Of a stretch of DNA of 40,489 nt, positions 1 through 40,489 are shown piece after piece. Numbering within the stretch: position 1 is the first letter of the stretch; each line of letters opens with the position of its first letter. The DNA is from Bacteroidales bacterium (lineage in GTDB: Bacteria; Bacteroidota; Bacteroidia; Bacteroidales; UBA932). Below the pieces are notes generated by a model, which worked only from the letters and a program-made list of their open reading frames with translations, searched no databases and was not told the DNA's origin. Where the stretch lies: NCBI GenBank assembly GCA_017553545.1, contig JAFZKT010000049.1:1-40489 (forward strand), in the 5' to 3' direction. Position numbers and translations under genes: made by a program.

Positions 1-60
1 AATGGGAGGGGCCGAAGGAGCGTAGCGACTGAGTTCCCCCGTCCTTCGTCTCTTCCCCCC
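1..60 (+). repeat. G-rich palindromic element, right end only (copy C)
   Basis: The first ~33 bases, beginning AATGGGAGGGGCCGAAGG, are nearly identical to the right-hand core of the complete element at 39759-39905 (one base change, GCGTAGCG for GCGAAGCG, and one T insertion before the C-run). The left arm and inner hairpin lie outside the window, so the outer stem cannot be tested. The C-rich stretch after the core (about 34-60) differs from the other copies, as expected for a variable right arm. Confidence 0.8.
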
Positions 61-93
61 GCCTCTTTCTCGCGCGGTACTATAAGATACCCT

Positions 94-190
94 GGACCAT
101 CTTAAGCACAAAAACCGGCTCTGCATGCTTAAGATTGTCAACCGCGACCATCTTAAGCACGCTGAGGGCCAAAACGTGCGGAAGATTGCA
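94..190. repeat. Four-box inverted-repeat array (locus 1)
   Basis: Boxes resembling GACCATCTTAAGCAC occur in alternating orientation with CTTAAG cores at 101 (+), 128 (-) and 152 (+); a degenerate fourth box in minus orientation has its core at 179. Core-to-core spacings are 27, 24 and 27. The same architecture recurs at 28234-28335 with spacings 28, 24, 28. Adjacent boxes can pair as hairpins. It lies between a G-rich repeat and the promoter of a putative ncRNA. Either a repeated binding-site array or a REP-like extragenic repeat would fit; I cannot separate them. Confidence 0.75.
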
Positions 191-212
191 CGTATTATTT
201 CGGAATAATCAT

Positions 213-220
213 TATCTTTG
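213..220 (+). promoter_or_regulatory. -7 promoter box of the putative ncRNA
   Basis: TATCTTTG matches the Bacteroidota -7 consensus TAnnTTTG exactly. A TTG at 186-188 lies 24 bases upstream, a loose -33 match. It points into the structured sequence starting at about 228, with no start codon for more than 200 bases. Confidence 0.55.
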
Positions 221-227
221 TCTTTGC

Positions 228-420
228 AGGGCGAGAGCCCTTGTGACATAGACAAATAGCGTTTGCAATTTGCTTTGACCGCGTAGAAACGTAGGAAATT
301 TCTAAACTAAAGGCTCAAGCAAGTCGTGAATGCCCGCAGTAGATGCCCCTTGGGGTATTCCGCGGGCGTGACTTGTGCCTTTATGGTTTCCTACGACCAC
401 TACCGGACAAGTTGCGCCCG
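228..420 (+). ncRNA. Putative structured ncRNA, 6S-like rod
   Basis: A ~190-nt noncoding stretch directly follows a consensus promoter box and folds into one long nested rod: 229-233/415-419, 240-244/407-411, 290-298/387-395 (9 bp, no mismatch), 309-314/377-382, 320-325/370-375 and 332-337/362-367, with a short GC-rich tip at 345-356. The 5' end can alternatively form GGGC-GAGA-GCCC (229-240). Length and a rod with a wide internal bubble (245-289 against 396-406) resemble 6S RNA and the Bacteroidales-1 type of RNA, but I recognise no diagnostic sequence. The downstream gene could in principle lie on the same transcript, making this a leader structure instead. Confidence 0.5.
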
Positions 421-452
421 CGTTATTTGTATGCACTAAAACAAAAAAGAGT

Positions 453-917
453 ATGGAATTAAACCCAAAACGAATTGAGGATGCCGATTTTATCGCCAAC
501 CATAGCGACTATGAGCAGTATGCCTTGGTCTATAGTAAAACACTGGCCAAATTATCGAAAGGTGATAACGACAACCCCGATTCTAAGGAAGACAAAGGTG
601 ACGATTATGATGACCTTGGGCGATACATCAAGATTGCATCTAATAATAAAACAATCTATCGTAAATGCCAAGCAAGGAATGGAATTAAAAAGGGAGAAAT
701 TGCTTTAGCTGGCCGAACACTTAAGGAGTTGAGTCTGAATCTGTCGGAGGAATCTGTATCAGTAACGCCTTCCTCTTTCATAGCATATTATTTAAATAAT
801 AGCGACAGGCACGTCAGGGTCACTTCCCGGGCGGGATTTGTTGGATTCATTTTTACAATCGCATCCGCCATTATCACAATTCTCTCGTTGTTTATCGAAT
901 TCCCTATTCGCCTTTAG
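453..917 (+). CDS. Small tail-anchored protein of unknown function
   Basis: 154 aa from the ATG at 453; an upstream in-frame ATG at 375 would place the start inside the ncRNA rod. No signal peptide. An acidic stretch (about residues 41-52) precedes a region with YIKIA and KTIYRK motifs. One hydrophobic C-terminal segment (about 128-150) suggests a tail-anchored protein with a cytoplasmic body. The layout and scattered residues (IKI, TIYR, KEL-LN, R-T-RAG before the membrane segment) match the protein encoded at 4355-4846, so I infer a distant paralogue. It is the first gene of a three-gene operon, 12 bp before the Big_2 lipoprotein. Lower GC than the rest of the window suggests recent acquisition. 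Function unknown. Confidence 0.65.
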   Translation: MELNPKRIEDADFIANHSDYEQYALVYSKTLAKLSKGDNDNPDSKEDKGDDYDDLGRYIKIASNNKTIYRKCQARNGIKKGEIALAGRTLKELSLNLSEESVSVTPSSFIAYYLNNSDRHVRVTSRAGFVGFIFTIASAIITILSLFIEFPIRL

Positions 918-929
918 TTTACAATCATA

Positions 930-3900
930 ATGAATAGAACTTTACACCTTTTGTACTTAATTGCCTTCGTTTCTGTATTACTATCTTGTACAGCGGAGGA
1001 GAACAATGGGTCCAACGGATATGGTAATCCGGTAGATAAGACTGTCCATGTGACGGGTATTTCCCTCAACCGAACATCGGCCACCATCAAGGAGGGTGAA
1101 TTCTTTACACTCATCCCCACTGTTACCCCCGATAATGCCGACAATAAGAATGTAACCTGGTCCAGCAGCAGCGACGCTGTCGCCACCGTGGATAACAGCG
1201 GCAAAGTAATCGGCGTCAAGGCCGGCAGCGCGACCATAACGGCTACCACGGAAGACGGCGGGATGAAGGCGACGTGCGCACTGAGCGTGGAGGCTAATCT
1301 CGCACCCTCGGTAACAATCGGGGCCGGGCACATCTCCGCCGTAAGCGTTGTCCTGAGCGGAGAGGCCAATCTCGAGTCTTCGGTGTCGGCCGATATGACC
1401 ATGGGCATTATGTGGTCAACGAACTCTGGCGTGCTGCCATCCAATTCTCAGAAGATTGAGGCGAAGGAAATCAGCGCCAAACAGGGCTTTAATGCCAGCT
1501 ACAGCTATAACGTAGATCTGAAAGGTCTGGACCCGGCCAAGACATACTATTTCCGCAGTTACATCACCCAGAACGGTCAGGATACTTATGGCGAGACCAT
1601 GGAGTTCACCACGAAGGAACTTTCCTCTCTGCTTCATACACAAGAAGCAACGGCCATTTCTGCAGTTAGTGCCAAGTTGAACGCGGATATGGATATGACT
1701 GATGTCCAATACAAGTCAAAGGCATTCGGTTTTTACTGGGGGCCATCGGCGGAATCGGTAATTGGCAAAGTTACGGCTACCGAGGGGGAGGGGACTACGT
1801 TTGCAGACCTGTCCGCACTCGCCCCTTCTACGCAATACTTCTACCAGGCATTCGTCGTTCTGGATGGGAAAGAGTTGAAGGAAACGGTTTTGTCTCTAAG
1901 CACGAAAAATCTCGAATCCTTATTGGAGACAAAAGAGGCGACCGATATTGAAGCCACAAGTGCGAAGCTGAACGCCAAGCTTGACCTTACGGATGTTAAC
2001 TACAACAGCATCTCCTATGGGTTCTATTGGGGCACATCCGAGGCATCCCAGAGCACGAATCTCAAAGGAGAAGAAATAGCCGATAGCTCTTATTCATCAT
2101 CTCTGAAAAACCTTTCCCATAAGACTCAATATTGGTATAAGTCCTATTTGAAACTTGACAGTCAGACATTATATGGTGAGGTGAAGACCTTCACCACGGA
2201 TGTGGTTCCAGTAGAAAGTGTTTCGCTTGACAAAACGGAGTACACTTTCCATACGATAAGCAATACTCTACAGCTTCAAGCGACCATCCTTCCTTCCGAT
2301 GCAACAGACAAGAGTGTAGAATGGACTTCAAGCCATGAAGATGTGGCTATAGTTGACGCCAACGGTAAAGTCACGGCCAAAGGTAACGGCGCGGCCACGA
2401 TAACCGCCATGACCAAAGACCAGGGGAAAACGGCCACCTGCACCATAACAGTCGCCCAGTACGTGACAGAGATTACGCTGAGCTCCACATCTCTTTCGCT
2501 GAACGAAGGTCAGGAGCAGACTCTGACTGCGACAGTCAATCCGGACAATGCTAATGACAAAACGCTGAAATGGACATCTTCAAACGAAAGTGTTGCAACG
2601 GTGGACCAGACGGGCAAAGTGACAGCGGTATCAAAAGGAACGGCTACTATAAAGGCAGAAGCTAATGATGGTAGCGGCAAGTATGGAATCTGCTCTGTTA
2701 CAGTCAATCGGCTTGTCTCTTCAATAGTATTGAACAAGACATCGCTAACCATCTATAACGGCAAGACAGAAACGCTTACCGCCACAGTAACACCATCCGA
2801 CGCAAATAACACGTCGGTGACGTGGACTAGTTCAAATACCTCCGTGGCAACAGTATCCTCTTCGGGAGTTGTAAGGGGCCTCTCCCGAGGTAATGCGACC
2901 ATTCAGGTTACGGCAAATGATGGTAGCGGAGTCAAAGCTACTTGCATAGTAGAGGTGAAACAGTATGTGACCGGCATCTCCATTGACAAGTCATCTCTTT
3001 CTCTCCTCGAGAAAGAATCATATACGCTGATTCCGACTATTAGTCCAGCAAATGCGAATGACAAGTCCCTGACTTGGGTTTCATCCGATGCATCAATTGC
3101 GTCGGTAGATGAACAGGGAAAAGTTACTGGGGTGTCGAAAGGATCTACCACCATTACCGCTACCGCAAATGATGGAAGCGAAAAAAGTAGAACTTGTCGT
3201 GTTACGGTGAGAAGACCTGTTTCATCTATTACGCTGAACAAGACGTCACTGGTTCTTTTCAGAGGCTCAATAGATGTTATAGAAGAAACTCTTACTGCCA
3301 CGGTGATTCCATCTGATGCCGACAATCCAAAAATAACATGGACAAGTTCTGACCCTTCTATTGTCAATGTGTACGATGGCTGTTTAGAAGGCAAAGCACG
3401 TGGAACCGCCATTATTACAGCAACCGCCCAGGATGGCAGTGGAGCAGAAGCAACCTGTGAGGTTGAAGTTAAACAACTTGTGACTGGTATCCAAGTAGAA
3501 AAGAATTTAGTCTGGCTTCCTGCTGGAGAGTCGATGAAATTGGATATCACCCTTTATCCATCAGATGCAAACGATACGACTTGCTCTTTGACTTCAAGTG
3601 ATGAATCCGTTGCGACGGTTGACAATAACGGCGTCATAACGGCCGTATCGCCGGGGGTCACACGAATCGACATCAGAACCAATGATGGTAGTGATTTTCC
3701 CAATTCTGCCCATGCTCTTGTTTACCAATTTGATACTCCAGAGGCTGTTGATTTGGGACTGAGTGTTAAATGGGCCACATTCAATCTTGGCGCATCTTCA
3801 CCAGAAGATTGCGGAGCGTTTTATGCCTGGGGAGAAACTGCGTTTAAGGAACTGTATAGCGATTCTACATACGAATGGTTCGCCCCATACCGCTATATAA

Positions 3901-4343
3901 AAAAATACTGTCCAATCGACAAAGCCAATTATTGGGCTGGAACCGGGACTGTCGATGGGAAAGTGGAACTCAAAGACTATGACTATGCCGATGATGTGGC
4001 AAGAAAAAAATTGGGTGGAGGATGGAGAATACCAACAGATGCAGAATGGACAGAATTGAGGACACAGTGTACATGGACATGGGCTGTCCGAAGCGGTGTA
4101 GAAGGAATGCGCGTCAAGTCAAATAATGGCAACAGTATATTCCTTCCGTCCACCGGGAGTATAGATAGTTATGCCGGACAAGGAGGCTATAATATGGAGG
4201 AGACAACGGGACGATATTGGTCATCTTCTCTCTCGGTGGAGAATCCTCTCCGGGCATGGTACGTCTATTTTACACCAGATGAAATTTTAAGGTGGCATTT
4301 CGCTCGAGAAAGTGGGCTAGCTATTCGCCCGGTTACAGATTAA
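930..4343 (+). CDS. Surface lipoprotein with Big_2, Fn3-like and FISUMP domains
   Basis: 1137 aa. The N-terminus is a lipoprotein signal ending LLSC (Cys20), so it is probably exported and lipid-anchored. Order: Big_2 domain 1 (about 41-121); three fibronectin-III-like repeats (about 128-425), each ending in a FTT-like strand and containing Y(F/W)Y and GFYWG motifs; six further Big_2 domains (about 427-930), each opening V-x-x-I-x-L/I and closing with an ATI/ATCxVxV pattern; then a FISUMP (Fibrobacter succinogenes major paralogous) domain (about 939-1137) with AVDLGLSVKWATFN, GGGWRIPT and a final AIRPV. Big_2 tandems are usually stalks and FISUMP a C-terminal module of surface proteins in gut Bacteroidales; ligand unknown. 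It sits in an operon between two small membrane proteins, 11-12 bp gaps on both sides. Confidence 0.9.
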   Translation: MNRTLHLLYLIAFVSVLLSCTAEENNGSNGYGNPVDKTVHVTGISLNRTSATIKEGEFFTLIPTVTPDNADNKNVTWSSSSDAVATVDNSGKVIGVKAGSATITATTEDGGMKATCALSVEANLAPSVTIGAGHISAVSVVLSGEANLESSVSADMTMGIMWSTNSGVLPSNSQKIEAKEISAKQGFNASYSYNVDLKGLDPAKTYYFRSYITQNGQDTYGETMEFTTKELSSLLHTQEATAISAVSAKLNADMDMTDVQYKSKAFGFYWGPSAESVIGKVTATEGEGTTFADLSALAPSTQYFYQAFVVLDGKELKETVLSLSTKNLESLLETKEATDIEATSAKLNAKLDLTDVNYNSISYGFYWGTSEASQSTNLKGEEIADSSYSSSLKNLSHKTQYWYKSYLKLDSQTLYGEVKTFTTDVVPVESVSLDKTEYTFHTISNTLQLQATILPSDATDKSVEWTSSHEDVAIVDANGKVTAKGNGAATITAMTKDQGKTATCTITVAQYVTEITLSSTSLSLNEGQEQTLTATVNPDNANDKTLKWTSSNESVATVDQTGKVTAVSKGTATIKAEANDGSGKYGICSVTVNRLVSSIVLNKTSLTIYNGKTETLTATVTPSDANNTSVTWTSSNTSVATVSSSGVVRGLSRGNATIQVTANDGSGVKATCIVEVKQYVTGISIDKSSLSLLEKESYTLIPTISPANANDKSLTWVSSDASIASVDEQGKVTGVSKGSTTITATANDGSEKSRTCRVTVRRPVSSITLNKTSLVLFRGSIDVIEETLTATVIPSDADNPKITWTSSDPSIVNVYDGCLEGKARGTAIITATAQDGSGAEATCEVEVKQLVTGIQVEKNLVWLPAGESMKLDITLYPSDANDTTCSLTSSDESVATVDNNGVITAVSPGVTRIDIRTNDGSDFPNSAHALVYQFDTPEAVDLGLSVKWATFNLGASSPEDCGAFYAWGETAFKELYSDSTYEWFAPYRYIKKYCPIDKANYWAGTGTVDGKVELKDYDYADDVARKKLGGGWRIPTDAEWTELRTQCTWTWAVRSGVEGMRVKSNNGNSIFLPSTGSIDSYAGQGGYNMEETTGRYWSSSLSVENPLRAWYVYFTPDEILRWHFARESGLAIRPVTD

Positions 4344-4354
4344 AACCATGTGAT

Positions 4355-4846
4355 ATGGAAAAACTCATCCTTAGAGAATTGCATAATCCGTCAGCCGCTG
4401 GCAAAGCAACCTACGGGGTTCTTTCTCCCTCTGACAACACCATTTATTATAATGAGAAAGTTGCAATTACATCGGAAGTATATAGTAAATTCTTCGAAAG
4501 GCCTTGTCAATTTAGACGTCGAATGGCTATTCTTAAGATTACTTTAAAGGACGAGAAGGGTAAAAGCCACAGTATTTGGCGAGCGGCGAACACTAAAGGA
4601 GTAAAGGGGATTAGGAATGATTCTATCGGGGCACCATTTGATGCCATCTGGGAGTTAAACGCGACGAAAGCCATAAGATCCAACAACCCCGTAGAGGTAG
4701 ATGTTTCAAGAGGATGCTGGCTGCCATTTTTTCTTTTCCACCCTAATCATGCGGCTAGAATTGCGACCTGGATAGGTTTGTTGTCTGTAGGTTTATCTAT
4801 CGTTAGTATTGTGCTATCAATTATAGGTAACTGTTGGTTGTTTTAA
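4355..4846 (+). CDS. Small tail-anchored protein, paralogue of the upstream small protein
   Basis: 163 aa from ATG 4355; an in-frame ATG at 4292 overlaps the preceding gene and lies 5' of the 11-bp gap, so I reject it. No signal peptide. Motifs EVYSKFF, ILKIT, HSIWRA and AIWELN align in order with ALVYSKTL, YIKIA, KTIYRK and LKELSLN of the protein at 453-917, and both end in N-x(5-6)-R-x-x-T/S-x-x-G followed by one C-terminal membrane segment (here about 137-158). Last gene of the operon, followed by a strong palindrome. Family not recognised; role presumably linked to the lipoprotein between the two paralogues. Confidence 0.65.
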   Translation: MEKLILRELHNPSAAGKATYGVLSPSDNTIYYNEKVAITSEVYSKFFERPCQFRRRMAILKITLKDEKGKSHSIWRAANTKGVKGIRNDSIGAPFDAIWELNATKAIRSNNPVEVDVSRGCWLPFFLFHPNHAARIATWIGLLSVGLSIVSIVLSIIGNCWLF

Positions 4847-4875
4847 CTCACGCTGACGGTAGTGCTCATAAGATT

Positions 4876-4914
4876 CAGAAAGGTGGTTATGCGGTCCGCA
4901 TAACCACCTTTCTG
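4876..4914. terminator. Perfect 39-bp palindrome, bidirectional terminator
   Basis: Arms 4876-4894 and 4896-4914 are perfectly complementary over 19 bp with a single central base. It lies between the convergent small membrane protein gene (ends 4846) and the ATPase gene (ends 4988), 30 and 74 bases from their stops, as expected for a shared terminator. The arm bases themselves give a T-rich CTTTCTG end; no long U-run follows. Confidence 0.75.
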
Positions 4915-4987
4915 TAACATACTCATAATGAACACTTTGGCTGCTGCGACAAGAATTGGTTCCTTAGAATACCGGCAAGGCAGAGTG

Positions 4988-6115
4988 TCACAAGGCCTCC
5001 AGCCACTGGCCGAAGAAGCGGTCGTAGACTATATAGCCGTCCGGGGCGCGGTAGATGATTTCGTTGGCGAGGAGCACTCCGAGGGCGCTTTTTGCACTGC
5101 TGGCGGCCGTGAGACCGTGCTTGGCGAGGAATGCCCCGGCGGTGATTGCCCGCACCTTTTTCTCCCTGGCCACAGCTTTTAACAGTTTGACCTGGCCGCG
5201 CGGAAGAGTCTGCAGCAGGTACTGATAGTAAAACTCGTTTTCCTGTAAAATCTCCAGGATACAATCCTGTACCAGACTGGCATCCACGGTTCGCGTTGAC
5301 TTGGCGTACATCCGGTTCAGAATCATCTGTACATACCAGGTGTAACCTTCGTACAAACTGTAAACCAGGTGGAATACCTCCTGAGGGAGCGAGCGGCCAA
5401 CCTTCTTGAAAAACACTGCCGCGAAAGCATAATAAACCTGTTCGTCAATAGGGCCGATGGCTATCTCCGAGGTGCTCTGGTAAAAAGGACGCTTGGGGGA
5501 AAGGAACATTTCCCCTAGCATATGCGCCTGACTTCCTGAGAAGATAAAATGGACATTATGCATATCCTGAATGTACGAGCGAAGTAAGGCCTCTATATTC
5601 TGCTCCGGGTATTTGGCAATTTGCTGGAACTCGTCGAAAGCAATGTAACAGGGTGTTTCGGATTTCTTCAGATATCGGAAAACCTGTTCCAACGTTGCCG
5701 CCTCAGTTCCGGGAGCGATATCAAGTCCCACTTTCGGCTGACCAGTGACAGGGTCTATGGTAACAAAGGGTCTAAAACTCTTGAAAACGGAAGCAATCTT
5801 CTTCAGCAGCTTAACCGGATCCGAATCCAACTGTCCCAGAACAGCGGACGCAAACGCCTGCGTAAAATCACGAAGTGACTCCGTGGGGAACAAATCTATA
5901 TAAATAGTTACAGCCTCCGGATTCTCCTTCTTCAATAAGTAATACAAGTGCCTGACAAGCCCCGTCTTCCCCAGCCTTCTTGGAGAAGTCAGCGTGATAT
6001 TTCGCCCATTCTGCAGGTTTGTGCGGAGGATTTCCGTTTCCTTTTCCCTGTCACAGAAATATGCCGGAGACTCATAGCCAGCTACTAAAAAAGGATTGTC
6101 AATATAAGCGCTCAT
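4988..6115 (-). CDS. AAA ATPase (ATPase_2 / archaeal-type P-loop family)
   Basis: 375 aa. An N-terminal NPFLVAGYESPAYFCDRE module leads into a Walker A variant SPRRLGKTGL (about residues 44-53) and a Walker B YIAFDEFQQ (about 157-165), followed by FIFSGSQAHML resembling sensor 1. The C-terminal third looks like the winged-helix tail common in this family of single-protein ATPases, which are abundant and poorly characterised in Bacteroidales. A nested dyad covers its promoter (6119-6165), suggesting autoregulation. It faces the Big_2 operon tail to tail and has lower GC than the housekeeping genes, so it may belong to the same acquired block. Substrate unknown. Confidence 0.85.
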   Translation of the reverse strand: MSAYIDNPFLVAGYESPAYFCDREKETEILRTNLQNGRNITLTSPRRLGKTGLVRHLYYLLKKENPEAVTIYIDLFPTESLRDFTQAFASAVLGQLDSDPVKLLKKIASVFKSFRPFVTIDPVTGQPKVGLDIAPGTEAATLEQVFRYLKKSETPCYIAFDEFQQIAKYPEQNIEALLRSYIQDMHNVHFIFSGSQAHMLGEMFLSPKRPFYQSTSEIAIGPIDEQVYYAFAAVFFKKVGRSLPQEVFHLVYSLYEGYTWYVQMILNRMYAKSTRTVDASLVQDCILEILQENEFYYQYLLQTLPRGQVKLLKAVAREKKVRAITAGAFLAKHGLTAASSAKSALGVLLANEIIYRAPDGYIVYDRFFGQWLEAL

Positions 6116-6118
6116 CTC

Positions 6119-6165
6119 ATTACGATTTTTTCGTTACGTAATTTTCGTAACGCAAATATCGTAAT
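6119..6165 (-). promoter_or_regulatory. Nested dyad over the ATPase promoter
   Basis: An outer inverted pair ATTACGAT (6119-6126) / ATCGTAAT (6158-6165) encloses an inner pair CGTTACG (6132-6138) / CGTAACG (6146-6152). Read on the minus strand, GATATTTG within it differs from TAnnTTTG at one base, and the ATPase ATG follows directly (6115). This looks like an operator for a dimeric or tetrameric regulator. Confidence 0.5.
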
Positions 6166-6213
6166 AAAAAATGAAAAAGCAAAACCACTGGATTATATCG
6201 TTATGCCCATTGC

Positions 6214-6251
6214 TGTGTCCAACCCGATAAACCTCTGAGGGGTTGGGCACA
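6214..6251. other. Hairpin in the ATPase upstream region
   Basis: TGTGTCCAACCC (6214-6225) pairs with GGGTTGGGCACA (6240-6251) over 12 bp with one wobble. It is followed on the plus strand by an A-run and preceded on the minus strand by a T-run, so it does not look like an intrinsic terminator in either direction. No gene is seen in 6116-6591; the short frames there have no recognisable content. Confidence 0.4.
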
Positions 6252-6333
6252 AAAAACCGGGGTAAGCATATCCGACGTGTATGCCATTTGTCACGTTGGG
6301 AACACCGACCCGTGCCGTGATGCGCGAACACGC

Positions 6334-6552
6334 CGGGGTGGGAAGGGATGGTCCGGAGCGAATGGGCGGAAACGGCTCCGTGGGAGGGCCCTGTGCAGGG
6401 AGCGGTGCCGCGTCAGCGGCAGGACGGAGTCTGTTCGACGACGTTATGGGCGGGGCCGCAGGCCACGGCCATAAAAGGAGGAGTTAGGACGTCCAGCGAC
6501 CGGGCGAGCGCCGTTTCCAACCACTGAGCGGAGGTCCGCCCTTCCCGCCCCG
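6334..6552 (+). repeat. Long imperfect palindromic element (diverged copy E)
   Basis: Outer arms 6334-6347 and 6539-6552 match at 13 of 14 positions, and the adjoining 6348-6378 / 6506-6538 pair imperfectly (including GGAAACGGC with GCCGTTTCC). Inside are GTGGGAGGGCCC (6380-6391), a hairpin TGCCGC-GTCA-GCGGCA (6406-6421) and ATGGGCGGGGCCG (6446-6458). This order of arm, G-run block, hairpin, second G-run block and arm is that of the elements at 39759, 12664 and 22677, although the sequence is more diverged and the element longer. It fills the gap downstream of queF. Confidence 0.5.
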
Positions 6553-6591
6553 GAATGGTCGCCAAAAACGGTTGTTCCGGCGATGGTGAAG

Positions 6592-7047
6592 CTATTCGTG
6601 CTTTGAGAGGCGGTCCCAGGCGAGCTGTTCCCACTTGGTGCCGGGGCGGCCGTAGTTGGCGTAGGGGTAGATGGAGATGCCGCCGCGGGGGGTGAAGAGG
6701 CCGGTGACCTCAATGTACTTGGGGTCCATCAGTTTGATGAGGTCCTTCATGATGGTGTTCACCACGTCCTCGTGAAAGTCCCCGTGGCTGCGGAAACTGA
6801 ACAGATACAGTTTCAGGCTCTTGGATTCCACCATACGCGAATCCGGCACATAGGAGATGCGGATTTCGGCGAAGTCCGGCTGGCCCGTGATGGGGCATAG
6901 GGTGGTGAATTCCGGGCAGTTGAAACGAACCCAGTAATCGTTTTCCGGGTGCTGGTTCTCAAAGGTTTCCAGCACTTCGGGAGCATAATCCTGGCTGTAG
7001 GAAGTATGCCGGCCCAGGGCCTTGAGGGATTTGGGATCACGTGCCAT
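6592..7047 (-). CDS. queF: NADPH-dependent 7-cyano-7-deazaguanine reductase (preQ1 synthase)
   Basis: 151 aa. Reduces preQ0 to preQ1 in the cytoplasm for queuosine tRNA modification. The catalytic cysteine lies in [16 protein letters not shown], the substrate motif is [13 protein letters not shown], and the FHEDVVN segment follows; length matches the short type I (YkvM-like) enzymes. The start at 7047 ([15 protein letters not shown]) overlaps the prfA stop by one base, so translation is probably coupled; longer starts run into prfA. Last gene of fabF-prfA-queF. No other queuosine genes are seen here. Confidence 0.95.
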
Positions 7048-8144
7048 TAAACGTCCTCCCCTGCTTCTTTGAGCCGTTCGGCGTTTTCCGCAATCTGCAG
7101 CTGGTCTATGCATTCCTGGATGTCGCCGTCCATGAAGACGGGCAGGTTGTACATACTCCAGCCGATGCGGTGGTCCGTCACGCGGCCCTGCGGATAGTTG
7201 TAGGTGCGGATCTTGGCGCTGCGGTCACCGGTGGAAACCATGGTCTTGCGCTTGGCCGCGATGCCGTCCAGATACTTCTGGTGCTCCATGTTATACAGAC
7301 GGGTGCGGAGTTCTTCCATCGCCCGGTCCAGGTTCTTCAGCTGGGAACGCTCTTCCTGGCACTGCACCACGATGCCCGAAGGGATGTGGGTGAGGCGCAC
7401 GGCGCTGTAGGTGGTATTCACCCCCTGACCGCCGGGGCCCGAGGCGCAGAAGAGGTCCTTACGGATATCGGCCGGATTGAGCTCGATATCGAATTCGCCG
7501 GCTTCCGGGAAGACGGCTACGGAGGCGGCCGATGTCTGGATGCGGCCCTGGGTTTCCGTCTGGGGCACGCGCTGGACGCGGTGCACGCCGGATTCGTACT
7601 TCATCACGCCGTACACGCCGTCCTGGTTGCTGGAGAGCTTGAAGACTATCTGCTTGAAGCCGCCGGAGGTGCCGGGCGCCTGGTCCGTCACTTCCAGCTT
7701 CCAGCCGCGGCGCTCCGCGAAGTGCTGGTACATACGGAAGAGGTCTCCGGCGAAGATGGCGGCTTCGTCGCCGCCGGTGCCGCCGCGGATTTCCACCATG
7801 GCGTTCTTGCCGTCGTCCGGATCCGCCGGGATGAGAAGCAGCTTGATGTTCTGCTCCATCTCCGGGAGCTTGGGCTCAATCTCCGCAATCTCCTCACGGG
7901 CCATATCCTTCAGATCCTCGTCCTTTTCATTGATGAGGATGTCCTTGGCCTGCGCCAGCTCATCCACCAGCTTCTTGTATTCCAGGCCGGCGGCGATGAT
8001 GGGCTGCAGTTCTTTGTAGTCCTTGTTCAGCTGGACGAACTTTTTCATGTCGGCGATCACGGACGGGTCCGACAGCTGCTCTTCCAGTTTCTTGTATTTA
8101 TCCTGAAGGCTTAAGACCTTCTCCAACAGTGTGTTCTCTGCCAT
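7047..8144 (-). CDS. prfA: Peptide chain release factor 1
   Basis: 365 aa. Recognises UAA/UAG stop codons on the ribosome and triggers peptide release. The catalytic GGQ loop appears as [11 protein letters not shown] near residue 238, and the stop-codon tripeptide position reads PQT in [14 protein letters not shown], fitting the PxT of RF1 rather than the SPF of RF2. The GGTGGDEAA motif is present. The C-terminus [16 protein letters not shown] is typical. It starts 1 bp after the fabF stop and ends overlapping queF, so the three genes form one transcript. Confidence 0.97.
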
Positions 8145-8145
8145 A

Positions 8146-9402
8146 TTATGCGTTGTAGGGGCGGAAAGCCAGGCAGGCGTTGTGCCCGCCGAAGCCGAAG
8201 GAATTGGAAAGACCCAGGGTGAGTTTTGTCCTCACGGCCACGTTAGGCGTGTAGTCCAGGTCCAGTTCCGGATCCGGGACATCCAAGTTGATGGTGGGCG
8301 GGCAGATGCCGTCCTTGAGGGCCAGGATGGTGGCGATGGCTTCCGTGGCGCCGGCCGCACCGAACATATGTCCGGTCATGGACTTGGTAGATGAGATGTG
8401 GGCCTTGTAGGCAAAATCCCCGAGAGCGACCTTGCAGGCCAGCGTCTCCGCCAGGTCATTAAGATGGGTTCCCGTACCGTGGGCGTTAATATAAAGATTG
8501 TCCTTGGAAGGGTCGAAGTGGGCCTCTGCCAGGGCGTCCTTGATGGACTGGGCCTGGGTGCTGGCATCCGGACGGGGTGCGGTAGCATGGTAAGCGTCGC
8601 AGGTGTTGCCGTAGCCGACGATTTCACCATAGATGGTGGCGCCGCGCTCCAGGGCGTGCTCCAGGGACTCCAGGATGACCACGGCAGCGCCGTCGCCCAT
8701 CACGAAACCCTGCCGGTTGGCGTTGAAGGGCAGGGAGGCGTACTTGGGATCCGTGGCGCGGGTGAGGGCCTTGGCGTTGTAGAAGCCCGCCACACCCAGC
8801 GGAATGGAGGCATGCTCACTGCCGCCGGCGATGATTGCATCGGCATATCCGTGCCGGACGGCGCGGAAAGCCTCACCGATGCAGTGCGACGATGTGGCGC
8901 AGGCGGTGACAATATCCAGGCAGGGGCCCTTCGCCTGATGCTTGATGGCGATATGGCCCGCGGCGATGTTCGAAATCATGGTGGCGATGAACAGCGGGGA
9001 AATCCACTTGCCGGTGGGATCCTCGATCATCTTCTGGGTCTCCCGGTACTGCACGTCGAAACCGCCGATGCCGGAGCCCACATACACGCCCAGGCGGAAG
9101 GGGTCGATATTGGCGCCCTCGCCTTCGGAGACAAGGCCGCTCTGTTGCATGGCCTGCCAGGCGGCGGCCATCGCATACAGGGTGAAGTTGTCCTGCTTGC
9201 GGATGAACGGCTTATCCATCCCGTATTGCTCTGCGTCGAAATCCCTCACTTTACCGGCGAAAGTGACGGGCATGTCCTTGAATTCCTCAACGTAGTCAAT
9301 GCCGCAGAATCCATTGCACAGATTATTCCAGAAGGTCTTTACATCCTTTCCCACGGAAGAGATGACGCCCATTCCGGTTATTACCACTCGTTTGGGTTCC
9401 AT
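8146..9402 (-). CDS. fabF: 3-oxoacyl-[acyl-carrier-protein] synthase II
   Basis: 418 aa from [16 protein letters not shown] (start 9402; an upstream in-frame start would precede the promoter boxes). Condensing enzyme of type II fatty acid elongation, joining malonyl-ACP to the growing acyl chain. The Cys-His-His triad is visible: Cys168 in VTACATSSH, then [11 protein letters not shown] and [12 protein letters not shown]. The C-terminal [13 protein letters not shown] is conserved. Full family length. First gene of the operon; no acpP lies upstream, where a divergent gene starts instead, so this copy is separated from the usual acpP-fabF pair. Confidence 0.96.
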
Positions 9403-9422
9403 AAATAAGTCTTTAAAGTGTG

Positions 9423-9454
9423 CAAAGTTAGTGATTTTCACGCACAAAAACAAA
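9423..9454 (-). promoter_or_regulatory. Promoter of fabF-prfA-queF
   Basis: On the minus strand TAACTTTG (9430-9423) is a perfect -7 box, with TTTG (9454-9451) exactly 20 bases upstream as the -33 box; that TTTG is itself the end of a second TAACTTTG (9458-9451). The fabF ATG follows 20 bases after the -7 box. Confidence 0.75.
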
Positions 9455-9521
9455 GTTAGCCCGAAGGGCTGGGAAATCCGGAGAATAATCATTAACTTCG
9501 CAAGACAGATTTGTACGCATT

Positions 9522-9938
9522 ATGTGGCAAAGACAACAGACCCTATTCCTCCTATTATCGGCCGGGCTCATCATCGCCCTTTGCTTCAGCACAGCCTGCC
9601 TGGCCGGTCCGGACAAAACCAGCTACTGGCAGCTGGAGAAGCCATTTTTTGGCATCCTGCTGGGCATCCTCGCCGCACTGGTGCTCCTTGCCCTTGTCAC
9701 CTATCGCTCGCTCATCCTGCAGATGCGGCTGAGCAGCCTGGGCGCCCTCGTGGCACTGGGGATGCAGGGATGGCTGGCCTGGATGTATTTCACTAAGAAA
9801 GACGTGACTTTCACCTGGACCGTCATCTTCCCGCTGGCCATCTGTGTCTTCAATTTCCTGGCGGCCCGCGGCTGTTTCCAGGACCAGCTCATGGTGGAAA
9901 GCGCCCAAAGACTCCGCAACAGAAGAAAACGCAAATAA
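9522..9938 (+). CDS. DUF4293 family membrane protein
   Basis: 138 aa. Four hydrophobic segments (about 6-24, 40-60, 70-90 and 100-118) separated by short loops, opening MWQRQQTLFLLLSAGLI and ending in a basic cytoplasmic tail with LMVESAQRLRNRRKRK, the ending I associate with this Bacteroidota-specific family. Function unknown. It is divergent from fabF; TAACTTCG at 9493-9500 is a one-mismatch -7 box. First of four genes on the plus strand. Confidence 0.8.
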   Translation: MWQRQQTLFLLLSAGLIIALCFSTACLAGPDKTSYWQLEKPFFGILLGILAALVLLALVTYRSLILQMRLSSLGALVALGMQGWLAWMYFTKKDVTFTWTVIFPLAICVFNFLAARGCFQDQLMVESAQRLRNRRKRK

Positions 9939-9947
9939 CATAAAACC

Positions 9948-10880
9948 ATGAAACCTACATTACTTGTGCTTGCTGCCGGCATGGGCAGCCGTTACGGCGG
10001 ACTCAAACAGATGGACGGCCTGGGCCCCCACGGCGAAACCATTATCGACTATTCCATCCATGATGCAGTGGAAGCCGGTTTCGGCAAAATCGTCTATATC
10101 GTCCGGGAATCCTTTAAGGCGGATATGGAAGCCCATGTAAAAGAGCGCTATGCCGGCGTGAAATGCCCGGACGGAGCGCCCATCCAGTTCGTTTTCGTCA
10201 CCCAGGAACTGGACAAGATTCCCGCTCCCTTCACCGTGCCGGAAGACCGCGTGAAGCCCTGGGGCACCAACCATGCCGTACTCATGGCCAAGGACGTAAT
10301 CAACGAGCCCTTTGCCGTCATCAACGGGGACGACTTCTACGGCAAGGAATCCTTCAAGATTCTGGCCGACTGGTGCCGCGCCCACGAAAAGACGGAAGGC
10401 CAGTACTGCATCGTAGGTTTTGAACTGGAAAACACCCTCAGCGAAAACGGCAGCGTATCCCGCGGCATCTGCTTCTACGACAGCAAGAACGTCCTCACCG
10501 GCATCGCCGAGCATCTGGACATCGCCAAGGAAGGCGACGGAAACGTGTACGGCAACAACTCCGTCACCGGTGAAAACCACGTGAAACTGGACGCCAAAGC
10601 CCTCTGCTCGATGAACATGTGGGGCTTCACCCCGGATTATTTCCGCAAGAGCGAAGCCTCCTTCATCACCTTCCTCAAAGAGCACATCTCCGAACTCAAG
10701 AAAGAATACTACATCCCTTATGCGGTGGACGTAATCGTCAAGGCCGGCGAAGGCTCCTGCGAAGTCCTTTCCACCCCGTCCCACTGGTTCGGCGTCACCT
10801 ATAAGGAAGACCGTCCCGGCGTAGTGGCCAAATTCGCGGATCTGGTGAAAAAAGGCGTCTATCCCAGCCCCCTGTATTAG
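9948..10880 (+). CDS. Sugar-phosphate nucleotidyltransferase family protein
   Basis: 310 aa. The N-terminus TLLVLAAGMGSRYGGLKQMD carries the nucleotidyltransferase G-x-G-x-R...K signature for binding the NTP, and VINGDDFYG (about residues 124-132) supplies the metal-binding acidic residues. It would activate a sugar phosphate to an NDP-sugar in the cytoplasm; which sugar cannot be read from the sequence. Lies 9 bp after the DUF4293 gene and 3 bp before the CPBP protease. Confidence 0.85.
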   Translation: MKPTLLVLAAGMGSRYGGLKQMDGLGPHGETIIDYSIHDAVEAGFGKIVYIVRESFKADMEAHVKERYAGVKCPDGAPIQFVFVTQELDKIPAPFTVPEDRVKPWGTNHAVLMAKDVINEPFAVINGDDFYGKESFKILADWCRAHEKTEGQYCIVGFELENTLSENGSVSRGICFYDSKNVLTGIAEHLDIAKEGDGNVYGNNSVTGENHVKLDAKALCSMNMWGFTPDYFRKSEASFITFLKEHISELKKEYYIPYAVDVIVKAGEGSCEVLSTPSHWFGVTYKEDRPGVVAKFADLVKKGVYPSPLY

Positions 10881-10883
10881 TCC

Positions 10884-11810
10884 ATGAAACTGTCGGCCAG
10901 AAAAGTCCGCAACTATAACCTGTTTGCCAACCACGCCTGGTATGTGCCGGACGTAGGCGGCATGTTCGGCCTGCTGGGATTGTTCCTGGCGGGGGGACTC
11001 GTGCTGGGCGGAATGGTAGTCAGCCTCTTCAAAGCGCTGGAGCCTTGGGGCGTTCCGGAATTCTATTCATCGCTGTTAGCCTATCCACTGTCTTTCATTC
11101 CCGCGATGATTTTCGCGGCGAACAAGAGCCAGCGGAATTGCCTCTTTGAAACAGGCTATCAACTCAACAGCAGTCACTTCGGCCCGTTCAAGACCTGGGA
11201 GATTATCCTCCTTACGGTGCTGCTCAGTTTCGCCGCGATGATATCGGTAGACTTTCCCAACTACCTCAACTACCGCTTTACGGAGAGCATCCCTGTTCTG
11301 AAGAAGATTTGCGACTTTTTCAATAACAGGTTAGAACAGATGACGGGAGGCCCCTTATGGAGTTCCTTCCTTCTGGCAGCCATCTTCGCCCCCGTTTTTG
11401 AGGAATGGCTGTGCCGGGGCATGGTGCTCCGCGGCTTCCTCACCAAGATGAAGCCCGCCTGGGCCATCGTAACCAGTGCCCTGTTCTTTGGACTCATACA
11501 TGTCCATCCGCAGCAGGCGCTCAACGCCTTCCTCATAGGCCTTGTCATGGGCTATGTCTATTACAAGACCGGTTCCCTTTGGCTTACGATGCTCATCCAC
11601 TTCGTCAACAACGCCGCGTCTGTGCTACTTTCACAGTTCTCTTCCATGGGCCCCGACACCCAACTGATAGATGTATTGGGAGCCCAGAATTATGTCCTGG
11701 TTTATGTGGCGGGGGTATCTGTCCTGACAGCCTGCCTCCTTCTCTTCCGTCGCATTCCGCTTTTACAGAAACGTGGAAACGTGGACCGTGTTGAACTTGA
11801 CGTGAAATAG
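10884..11810 (+). CDS. CPBP-family intramembrane glutamic endopeptidase
   Basis: 308 aa with about seven to eight membrane segments. The family motifs are in order: EEWLCRG (EExxxR, about residues 173-179), FGLIHVHP (FxxxH) and LIHFVNN (HxxxN/B). These form the active site of the Rce1/CPBP (Abi) proteases inside the membrane. Substrate unknown. Ends 2 bp before the FtsB/DivIC-like gene, so co-transcribed. Confidence 0.9.
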   Translation: MKLSARKVRNYNLFANHAWYVPDVGGMFGLLGLFLAGGLVLGGMVVSLFKALEPWGVPEFYSSLLAYPLSFIPAMIFAANKSQRNCLFETGYQLNSSHFGPFKTWEIILLTVLLSFAAMISVDFPNYLNYRFTESIPVLKKICDFFNNRLEQMTGGPLWSSFLLAAIFAPVFEEWLCRGMVLRGFLTKMKPAWAIVTSALFFGLIHVHPQQALNAFLIGLVMGYVYYKTGSLWLTMLIHFVNNAASVLLSQFSSMGPDTQLIDVLGAQNYVLVYVAGVSVLTACLLLFRRIPLLQKRGNVDRVELDVK

Positions 11811-11812
11811 AG

Positions 11813-12136
11813 ATGGAGGAAGGGAAGAAAAAAGACAGGTGGGCCTGGCTCAAGCGGAAGGATCACAATTATCTCCTGCCGTTCATCATTATAGTCACCG
11901 TGCCCGTCGCCCTGTGGCTGCTGTTTTTCGCTCCACACAACAGCGGTTTAATCTGGATTAAAGCGTCCATGGAGGAAAAAAACCAGCAGGTTGAAATAAC
12001 CCGTCTTCAAGCGGAGATAAAAGAACTGGAACGGGAAGTGGAAACCCTCAGGAACAATCTGGATTCCCTGGAAGCCTTCGCCCGGGAGACCTATCACTTC
12101 GCCGCTCCGGGCGACGATGTGTTCATCGTAGAATAG
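11813..12136 (+). CDS. Septum formation initiator family protein (FtsB/DivIC-like)
   Basis: 107 aa. A short basic cytoplasmic N-terminus, one membrane segment (about 21-40) and a periplasmic coiled coil (about 54-84, NQQVEITRLQAEIKELEREV...). This is the layout of FtsB/DivIC, bitopic proteins that join FtsL and FtsQ in the divisome. The C-terminus ends FARETYHFAAPGDDVFIVE; AREkYhm-type motifs are usual. Its last 43 bases overlap the convergent folP gene. Confidence 0.87.
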   Translation: MEEGKKKDRWAWLKRKDHNYLLPFIIIVTVPVALWLLFFAPHNSGLIWIKASMEEKNQQVEITRLQAEIKELEREVETLRNNLDSLEAFARETYHFAAPGDDVFIVE

Positions 12137-13044
12137 AGCCGGGCCGTCTGCACAGCAGCGGCGACATCGTGGACCCGCAGCCAGCGGGCACCCTTCTCAA
12201 GCGCCTTAAACTGAACGACCTGCGTTGCGGGCATCGCCTCTTCCGGGGTGATGCCCAGCGCTTTATAGACCATACTCTTGCGGGACAGCCCCACCAGCGT
12301 CTCCCTTTCCGGGAAGGCCGATGTCACCTCATCCAGCCTGTTCAGCAAAGCGTAATTCTGCTCCAGCGTCTTGGAAAAACCGAAGCCCGGGTCCGGCAGC
12401 CATTCGGCGACGCCGGCATCCTGCGCTTTAATGGCGAATTCCTTGAAATAATCAATGACCGCCCTCACCACGTCATCATAATCCGTCAGAGATTGCATGG
12501 TCTCGGGCGTTCCCCGCATGTGCATGGCCACATAGGGCAGCCCCAGCCGCCCGACAGTCTCCAACATCCGGGGATCCATCTGCCCCCCGCTAATGTCGTT
12601 CACAATGAACGGGCCGATAATATCATACGCCCGCCGCACGATTTCGGAGCGGTAGGTGTCGATGGAGATGGCGGGACTCTCCCCCCTGGGGGACTCCGCT
12701 TTGCTTCGCTCCGCTCCGGCCCCTCCCATTGTCTCCTGCGCCCCTCCGGGGCTTGTATCCAACGGGCCCCTCCCCCTACCCGAGTGCGGGGGTGCACACG
12801 CCCCCAGGGGGGAGTATCCCGCTATCTCCAACAGCACCGGTTCCAATCGGCGCCATTCCTCTTCCAGGGAGGGCTGAGGTGAGCCGGGACGGGTGGAACA
12901 AGCGCCGAGGTCCACCACATCGGCCCCTTCGGCGAAGAGGGCCTGGATGCGGGACAGGGCTTCGTCGGCCTTTGCCCGACTGCCGGCATAGAAAGAATCC
13001 GGCGTCAGGTTCAGAATGCCCATTATATGAATATTCCCGACCAT
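12094..13044 (-). CDS. folP: Dihydropteroate synthase with a ~45-aa in-frame repeat insertion
   Basis: 316 aa, against about 270-280 usual. Joins p-aminobenzoate to dihydropterin pyrophosphate in folate synthesis. Conserved parts: MGILNLTPDSFYAGS, GADVVDLGACSTRPGS, ISIDTYRSEIV, VNDISGG, MHMRGTP, DPGFGFSKT and RVHDV near the C-terminus. The extra length lies between EIAGY and SPAISIDTY (about residues 72-127): a Gly/Pro/Ala-rich stretch encoded by the palindromic element at 12664-12829, open throughout, so the enzyme is probably still made. The start may be 13044 or 13023 (MGILNLTPDSF); a -7 box at 13060-13053 favours a very short leader. The 3' end overlaps the convergent FtsB-like gene by 43 bases. 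Confidence 0.92.
   Translation of the reverse strand: MVGNIHIMGILNLTPDSFYAGSRAKADEALSRIQALFAEGADVVDLGACSTRPGSPQPSLEEEWRRLEPVLLEIAGYSPLGACAPPHSGRGRGPLDTSPGGAQETMGGAGAERSKAESPRGESPAISIDTYRSEIVRRAYDIIGPFIVNDISGGQMDPRMLETVGRLGLPYVAMHMRGTPETMQSLTDYDDVVRAVIDYFKEFAIKAQDAGVAEWLPDPGFGFSKTLEQNYALLNRLDEVTSAFPERETLVGLSRKSMVYKALGITPEEAMPATQVVQFKALEKGARWLRVHDVAAAVQTARLYSTMNTSSPGAAK
12664..12829 (-). repeat. Palindromic element inserted in folP (copy B)
   Basis: Outer arms 12664-12692 and 12801-12829 match at 26 of 29 positions. Read on the minus strand (the coding strand of folP), the core has GTGCACCCCCGCAC, GGTAGGGGGAGGGGCCC, a hairpin GCCCC-GGA-GGGGC (plus positions 12740-12752) and CAATGGGAGGGGCCGGAGC, matching blocks of the 39759 element in the same order. 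Arm sequences are unrelated to those of the other copies, yet complementary to each other. The folP frame reads through without a stop. Confidence 0.9.
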
Positions 13045-13052
13045 TTGCTTAG

Positions 13053-13060
13053 CAAAGGTA
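13053..13060 (-). promoter_or_regulatory. -7 promoter box of folP
   Basis: TACCTTTG on the minus strand fits TAnnTTTG exactly. The ATG at 13044 begins 8 bases after it, so a start there would be nearly leaderless; the alternative ATG at 13023 would leave about 25 bases. Confidence 0.55.
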
Positions 13061-13072
13061 CGGATATTTTTG

Positions 13073-13080
13073 TATATTTG
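13073..13080 (+). promoter_or_regulatory. -7 promoter box of tmk
   Basis: TATATTTG matches TAnnTTTG, 19 bases before the tmk ATG at 13100. A TTTG at 13044-13047 is 25 bases upstream, longer than the usual 19-20 spacing. It is back to back with the folP box. Confidence 0.55.
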
Positions 13081-13099
13081 TCCAGTTAAAGATCCAACT

Positions 13100-13777
13100 A
13101 TGCTCATCGTACTGGAAGGTCTTGACGGGGCCGGGAAATCCACCCAGGTCAGGCTGCTCAAGGAATATCTGCAGGAGCGCTGCGGCTCGCTGGAATACAT
13201 TCATTTCCCGCGCTACGACGCTCCCGTTTACGGGGATCTCATCTCCCGCTTCCTGCGGGGAGACTTCGGCGCCAATGACGCCGTGCACCCGCAATTGGTG
13301 GCCCTGCTTTTCGCCGAAGACCGCCACGGTGCGGCACCCGCCATCCGGAAAGCGCTGGAGGAAGGTAAGACCGTCCTGCTGGACCGCTACGTGTATTCCA
13401 ACATCGCCTACCAGTGCGCCAAGCTGCCTTTCGGCCCTGAACGCCGTCAGCTCAGAGACTGGATTTTCGACACCGAATACGGCATCTTCGATCTCCCGGA
13501 ACCGGACCTGAACCTGTTCCTGGACGTTCCCATCGGCTTTGTGGAGCAGAGCCTCACCCGTGAGCGGCACGGACAGGACCGCAACTATCTGGGCGGAGCG
13601 CAGGACATTCATGAAGCGTCCATCGCCTTCCAACAGGCCGTGCGGGACCTCTATGTGGGCGAAACAGCCCGCGATCCCCGTTTCCAGCGTATAGATTGCG
13701 CCGATGAAAACGGAGCCATGCTTCCCCCGGATGCCATTTTCCAGCGCGTCCGCGCCGCCGTAGACGCCGCCTTATGA
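13100..13777 (+). CDS. tmk: Thymidylate kinase
   Basis: 225 aa from ATG 13100 (MLIVLEGLDGAGKST); an upstream ATG at 13070 lies in the promoter. Phosphorylates dTMP to dTDP. The P-loop is EGLDGAGKST (about residues 6-15), the DRY/x motif is LLDRYVYSNIAYQ (about 93-105) and the lid is RERHGQDRNY. The lid contains basic residues, as in the E. coli-like class, while the P-loop carries Ala rather than Arg at the variable position. It overlaps the next gene by 4 bp (ATGA), so they are coupled. Confidence 0.95.
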   Translation: MLIVLEGLDGAGKSTQVRLLKEYLQERCGSLEYIHFPRYDAPVYGDLISRFLRGDFGANDAVHPQLVALLFAEDRHGAAPAIRKALEEGKTVLLDRYVYSNIAYQCAKLPFGPERRQLRDWIFDTEYGIFDLPEPDLNLFLDVPIGFVEQSLTRERHGQDRNYLGGAQDIHEASIAFQQAVRDLYVGETARDPRFQRIDCADENGAMLPPDAIFQRVRAAVDAAL

Positions 13778-14820
13778 AAAAATTCCACCTGCACCTGCGC
13801 CGGTATGCCGCCTCGCTCGTCGGCATTGTCTTCCTGATTTCCGGAATCCTGAAGATTTGGGATCCGGTGGGGACGATGCTCATCGTCACGGAGTATTTCA
13901 AGTTCCTGGGAATGCCCGGACTCATTCCCGTCGCAAAGGGCGTGGGCATTGCCGTGGCGTTCCTGGAGTGCACGGTGGGTATCGGCCTCATTACCGGCGT
14001 CCTTCGGAAAGTATCGGCCATTGCAGCTTATTCGCTGGTGGGCATTTTCACCATTCTCACGTTACTCCTGTGGATTTTCAATGCGCCCATGGACTGCGGC
14101 TGCTTCGGACAGGCCTTCCATCTTACCCATGCACAGAGTTTCCTCAAGAATGTGATTCTGCTGGCGCTATGCGTCGCCGCCTTCGTCCCCTTCCGGGAGT
14201 TCGGGGTGGCCAAGACGCACAGGGGTGTGGCAGCTTCGCTTGCCATGATATCCATTATCGCAGCGACCATCTACAGCAATTCACACCTTCCGATTGTGGA
14301 TTTTACGGCCTTTAACTGGGGTTCGCAACTCTCAACCGCCCTGAACGACGAAGACTCCGAAGCAGACCCCCACGATGCGGCCATCCTCAGTTTCCGGGAT
14401 GCCGATGGCAACTACTGTGATGAGTTGGCCGCCAGCGAAAGGGTCATCATCTTCTCCGTCTATGATACTGAAAATGCCGATTGGGCCCGCCTGGAAGAGC
14501 AGTATCGCGCAGCGGCGGCCACGGAAGCGCTGCCGCTGGTGCTGGTGGCATCGGCCGAAAACATTCAGTTACCCCCGGACATCCTGCCGTATTTCTGCGA
14601 CTATAAGACGCTTATCACCATGAACCGCTCCAACGGCGGCGGCACCTATTTCTATTACGGGGAACTCATCCACAAGTGGTCCGCACAGCATTTTCCCTCA
14701 AAGCTCTCGGAAGATGTGGCCGATGACCCCATCGCCCTCTCCACCCGCCACGTCACCCGACGCCGTATCACGGCCCAGGGTTTCTGCGTAATCCTGGCCG
14801 CCATCCTGATGCTGGTGTAA
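13774..14820 (+). CDS. BT_3928-type DoxX-like membrane protein
   Basis: 348 aa. The N-terminal half has four to five membrane segments in a DoxX/MauE-like fold with GIVFLISGILKIWDPVG, FLECTVGIGLITG and PMDCGCFGQ, whose paired cysteines suggest a redox or quinone role. The C-terminal part (about 200-335) looks like a soluble thioredoxin-like domain without a CxxC pair, followed by one final hydrophobic segment. This matches Bacteroidota proteins called BT_3928 family; function is not established. Convergent with mazG, 1 base between the stops. Confidence 0.8.
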   Translation: MKKFHLHLRRYAASLVGIVFLISGILKIWDPVGTMLIVTEYFKFLGMPGLIPVAKGVGIAVAFLECTVGIGLITGVLRKVSAIAAYSLVGIFTILTLLLWIFNAPMDCGCFGQAFHLTHAQSFLKNVILLALCVAAFVPFREFGVAKTHRGVAASLAMISIIAATIYSNSHLPIVDFTAFNWGSQLSTALNDEDSEADPHDAAILSFRDADGNYCDELAASERVIIFSVYDTENADWARLEEQYRAAAATEALPLVLVASAENIQLPPDILPYFCDYKTLITMNRSNGGGTYFYYGELIHKWSAQHFPSKLSEDVADDPIALSTRHVTRRRITAQGFCVILAAILMLV

Positions 14821-14821
14821 G

Positions 14822-15601
14822 CTAGAGTCCCTTCGCCTTCGCCTCATCCCAGAGCGCATCCATTTGCGCCAGGGTGAGGTCCCTGAACTGCAGGCCTTTG
14901 CGAAGGGTCTGCTCTTCGAGGTAGGTAAAACGGCGGCGGAACTTTTCCGAAGAACGGTTAAGGGCGGCCTCCGGATCCACTCCGTACAGCCGTGCGGCAT
15001 TGATGACAGCAAATAGCAGGTCCCCGAACTCTTCCGCACGGTGGTCGTCGGAGGCTTCGGCCACCTCCCGGTATTCTTCGGCTACCTTGGCCCAGACGTC
15101 TTCCTTCTTTTCCCAGTCGAAGCCGCAGCCGCGGGCCTTCTCCTGCATGGCGAGGGCTTTCAGCAGGGCCGGTGTGGTCTTGGGGATGCCGTCCATCACG
15201 CGTTTGTTACCGCCTTTTTCCTTGGCCTTGATGAGTTCCCAGGTATCCGCAATTTCCTTGGCCGATGTCTCCTTCCCGGCCTCCGGTCCGAAGACATGCG
15301 GGTGACGGAAGACCATCTTGTCACAGATTTTGTTTATGCAGTCGGCGATGTCGAAGGCGCCTTCTTCCTGCCCGATCCGGGCATAAAAAACCATATGGTA
15401 GAGCAGGTCGCCGATTTCCTTGGCCGTGCCCTGCCGGTCGCCTTCCAGGATGGTGTCGCTGAGTTCATATACCTCTTCCTCCGTGAGCCGGCGGATGGAG
15501 TCAAAGGTCTGTTCGGCGTTCCAGGGGCATTTCTCCCGGAGCGCGTCCATGATGTCAAGCAATCGGCCGAAAGCGGCCAGTTTTTCCTCGCGTGTATGCA
15601 T
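14822..15601 (-). CDS. mazG: Nucleoside triphosphate pyrophosphohydrolase MazG
   Basis: 259 aa from MHTREEKLAAFGRLL (start 15601); the open frame continues upstream but runs through the divergent promoter. House-cleaning enzyme converting NTPs to NMPs and pyrophosphate. Two MazG domains: the first has CPWNAEQTFDSIRRLTEEEVYEL and EIGDLLYHMVFYA, the second EEYREVAE and EEFGDLLFAVINAARL, each with the acidic metal-binding pattern. Normal length. The -7 box TATCTTTG (15617-15610) lies 8 bases before the ATG. Confidence 0.96.
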   Translation of the reverse strand: MHTREEKLAAFGRLLDIMDALREKCPWNAEQTFDSIRRLTEEEVYELSDTILEGDRQGTAKEIGDLLYHMVFYARIGQEEGAFDIADCINKICDKMVFRHPHVFGPEAGKETSAKEIADTWELIKAKEKGGNKRVMDGIPKTTPALLKALAMQEKARGCGFDWEKKEDVWAKVAEEYREVAEASDDHRAEEFGDLLFAVINAARLYGVDPEAALNRSSEKFRRRFTYLEEQTLRKGLQFRDLTLAQMDALWDEAKAKGL

Positions 15602-15609
15602 AACGGACA

Positions 15610-15638
15610 CAAAGATACAATAAATAATGCTATCTTTG
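15610..15638. promoter_or_regulatory. Divergent -7 boxes of mazG and the CoA-transferase gene
   Basis: TATCTTTG occurs on the minus strand at 15617-15610 and on the plus strand at 15631-15638, an exact inverted pair 13 bases apart. The mazG ATG (15601) and CoA-transferase ATG (15648) follow after 8 and 9 bases. Both transcripts would have leaders of only a few bases. Confidence 0.7.
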
Positions 15639-15647
15639 CTTTTCGGA

Positions 15648-16925
15648 ATGGAGACTTTGCCTTTCATATCGGCCGATGAAGCCGTGCGCGTCGTCAGAAG
15701 CGGCGACCATGTGCATCTTTCCAGCATCGCCAGCGTGCCGCATATCCTCATCGAGGCCCTGTGCCGCCGCGCCGGAGAGCTGAGGGACGTGCACTTCCAC
15801 CATTTCCACACGGAAGGGCCCGCCCCCTACGGCAGCGCGGAGTATGAAGGCGTTTTCTTCGACCAAGGCTTCTTCGTGGGCCCCAACCTCCGGGAAAGCG
15901 TCCGTCTGGGCGTGGCCGATTATCTCCCGGCCCACCTCTGGGAATCCCAGCGGATGTACCGCAGCGGCGTCCTGCCCTGCGACGTGGCTATGGTGCAGGT
16001 GTCGGAGCCCGTGGACGGGATGGTGTCGCTGGGTACCTCGGTAGACTGCTCGGTGGCTGCCCTGGAAGTGGCCCGGGATCGCATCGCCGTGGTGAACCAC
16101 AACGTTCCCTTCGCCCTCGGCGACCTCATTCCCATCGAGCGTTTCACCGCCCTGGTGAAGGATGACCGCCCCCTTATCACCAAGGACTATGTGCAGCCCT
16201 CGGAGGTGGAACTCGCCATCGGCCGGAATTGTTCTGAACTGGTGCCGGACGGAGCCTGCCTGCAGATGGGCATCGGGGCGCTTCCCAATGCGGTGTGCGC
16301 TTCCTTGAAAAATCATCAGCACCTGGGCCTGCATACGGAAATGTTCGCCGACGGCGCCCTGGACCTCATCTGGAAAGGTGTCATCGACGGCTCCCGCAAG
16401 CTCATCGACAAAGGCCAGGTGGTCGCTTCTTTCCTGCTGGGCTCGCAGCGTGTGTATGATTTCATCCACAACAACCCGGATGTCCGGATGCGGGACATCG
16501 CCTATACCAATGATCCGCTGATCATCTCCCGGAATCCCCGGGTGGTTTCCATCAATTCCGCCGTGGAGATTGACCTTACCGGTCAGGTGTGCGCAGATTC
16601 CATCGGCGAAAGAATCTATTCCGGAACGGGCGGTCAGCTGGACTTCGTGCGGGGCGCCAAGTTATCGCCCGGCGGGAAGTCCATCATCGCCCTGGCATCC
16701 CGCACCGCCCACGGCGCACCCAAGATTGTGCCGGTGCTGAAGCCCGGCGCCGGCGTGGTTACGCCCCGCGCGGATGTGGAATGGGTTGTCACCGAATACG
16801 GCTCCGTGAACCTCTGGGGAAAGTCCCTGCAGGAACGCGCAAAACTCCTCATAAGCATAGCGCACCCCGAAGACCGCGAAGCCCTGGAGCGCGCTGCGTT
16901 CGAGAGATTCGGACGGCTTATTTAA
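15648..16925 (+). CDS. Acetyl-CoA hydrolase/transferase family protein (acyl-CoA:acetate or 4-hydroxybutyrate CoA-transferase type)
   Basis: 425 aa from ATG 15648 (METLPFISADEAVR). Family I CoA-transferase that moves CoA between acids through a glutamyl-CoA intermediate; in fermentative Bacteroidales such enzymes make or exchange acetyl-, propionyl- or succinyl-CoA. Visible motifs: QMGIGALPNAV, GLHTEMFADGALDL (the catalytic-Glu region), NSAVEIDLTGQVCADS and SGTGGQLDFVRGA. The C-terminus IAHPEDREALERAAFERFGR is typical. Donor and acceptor cannot be fixed. Its 3' end overlaps the convergent HerA-like gene by 8 bp. Confidence 0.9.
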   Translation: METLPFISADEAVRVVRSGDHVHLSSIASVPHILIEALCRRAGELRDVHFHHFHTEGPAPYGSAEYEGVFFDQGFFVGPNLRESVRLGVADYLPAHLWESQRMYRSGVLPCDVAMVQVSEPVDGMVSLGTSVDCSVAALEVARDRIAVVNHNVPFALGDLIPIERFTALVKDDRPLITKDYVQPSEVELAIGRNCSELVPDGACLQMGIGALPNAVCASLKNHQHLGLHTEMFADGALDLIWKGVIDGSRKLIDKGQVVASFLLGSQRVYDFIHNNPDVRMRDIAYTNDPLIISRNPRVVSINSAVEIDLTGQVCADSIGERIYSGTGGQLDFVRGAKLSPGGKSIIALASRTAHGAPKIVPVLKPGAGVVTPRADVEWVVTEYGSVNLWGKSLQERAKLLISIAHPEDREALERAAFERFGRLI

Positions 16926-18555
16926 TCAGATTCCCCAGTACGGAACGGGTGAGTTCCTTGGTGATGGTGGTGGTAGCGCTCTTGGTGACGCTTCGAACCG
17001 CCTTCTCCTGGGTGGTCTTGCCGCCTTTCTTCTTCTTGCCGGTCACTTTTTCGGTGACTTTGTCGGCCACGGCAGCGGCAGCGACGCCCGTAAGCGCGGC
17101 GAGGATGGATTTCCCCACTTTGCTCAGGATTCCGCCCTTCTTTTTCTTGGCTTCCTCTTTTTCCGCTTTCGCCCGTTCTTTTTCCTCTTTGGCGGCGGCT
17201 TTCTCGGCCGCTGCGGCAGCCTTTTCAGCCTCGGCGGCGGCCATGGCTTCTTCCTGCTGTTTCTGCGCAGCTTCCAGTTCGGCCGCTATGCGCTCATAGG
17301 CGCTTTCCCGGTCGATGGGGTGGTCATATCGGCCATAGAGACGGCTGCGCTTGATGAGCTCTGAACGCTGGTCTTCCGTGATGGCGCCAATCTGGCTCAG
17401 CGGGAAGAGAATCTTCGCGCGTTCCACGATGTTGGGCGTTCCTTTTTCATCCAGGAAGGAGACCAGGGCCTCTCCGGTCCCCAGTTCCAAAAGTGTATTG
17501 TAGGTATTGAAGGCGGGATTGGCGCGGAAGGTATCCGCCGCCACCTTCACGGCCTTCTGCTCCATCGGGGAATAGGCGCGGAGGGCGTGCTGGACGCGGT
17601 TGCCCAGCTGGCCCAGGATGTTACCGGGGACGTCCGTAGGACTCTGGGTGATGAACCAGATGCCCACACCCTTGGAACGGATGAGGCGAATCACCTGTTC
17701 AATCTTATCCACCAGGGCCTTGGATGTGCCCTCGAAGAGCATATGGGCTTCGTCGAAGAAGAAGACCAGTTTCGGAAGATCCATCTCCCCCACCTCCGGC
17801 AGCGTGGCATACAGTTCCGACAGCAGCCACAGCAGGAAAGTCGAATAGAGTTTGGGCTGGAGCATGAGTTTGTCGGCCGCCAGCACGTTCATGATGCCCT
17901 TGCCGCCTTCGCACTGCAGGAGGTCGTAGATGTCGAAGTCCGGTTCCCCGAAGAACTTCTCCGCCCCCTGGTTTTCCAAGGTAAGGAGCGCGCGCTGGAT
18001 GGCTCCGACGGAGGCCGATGTCACATTCCCGTAGCGGGTGGTGTATTCGGCGGCGTGCTGTCCCACATAGTTGAGCATGGCGCGGAGGTCCTTGAGGTCG
18101 ATCAGGAGCAGGCCGTTTTCATCGGCAATCTTGAAGACGATGTTCAGAACGCCGGTCTGCGTCTCGTTGAGCTCCATCAGACGCCCCAGCATATCCGGCC
18201 CCATCCTGGAGATGGTGGAACGCATGGGATGTCCCTGCTCACCATAAACGTCGAAAAAGCGCACCGGGCAGCTCTGGAACTGCGGATTCTCAATGCCGAA
18301 CTCCGGCAGACGTTTCTCAATGAAGCCCGACATCTTGCCCACCTGGGAGATACCGCTCAGGTCGCCTTTCATGTCGGCCATAAAGCAAGGCACGCCGGCC
18401 TGGCAGAAGGTTTCCGCCAGCACCTGCAGGGTGACGGTTTTACCGGTTCCGGTGGCACCGGCGATGAGTCCGTGGCGGCAGGCCATCTTCCCGACGAGGG
18501 AGAGGGGGCCGTTCTCTGAATGGGCAATGTAGAGCCCGCGTTCTGTGTGAAGCAT
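16918..18555 (-). CDS. HerA-like ATPase (DUF853 family)
   Basis: 545 aa. The P-loop is GATGTGKTVTLQ (about residues 33-44) and the Walker B region is KLVFFFDEAHMLFEG; SKGVGIWFITQSPTDVP follows as in HerA/FtsK-type motors, with GNRVQHALRAYSP after it. The C-terminal ~120 residues are a charged Ala/Glu/Lys coiled coil (about 425-480) and a low-complexity Lys/Thr-rich tail, common in this family. Probably a hexameric DNA or protein translocase; function is not established. It follows cstA on the same strand after a perfect hairpin. Confidence 0.88.
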   Translation of the reverse strand: MLHTERGLYIAHSENGPLSLVGKMACRHGLIAGATGTGKTVTLQVLAETFCQAGVPCFMADMKGDLSGISQVGKMSGFIEKRLPEFGIENPQFQSCPVRFFDVYGEQGHPMRSTISRMGPDMLGRLMELNETQTGVLNIVFKIADENGLLLIDLKDLRAMLNYVGQHAAEYTTRYGNVTSASVGAIQRALLTLENQGAEKFFGEPDFDIYDLLQCEGGKGIMNVLAADKLMLQPKLYSTFLLWLLSELYATLPEVGEMDLPKLVFFFDEAHMLFEGTSKALVDKIEQVIRLIRSKGVGIWFITQSPTDVPGNILGQLGNRVQHALRAYSPMEQKAVKVAADTFRANPAFNTYNTLLELGTGEALVSFLDEKGTPNIVERAKILFPLSQIGAITEDQRSELIKRSRLYGRYDHPIDRESAYERIAAELEAAQKQQEEAMAAAEAEKAAAAAEKAAAKEEKERAKAEKEEAKKKKGGILSKVGKSILAALTGVAAAAVADKVTEKVTGKKKKGGKTTQEKAVRSVTKSATTTITKELTRSVLGNLIK

Positions 18556-18585
18556 AACTATTTGATTTTCAGTATATTCCTTACA

Positions 18586-18613
18586 TTAGGGTGCACTTGG
18601 CGGTGCACCCTAA
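18586..18613 (-). terminator. Perfect 11-bp hairpin between cstA and the HerA-like gene
   Basis: TTAGGGTGCAC (18586-18596) and GTGCACCCTAA (18603-18613) pair perfectly around a 6-base loop, 10 bases after the cstA stop. A long T-run is missing on the minus side, so termination may be weak or partial. Confidence 0.6.
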
Positions 18614-18623
18614 GTTCTATAAT

Positions 18624-20102
18624 TCATTGATTATTAGTCACTTGAGCGGCAGCCTTGCGGGACTTCCAGAGGAGCCACAGCAGGGCCGATACGGCAAAAG
18701 TGCCAAGGCCGATCCAAGGGGCCAGGGTCTGCGGGACGCGGAAGCCGGTCTTGTCCACCAGGATGAAGGTGACGCAGACGGCGGTCATAAAAAGCGCCGG
18801 CAGAAGGGTAATCAGGTAGTACCCCTTCCCGCGGCGGAACAGGTAAACGGTGGCGGTCCAGAGCATGAACGCGGCCAGCGTCTGGTTGCTCCAGCCGAAG
18901 TAGTTCCAGATGACGTTGAAGCCATCTTCGTCTGCTATATTGTACCACAGGAGGAGGGCCGATGCCGCAAAAAGCGGAAGAGCGACCAGCAGCCGGTGGC
19001 CGATGCCCTTCTGCTCCAGATGGAGGAAGTCCGCAATGATGAGGCGGGCGCTGCGGAAAGCGGTATCGCCCGAAGTGATGGGAGCGGCCACCACACCCAG
19101 GATGGCGAGGATGCCGCCCAGCAGACCCAGCCAGCCTTCGGAGACCTTGGTGACCACGGCCGGGGCCTCAGCGGAAACGTCCGGACCCACTTCGGCGGCA
19201 CCACCGTCGAAGAAGAACCAGGAAGCTACTGCCGCCCAGATAAGGGCCACCAAACCTTCCGTAATCATGGAGCCGTAGAAGACGGGCCGACCCATCTTTT
19301 CACTGCGGATGCAGCGGGCCATCAGCGGGCTCTGCGTGGCATGGAAGCCGGAAATGGCCCCGCACGCGATGGTAATGAACAGGCATGGGAAGATGGGTTG
19401 GTCGCCCAGGCGCGCCGTGGAATGGCACCCACCCAGATCTTGCCAAATCTCCGGCAGCGAAGGCCATTTGATAAAGAGGCAGACCATCAAAGCCACCGCC
19501 ATAAAGAGCAGGGCGGAAGCGAAGAGCGGATAGATACGGCCAATGAGTTTGTCGATGGGAAGGAGCGTCGCCACCACATAATAGACAAAGATGACGCCCA
19601 CCCAAATCATAATGGCTCCGCGACTGCCATCTCCGGCGAGATCTTCCCCCCCCAGGATGACGGCCGGGCTATAGACGAATACGGTGCCTACCAGCAGAAG
19701 GAGAAGGATGGAGAAAGCCAGCATCACCTTCTTGGTGCGCTTTCCCAGATACTCCCCTACCAGTTCCGGAAAACCGGAGCCGCCGTGACGGACGGACAGC
19801 ATCCCGCACATATAGTCGTGCACCGCGCCGGCGAAAATGCAGCCAAAGACAATCCAGAGATAACTGGACGGGCCGAATTTGGCCCCCATGATGGCACCGA
19901 ATATGGGACCCGTGCCGGCTATGTTCAGGAACTGAATCATGAACACCTTCCAGTTCGGAAAGGCGATAAAGTCCACGCCGTCGGCTTTGCTGACGGCCGG
20001 CGTCTTCCGGGAAGGGTCCGGGCCGAATACACGGTCTACGAACGCTCCGTAAATAAAGTACCCGAGAACCAGGGCGGCAATGCTGATCAGAAAGGATATC
20101 AT
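18624..20102 (-). CDS. cstA: CstA-family carbon starvation protein / putative peptide or pyruvate transporter
   Basis: 492 aa with about 13 membrane segments. Conserved CstA motifs near the N-terminus: FIAFPNWKVFMIQFLNIAGTGP, AIMGAKFGP and GAVHDYMCGMLSVRHGG; later TSGDTAFRSARLIIAD and WNYFGWSNQTLAA. This is the short CstA form found in Bacteroidales. Homologues take up peptides or pyruvate on carbon limitation; substrate here unknown. It follows rsmD with 31 bp between, filled by a short palindromic repeat. Confidence 0.9.
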   Translation of the reverse strand: MISFLISIAALVLGYFIYGAFVDRVFGPDPSRKTPAVSKADGVDFIAFPNWKVFMIQFLNIAGTGPIFGAIMGAKFGPSSYLWIVFGCIFAGAVHDYMCGMLSVRHGGSGFPELVGEYLGKRTKKVMLAFSILLLLLVGTVFVYSPAVILGGEDLAGDGSRGAIMIWVGVIFVYYVVATLLPIDKLIGRIYPLFASALLFMAVALMVCLFIKWPSLPEIWQDLGGCHSTARLGDQPIFPCLFITIACGAISGFHATQSPLMARCIRSEKMGRPVFYGSMITEGLVALIWAAVASWFFFDGGAAEVGPDVSAEAPAVVTKVSEGWLGLLGGILAILGVVAAPITSGDTAFRSARLIIADFLHLEQKGIGHRLLVALPLFAASALLLWYNIADEDGFNVIWNYFGWSNQTLAAFMLWTATVYLFRRGKGYYLITLLPALFMTAVCVTFILVDKTGFRVPQTLAPWIGLGTFAVSALLWLLWKSRKAAAQVTNNQ

Positions 20103-20105
20103 AGG

Positions 20106-20131
20106 GATTCTTCGCTTGGCTCAGAATGACA
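20106..20131. repeat. Short palindromic repeat (ATTCTTCGCTnnGnTCAGAATGACA), copy 1
   Basis: ATTCTTCGCTTGGCTCAGAAT is an imperfect palindrome (ATTCT.../AGAAT). The same unit with three base changes lies at 35779-35806. Related sequences are widespread in draft bacterial genomes, where their reverse strand is often mistranslated as a SERSEES peptide. Here it nearly fills the 31-bp gap between rsmD and cstA. Confidence 0.8.
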
Positions 20132-20133
20132 AA

Positions 20134-20664
20134 TCAAACAAAAAACGAGAAGTGTACGCGTCCGTAATTGCGTTCCTTCACGAAATGCGGATGCTCTTTG
20201 AAGGAATGCTCGTCCCCATGCTCCAAAATGAAGTAACATTCCGGATGCAGCAGGTCCAGGGAAAAGACCAGATCCGGCAGACTTTCCAGGCCTTCCAGGG
20301 CATAGGGCGGATCTGCAAAGACAATGTCAAACTTTTCCCGGCAGATGGGAAGGAAATCGAAGACGTTGTCACGCACCATGGTGACATTGGCGAGCCCCAG
20401 GCGGGCGGCTTCCGTCTTGATGAAAGTGGCGTTTTCCCGGGCCATTTCCACGCAGTAGACCCGCGCGGCGCCGCGGGAAGCGAATTCGAAGGCGATGGAC
20501 CCGGTACCGCCGAAAAGGTCCAACACCTTGAGGTCCTGAAATTCGTATTCGTTGTCCAGGATGTTGAAGAGCCCTTCCTTGGCGAAGTCCGTGGTAGGGC
20601 GGGCCTTATACCCCTGCGGGGGCAGGATGACTTTTCCCTTCAGTTTTCCGCCGATGATTCTCAT
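20134..20664 (-). CDS. rsmD: 16S rRNA (guanine(966)-N(2))-methyltransferase
   Basis: 176 aa from MRIIGGKLKGK (start 20664), which overlaps the DUF3822 gene by 4 bp. Methylates G966 of 16S rRNA using S-adenosylmethionine. Motifs: RPTTDFAKEGLFNIL, the SAM-binding LDLFGGTGSIAFE (about residues 47-59), and catalytic FADPPYALEG. Full length. Longer upstream frames would run deep into the preceding gene. Confidence 0.95.
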   Translation of the reverse strand: MRIIGGKLKGKVILPPQGYKARPTTDFAKEGLFNILDNEYEFQDLKVLDLFGGTGSIAFEFASRGAARVYCVEMARENATFIKTEAARLGLANVTMVRDNVFDFLPICREKFDIVFADPPYALEGLESLPDLVFSLDLLHPECYFILEHGDEHSFKEHPHFVKERNYGRVHFSFFV

Positions 20665-21353
20665 AACTGAACCACGGCCTTGAAATAACGGTACAGGGAC
20701 ATTTCGTCCTCCGGATTCAGGGGTGTTCGGAAATGTACGGTGGTTACTTCCGGATTGAGCTGCAGCCGTTTCAAAGCCAGGAAGAGGAAGTATTCCGCCG
20801 TGGTGAAATCCGGTGCCTCGAAGACATTTGCGAGGCACAGCGTGCGGCCCTGGGCAATGACCAGGTGCAGGTAGCCGGCGTGCCAGGCGGCTACAATCTT
20901 GTTGTACTCGCCGATGCCTTCCAGCTCCTGCAGAAGATAATACATTTCCGGCAACACGCGGACAGGCTCTCCCGAGGTGGGAAGCACCGTCTGGGCCATC
21001 ACCTTGGACAGGGATTCGTCCAGGGTATTGGAAAAGACCAGCGTGGCACCGATGGACGGAACCGGAACGCTTTCCACAAAATCATTTTCCCGCAGCCGTA
21101 CCACTTCCGCCAGGGCAGCGCGCGTCCGGGCGGGCTCCAGGAAGGAATCCGGCACCAGCGTCACCTTGGGCGTAAGGAGGGAAATGGCCACGGAATCATA
21201 GCGCCGCTGGAACTCCGGCGTGGTAAAAAGCCGTTCCGCACCCAGCCAGGGAGAAACCCGGACGGTCTCCGCCCCGCTGTAAACTTTAAAAGAATATCCA
21301 CTCAAGGAGACTTGAATGGATATCCCTGTGATATCTGTAACAGGCCTGTCCAT
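20661..21353 (-). CDS. DUF3822 family protein
   Basis: 230 aa, no signal peptide or membrane segment. It matches the Bacteroidota DUF3822 family, which commonly lies directly upstream of rsmD, as here. The fold of this family is thought to resemble actin-like ATPases of the pilus type, but I see no clear catalytic motif. It overlaps rsmD by 4 bp and follows the membrane-anchored protein by 8 bp. Confidence 0.75.
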   Translation of the reverse strand: MDRPVTDITGISIQVSLSGYSFKVYSGAETVRVSPWLGAERLFTTPEFQRRYDSVAISLLTPKVTLVPDSFLEPARTRAALAEVVRLRENDFVESVPVPSIGATLVFSNTLDESLSKVMAQTVLPTSGEPVRVLPEMYYLLQELEGIGEYNKIVAAWHAGYLHLVIAQGRTLCLANVFEAPDFTTAEYFLFLALKRLQLNPEVTTVHFRTPLNPEDEMSLYRYFKAVVQL

Positions 21354-21361
21354 AAAGAGGA

Positions 21362-22072
21362 CTACTCCCAGTTACCGGCGTTGTTGTTGGGCATCGTGAT
21401 GCTACCCACCTGCAGGCCTTCGTACTTGTTCTGGTCCCTGCGTTCCGCATTCAGATTGATAAGGAGCTGTTTGTCCAGGCCTTTGCAAAGAGCCTTGTAA
21501 GGCATACGGGCTTCAAACAGCGGGACCGGCACACCGGAAACCATTCTGACGACGGACTCCATTTCCGTGAGCTGACGGCCGGAGAACGGGATGTAAAGCA
21601 AAGAGTCCACACTCCAATCCTTTTCTGCCTTATGATACAGGAGCAGGGTGTCACTTACCGCCACTTCCTGCTTGATGGAATATACCACTGACTGGCCGGC
21701 CTCCCTGGCCTCAATCAGTTTCTTCGTCAGGTCGGGTTCCTTCAAACGACGGTTGGCCTTCTTGATGGCTTCCGTGTTGGCCACCGCAATTGAGTCGTCC
21801 ATGGAGCCGATTTGCATCGTGATTTCCATCTTGCCCTCCTTATAGAAGAGGATGAGGGAGTCCATGGAAGAGGTATAATGACCATTCTCGCTCTTGAACT
21901 GCTCCTGCAGGGTACGGATATCCTTCAGGCGCTGGATGGCCACCTGAGAACGGGCCTCTACCTCATTGTTAAAACGAACAGGTTTCATCACGCTCTTGAC
22001 AATGTAGACGACCAGAAGAACGACGACCGCCGCGAGAACGAACTCCAAAACAATTTTCAGGGCTTTGTTCAT
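21362..22072 (-). CDS. Membrane-anchored protein of unknown function
   Basis: 236 aa. One N-terminal membrane segment (about 6-27, ALKIVLEFVLAAVVVLLVVY), then a soluble, mostly helical region containing RLKDIRTLQEQFKSENGHYTSSMDSL, a pattern reminiscent of the pilin-like/secretin helper fold where a helix is followed by an N-G-x-Y turn, then charged beta-rich sequence. It is conserved in context (upstream of DUF3822-rsmD), suggesting a Bacteroidota-specific envelope role. I cannot assign a function. It has a clear promoter at 22107-22138. Confidence 0.6.
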   Translation of the reverse strand: MNKALKIVLEFVLAAVVVLLVVYIVKSVMKPVRFNNEVEARSQVAIQRLKDIRTLQEQFKSENGHYTSSMDSLILFYKEGKMEITMQIGSMDDSIAVANTEAIKKANRRLKEPDLTKKLIEAREAGQSVVYSIKQEVAVSDTLLLYHKAEKDWSVDSLLYIPFSGRQLTEMESVVRMVSGVPVPLFEARMPYKALCKGLDKQLLINLNAERRDQNKYEGLQVGSITMPNNNAGNWE

Positions 22073-22106
22073 TATTTCAGTGTTTTTAAATATTTCAAAC
22101 TTCCGA

Positions 22107-22138
22107 CAAAGTTAACAAAATCATTTATCAAAAACAAG
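22107..22138 (-). promoter_or_regulatory. Promoter of the 22072-18624 gene string
   Basis: On the minus strand TAACTTTG (22114-22107) is preceded by CTTG (22138-22135) at exactly 20 bases. It is 34 bases before the ATG at 22072. The whole 22072-20134 string, and possibly cstA, may be read from here. Confidence 0.65.
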
Positions 22139-22174
22139 AACAAAGTATTATTTGCTTTTCTCTCGGTTTGAAGC

Positions 22175-22182
22175 TATATTTG
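22175..22182 (+). promoter_or_regulatory. -7 promoter box of nrnA
   Basis: TATATTTG matches TAnnTTTG, 25 bases before the ATG at 22208. A TTTG at 22151-22154 lies 20 bases upstream, an exact -33 spacing. Confidence 0.65.
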
Positions 22183-22207
22183 TAGATTGTTTAGTGTCCA
22201 AAAAGAG

Positions 22208-23347
22208 ATGGATTTCATCCGGAGTGAAAGCATAGCCTGCCTGCGGCAGTGGATCGCCGACGCAAAGCGCTGCGCCGTGGTGAGCCATACCCATCCGGAC
22301 GGCGACGCCCTGGGCTCCACCGCAGGCCTGGCCCTCTTTCTGCAGACGCAAGGCAAGGATGTAACCTGCCTGTATCCGGACGCCATCGCGGCCAATCTGC
22401 GTTTCATCCTCCCGGAAGGCCTCCCCTTCCATATCCACAATGCGGAAAAGCATTCCGCGGAAGAATGTATTCTCAAGGCCGATTTAATCTTCCTGGTAGA
22501 CGCCAACAGCTTCTCCCGCACGGAAGGGATGGAATCCCTCCTGAAAGAGTCCAATGCCCGCAAGGTCCTCATTGACCACCACCTGAATCCGGACACGGAC
22601 AGCTTCGGCCTGGTCTTTTCCACCCCGGAAATCTCCTCCGCCTCGGAGGTGGTGTACTGGATATTAAAGAGCCTTCTGGAGGAGGGTGTTGTTCCGCCAA
22701 CCGTCGCTGCGCGACCCCTCCCGGTTCGCCGTGCCTCAGAGGAGGCACTGGCTACGGGCCCCTCCCTCTTACACGGCCGAGGGTGGCCATGGGTTGGCGG
22801 AACAACACCCTCCTCCATCGGCAGTGCACTCCTTACCGGCATGACCACGGACACCAACAACTTTGCGAATTCGGTGTTTCCCTCCACCTTGCAGATGGCA
22901 TCGGAGCTGCTGGCGGCAGGCGTGGACCGGGACGCCATCCTGCAGCAGGTGTATCAGAGTTACCGGGAAAACCGCGTACGGCTGATGGGTTATATGCAGA
23001 GCGAAGAAATGAAAGTGCTGCCCGAAGGCGGCGCCTATATGATTCTGACCAAGGCCATCCAGCACCGTTTTGACCTGCAGGAAGGCGAATCGGAAGGCCT
23101 GGTGAACGTACCGCTGAGCATCGGCAAAGTGCGGCTAAGCGTGCTCCTGAAAGAAGACGAAGGCCATTTCCGCGTGAGTGTACGCTCGAAACAAGGGACA
23201 TCGGCCCAGCAACTGGCCGTCAAATACTTTCACGGCGGCGGTCATGAAAATGCGGCCGGCGGCAAACTGTTCATCGGAGAGGATATTCCTTCGGCCGATG
23301 CCGCCGCGGAATATGTGGAACAATCCCTGAAAGCATTCCTGGGATGA
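22208..23347 (+). CDS. nrnA: DHH-family nanoRNase / pAp phosphatase with an in-frame repeat insertion
   Basis: 379 aa from ATG 22208. DHH/DHHA1 phosphoesterase that degrades 2-5-nt RNAs and dephosphorylates pAp. Metal motifs: SHTHPDGDALGS, FLVDANSF, VLIDHHLNPD and the DHHA1 signature GGGHENAAGG near the C-terminus. Family members are about 330-345 aa; the excess equals the 141-nt palindromic element at 22677-22817 (about residues 157-203), open in frame and placed between the LLEEG helix and IGSALLTGMTTDTNNF, a surface position ahead of the third metal motif. First gene of a plus-strand string; overlaps the next gene by 4 bp. Confidence 0.92.
   Translation: MDFIRSESIACLRQWIADAKRCAVVSHTHPDGDALGSTAGLALFLQTQGKDVTCLYPDAIAANLRFILPEGLPFHIHNAEKHSAEECILKADLIFLVDANSFSRTEGMESLLKESNARKVLIDHHLNPDTDSFGLVFSTPEISSASEVVYWILKSLLEEGVVPPTVAARPLPVRRASEEALATGPSLLHGRGWPWVGGTTPSSIGSALLTGMTTDTNNFANSVFPSTLQMASELLAAGVDRDAILQQVYQSYRENRVRLMGYMQSEEMKVLPEGGAYMILTKAIQHRFDLQEGESEGLVNVPLSIGKVRLSVLLKEDEGHFRVSVRSKQGTSAQQLAVKYFHGGGHENAAGGKLFIGEDIPSADAAAEYVEQSLKAFLG
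22677..22817 (-). repeat. Palindromic element inserted in nrnA (copy D)
   Basis: The arms 22677-22702 and 22792-22817 are perfectly complementary over 26 bp. Read on the minus strand, the core has CCACCCTCGG, GTAAGAGGGAGGGGCCCG, a hairpin GTGCCTC-CTCT-GAGGCAC (plus 22731-22748) and CCGGGAGGGGTCGCGCAGCGAC, the same block order as the 39759 and 12664 copies. Total 141 nt, a multiple of three. It is antisense to the host gene, yet the nrnA frame has no stop. The arm sequence is unlike that of any other copy. Confidence 0.92.
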
Positions 23348-23889
23348 GAAAGTGGCTGCTCATATCACTCGTCGTCCTGTCGGCCTGCGCAAAGCAGTCG
23401 CTGAAGACCACCTATGACCAGCAGACCACCTACATCGAAAGTTTCGTGGACGCGCGCATGAAGGAGACGCCCGATGCCGTTCTCACCCGGCAGGATGGCG
23501 CATACCGCCTTACCCTCAGCAGCACAGCGGCCGAAGACGCCCCCTCCCTGCAGTGGGGACACCGGGTGAAACTGGACTACGGCTGCTTCGTGCTCTCATC
23601 GGCCAGTCTCTCCAGCGGCAACCTCGTTTCCACCACCCTCAAGGACCTGGCGACGCAGGCGGGATGGACGCTCTCGGACGAAAGCATCTTCCAACCCGTC
23701 ACCCTCACCCTGGATGACAGTCTGGTGGAGGGCCTCTCCAGAGGCCTCACCGGTGTGAAGGCAGGCGACGTAGCCTATATCCTCTTTACCGGCGAATACG
23801 GCTACGGAAAGAGCGAGCGGGGCACGATTCCTGCATTATCGGCCCTGGCCTATTATGTTCAAATTGAAGAAATCGACCCAAATGAATAA
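23344..23889 (+). CDS. FKBP-like lipoprotein
   Basis: 181 aa. Lipoprotein signal ending VLSAC (Cys15). A single FKBP-like domain (about 75-178): WGHRVKLDYGCFVL, LVEGLSRGLTGVKAGDVAYILFTGEYGYGK and a C-terminal LAYYVQIEEI strand. Catalytic aromatic residues of FKBPs are only partly kept, so isomerase activity is uncertain and a chaperone role likely. It overlaps nrnA by 4 bp and the second FKBP-like gene by 8 bp. Confidence 0.8.
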   Translation: MRKWLLISLVVLSACAKQSLKTTYDQQTTYIESFVDARMKETPDAVLTRQDGAYRLTLSSTAAEDAPSLQWGHRVKLDYGCFVLSSASLSSGNLVSTTLKDLATQAGWTLSDESIFQPVTLTLDDSLVEGLSRGLTGVKAGDVAYILFTGEYGYGKSERGTIPALSALAYYVQIEEIDPNE

Positions 23890-24916
23890 AAGCATCCTTC
23901 TTTCGTTAACCGTCCTGAGCCTGCTGGTCGCGGGCTGCGTTAAAAGTAGCGGCGACACAACCGGAAAAGACGCCCAGGAGCGCATCAGCAAGTGGATGGA
24001 GAAATACCATCCAGGCATCCAGCCCAATGCGGATGGTCTCTACATCCTGGAGGACGAACCCGGAACCGGCGAACTGTGCGACGGAGAAACCTTCCCCTTC
24101 GTGAAGATCCGCGGCACCATCCGCACCCTGGACGGCACCATCTCCTCCACCACGGAAGAGGACGTGGCCAAGCAGCTTGGCACCTACAGATTCGGAAACT
24201 ATTATGGCGCACAGTACCAGTACCTGGGCGAAGGCTACAGCTACGCCGGTCTGGACGCGCTGCTCAGCGGGATGCGTCTGGGCGGCCGCCGCAAGGCCGT
24301 CATCCCCGCCTGGATGCTCACCACCAGCCGCTATGCGTCGCAGGAAGGCTATCTGAATGCCTGCACAAGCAGCACCCACCTTATCTACGAAATCACCCCG
24401 GTGTATCAGGTCCTGGATGCGGAAACGGACGGCATCAGCCGCGTCACAAGATATATCAACGACAACTATCCCGGCACGGAAAGCACCACCTACGTGGAAG
24501 GCGCGGAGGCCGACGACAGTTTCTACTTCATCAGCGACGTCTCCGCCTTCAAGGAGGAAGACAAACTCTCCGACGAAGCGACGGTGTACATCAACTATAC
24601 AGGCAAACTGCTGGACGGCACCGTCTTCGACACCACCATCCGGAAAGTGGCCGTGGACGCCCGCATCGACAGCGACGACAAAACCTATGAGGCGCAGTCC
24701 GTCACCCTTTCCAGCACCTACAGCGACGTAACGATGGGCGAATCCTCTTCCCTGATCACCGGTTTCGCGGGTGCCCTGTCCCTGATGCACTGGAAGGGCC
24801 AGAAGGCCATCGCCGTCTTCTCTTCCGCGCACGGATACGGCTCCTCCGGCAGCGGAAAAGTCATCCCCTCCTACGAACCGCTTATCTTCGAGATAGAGAT
24901 TCTCCCCGATGAATAA
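23882..24916 (+). CDS. Lipoprotein with two FKBP-type domains
   Basis: 344 aa from ATG 23882; lipobox LVAGC (Cys19). The first FKBP-like half spans about 50-178 (with LGTYRFGNYYGAQYQYLG and GLDALLSGMRLGGRRKAVIPAWMLTT), the second about 205-344 (ATVYINYTGKLLDGTVFDTT, LITGFAGALSLMHWKGQKAIAVFSS, GYGSSG, then SYEPLIFEIEIL). The second keeps more of the classical pattern, including YxGxLxDGxxFD. Periplasmic or outer-membrane folding factor by inference. It overlaps both neighbours by 8 bp, so translation is coupled. Confidence 0.87.
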   Translation: MNKSILLSLTVLSLLVAGCVKSSGDTTGKDAQERISKWMEKYHPGIQPNADGLYILEDEPGTGELCDGETFPFVKIRGTIRTLDGTISSTTEEDVAKQLGTYRFGNYYGAQYQYLGEGYSYAGLDALLSGMRLGGRRKAVIPAWMLTTSRYASQEGYLNACTSSTHLIYEITPVYQVLDAETDGISRVTRYINDNYPGTESTTYVEGAEADDSFYFISDVSAFKEEDKLSDEATVYINYTGKLLDGTVFDTTIRKVAVDARIDSDDKTYEAQSVTLSSTYSDVTMGESSSLITGFAGALSLMHWKGQKAIAVFSSAHGYGSSGSGKVIPSYEPLIFEIEILPDE

Positions 24917-26309
24917 TTCCGCCGCACCTACCGAACTGGGCACTAAGCCCATCGGCACGCTACTGCGGCAATATGCCGTCCCCGGCATCATCGCGATGAC
25001 GGCCTCATCGCTTTATAATATGGTGGACAGCATCTACATCGGCCACATTCCCGATGCAGGTTCGCTTTCCATCGCCGGGCTGGCGGTCACCTTCCCCCTG
25101 ATGAACATCTCCACGGCCATCGGCACGCTCGTTGGCGTGGGGGCCGCCACGATGGTTTCCGTCCTGCTGGGGCAGAAGAACTATAAAGTGGCAGGGAAGG
25201 TCCTCTGCAACGACGTTTCCCTGAACATTATTACGGGTATTATCTTCACCCTGGTCACCCTGCTGTGGATGGATCCCATCCTGCGCTTTTTCGGGGCATC
25301 GGACAATACGCTCCCTTACGCGCGGGATTATATGACGGTAATCGCCCTGGGAAACATCGTCACGCACCTGTATTTCGGCCTCAACGCCATCGTGCGCAGT
25401 TCTGGGAATCCCAAACTGGCCATGGGGCTCACCCTCTTTACGGTTACCGCCAATGCCATCCTGGATCCCATTTTCATCTTTGTGCTGGGGCTGGGCATCC
25501 AGGGAGCGGCCATCGCCACCATCCTGTGCCAGACGCTGGCTCTCGCCTACACCCTACGGTATTTCCTGAACCCGGAACGGTTCCTGCACCTGCCGCGTTC
25601 GCTGAAGATGTTCCGCGTGGACTGGAAGATTGCGAAAGACTCGCTGGCCATTGGCCTGGGTCCCTTCCTGATGAACCTGGCCAGCTGCCTGGTGGTGCTG
25701 TTCATCAACCAGCAACTGGTTTCCTGGGGCGGAGACCCCGCCATCGGCGCTTTCGGTATCGTGAACCGCATCAGCTTCCTGTTCGTGATGGTGGTGATGG
25801 GTTTCAACCAGGGGATGCAGCCCATTGCAGGCTATAATTACGGAGCCAGGCAGTTCCAGCGCGTGCGGGAAGTTTATGTAAAGACCGCCCTCTGGGCAAC
25901 CCTGGTAACCACCGTTGGATTTCTGGTTTCCGAATTCCTGGCCCACCCCGCCGCAGGGATTTTTACCAATGACCCGGATTTGCTGGAAAAAGCGGCCAGC
26001 GGACTCCGGAAGGTGAATCCAGCCCTCCCCATCGTGGGCTTCCAGATGGTCACCACCAACCTCTTCCAGTGCCTGGGAATGGTGAAGAAATCCATCTTCC
26101 TGTCCCTTTCCCGGCAGCTGCTCTTCCTCCTTCCGTGCATCTATCTCCTTCCGCCGATGCTGTGCTCGGAGGACGGCGTATGGTACAGTTTCCCCATCTC
26201 CGACGTACTGTCCGCCATCATTACCGGCATCCTGGCCTGGCGCCTGCTGATCAAGCTGGGAAGGCTGAAGGACGGGGATGATCCTGTAGCGTTGGGAGGT
26301 CAGATTTAG
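24909..26309 (+). CDS. MATE-family efflux transporter
   Basis: 466 aa with 12 predicted membrane segments in two homologous halves. N-terminal motif IGTLLRQYAVPGIIAMTASSLYN, GVGAATMVSVLLGQ, and in the second half MGFNQGMQPIAGYNYGARQFQRV, the conserved MATE signature. A cation-coupled exporter of drugs or metabolites; substrate unknown. It overlaps the FKBP gene by 8 bp, and a 48-bp gap with two copies of a 12-bp repeat follows. Confidence 0.94.
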   Translation: MNNSAAPTELGTKPIGTLLRQYAVPGIIAMTASSLYNMVDSIYIGHIPDAGSLSIAGLAVTFPLMNISTAIGTLVGVGAATMVSVLLGQKNYKVAGKVLCNDVSLNIITGIIFTLVTLLWMDPILRFFGASDNTLPYARDYMTVIALGNIVTHLYFGLNAIVRSSGNPKLAMGLTLFTVTANAILDPIFIFVLGLGIQGAAIATILCQTLALAYTLRYFLNPERFLHLPRSLKMFRVDWKIAKDSLAIGLGPFLMNLASCLVVLFINQQLVSWGGDPAIGAFGIVNRISFLFVMVVMGFNQGMQPIAGYNYGARQFQRVREVYVKTALWATLVTTVGFLVSEFLAHPAAGIFTNDPDLLEKAASGLRKVNPALPIVGFQMVTTNLFQCLGMVKKSIFLSLSRQLLFLLPCIYLLPPMLCSEDGVWYSFPISDVLSAIITGILAWRLLIKLGRLKDGDDPVALGGQI

Positions 26310-26317
26310 AGATTAAC

Positions 26318-26349
26318 CGCTCAGAATAAATAATAATCGCTCAGAATAA
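26318..26349. repeat. Direct repeat, two copies of CGCTCAGAATAA
   Basis: Copies at 26318-26329 and 26338-26349, 20-bp period, in the gap between the MATE and kinase genes. CGCTCAGAAT is also the right half of the short palindromic repeat at 20106-20131, so these may be remnants of it. Confidence 0.55.
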
Positions 26350-26357
26350 CTAAAACT

Positions 26358-26966
26358 ATGCACACCATCATTACCATCGGCCGTTCATTCGGCAGCGGCG
26401 GCGGCCACATCGGCCACGCCATCGCAAAAAAACTGGGCATCCCCTTCTACGACAACGAGCGTATCTCCAAGGCGGCCGAAGAAAGCGGCTACTCGAAGAA
26501 CCTCTTTGCCGACAATGAGGAAAAACGCAGCCTCTTCTCCGTTTCCAGTTTCTTCGCCTCCGGGCGGCTGGGCTATTTCGACAGCGGCTACACCAACGAC
26601 AACGTACTCTTCGGCATCCAGAGCGAGGTTATTCGCAACATCGCCGAGAAAGGCGACGCCGTCATCATCGGCCGCTGCGCGGACTATATCCTCCGCGACA
26701 AACCCATCCTGAAGGTTTTCATTGACGCGCCGGAGGATTACCGGATTGCAAAACTGATTGAAAACGAAGGCCTTAAGGCGGATGAGGCCGAAAAACTGAT
26801 GCGTCGCAAGGACCGCACCCGCGAGACCTATTACAATTACTATACGTTCGGCGCCTGGGGACACGCCGCAGGCTATCACCTCTGCGTGGACAGCTCTGTC
26901 CTGGGCGTTGAAGGAACGGCCGACTTTATCATCGATTTCGGCCGGAAGGCCGGACTGATCCGTTGA
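26358..26966 (+). CDS. Cytidylate-kinase-like family protein
   Basis: 202 aa. P-loop region ITIGRSFGSGGGHIGHAIAKKLGIPFYD, a variant with an extended Gly-rich loop and no Lys directly after the Gly, as in the cytidylate kinase-like family distinct from Cmk. GDAVIIGRCADYIL and LMRRKDRTRETYYNYYTFGAWG are characteristic of this group. Substrate not known; true Cmk is expected elsewhere. Overlaps the serine hydrolase gene by 4 bp. Confidence 0.88.
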   Translation: MHTIITIGRSFGSGGGHIGHAIAKKLGIPFYDNERISKAAEESGYSKNLFADNEEKRSLFSVSSFFASGRLGYFDSGYTNDNVLFGIQSEVIRNIAEKGDAVIIGRCADYILRDKPILKVFIDAPEDYRIAKLIENEGLKADEAEKLMRRKDRTRETYYNYYTFGAWGHAAGYHLCVDSSVLGVEGTADFIIDFGRKAGLIR

Positions 26967-28243
26967 AGCGGATTGTTCCCATACTGATTCTGGTGCTGGC
27001 GCTGGCAGTGTCGGCCATCCTGCTGTTTGGCAGACAGGCCCATGAACCCGTACCCAGTCCCATCCCGGAACCCGTTTGGAAAACCGACCTTCACGGCACC
27101 CTCCCGAACAAACTCTCGCAACTGCCCGGCCTGGACCACGCCGTGGACAGCTTCCTCAACTTCTGGAGTATCCAGGGGGCCTCGCTGGCCATCACGCGCA
27201 ACGATTCCCTCCTGTACGCACGGGGCTATGGCATCTGCGACGACGGTGTCCCCATGACGGCCGATGTACGGATGCGGATGGCCTCCGTCTCCAAACTTCT
27301 GACGGCCGTTGGCATCATGCGGTTGCAGGAAGAGGGAAAAGTGTTTCTGGAAACGCCTGTTTTCGGCCCATTCGGCGTACTGAACGAATACGACCGGTAC
27401 ATCAGGGACGAACAGTATTACGGTATTACGGTGGAACATCTGTTGCGCCATCAGGCCGGTTTTACGCTGGTGAACGGAGACGTCATGTTCCGCACGCGGG
27501 AGTTCATGCGCAAATGGGGGCTGTCGAAGCCGCCCACAGCCGATATCCTGCTACAGAAAGAATTGCAAAAGCCCCTTGCTTTCGAACCGGGCACCTCCCA
27601 GGAATACTCCAACTTCGGTTATCTGCTGCTTTCCCTCATTATTGAAAAGGTATCCGGTCTCCCCTATGGCGAGTACATGCAGAAAGAGGTCTTCGAGCCC
27701 ATCCTGTGCCATCACTTCGCCCTGGGCGGGGATTATCTGAAAGACCGCCTCCCCGACGAAACGCGCTATTATATGCAGGCCGATGCCGAAACGGTCACCT
27801 CCTTCGACGGCCGTTTCGCCGATGTGGATAAATGCTACGGCGGGAACCACATTTCCGGTCTTCTGGGCGCCGGCGGCTGGATAGGAACGGCGCCGGAACT
27901 GGCCCGTCTGGTGGCGTCCGTCGACGGTTTCGGCACCGTCCCCGACATCCTGAACCCCGAATCCGTCGGCCAGATGACCACGTACTTCGACCCAGACACC
28001 TACGGATTGGGCTGGGTGGACTGCAAGCCCGACGGCGAGCTTACCCGCACGGGCTCGTTCTCCGGAACAGCCGCACTTGTGAAAGTCTATCCTGACGGGG
28101 AATGTTGGATTCTTCTGTGCAACACCTCCGCCTGGCGCGGTTCCCGCTTCACGAACAACATCGCAGCGCTGTTCAATAATCTCCGGGGACGTTTCTCCAG
28201 GGACCTGCCGGTGAGGGATCTGTTCCGTTCCGAACCAACTTAA
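26963..28243 (+). CDS. Serine hydrolase, beta-lactamase/PBP-like fold
   Basis: 426 aa from a TTG start (26963) overlapping the upstream TGA; no ATG before residue 90 would keep the N-terminal membrane segment (about 2-22), which supports TTG. Periplasmic, membrane-anchored or secreted. The SxxK motif is SVSK (about residues 109-112), the YxN motif is EYSNFGY, and GSFSGTAAL occupies the third motif position. Class C beta-lactamase-like enzymes of this type act on peptidoglycan peptides or esters; substrate unknown. Its stop codon lies within the first box of the four-box array at 28234. Confidence 0.88.
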   Translation: MKRIVPILILVLALAVSAILLFGRQAHEPVPSPIPEPVWKTDLHGTLPNKLSQLPGLDHAVDSFLNFWSIQGASLAITRNDSLLYARGYGICDDGVPMTADVRMRMASVSKLLTAVGIMRLQEEGKVFLETPVFGPFGVLNEYDRYIRDEQYYGITVEHLLRHQAGFTLVNGDVMFRTREFMRKWGLSKPPTADILLQKELQKPLAFEPGTSQEYSNFGYLLLSLIIEKVSGLPYGEYMQKEVFEPILCHHFALGGDYLKDRLPDETRYYMQADAETVTSFDGRFADVDKCYGGNHISGLLGAGGWIGTAPELARLVASVDGFGTVPDILNPESVGQMTTYFDPDTYGLGWVDCKPDGELTRTGSFSGTAALVKVYPDGECWILLCNTSAWRGSRFTNNIAALFNNLRGRFSRDLPVRDLFRSEPT

Positions 28244-28335
28244 GCATGTTATAAGCACTTTTCTTGCTCAAGATTGTCAGCACGAACCATCTTAAGCAAG
28301 TTTCTCCGGCTTGGTGTGCTTAAGATGGTCCAGTG
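28234..28335. repeat. Four-box inverted-repeat array (locus 2)
   Basis: Four boxes of the GACCATCTTAAGCAC type in alternating orientation, cores at 28239 (+), 28267 (-, CTCAAG), 28291 (+) and 28319 (-); spacings 28, 24, 28. Same design as locus 1 at 94-190. It fills the gap from the serine hydrolase stop to the polA promoter. The two loci do not share the spacer sequences, so only the boxes and spacing are kept. Confidence 0.8.
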
Positions 28336-28357
28336 CTGTAATTCCGTTCTTTTTTCG

Positions 28358-28365
28358 TAACTTTG
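28358..28365 (+). promoter_or_regulatory. -7 promoter box of polA
   Basis: TAACTTTG matches TAnnTTTG. The polA ATG follows after only 6 bases, which predicts a leaderless or nearly leaderless transcript. The last box of the four-box array ends about 22 bases upstream, where a -33 element would lie. Confidence 0.6.
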
Positions 28366-28371
28366 GCGACC

Positions 28372-30996
28372 ATGGATAAACTGCTGCTCATAGACGGACA
28401 CGCCCTGGTGTTCAAGATGTACTACGCATTCCTGCGCAGGCCCATGATCAATGCCAAGGGGCAGGATATGTCCATCCTTTACGGCTTCATCCGGCACCTG
28501 CTGGAGATGATTGAAAGGGAGCAGCCCACGCATGTGGCAGTGGCTTTCGACCCGCCGGGCGGCACCTTCCGCAATGAGATGTACCCGGCCTACAAAGGCA
28601 CGCGTCCGCCCACCCCGCAGCTAATCATCGACGCCCTGGAGCCCCTCACCGAACTGGTAAAGGCGATGAACATCCCCGTGCTGATGGTCCCGGGCTTCGA
28701 GGCCGATGACGTACTGGGTTCGGCCGCCGTGCAGTTGGCAGGGGAAAACCTGGACGTGTATATGGTGACGCCGGACAAGGATTACGGGCAGCTCATCGGC
28801 CCGCACGCCTTCCAGCTCAAGCCCGGCAAGAGCGGCAGCGAGGCCGAACTGGTTACCGGTGAAATCCTCTGCCAGAAATGGGGCATCGCCCGGCCGTCCC
28901 AGGTGATCGACATGCTGACCATCTGCGGGGACAGCGCGGACAACGTCCCCGGCGTGAAAGGGGTGGGTGAAGTGGGCGCCGCCAAGCTCATCGCCCAGTT
29001 CGGCAGCATGGAGAACATCTACGCCCATCTGGATGAACTCACGCCCCGGCAGCAGGAGCAGTTTCGGGAGGCGGAGCCCCACATGGCCCTTTCCAAGGCC
29101 CTCGTCACCATCAAGACGGATATGACGCTTCCGGTTACGCTGGAAGACATGCGCTATACCGGACAGTTCCAGCCCAGGCTGGCGGAACTGTTCAACTTCT
29201 ATGAGTTCGCTTCGCTGAAGAAGTACCTGGAGGGACACGTTTCCTCCGCGGGGGTGCCACAGCCCTCGGTCGCTGATAATAAGGCCGATGCTCCCTCGGG
29301 TGTGGCAGCCCCCGCTGCGGAAAAAGCCAGCCCCGCGGAGGTTATGAAGGCCGCAAAGGAAAGCAAAAAAGCGGGCATCATCGTGCAGGAACGTACCGTC
29401 TTGATAAGCGCGGACGGAAAAGTGGCGTCGGTGGGACTTCAGGAGGCCAAAACGCTGCTGGAGGACGAGGCCGTGGCGAAATACGGCGTGGACCTCAAGC
29501 GGGCGGCTAACAGGCTCTCCGATGAAGGCATCGGCCTGAACGGGCACTGGTGGGACATCCAGCTGATGCACTACGTGCTGAACCCTGAACGCAGCCACGA
29601 ACTGCCGGCCCTGGCGCAGAACTACCTGGGGGTGTCGCTGGAAGCATCGGCCCCCGCCACCACGGGCTCCCTTTTTGAGGAAGCGCCCGAGGAAGACGAC
29701 TCCGCGCGGGTGCTGGAAGCCGCCGTGCTGGTGCCGCTTGGAGACAAACTCCGCGAGCAGCTGCCGGATTTCTACGACCGGATGGAGGAGCCCCTCGCCA
29801 AGGTGCTGGCCCAGATGGAACGCGACGGCGTGAAGGTGGACATGGCGCAGTTGAAGGTGTTTGCCGACGGTCTCCGCCGGGAACTCACCGAACGCGAAGC
29901 CCGCATCCGCGAAATGGCCGGCCTGCCGGAGCTGAACATTTCCTCCCCCAAACAGGTGGGAGACCTCCTTTTCGATAAACTCCAGCTGGACCCCAAAGCC
30001 AAGAAAAGCGGGGCCAAGAGCCAGTATTCCACGGACGAAGCCACCCTGCTGGCCATTGCGGACAGGCATCCCATCGTGGATGAGATTCTGGAATTCCGGG
30101 CAGTGAAAAAACTGCTCTCCACTTACATTGAGCCCTTCCCGGGCTATATTTCGGAAAAGGACGGACGGGTGCACACCACCTTTAACCAGGCCCTTACGGC
30201 CACCGGACGTCTGTCCAGTTCCAACCCCAACCTGCAGAACATCCCCGTGCGCACAGAACGCGGCAAGGAAATCCGCAAGGCCTTTGTGCCCGGAACCCCG
30301 GACGGCGTGATTGTGAGCGCGGACTATTCGCAGATTGAACTGCGCATCATGGCGCACCTCAGCTGCGACGCCCATCTGGTGCAGGCCTTCCGCGACGGCG
30401 TGGACGTCCATGCCGCCACGGCAGCCAAGATCTTCCGCATCCCGGTGGAACAGGTGACGCGGGAGCAGCGCACGATGGCCAAAACCGCCAACTTCGGCAT
30501 CATGTACGGCATCTCGTCCTTCGGCCTGGCCCAGCGGCTGCACCTTTCCCGCAGCGCCGCCAAGGAACTCATCGACGGCTACTTCGCCTCCTTCCCCGCC
30601 ATCCGCAGTTTCATCGACGACAGCATCGCCTTCGCCCGGGAGAACGGCTACGTGGAAACCCTTTTCGGACGGCGGCGGTACCTGCCGGATATATCGGCCC
30701 ACAATGCCACGGTCCGCGCCCTGGCGGAGCGGAATGCCGTGAACGCGCCCATTCAGGGGACATCGGCCGATATCATCAAACTGGCGATGATCGGCGTGGC
30801 GAAACGTCTGAAGGAAGAAGGCCTTCGCAGCAAGATGGTGCTGCAGATTCACGATGAACTCCTCTTCGACGCCCTTCCGGAGGAAGTGCCGGCGCTGTCG
30901 GCGCTGGTGAAAGACGTGATGGAAAACGTCATCCGGCTCAGCGTGCCCCTCACGGTGGACTGCAGCGCCGGAGCCAACTGGCTGGAAGCACACTGA
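28372..30996 (+). CDS. polA: DNA polymerase I, proofreading domain degenerate
   Basis: 874 aa from ATG 28372. The N-terminal 5'-3' exonuclease domain (about 1-290) has LLIDGHALVFKMYYA, AFDPPGGTFR, GFEADDVLGS and GDSADNVPGVKGVGEVGAAKL. The central domain (about 315-450) keeps the fold of a 3'-5' exonuclease but lacks the DxE motif that starts it; only VDLKRA and WWDIQLMHYVLNPERSHEL remain, so proofreading is probably absent, as in Bacillus and Thermus enzymes. The polymerase domain is intact: motif A SADYSQIELRIMAHLS, motif B RTMAKTANFGIMYGIS, motif C QIHDELLF. The linker at about 293-316 is encoded by an imperfect palindrome. Confidence 0.96.
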   Translation: MDKLLLIDGHALVFKMYYAFLRRPMINAKGQDMSILYGFIRHLLEMIEREQPTHVAVAFDPPGGTFRNEMYPAYKGTRPPTPQLIIDALEPLTELVKAMNIPVLMVPGFEADDVLGSAAVQLAGENLDVYMVTPDKDYGQLIGPHAFQLKPGKSGSEAELVTGEILCQKWGIARPSQVIDMLTICGDSADNVPGVKGVGEVGAAKLIAQFGSMENIYAHLDELTPRQQEQFREAEPHMALSKALVTIKTDMTLPVTLEDMRYTGQFQPRLAELFNFYEFASLKKYLEGHVSSAGVPQPSVADNKADAPSGVAAPAAEKASPAEVMKAAKESKKAGIIVQERTVLISADGKVASVGLQEAKTLLEDEAVAKYGVDLKRAANRLSDEGIGLNGHWWDIQLMHYVLNPERSHELPALAQNYLGVSLEASAPATTGSLFEEAPEEDDSARVLEAAVLVPLGDKLREQLPDFYDRMEEPLAKVLAQMERDGVKVDMAQLKVFADGLRRELTEREARIREMAGLPELNISSPKQVGDLLFDKLQLDPKAKKSGAKSQYSTDEATLLAIADRHPIVDEILEFRAVKKLLSTYIEPFPGYISEKDGRVHTTFNQALTATGRLSSSNPNLQNIPVRTERGKEIRKAFVPGTPDGVIVSADYSQIELRIMAHLSCDAHLVQAFRDGVDVHAATAAKIFRIPVEQVTREQRTMAKTANFGIMYGISSFGLAQRLHLSRSAAKELIDGYFASFPAIRSFIDDSIAFARENGYVETLFGRRRYLPDISAHNATVRALAERNAVNAPIQGTSADIIKLAMIGVAKRLKEEGLRSKMVLQIHDELLFDALPEEVPALSALVKDVMENVIRLSVPLTVDCSAGANWLEAH
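29245..29321. repeat. Imperfect palindrome in the polA domain linker
   Basis: GCGGGGGTGCCACA (29248-29261) pairs with TGTGGCAGCCCCCGC (29301-29315) with one bulged base, extended outward by TCCGC/GCGGA with a 2-base insertion. The loop is about 39 nt. It encodes a Ser/Ala/Pro-rich linker and reads through in frame. It lacks the G-run core blocks of the other palindromic elements. Confidence 0.55.
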
Positions 30997-30997
30997 T

Positions 30998-31564
30998 ATG
31001 GATGAAAAAGAAATCATAACGCGCGCCATCGCCGGCGACCAGACCGCCTACCGCGAACTCTACCAGATTTATGAAAAATCGGTCCGCGGACGCGTGAGCG
31101 GTTATTTCCGCTGGAAGGCCGATGTAGACGACGTGGTGCTGGAAAGCTTCCAGAAAGCTTTCGCGGCGTTGTCGGCCTTTGACACCGCGCGGGAATTCCG
31201 CCCCTGGCTGCTCACCATCGCCACCCGCACGGCGCTGGACCATCTTTCCAGCATCCAGCGGGAAGACCAGAAAAAAACCGGCATTCTCCAGAAGGCGGAT
31301 ACGGCCGACGGAGGCAATGCGCAGCTGACGGACTATACCCCGGAAGAGGAGATTATCAACGACGAAGTGCACGCCCGGCTGATGGGCTACATCGACGAAC
31401 TCCCATCCCTATATAAAGACGTGATGATCAAGTATATGATCGAGGAACTGGAGTATGAGGAGATTGCCAGGGAACTGGACCTGGAACTCAATACCGTGCG
31501 CACCCGCATCCGCCGCGGCAAACAGCATCTTTCGGAAATGATGCTGAGGGAGGAGGCGCTATGA
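30998..31564 (+). CDS. RNA polymerase ECF-type sigma factor
   Basis: 188 aa. Sigma region 2 (about 10-78) has YRELYQIYEKSVRGRV and ADVDDVVLESFQKAF followed by FRPWLLTIATRTALDHL; region 4 (about 125-182) has LPSLYKDVMIKYMIEELEYEEIARELDLELNTVRTRIRRGKQ, a clear helix-turn-helix. An alternative sigma factor for extracytoplasmic signals. No anti-sigma gene is adjacent, unusual for Bacteroidales ECF factors. It follows polA by 1 bp and overlaps rsmG by 4 bp, so it is expressed with housekeeping genes. Confidence 0.92.
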   Translation: MDEKEIITRAIAGDQTAYRELYQIYEKSVRGRVSGYFRWKADVDDVVLESFQKAFAALSAFDTAREFRPWLLTIATRTALDHLSSIQREDQKKTGILQKADTADGGNAQLTDYTPEEEIINDEVHARLMGYIDELPSLYKDVMIKYMIEELEYEEIARELDLELNTVRTRIRRGKQHLSEMMLREEAL

Positions 31565-32214
31565 CCCCGTCCGAATTCATCAGCTTTGTCGGGCAGGATT
31601 TTTCCCTGACGGCCGGACAGGAAGCGGCTTTCGCCGCCCTGGACGGCCTGTACCGGGACTGGAACGCGAAGATCAACGTCATTTCCCGCAAGGACATGGA
31701 CGGTCTCTACAGCCATCACGTGCTGCATTCCCTAGCCATCGCCCGCTACCTGCAGACGGTTCCGGGCCTCTATGGGCAGTTTGCCTCTTCCGAGGTGCTG
31801 GACCTGGGCACCGGGGGTGGATTTCCGGGGATTCCGCTGGCCATCCTGTTTCCAGGGGCCCGCTTTGTCCTCTGCGATTCCGTGGGGAAGAAGACCATTG
31901 TGGCACGCGCCGTGGCCGAGGCACTGGGGCTGCAGAACGTGGAAGTGGTGAACGCCCGTGCGGAAAGCCTTACGCAGCGCTTCGACTTCGTAGTGTCCCG
32001 CGCCGTGGCGTCCCTGCCGGACTTCTACCCCTGGGTGAAGGGCAAGTTCCGCAGCGGCATCCTCTACCTGAAGGGCGGTGACGTCAATCCCGAAATGGCA
32101 GCCGTGATGGAACGCCACAGAGTCCCCGCCGGGAACTTCCACACCTGGCCCCTGGACGCCTGGCTCAAGGATTCCTACTATGAGGGGAAACTGGTGATAC
32201 ACATTGAAAAATAA
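31561..32214 (+). CDS. rsmG: 16S rRNA (guanine(527)-N(7))-methyltransferase
   Basis: 217 aa. Methylates G527 of 16S rRNA. SAM-binding motif VLDLGTGGGFPGIPLAI (about residues 79-95), then FVLCDSVGKKTIVARAVAEALGL and the catalytic-region DFVVSRAVASLPDF. N-terminal WNAKINVISRKDMDGLYSHHVLHSL is typical. It overlaps the sigma factor gene by 4 bp. Confidence 0.96.
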   Translation: MTPSEFISFVGQDFSLTAGQEAAFAALDGLYRDWNAKINVISRKDMDGLYSHHVLHSLAIARYLQTVPGLYGQFASSEVLDLGTGGGFPGIPLAILFPGARFVLCDSVGKKTIVARAVAEALGLQNVEVVNARAESLTQRFDFVVSRAVASLPDFYPWVKGKFRSGILYLKGGDVNPEMAAVMERHRVPAGNFHTWPLDAWLKDSYYEGKLVIHIEK

Positions 32215-32216
32215 TT

Positions 32217-32247
32217 TTTGCAGTTTCCCGGAAAGTTACTACCTTTG
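32217..32247 (+). promoter_or_regulatory. Promoter of rpmH
   Basis: TTTG (32217-32220), a 19-base spacer and TACCTTTG (32240-32247) match the Bacteroidota consensus exactly. The rpmH ATG is 36 bases after the -7 box. Confidence 0.8.
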
Positions 32248-32283
32248 CAGTCCCTTATGCGAAAAATATAAAAAAGAGATACT

Positions 32284-32436
32284 ATGAAAAGAACGTTCCA
32301 ACCTTCCCGCCGCAAGCGTGTGAACAAGCACGGTTTCCGTGCCCGCATGGCTTCCGCCAACGGCCGCCGCGTCCTGAGCGCCCGCCGTCGCCACGCCCGC
32401 AAGAAACTCAGCGTATCCGACGAAGACCGCTGGTAG
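32284..32436 (+). CDS. rpmH: 50S ribosomal protein L34
   Basis: 50 aa: [17 protein letters not shown], then [20 protein letters not shown] and [13 protein letters not shown]. The KRTFQPS start, HGFRxRM and GRxVLxxRR are diagnostic of L34, a small basic protein of the large ribosomal subunit. Its own promoter lies upstream and a strong terminator downstream, so it is a single-gene transcript. The Bacteroidota-type C-terminal extension (SVSDEDRW) is present. In many bacteria rpmH sits near dnaA and rnpA; neither is here. Confidence 0.98.
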
Positions 32437-32461
32437 TTTTCCTGCCGGAACATTGCAACAC

Positions 32462-32497
32462 AAGCCGCAGACGTTTTTCGTTTGCGGCTTTTTGTTT
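32462..32497 (+). terminator. Intrinsic terminator of rpmH
   Basis: AAGCCGCAGACG (32462-32473) pairs with CGTTTGCGGCTT (32479-32490) with one G-T pair around a TTTTT loop, followed by TTTGTTT. It sits 25 bases after the rpmH stop, and the next promoter box begins at its last base. Confidence 0.85.
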
Positions 32498-32504
32498 ATC
32501 TTTG
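32497..32504 (+). promoter_or_regulatory. -7 promoter box of the 32509 gene
   Basis: TATCTTTG matches TAnnTTTG and overlaps the T-tail of the rpmH terminator. The proposed ATG is only 4 bases downstream, so the transcript would be leaderless, or translation would start at a later codon. Confidence 0.55.
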
Positions 32505-32508
32505 GGGT

Positions 32509-33069
32509 ATGGAAAGCGTGGACCCCGGCATACTGGCGCTGTGGTATCTCCTGGCAGAGGATTCCCTGCTGGAAGAGGGGGGCGCGCTGTATGGCGTGAG
32601 CCTGGAAGAACAGGAGACGGCGGACCTGGTGGCATTCGTCCGCCGGGCGCAAGAAGAACTGAGGCGAAGGAAGACGCCGCCCGTGCTGCCCGGCCAGCCG
32701 GTGCGCATCACCCCGGCGCTGCGGATCTACATCGGCGAAAAGGAACTGAAACTGCGGCCGATGGCAAAAACCGTCCTCCTGCTGTTCCTCCGCCACCCGG
32801 AAGGCATTGCGCTCAAATCCATCGGGGATTACCGGGAAGAACTGGGAAACCTGTACCGCCGGGTGAGCCGTTTTCAGGAACCGGAAGTCATCGAGCGTTG
32901 CATCGGGCGGGTGGTGGATATTTTTGAAAACGACTTCTGCGTGAACATCTCGCGGGTGAACGCCGCCGTAGACGCATTGCTGGAAGACCCCATCCCCTAT
33001 CGCATTGGCGGGGCAGCCGGGCTTCCGAAGGCCATCCCCCTGGACCGGCGGATGGTAAAATGGGAATAA
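32509..33069 (+). CDS. Conserved hypothetical protein
   Basis: 186 aa from ATG 32509. No signal or membrane segment. The middle (about 72-125) contains the pattern LRPMAKTVLLLFLRHPEGIALKSIGDY and then ELGNLYRRVSRFQ, which I associate with uncharacterised Bacteroidota proteins; the helices could form a winged-helix DNA-binding domain. The C-terminus has FCVNISRVNAAVDALL. Upstream 27 bases of open frame lie inside the terminator and are not used. Followed after 13 bp by the alpha-galactosidase gene, so possibly co-transcribed. Function unknown. Confidence 0.7.
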   Translation: MESVDPGILALWYLLAEDSLLEEGGALYGVSLEEQETADLVAFVRRAQEELRRRKTPPVLPGQPVRITPALRIYIGEKELKLRPMAKTVLLLFLRHPEGIALKSIGDYREELGNLYRRVSRFQEPEVIERCIGRVVDIFENDFCVNISRVNAAVDALLEDPIPYRIGGAAGLPKAIPLDRRMVKWE

Positions 33070-33082
33070 GAAAAACAAGCAT

Positions 33083-35284
33083 ATGATGAAAAGAACACTG
33101 ACACTGATAACCGCGGTCCTGCTAACCCTGGTGCAGGCCAAAGCCCTTCCTGTACAGCAGCGGCAGATTATCTCCATCGAGACGGAAAACAGCTCCCTGG
33201 TCCTGCTGGTGCATGAAAACGGCCGGCTGGAAACCGTCCACTACGGAGCGCATCTGGACAGCCCGGAGCAATACCTGCAGCGAAGCGTCAAAACCGACGA
33301 TTATAACGGCCAGCGGGGAGACACTTATCCCGCCACCGGCGGCCGCTTTGTGGGCGAACCCGCCCTGCACGTTCGCTACGCAGACGGAAACCACAACACG
33401 GAACTGTACTACACCGGCCATCAGGTTTCACAGAAAGAGGGATGTACCAGCACCACCGTGCACCTCAAGGACTATGTGACAGCTTTGGAAGTGGATCTGG
33501 TCTATGATGCCTACCGCAAAGAAGACGTCATTCTCCAGCACACGGAAATCCGCAACGGCGGCAATCAGACGGTGGAGCTGCTCAATTACGCATCCTCTTC
33601 CTTATATATAGATGCCGACGAATACCTGCTCACCCACTTCCATGGCACCTGGGCGTCTGAAATGCAGCCGGAGAGCGAACTGCTGGGCCACGACCTGAAG
33701 GTGATCGAAAGCCGGCGCGGCGTGCAGGCCACCCAGGGAAACAACCCCTCGTTCCTGCTGAGCCTGAACACGAAGGAACTCTCGGAGACGGACGGCGAAG
33801 TCATCGCCGGCGCCCTTGCATGGAGCGGCAACTTCCGCATCAGTTTCGAGCGTGACGACTCCCATCGGATGAACATCCTCTCCGGCATCAGCCCGTTCGC
33901 AAGCGCCTATCCGCTGAAAGCGGGCGCCACCTTCCAGACACCGGAAATGATTTTCACCTGGGCCGATGAAGGCGCGGGCGAAGCTTCCCGCAACCTCCAC
34001 CGCTGGGCCCGCAGGTACGGCGTCTATGGCGGCGGACAAATCAATCCCACGCTGCTGAACAGCTGGGAAGGCGCCTACTTCAACTTCACCACGAAAACCC
34101 TGCTGGGGATGATGGACGATGCGGCCGGAATGGGTCTGGAGATGTTTGTATTGGACGACGGCTGGTTCGGGAACAAGTATCCCCGCAACGACGACAAAGC
34201 CGGTCTGGGAGACTGGGAAGTCAATAAAAAGAAACTCCCTGAAGGCATTGACTATCTGGCGAAATACGCCCACGGGAAAGGCCTCAAATTCGGCATCTGG
34301 ATTGAGCCGGAAATGGTAAATCCCGCTTCCAGCCTGGCCAAGAAGCATCCCGAATGGGTTGTCCAGAGCCCCGGACGGGAAATATATCAGGGCCGGAACC
34401 AGTGGGTGCTGGACCTGGCGAATCCCGCCGTACAGGACTTTGTCTTCGGCATCTTCGACAACACCATGAAACTGGCACCGAACATCGACTATATCAAGTG
34501 GGACTGCAACCGCGTGATCCAGAGTTTCGGGAGCTCTTATTTAGGAAGCGAGCAGGACCGCTTCTTCGTGGAGTACACGCAGGGGCTCTACAACGTAATG
34601 CGGCGGATTAGGGAGAAGTACCCGAATGTCATTGTCCAGTGCTGCTCATCGGGCGGCGGCCGCATCGATTACGGGGCCTTGCGCTACTGCAACGAGGTAT
34701 GGACCAGCGACAACACGGACGCCGTGTGCCGCGCGCTCATCCAGTACGCCACCAGCTTCATCTATCCCGCCTGCGTGATGGCGGCCCACGTATCGGCCGT
34801 TCCCAATCACCAGACCCGCGCCGTGACGCCGCTGAAGTTCCGCTTCGACATGGCCTGCGCCGGAAGGCTGGGCATGGAACTGCAGCCCAAGGATCTCTCC
34901 GCCGAAGAGCGGGCCCTTGCGGACCGCTGCATCGGCTCGTACAAGAAATACCGCGACCTGGTCTTCCAGGGGGATTTGTACCGCCTGGCTTCGCCTTCTG
35001 ACGGCAGTTATTACGCGCTGATGTATGTGTCGGAAGACCGTTCCCGCGCCGTTGTATTCACCTATGCCCTCGCCTACGAAGCCCGCACCGTGGGCGGAAA
35101 GACCTTCCGCCTGCAGGGATTGGATCCGTCAAAGGATTATAAGGTAAGCGAGCAGAACGTGGACCGCAGCTGCTGGTGGGGCGACGGACAGTCGTTTAAA
35201 GGCGATTTCCTGATGGGAGGGGGCTTCAACCCCGTACTGGGCAGCCGCTATTCGTCGGCCGTGTTCCTGCTGGAAGCTCAATAG
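33083..35284 (+). CDS. GH36 alpha-galactosidase
   Basis: 733 aa with a signal peptide ending near AKA-LP (about residue 21), so periplasmic. Hydrolyses terminal alpha-1,6-galactosides such as raffinose or galactomannan side chains. N-terminal beta-sandwich, then a TIM barrel: EMFVLDDGWFGNKYPRNDD, FGIWIEPEMVNPASSL, nucleophile Asp474 in YIKWDCNR, acid/base Asp543 in WTSDNTDA, and the CSSGGGRIDYG motif that binds substrate. C-terminal beta domain complete. No SusCD pair or regulator is adjacent, so it is not in an obvious polysaccharide utilisation locus. The ATG at 33083 is followed by a second ATG. Confidence 0.95.
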   Translation: MMKRTLTLITAVLLTLVQAKALPVQQRQIISIETENSSLVLLVHENGRLETVHYGAHLDSPEQYLQRSVKTDDYNGQRGDTYPATGGRFVGEPALHVRYADGNHNTELYYTGHQVSQKEGCTSTTVHLKDYVTALEVDLVYDAYRKEDVILQHTEIRNGGNQTVELLNYASSSLYIDADEYLLTHFHGTWASEMQPESELLGHDLKVIESRRGVQATQGNNPSFLLSLNTKELSETDGEVIAGALAWSGNFRISFERDDSHRMNILSGISPFASAYPLKAGATFQTPEMIFTWADEGAGEASRNLHRWARRYGVYGGGQINPTLLNSWEGAYFNFTTKTLLGMMDDAAGMGLEMFVLDDGWFGNKYPRNDDKAGLGDWEVNKKKLPEGIDYLAKYAHGKGLKFGIWIEPEMVNPASSLAKKHPEWVVQSPGREIYQGRNQWVLDLANPAVQDFVFGIFDNTMKLAPNIDYIKWDCNRVIQSFGSSYLGSEQDRFFVEYTQGLYNVMRRIREKYPNVIVQCCSSGGGRIDYGALRYCNEVWTSDNTDAVCRALIQYATSFIYPACVMAAHVSAVPNHQTRAVTPLKFRFDMACAGRLGMELQPKDLSAEERALADRCIGSYKKYRDLVFQGDLYRLASPSDGSYYALMYVSEDRSRAVVFTYALAYEARTVGGKTFRLQGLDPSKDYKVSEQNVDRSCWWGDGQSFKGDFLMGGGFNPVLGSRYSSAVFLLEAQ

Positions 35285-35727
35285 GCCTGGCGGGTAATAC
35301 TCAGCTCCTGAATTTTATAGGTTTCCCCGCCGATGGAAGTGGCATAGATGGTCACCTGGAAAACTTCCCCGCCGGCGCTGAGCAGGCCGATCAGGTATTT
35401 CTTATTGGCCTCCGAGGCCTTGTGCGTAACCGTGAAAGAGCGCGGGGTGTAGGATTCAAAGAAGGTGCGGAGGATCTCCTGGGCCTGACGGCGCGAGCAG
35501 TTGCGGGTGGAGGAGATGACCGTCACATCCAGCGTATTCGCAAACCAGCTGGAGAGCGAGGCGGCATCCCCCCTGACCAGATATTTGGTGATGGAGTTGA
35601 ATACGGAGAACTCGCCGTCGGGGCTTTGGCTGAAGGAATTGGAGACGGGAACCGGCGTCTGCGCCGCAGCGGAAAGGCCGAGAGCCATCAGGCCCACCGC
35701 AAGAAGGGTATGTAGCGGAGTTTTCAT
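35278..35727 (-). CDS. DUF4783 family secreted protein
   Basis: 149 aa from ATG 35727; upstream open frame contains the mistranslated short repeat and is rejected. A signal peptide ends AAA-QTP (about residue 22). The rest (with RGDAASLSSWFANTLDV, ILRTFFESYTPRSF and a final YKIQELSITRQ) suits an NTF2-like fold as in DUF4783, a Bacteroidota family of periplasmic proteins. Function unknown. It overlaps the GH36 gene by 7 bp tail to tail and is divergent from rlmH. Confidence 0.78.
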   Translation of the reverse strand: MKTPLHTLLAVGLMALGLSAAAQTPVPVSNSFSQSPDGEFSVFNSITKYLVRGDAASLSSWFANTLDVTVISSTRNCSRRQAQEILRTFFESYTPRSFTVTHKASEANKKYLIGLLSAGGEVFQVTIYATSIGGETYKIQELSITRQAY

Positions 35728-35742
35728 TCCGGCTTCTTTAAC

Positions 35743-35773
35743 TTGCAAATTCCGAGCCGAATCATTACTTTTG
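35743..35773 (+). promoter_or_regulatory. Promoter of rlmH and the histidine kinase
   Basis: TTG (35743-35745), 20 bases and TACTTTTG (35766-35773) fit the consensus. The transcription start would lie just before or within the short palindromic repeat that contains the rlmH ATG. Confidence 0.6.
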
Positions 35774-35778
35774 CGAAT

Positions 35779-35806
35779 AGATTCTTCGCTTCGTTCAGAA
35801 TGACAA
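35779..35806 (+). repeat. Short palindromic repeat, copy 2, containing the rlmH start codon
   Basis: ATTCTTCGCTTCGTTCAGAATGACAA differs from the 20106-20131 copy at three bases. Its ...AGAATGAC... end supplies the ATG (35800) of rlmH, so the repeat lies between the promoter and start and forms the whole 5' leader. Confidence 0.8.
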
Positions 35807-36273
35807 TTAATCTTCTGACTGTCGGGAAGACCGACGTGAAATGGGTAAAGGAAGGCCTGGACGTGTATGCGTCCCGGCTGAAGCACTACGTACCCTTTTC
35901 CGTGACGGAGATACCGGAGCTGAAAAAGGTGTCCGCGCTGAGTCACCGGCAAATCAAGGAGAAGGAAGGTGAACTGATCCTGAAACAGCTGGCCCCCCAG
36001 GACACGCTGGTTCTTCTGGACGAACATGGAACGGAATTCCGCTCCCTGGAATTCGCCGCCTGGCTGGAAAAACAGCTGGCCGGCAGCGGAAAGAACCTGG
36101 TATTCGTCATCGGCGGCGCTTACGGTTTTTCAGAAGAAGTCTACAAAAGGGCTGATGGAAAGCTTTCCCTTTCCAAAATGACCTATTCGCACCAGTTGGT
36201 CCGCACGGTGTTCGCCGAACAACTCTACCGCGCCTTCACCATCCTGAAAGGAGAGCCTTACCACCATGAATAG
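35800..36273 (+). CDS. rlmH: 23S rRNA (pseudouridine(1915)-N(3))-methyltransferase
   Basis: 157 aa from MTINLLTVGKTDVKWVKEGL (start 35800). SPOUT-class methyltransferase acting on assembled ribosomes at helix 69. Motifs: DTLVLLDEHGTEFRSLEFAAWL, NLVFVIGGAYGFSEEVYKRA (the knotted SAM site) and LSLSKMTYSHQLVRTVFAEQLYRAF, with the usual YHHE at the C-terminus. Length matches the family. The ATG lies inside a short palindromic repeat; an upstream in-frame ATG-less extension (from 35743) overlaps the promoter. It overlaps the kinase gene by 8 bp. Confidence 0.96.
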   Translation: MTINLLTVGKTDVKWVKEGLDVYASRLKHYVPFSVTEIPELKKVSALSHRQIKEKEGELILKQLAPQDTLVLLDEHGTEFRSLEFAAWLEKQLAGSGKNLVFVIGGAYGFSEEVYKRADGKLSLSKMTYSHQLVRTVFAEQLYRAFTILKGEPYHHE

Positions 36274-39200
36274 ACGCGAGCGCATAAGCCGATGGATATC
36301 GACGGCCCTGGCGGCCGCCGCAGCCATCGTACTGGCCATTTCCCTCCTCACCGGCAGCCGCCGGGCCAATCTGGAGGGCGCCGCGGAAGATCTGGGCCGG
36401 GATATCGAGAGGCGGGCCACGATGCTGGACAGCTATATCCAGGAAGCGCTGAAGAAGAAGCCGGAAAACTGGAAAGGACTCCGGAAACTCCCGGAAGATA
36501 TGGTGGTGTACCGCTTCCGGGCGGATACCCTCCAGGGCTGGGCCAACCAATTCCCCATCCACAGCGAGGATCTCCGGCCCCGGACGCTGATACAGCGGCT
36601 GGGAGATTCGCGCGACAACCTGACCTCTCCCCTGGCCAACGTCTCCGAACAATTCTCCTTCATGAACATGGGGCCCAAGTGGTTCCTGGTAAAAGCCGTT
36701 GAGGGAGAAGACTGCAAGGTAATCGCCGGCCTGGAAATCGTGAACGAACTGCAGGCGGGATCCATCAACGGGGCCAATCGGCATTTCCATCTGGACACCC
36801 GCTATACCATCCGCCCCATTTCCACCAGCGTAGGAGAGCCCGTCGTCATCGGGGGCGTTCCCCTGATGAAACTCACGGCGGAGACCATGAGCGAGCCCCA
36901 TCAACCCTTGTCGGCCCTCACCTGGCTGGCCGTAGCCCTGCTGTTGAGCGCTTCGCTGATGGTCCTCCGCACCCGGCCGAACCGCCTGTGGCTGATCATC
37001 GTGCTGACCGTTCAGCTGGCTTTGCTGGGATGGCTTTATTTCTACGGTCACAGACTCACGCAGGTTTCCCAATTCTTCTCTCCCCTGCTGTACGCCGACG
37101 GACAAATACTCTATTCGCTGGGCTCGCTGGTACTGCTGAACCTGGCCCTGACGCTGGTGGTAGTGGATTTCTATCTGGTCAGGAAGACCATTCTCAAGAG
37201 CTTTCTCCATCGGAAACGCTGGCTGCAGTGGGTGGCGTCCGTGCTGATTGCACTGACTTTCGCCGCCGTTTGCGTCCACATCCACTATACCTTCCGCAGC
37301 GTTCAGTACAACTCCAACATCACGCTGGAGCTTTATAAGGTGGTCCTCCTCTCGCAGGAAACCGCACTGGTCTATCTGAGTTTCCTGTCGCTGTCGCTCA
37401 CCCTGCCGCTTCTGCTGCAGATGCTCGCGCCGCTGGTAAAGAATCTCTTCGGCATCCGCTATGACGCCTTTTCCCTGCCCGGCCGCATCCTGTATGCCTT
37501 CGCCGTGGGCGCCTACTTCGTCACCGCATCGGCCACGATGGGCTTCCTGAAAGAACAGCAGCGTGTGGACGTGTGGTCCAACCGCCTGGCGATGGACCGG
37601 GACATCGGCCTGGAAATCCAGCTTCGCGCCGCGGAAGGGGCCATTGCCGACGACCCGATGATGGGAGCCCTGTCCGTGCTGGACGGAAGCGAAGACCTTC
37701 TGCGAAACCGTCTGGTGGGGAACTTCATGGGCCGTATCTCACAGGACTACGACATTGCCGTATTCCGCGCAGGGGGCAACAACATTTCCACCACCTATCT
37801 CCTCATGGAACGCGTCCGCGACGGGAAGGAGCTGGGCGAAGGCTCGCATTTCTTCTACAACTCCCTGGGCAGCGGCCGCGTCTCATACACAGGCATCTTC
37901 ACCTACTATGACCGCTTATACGGGGCGAACACCATCCTGATTTCGGTGGAATCCAAGCACAACCGCGAGGACCGCGGCTACCTGAGTCTGCTGGGTATTG
38001 CCGATCCAGGCCGCGTGAGTCTGCCACCCGTCTATTCCTGGGCCAAGTATGTGGACAGACGGCTGGTTCAATATAAGGGCGCCTACCCCTATCCCACCAT
38101 TCTTGAAGGGGCCTTGCAGCAGTCGGGACACGCCGAAGAAGACGGTTGGACCCATTTTGTGAACCAGGTGTCGGAGGAAGAGGTCGTCGTCCTCTCCCGT
38201 CCTGCCACGGAGCCGCTCTACCTGGTGGTGGAGGGCATCCTCTTTGCCATCGTGTCGTTCCTCGCCATGTCGGTCCTGGGCTGGAGAAGGAAGAGAACCG
38301 GAGGCCGGCGCTATTATCAGACCCGTATCGGCCTGGTGGTCTATATCTCCCTCATCCTCACCCTGGTGGCCATGGCCGTGTTCAGCGTCTGGTTTGTCTA
38401 CCGGCGCAACAACGCCGACATGGAAAGCATCATGACCGCGCGCATCAACACGCTGCAGTCCATGCTTCAGGAGCATCTCCGGATGGTCGAGGCACCGGAA
38501 GACCTCACCCAGGCCGATGTCCGCAGCGCGGTGGAGACGGTGGGCAACAACCTCAAGTGCGACATCTCGCTCTTCGACATTTCCGGCAAGCTGCTGATGA
38601 GCACCACTCCGGAAGTATATGACCGGATGATCCTGGGGCATCTGCTGGATGACAATGCCTATAACAGCATCATATACAGCCATAAACGCTTCTGCATTCA
38701 GCCCGAACGGGTGGGAAGGCGGCGTTATTACGCGCTCTGCGCCCCGCTGATGAACAGCGAGGGCCGGATGGTGGCCATCGCCTCGTCTCCGTTCTCGGAT
38801 TTCACCGCGGACCTGGAAACGGAAGCCGCCCTGCACGTAGCCATCATCATCGTCATTTTCCTCCTGCTCCTGCTGATTTCCCGCTTCGTCACCTTCGAGG
38901 TGGTGCGGCGGATGTTCCAGCCCCTCCAGGAACTGCGGCGGAAGATGACGGTTTCGGAAGTCTCCTCCCTGGAACCGCTCCAGTACACGCAGGACGATGA
39001 AATCACCCCGCTGGTGGAAGCCTACAACCGGATGGTTCAGTCGCTGGGTGAGAGCTCCCTGCGCCTGGCGCAGGCCGAGCGTGACAAGGCCTGGACGGAT
39101 ATGGCCCGCCGCGTGGCGCATGACCTGAAGAACCCGCTCACGCCCATCAAATTGCAGTTGCAGATGCTCATGCGGATGAAGGCCGCCGACAACCCCGCCT

Positions 39201-39754
39201 GGAAAGAGCGCTTCGACGAAGTGGCCGACACAATCCTCTACCATGTGGATCTGCTGGCAGATTCGGCCGACCAATTCTCCACCTTCGCCAAACTCTACGA
39301 CCAACAGAGCGAACGGCTGGACCTGGATGCCCTGGTGCAGCAGGAAGTGGCCCTGTTCGATGCCCGCGAGGATGTGCAGGTGGACTACTTCGGCCTGTCT
39401 GACGCATGGGTATCGGCCCCCCGCCCGCAACTGATGAGGGTGGTGGTTAACCTCCTGACCAACGCCATCCAGGCGATGGAAGGCCAGGAAGGCGAAAAAC
39501 GCCTGGTGGTCGCCGTCCGCAACGCCGTGGAAGACGGCTTCTATGACATTGTGGTGGAAGACAACGGACCGGGTGTGGCCGAAGACCAGCAGGAGCAGAT
39601 CTTCACCCCGGACTTCACTACCAAGAGCAGCGGCAGCGGCCTCGGCCTTGCCATCTGCCGCCGCATCGTGGAGCACTGCGGCGGGTCCATCTCCTACAGC
39701 CGTTCCTTCACCCTGGGCGGTGCCTGCTTCACGGTGAAGTATCCCAAAGCTTAG
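36266..39754 (+). CDS. Large membrane sensor histidine kinase, NtrY-like
   Basis: 1162 aa. An N-terminal membrane segment (about 17-38) and a periplasmic stretch to about 205 are followed by six membrane segments (about 211-425), a second large extracytoplasmic domain (about 430-650), two segments (about 651-711), a third sensor domain and a last segment (about 855-875). A HAMP linker (about 876-930) leads to the H-box MARRVAHDLKNPLTPIKLQ (His952), N-box LLTNAIQAMEGQEG, and G-boxes DNGPGVAEDQ, TKSSGSGLGLAICRRIVEH. The H-box context is that of NtrY-like kinases. No response regulator lies nearby, so it is an orphan. The ligand is unknown. A palindromic element starts 5 bases after the stop and may end the transcript. 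Confidence 0.9.
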   Translation: MNRRERISRWISTALAAAAAIVLAISLLTGSRRANLEGAAEDLGRDIERRATMLDSYIQEALKKKPENWKGLRKLPEDMVVYRFRADTLQGWANQFPIHSEDLRPRTLIQRLGDSRDNLTSPLANVSEQFSFMNMGPKWFLVKAVEGEDCKVIAGLEIVNELQAGSINGANRHFHLDTRYTIRPISTSVGEPVVIGGVPLMKLTAETMSEPHQPLSALTWLAVALLLSASLMVLRTRPNRLWLIIVLTVQLALLGWLYFYGHRLTQVSQFFSPLLYADGQILYSLGSLVLLNLALTLVVVDFYLVRKTILKSFLHRKRWLQWVASVLIALTFAAVCVHIHYTFRSVQYNSNITLELYKVVLLSQETALVYLSFLSLSLTLPLLLQMLAPLVKNLFGIRYDAFSLPGRILYAFAVGAYFVTASATMGFLKEQQRVDVWSNRLAMDRDIGLEIQLRAAEGAIADDPMMGALSVLDGSEDLLRNRLVGNFMGRISQDYDIAVFRAGGNNISTTYLLMERVRDGKELGEGSHFFYNSLGSGRVSYTGIFTYYDRLYGANTILISVESKHNREDRGYLSLLGIADPGRVSLPPVYSWAKYVDRRLVQYKGAYPYPTILEGALQQSGHAEEDGWTHFVNQVSEEEVVVLSRPATEPLYLVVEGILFAIVSFLAMSVLGWRRKRTGGRRYYQTRIGLVVYISLILTLVAMAVFSVWFVYRRNNADMESIMTARINTLQSMLQEHLRMVEAPEDLTQADVRSAVETVGNNLKCDISLFDISGKLLMSTTPEVYDRMILGHLLDDNAYNSIIYSHKRFCIQPERVGRRRYYALCAPLMNSEGRMVAIASSPFSDFTADLETEAALHVAIIIVIFLLLLLISRFVTFEVVRRMFQPLQELRRKMTVSEVSSLEPLQYTQDDEITPLVEAYNRMVQSLGESSLRLAQAERDKAWTDMARRVAHDLKNPLTPIKLQLQMLMRMKAADNPAWKERFDEVADTILYHVDLLADSADQFSTFAKLYDQQSERLDLDALVQQEVALFDAREDVQVDYFGLSDAWVSAPRPQLMRVVVNLLTNAIQAMEGQEGEKRLVVAVRNAVEDGFYDIVVEDNGPGVAEDQQEQIFTPDFTTKSSGSGLGLAICRRIVEHCGGSISYSRSFTLGGACFTVKYPKA

Positions 39755-39758
39755 GAGC

Positions 39759-39905
39759 GGGAGGAAGGATTCGTTCCGGGGGGCTTGTCCACCCCCGGAC
39801 GAGTATAGGGGGAGGGGCCCAGAACAGTGCCCGGAGGGCACGGTGCAATGGGAGGGGCCGAAGGAGCGAAGCGACTGAGTCCCCCCGGAACGAATCCTTC
39901 CTCCC
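39759..39905 (+). repeat. Palindromic element downstream of the histidine kinase (copy A, reference copy)
   Basis: The arms 39759-39783 and 39881-39905 are perfectly complementary over 25 bp. The core holds CCACCCCCGGACGAGTATA, GGGGGAGGGGCCC (39808-39820), a hairpin GTGCCC-GGA-GGGCAC (39827-39841) and AATGGGAGGGGCCGAAGG followed by AGCGAAGCGACTGAG. Total 147 nt. It begins right after the kinase stop and ends 15 bases before the -33 box of efp, so it could double as a terminator. G-runs could form a quadruplex. Confidence 0.93.
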
Positions 39906-39919
39906 CGACTGCAAGAAAA

Positions 39920-39951
39920 TTTGCAGAAAAAGGGATAAATCGTTAATTTTG
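39920..39951 (+). promoter_or_regulatory. Promoter of efp
   Basis: TTTG (39920-39923), 20 bases and TAATTTTG (39944-39951) match the consensus. The efp ATG lies 44 bases downstream. Confidence 0.75.
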
Positions 39952-39995
39952 TGGGCTTTTTTGATAGAAGATATATAACTAATAATACCAATTTT

Positions 39996-40489
39996 ATGGC
40001 AACAACTGCTGATCTGAAGAACGGAATGTACATCATGTTCAACGGAAAACCCTGTGTGGTGGTGTACTTCCAGCACGTGAAACCCGGCAAGGGCCCGGCC
40101 TTTGTCAAAACCAAACTGCGCAACCTGGAAAACGGCCGCATCCTGGAGAACACCTTCACCGCGGGCGTAAAACTGGACACCATCAGCGTAGAGCGTCGTC
40201 CCTATCAGTTCCTGTATGACGACGGCGAGTCCTTCAACTTCATGCACGAAGAGACTTATGAGCAGATTACCCTTCCCCACGACGTAGTGGAGAACGCGGA
40301 CCTGATGAAGGAAGGCCAGCGCGTGGAAATGATGTTCCTCACCGAACCCGAAGAACGCTGCCTCACCTGCGAACTTCCCACCTATGTGACCCTGGAGGTT
40401 ACCTACAGCGAGCCCGCCGTGAAAGGCAACACAGCCTCCACCAGCGCCCTGAAGGAAGTCACCCTGGAGACCGGCGCCAAGATCATGGT
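39996..40489 (+). CDS. efp: Elongation factor P (3' end beyond the window)
   Basis: The first 164 residues of about 188; the frame is open to the last base. EF-P relieves ribosomes stalled at polyproline. MATTADLKNGMYIMFNGKP opens the KOW-like domain I; KPGKGPAFVKTK holds the tip lysine (Lys32) that is modified in many bacteria; RRPYQFLYDDGESFNFM begins the OB domains. No epmAB or ymfI/earP-like modification gene is seen in the window. It starts a new transcript after the palindromic element. Confidence 0.95.
   Translation, partial: MATTADLKNGMYIMFNGKPCVVVYFQHVKPGKGPAFVKTKLRNLENGRILENTFTAGVKLDTISVERRPYQFLYDDGESFNFMHEETYEQITLPHDVVENADLMKEGQRVEMMFLTEPEERCLTCELPTYVTLEVTYSEPAVKGNTASTSALKEVTLETGAKIM

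Follow-up and report, generated by a model that had tools for sequence, protein, structure and literature searches.

Integron attC sites and the ends of IS200/IS605 elements are recombination substrates that are recognized as folded single-stranded DNA, and in attC sites the structure is conserved more than the sequence. Rickettsia palindromic elements (RPEs), which were reportedly described by Ogata et al. in 2000 and 2002, have no mobilizer that we know of, and to our knowledge it is an open question how protein-coding palindromes such as these move. According to the accessible parts of two articles, RPEs are about 150 bp long, occur in many copies and several families, and lie inside genes in nearly half of the cases, with possible in-frame fusions (PMC10969869, PMC6649704). 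An excerpt of the second article also deals with coding palindromes of nematomorph mitochondria, in which both arms encode conserved protein and for which conversion is the mechanism discussed (PMC6649704). GTAG- and CGTC-tagged repeats are a feature of REP/RAYT systems in the available part of a third article (PMC3733652).

Here we analyze a window of 40,489 nt, which is contig C43 of a 1.76-Mb Bacteroidales draft genome (80.5% complete), and the family of palindromic elements that it bears. Like RPEs, this family is a multi-copy palindromic repeat of about 100–150 bp that sits in frame within unrelated conserved genes. It differs from RPEs in its Bacteroidales host, in its insertion in both orientations, in a constant pseudoknotted core with arms that are free in sequence, and in pairing that is kept through the turnover of the arms, whereas RPEs lose their repeat identity over time according to the passage available (PMC6649704). 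An earlier note on this DNA had pointed out the likeness to RPEs, and it is strengthened by two copies in the window, of which one lies in frame in folP and the other in an nrnA-like gene. When the two are set beside each other by their descriptions, the family works like RPEs and has one well-supported added feature, a fold that is conserved while the end sequence is free. In the nematomorph mitochondria, too, functional protein-coding genes contain long inverted repeats.

Similarly, the family shares with MITEs a short length, non-autonomy, terminal inverted repeats and an occurrence both between and within genes, but its terminal repeats are not constant (some copies do share arms) and a target-site duplication was not detected among 60 elements. 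REP/RAYT sequences are likewise palindromic, multi-copy and probably non-autonomous, with short loops, and Y1 transposases are abundant in the same genus; the window element differs in being longer, in its pseudoknot and long variable arms, in the location of almost half of its own-genome copies within genes, and in that no Y1 transposase was found in any of the four other hosts tested. From IS200/IS605 ends and attC sites it differs in structure and location and in having no linked enzyme.

Elements in the Window

The window contains three complete copies, at 39759–39905 on the forward strand (copy 1) and at 12664–12829 (copy 2) and 22677–22817 (copy 3) on the reverse strand; all three had been reported in the earlier note, and all held up when checked base by base. 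Their arm sequences are unlike one another, and the core is common to all three. In copy 1, the left arm (39759–39783) matches the right arm (39881–39905) as an inverted repeat at 25 of 25 positions. The hairpin-1 loop ACCCCC lies at 39791–39796, and its CCCCC can form a pseudoknot with the GGGGG at 39808–39812. Core block 1 (GGGGGAGGGGCCC) occupies 39808–39820, hairpin 2 (CCC...GGG) 39818–39852, core block 2 (GGGAGGGGCCG) 39850–39860, and the hairpin-3 region, with GCGAAGC inside it, 39858–39880. Copy 1 starts 5 bases past the end of a sensor-kinase-like ORF (36266–39754, named by reading), and the ATG that opens the next ORF is located downstream of it at 39996.

Copy 2 is inserted in frame within folP, which encodes dihydropteroate synthase (ORF 12094–13200, reverse strand, 368 aa), and lies on the gene's own strand. 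Its 29-nt arms (12801–12829 with 12664–12692) match at 26 of 29 positions, with three mismatches, and its core blocks 1 and 2 are at 12764–12776 and 12717–12727. Copy 3 is also in frame, within an nrnA-like DHH phosphoesterase gene (ORF 22187–23347, forward strand, 386 aa), and is antisense to that gene. Its arms (22792–22817 with 22677–22702) match at 26 of 26 positions, the hairpin-1 loop, located by reading, is ACCCTC at 22779–22784, and core blocks 1 and 2 are at 22756–22768 and 22712–22722. A fourth element on the forward strand (1 to approximately 60) is cut by the contig end, and only its 3' half is present, with core block 2 at 4–13, hairpin 3 and part of the right arm.

REP-like inverted repeats of ACCATCTTAAGC and GCTTAAGATGGT are found at 96–160 and 28286–28330 of the window and in the left flank of the own-genome copy L005, and at two of these three places they adjoin elements.

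Copy Number and Distribution

The core GGGAGGGGCCC occurs at 24 sites in the own genome, against 2 for the reversed control, and 19 of the 24 sites are complete elements with arms; apart from a few exceptions, no two copies have the same arms. The elements also break assemblies, as the ends of several contigs of this draft genome fall within them. The median length is 134.5 bp (range 98–212; 58 elements). An exact core pattern was matched in 39 of 81 genomes, own genome included, belonging to 2 of 33 genera, and the reversed control was matched in none. When 53 copies were turned into a covariance model, it matched 109 of the 121 sampled genomes of the window's genus (24 matches in the own genome, which is included), and the matches sum to 1,454 with at most 33 candidates scored per genome. 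Across the order, the model matched 5 of 295 sampled genomes, own genome included, in five genera and four families; with 13 candidates scored per genome these counts are low, and the own genome gave 12. Among the matches listed by name are many MAGs of Bacteroidales from rumen and gut, as well as one Candidatus Cryptobacteroides. The genus of the window may be Cryptobacteroides. The proposal of the earlier note, a family with a fixed core and variable, complementary arms and hairpins, is therefore borne out by many copies with varying arms, both in the own genome and across its genus.

No Rfam family matches the window at the gathering score, with sub-threshold hits only for copy 1, and a known RNA family was rejected on this ground. 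Phage carriage was not supported either: a viral scan listed at least 120 stretches, and none of those fetched combined the pseudoknot with hairpin 1. No description of the family was found among the papers listed from the openly accessible journal literature on Bacteroidales palindromic repeats, repeats of Cryptobacteroides, REP/RAYT, protein-coding palindromes, compensatory arms and RPE structure, and the papers matched by the core strings concern human or Salmonella research.

Motifs that recall the core are also seen in other bacteria. Several alphaproteobacterial loci (L063, L131, L160 and others) bear a repeat of the form CCCTCTCCC...GGGAGAGGGAGGGGCCC-hairpin-GGGAGGGTGAGGG, in several copies in some stretches, the central motif of which is common to the window element. 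Three Microbacterium loci (L059, L121 and L151) and one of Caloramator (L072) have AGGGG-hairpin-AGGG cores whose paired arms vary from locus to locus, and the fold round these cores differs from that of the window element.

A Pseudoknotted Core and Covarying Pairs

The order of parts in the element is arm, hairpin 1 with the loop RCCCNN, a short linker, NNGGG, AGGGG, hairpin 2 (CCC...GGG), AGGG, usually hairpin 3, and the second arm. The hairpin-1 loop and NNGGG form a pseudoknot of five pairs. Because the copies used for the pseudoknot count and for the alignment were found by the exact core, the invariance of GGGAGGGGCCC and GGGAGGG is by construction, and three pseudoknot pairs and three hairpin-2 pairs are fixed by how the copies were found. 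The variable positions of the pseudoknot, which are the last two loop-1 bases and the dinucleotide just upstream of the first GGG, are both paired in 89 of 90 copies (87 Watson-Crick, 2 with one G•T), against a mean of 33.8 and a maximum of 53 in 10,000 shuffles. The dinucleotide pairs are diverse, with TC/GA in 33 copies, GT/AC in 25, CC/GG in 10, AC/GT in 7, GC/GC in 6 and AT/AT in 6. The 90 copies were obtained from 181 parsed rows, of which 49 were dropped as a different alphaproteobacterial repeat with GGGAGGGGCCC-hairpin-GGGAGGG and 42 of the other 132 were left out of the count for lack of an RCCCNN hairpin 1. Forty of these 42 rows have arm scores of at most 11.5, with hits in unrelated genomes among them; the remaining two, L050 (arm score 17) and L089 (25), are clear family members with strong arms and no RCCCNN loop, and stand outside the 90.

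In the 53-copy alignment, 89.9% of the cells are paired, compared with 68.7% after shuffling, and the covariation score of 0.556 lies above those of the shuffled (0.180) and slid (at most 0.142) controls. Two-sided changes are observed at 23 of 30 pairs, including all 12 arm pairs. The variable yet pairing inner hairpins that the earlier note described in three copies are likewise supported. The loop-1 purine and a linker base are A-A in 26 copies, G-G in 23 and other combinations in 4, which hints at a tertiary contact, with the reservation that the pattern largely tracks the two main subfamilies.

Folded as single strands with DNA parameters, copies 1, 2 and 3 reach z-scores of −6.9, −4.0 and −8.7, each better than 200 of 200 dinucleotide shuffles, and copy 1, the one copy folded with RNA parameters, reaches −7.8. 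The folding program cannot draw pseudoknots, and the best structure that it drew for copies 1 and 3 contains the arms and the loop-1/NNGGG pairing in place of hairpin 1.

Mismatch Asymmetry between the Strands

To read the strand from the mismatches, we counted them in 124 arm pairs, after removing the four outermost columns of the alignment and the single innermost column. Mismatches of the G•A/A•G type number 104, whereas their mirror images C•T/T•C number 10 (P = 7×10−21), and G•T mismatches number 74 against 30 of A•C (P = 2×10−5); both P values overstate independence because the copies are related by descent. In 19 of the 124 arm pairs, a G-N-A motif faces another G-N-A. The elements from 60 fetched regions that entered these counts, as well as the strand-bias, duplication and length counts, had been selected for the pseudoknot and are no evidence for the pseudoknot itself.

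If repair or template switching acted alone, each mismatch should be as frequent as its mirror image on the opposite strand. The asymmetry thus indicates that selection sees one single strand, and neither a cruciform nor a repair artefact. The strand that runs from hairpin 1 to hairpin 3 has to fold, and the direction of the asymmetry is hard to obtain otherwise. The asymmetric mismatches and the hairpin-1 loop pseudoknot, both absent from the earlier note, are the strongest evidence for a single-strand fold, and the selection on the structure of RNA or single-stranded DNA that the note had put forward is supported by the mismatches and by the covariation. As for the choice between DNA and RNA, 35 of the 90 copies have a three-base loop in hairpin 2, and 26 of the 35 loops are C-GNA-G, a triloop that is exceptionally stable in DNA. 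Mainly because of this stability we lean to single-stranded DNA, which is the least certain part of our interpretation.

It is unlikely that the paired arms are due to conversion at the DNA level, in which template switching at quasi-palindromes uses one arm to overwrite the other and the structure is not under selection. Such conversion would fit the perfect arms of 25 of 86 copies and the truB copy of G019, where by reading the right arm extends into the native coding sequence and is repeated in inverted form by the left arm, and in the accessible part of one article it is proposed for the coding palindromes of nematomorph mitochondria (PMC6649704). However, it treats the two strands alike, in conflict with the ratios of 104:10 and 74:30, and it leaves the pseudoknot unexplained, the pairing runs of which are not the arms of one hairpin. 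Conversion is disfavored as the sole cause, yet it may help to make arms perfect.

In-Frame Insertion in Housekeeping Genes

Of the 19 complete copies in the own genome, nine are inserted in conserved genes without closing the reading frame, five in sense and four in antisense orientation; by reading, the genes are truB, metG, an argE-like peptidase gene, tyrA, yggS, ygiQ, ribF, folP and nrnA. In five genomes, 28 of 60 elements lie within an ORF that extends for 40 or more residues to either side, a count that is an upper bound as some of these ORFs are spurious, such as the one across copy 1 of the window. The number of open frames among the six is 2.87 for the elements and 1.85 after shuffling.

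We also compared the same gene loops in relatives. The loops of folP in G028 and of metG, ygiQ and tyrA in G014 are free of elements, and in tyrA the relatives have 18–36 nt in place of 162. The folP gene of G019 carries a counterpart of copy 2 with changed arms, the truB and ygiQ loops of relatives carry members of the same family with other arms or in the opposite orientation, and quite different palindromes occupy the same loops in nrnA of G028 and G019 and in metG and tyrA of G019. These loops, which hold nothing, an other-armed copy or another palindrome in different genomes, therefore accept insertions repeatedly.

The different palindromes belong to a second family (L176, L178, L423 and L430; G028 and G019) that is in frame in the nrnA, metG and tyrA loops, with GCATTTGCCCGTACAGG and GTCGCGAAGCGAC as its core in G019 and a variant in G028, and its arms differ from locus to locus. 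Another repeat, of the TGTCATTCTGAGCG...GAATCT type, has in-frame copies in several housekeeping genes (L003 in truB; L417, L427, L413 and L415) and is translated as CHSERSEES-like peptides.

Arms and Possible Mobility

Two own-genome copies on different contigs, L006 and L023, agree in their 30-nt arms except at one or two positions, and their flanks (60 nt per side), with identities of 0.42 and 0.42 against shuffled means of 0.37, resemble each other no more than shuffled sequence does. In G174, three copies on three contigs have closely similar arms, with slight similarity also just outside the left arm, and in G226 two adjoining elements recur as a pair together with their arms. The arms can thus move along with the element, on evidence that is small, with one clean own-genome pair (L006/L023). 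The arms had been called locus-specific in the earlier note; they do vary between copies, and the similar arms of L006 and L023 and of the three G174 copies show that they are not always bound to a locus. Among seven related pairs, in which two copies were used twice, both partners have changed at 21 arm positions and a single partner at 12 (20 and 10 in six of the pairs, 1 and 2 in the seventh), so the divergence of the arms is largely compensatory.

The arms shared by L036 and L051 were rejected as evidence of this kind, since both loci have a second similar element upstream and a 218-nt block of 90% identity, and the two loci may be orthologous. Each of them holds two elements in the same arrangement in different genomes, possibly as orthologs and possibly as a composite unit, and L084 has flanking blocks in common with them. 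In G226, the two elements (L439 and L448) have different arms and opposite orientations, lie side by side and recur together at two places. Four copies in G075 (L446, L451, L455 and L459) share a further identical 87 nt downstream, which run into a terminator-like hairpin, and the mobile unit may be longer in this genome.

Could every insertion have copied its own flank into new arms? Such an inverted target duplication would agree with an own-genome subfamily in which the copies agree in the core and the innermost arm (GTCCGGGGG) but have sharply different outer arms, with the overlap of the G019 truB arm with native sequence, and with tyrA, where the short segment of the relatives would allow one 27-nt arm to be native. 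We regard it as improbable, as L006 and L023 have common arms in different flanks, the arms of the three G174 copies are closely similar although these copies lie at different sites, and at the same truB and ygiQ loops the arms of different species are unlike each other.

A target-site duplication was not detected in 60 elements (mean longest direct repeat 2.13, shuffled 2.16), and the G-rich strand holds 27 of 62 elements (P = 0.37), as judged from local GC skew, a weak proxy in draft genomes. The usual trace of transposition is thus missing, and one of lagging-strand insertion is not apparent by this proxy; these are real gaps in an account by transposition.

Search for a Mobilizing Enzyme

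The genomes of the genus are rich in Y1/RAYT-like proteins of about 290–320 aa, whose scores reach or slightly exceed the cut-off of Y1_Tnp and whose matches to NCBIfam REP_Tyr_transpos stay below the cut-off of that model. This expanded lineage (L363–L411) has up to 13 L363-type matches per genome, and several of its transposase genes carry or adjoin hairpins of their own. Exact-pattern elements are present in 37 of 43 genus genomes with a Y1 gene and in 1 of 6 without (P = 0.0013, Fisher's exact test). This correlation and the abundance of the proteins would be expected if IS200/IS605-type Y1 transposases (TnpA_REP) mobilized the element as a REP-like sequence. That origin nevertheless has little probability. 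Neither an L363-type protein nor a Y1_Tnp match was found in any of four element-bearing genomes outside the genus, which are 96–99% complete and have 6, 13, 3 and 5 model matches with 13 candidates scored in each. Three of the six genus genomes that lack the gene still have model matches (10 in G013, 4 in G030 and 5 in G046). Moreover, GGGAGGGGCCC occurs in none of 50 fetched transposase loci, and a GTAG or CGTC tag by a hairpin of 20–40 bp, the tag type given in the available part of the REP/RAYT article (PMC3733652), is not invariant in the alignment of elements. As a general requirement, RAYT was rejected on the four genomes outside the genus and the three within it, suggestive as the correlation is.

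Retrotransposition, with the folded strand as an RNA copied by reverse transcriptase, is the least probable origin of all, for in spite of an RNA-like structured fold with a pseudoknot and the tolerance of G-U on one strand, eight of nine genomes with elements (G174, G226, G256, G075, G000, G023, G047 and G004) gave no RVT_1 match, and reverse transcriptase was rejected as the mobilizer. Only G011 among the nine has RVT_1, the four genomes outside the genus are all without a match, and of five further genomes later matched by the covariance model one (G013) has it. The Y1/RAYT and RVT_1 families are both dispensable for the element.

An autonomous partner was also sought among 1,055 ORFs clustered from the 3-kb surroundings of 105 sites. 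By reading, there is no mobile gene among the 22 most recurrent neighbor clusters, which look like orthologous housekeeping neighborhoods, and for the cargo-like copy L009 no second half was found within its 3 kb.

Discussion

The explanation that we favor, and consider fairly probable, is that these are non-autonomous mobile elements recognized by the shape of a single strand, similar to RPEs but built on a pseudoknotted core that is conserved. What counts for their spread appears to be the shape and not the sequence of the ends. The substrate of transposition would be one folded single strand, from hairpin 1 to hairpin 3, in elements of about 100–210 nt, and a trans-acting enzyme would recognize the core and the shape instead of the ends. 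If the enzyme reads core and shape, the arms may drift freely in sequence and would yet stay paired in every mobile lineage. The copies observed in genes would be those that kept the reading frame, and the folded strand might be single-stranded DNA rather than RNA.

More tentatively, the family could represent a shape-recognized class of its own, with a terminal helix of free sequence on a pseudoknotted core, a mover that is neither Y1 nor RVT_1 (or catalysis by the strand itself), and in-frame loops of about 35–60 residues in housekeeping proteins throughout the genus. If this were true, the AGGGG-hairpin-AGGG cores with differing paired arms in Microbacterium and Caloramator would widen the principle beyond one order. 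The family offers a large set of natural data: covariation reveals the structure that is needed, the asymmetry of mismatches picks out the functional strand, and species can be compared for the loops at which their housekeeping enzymes tolerate dozens of additional residues.
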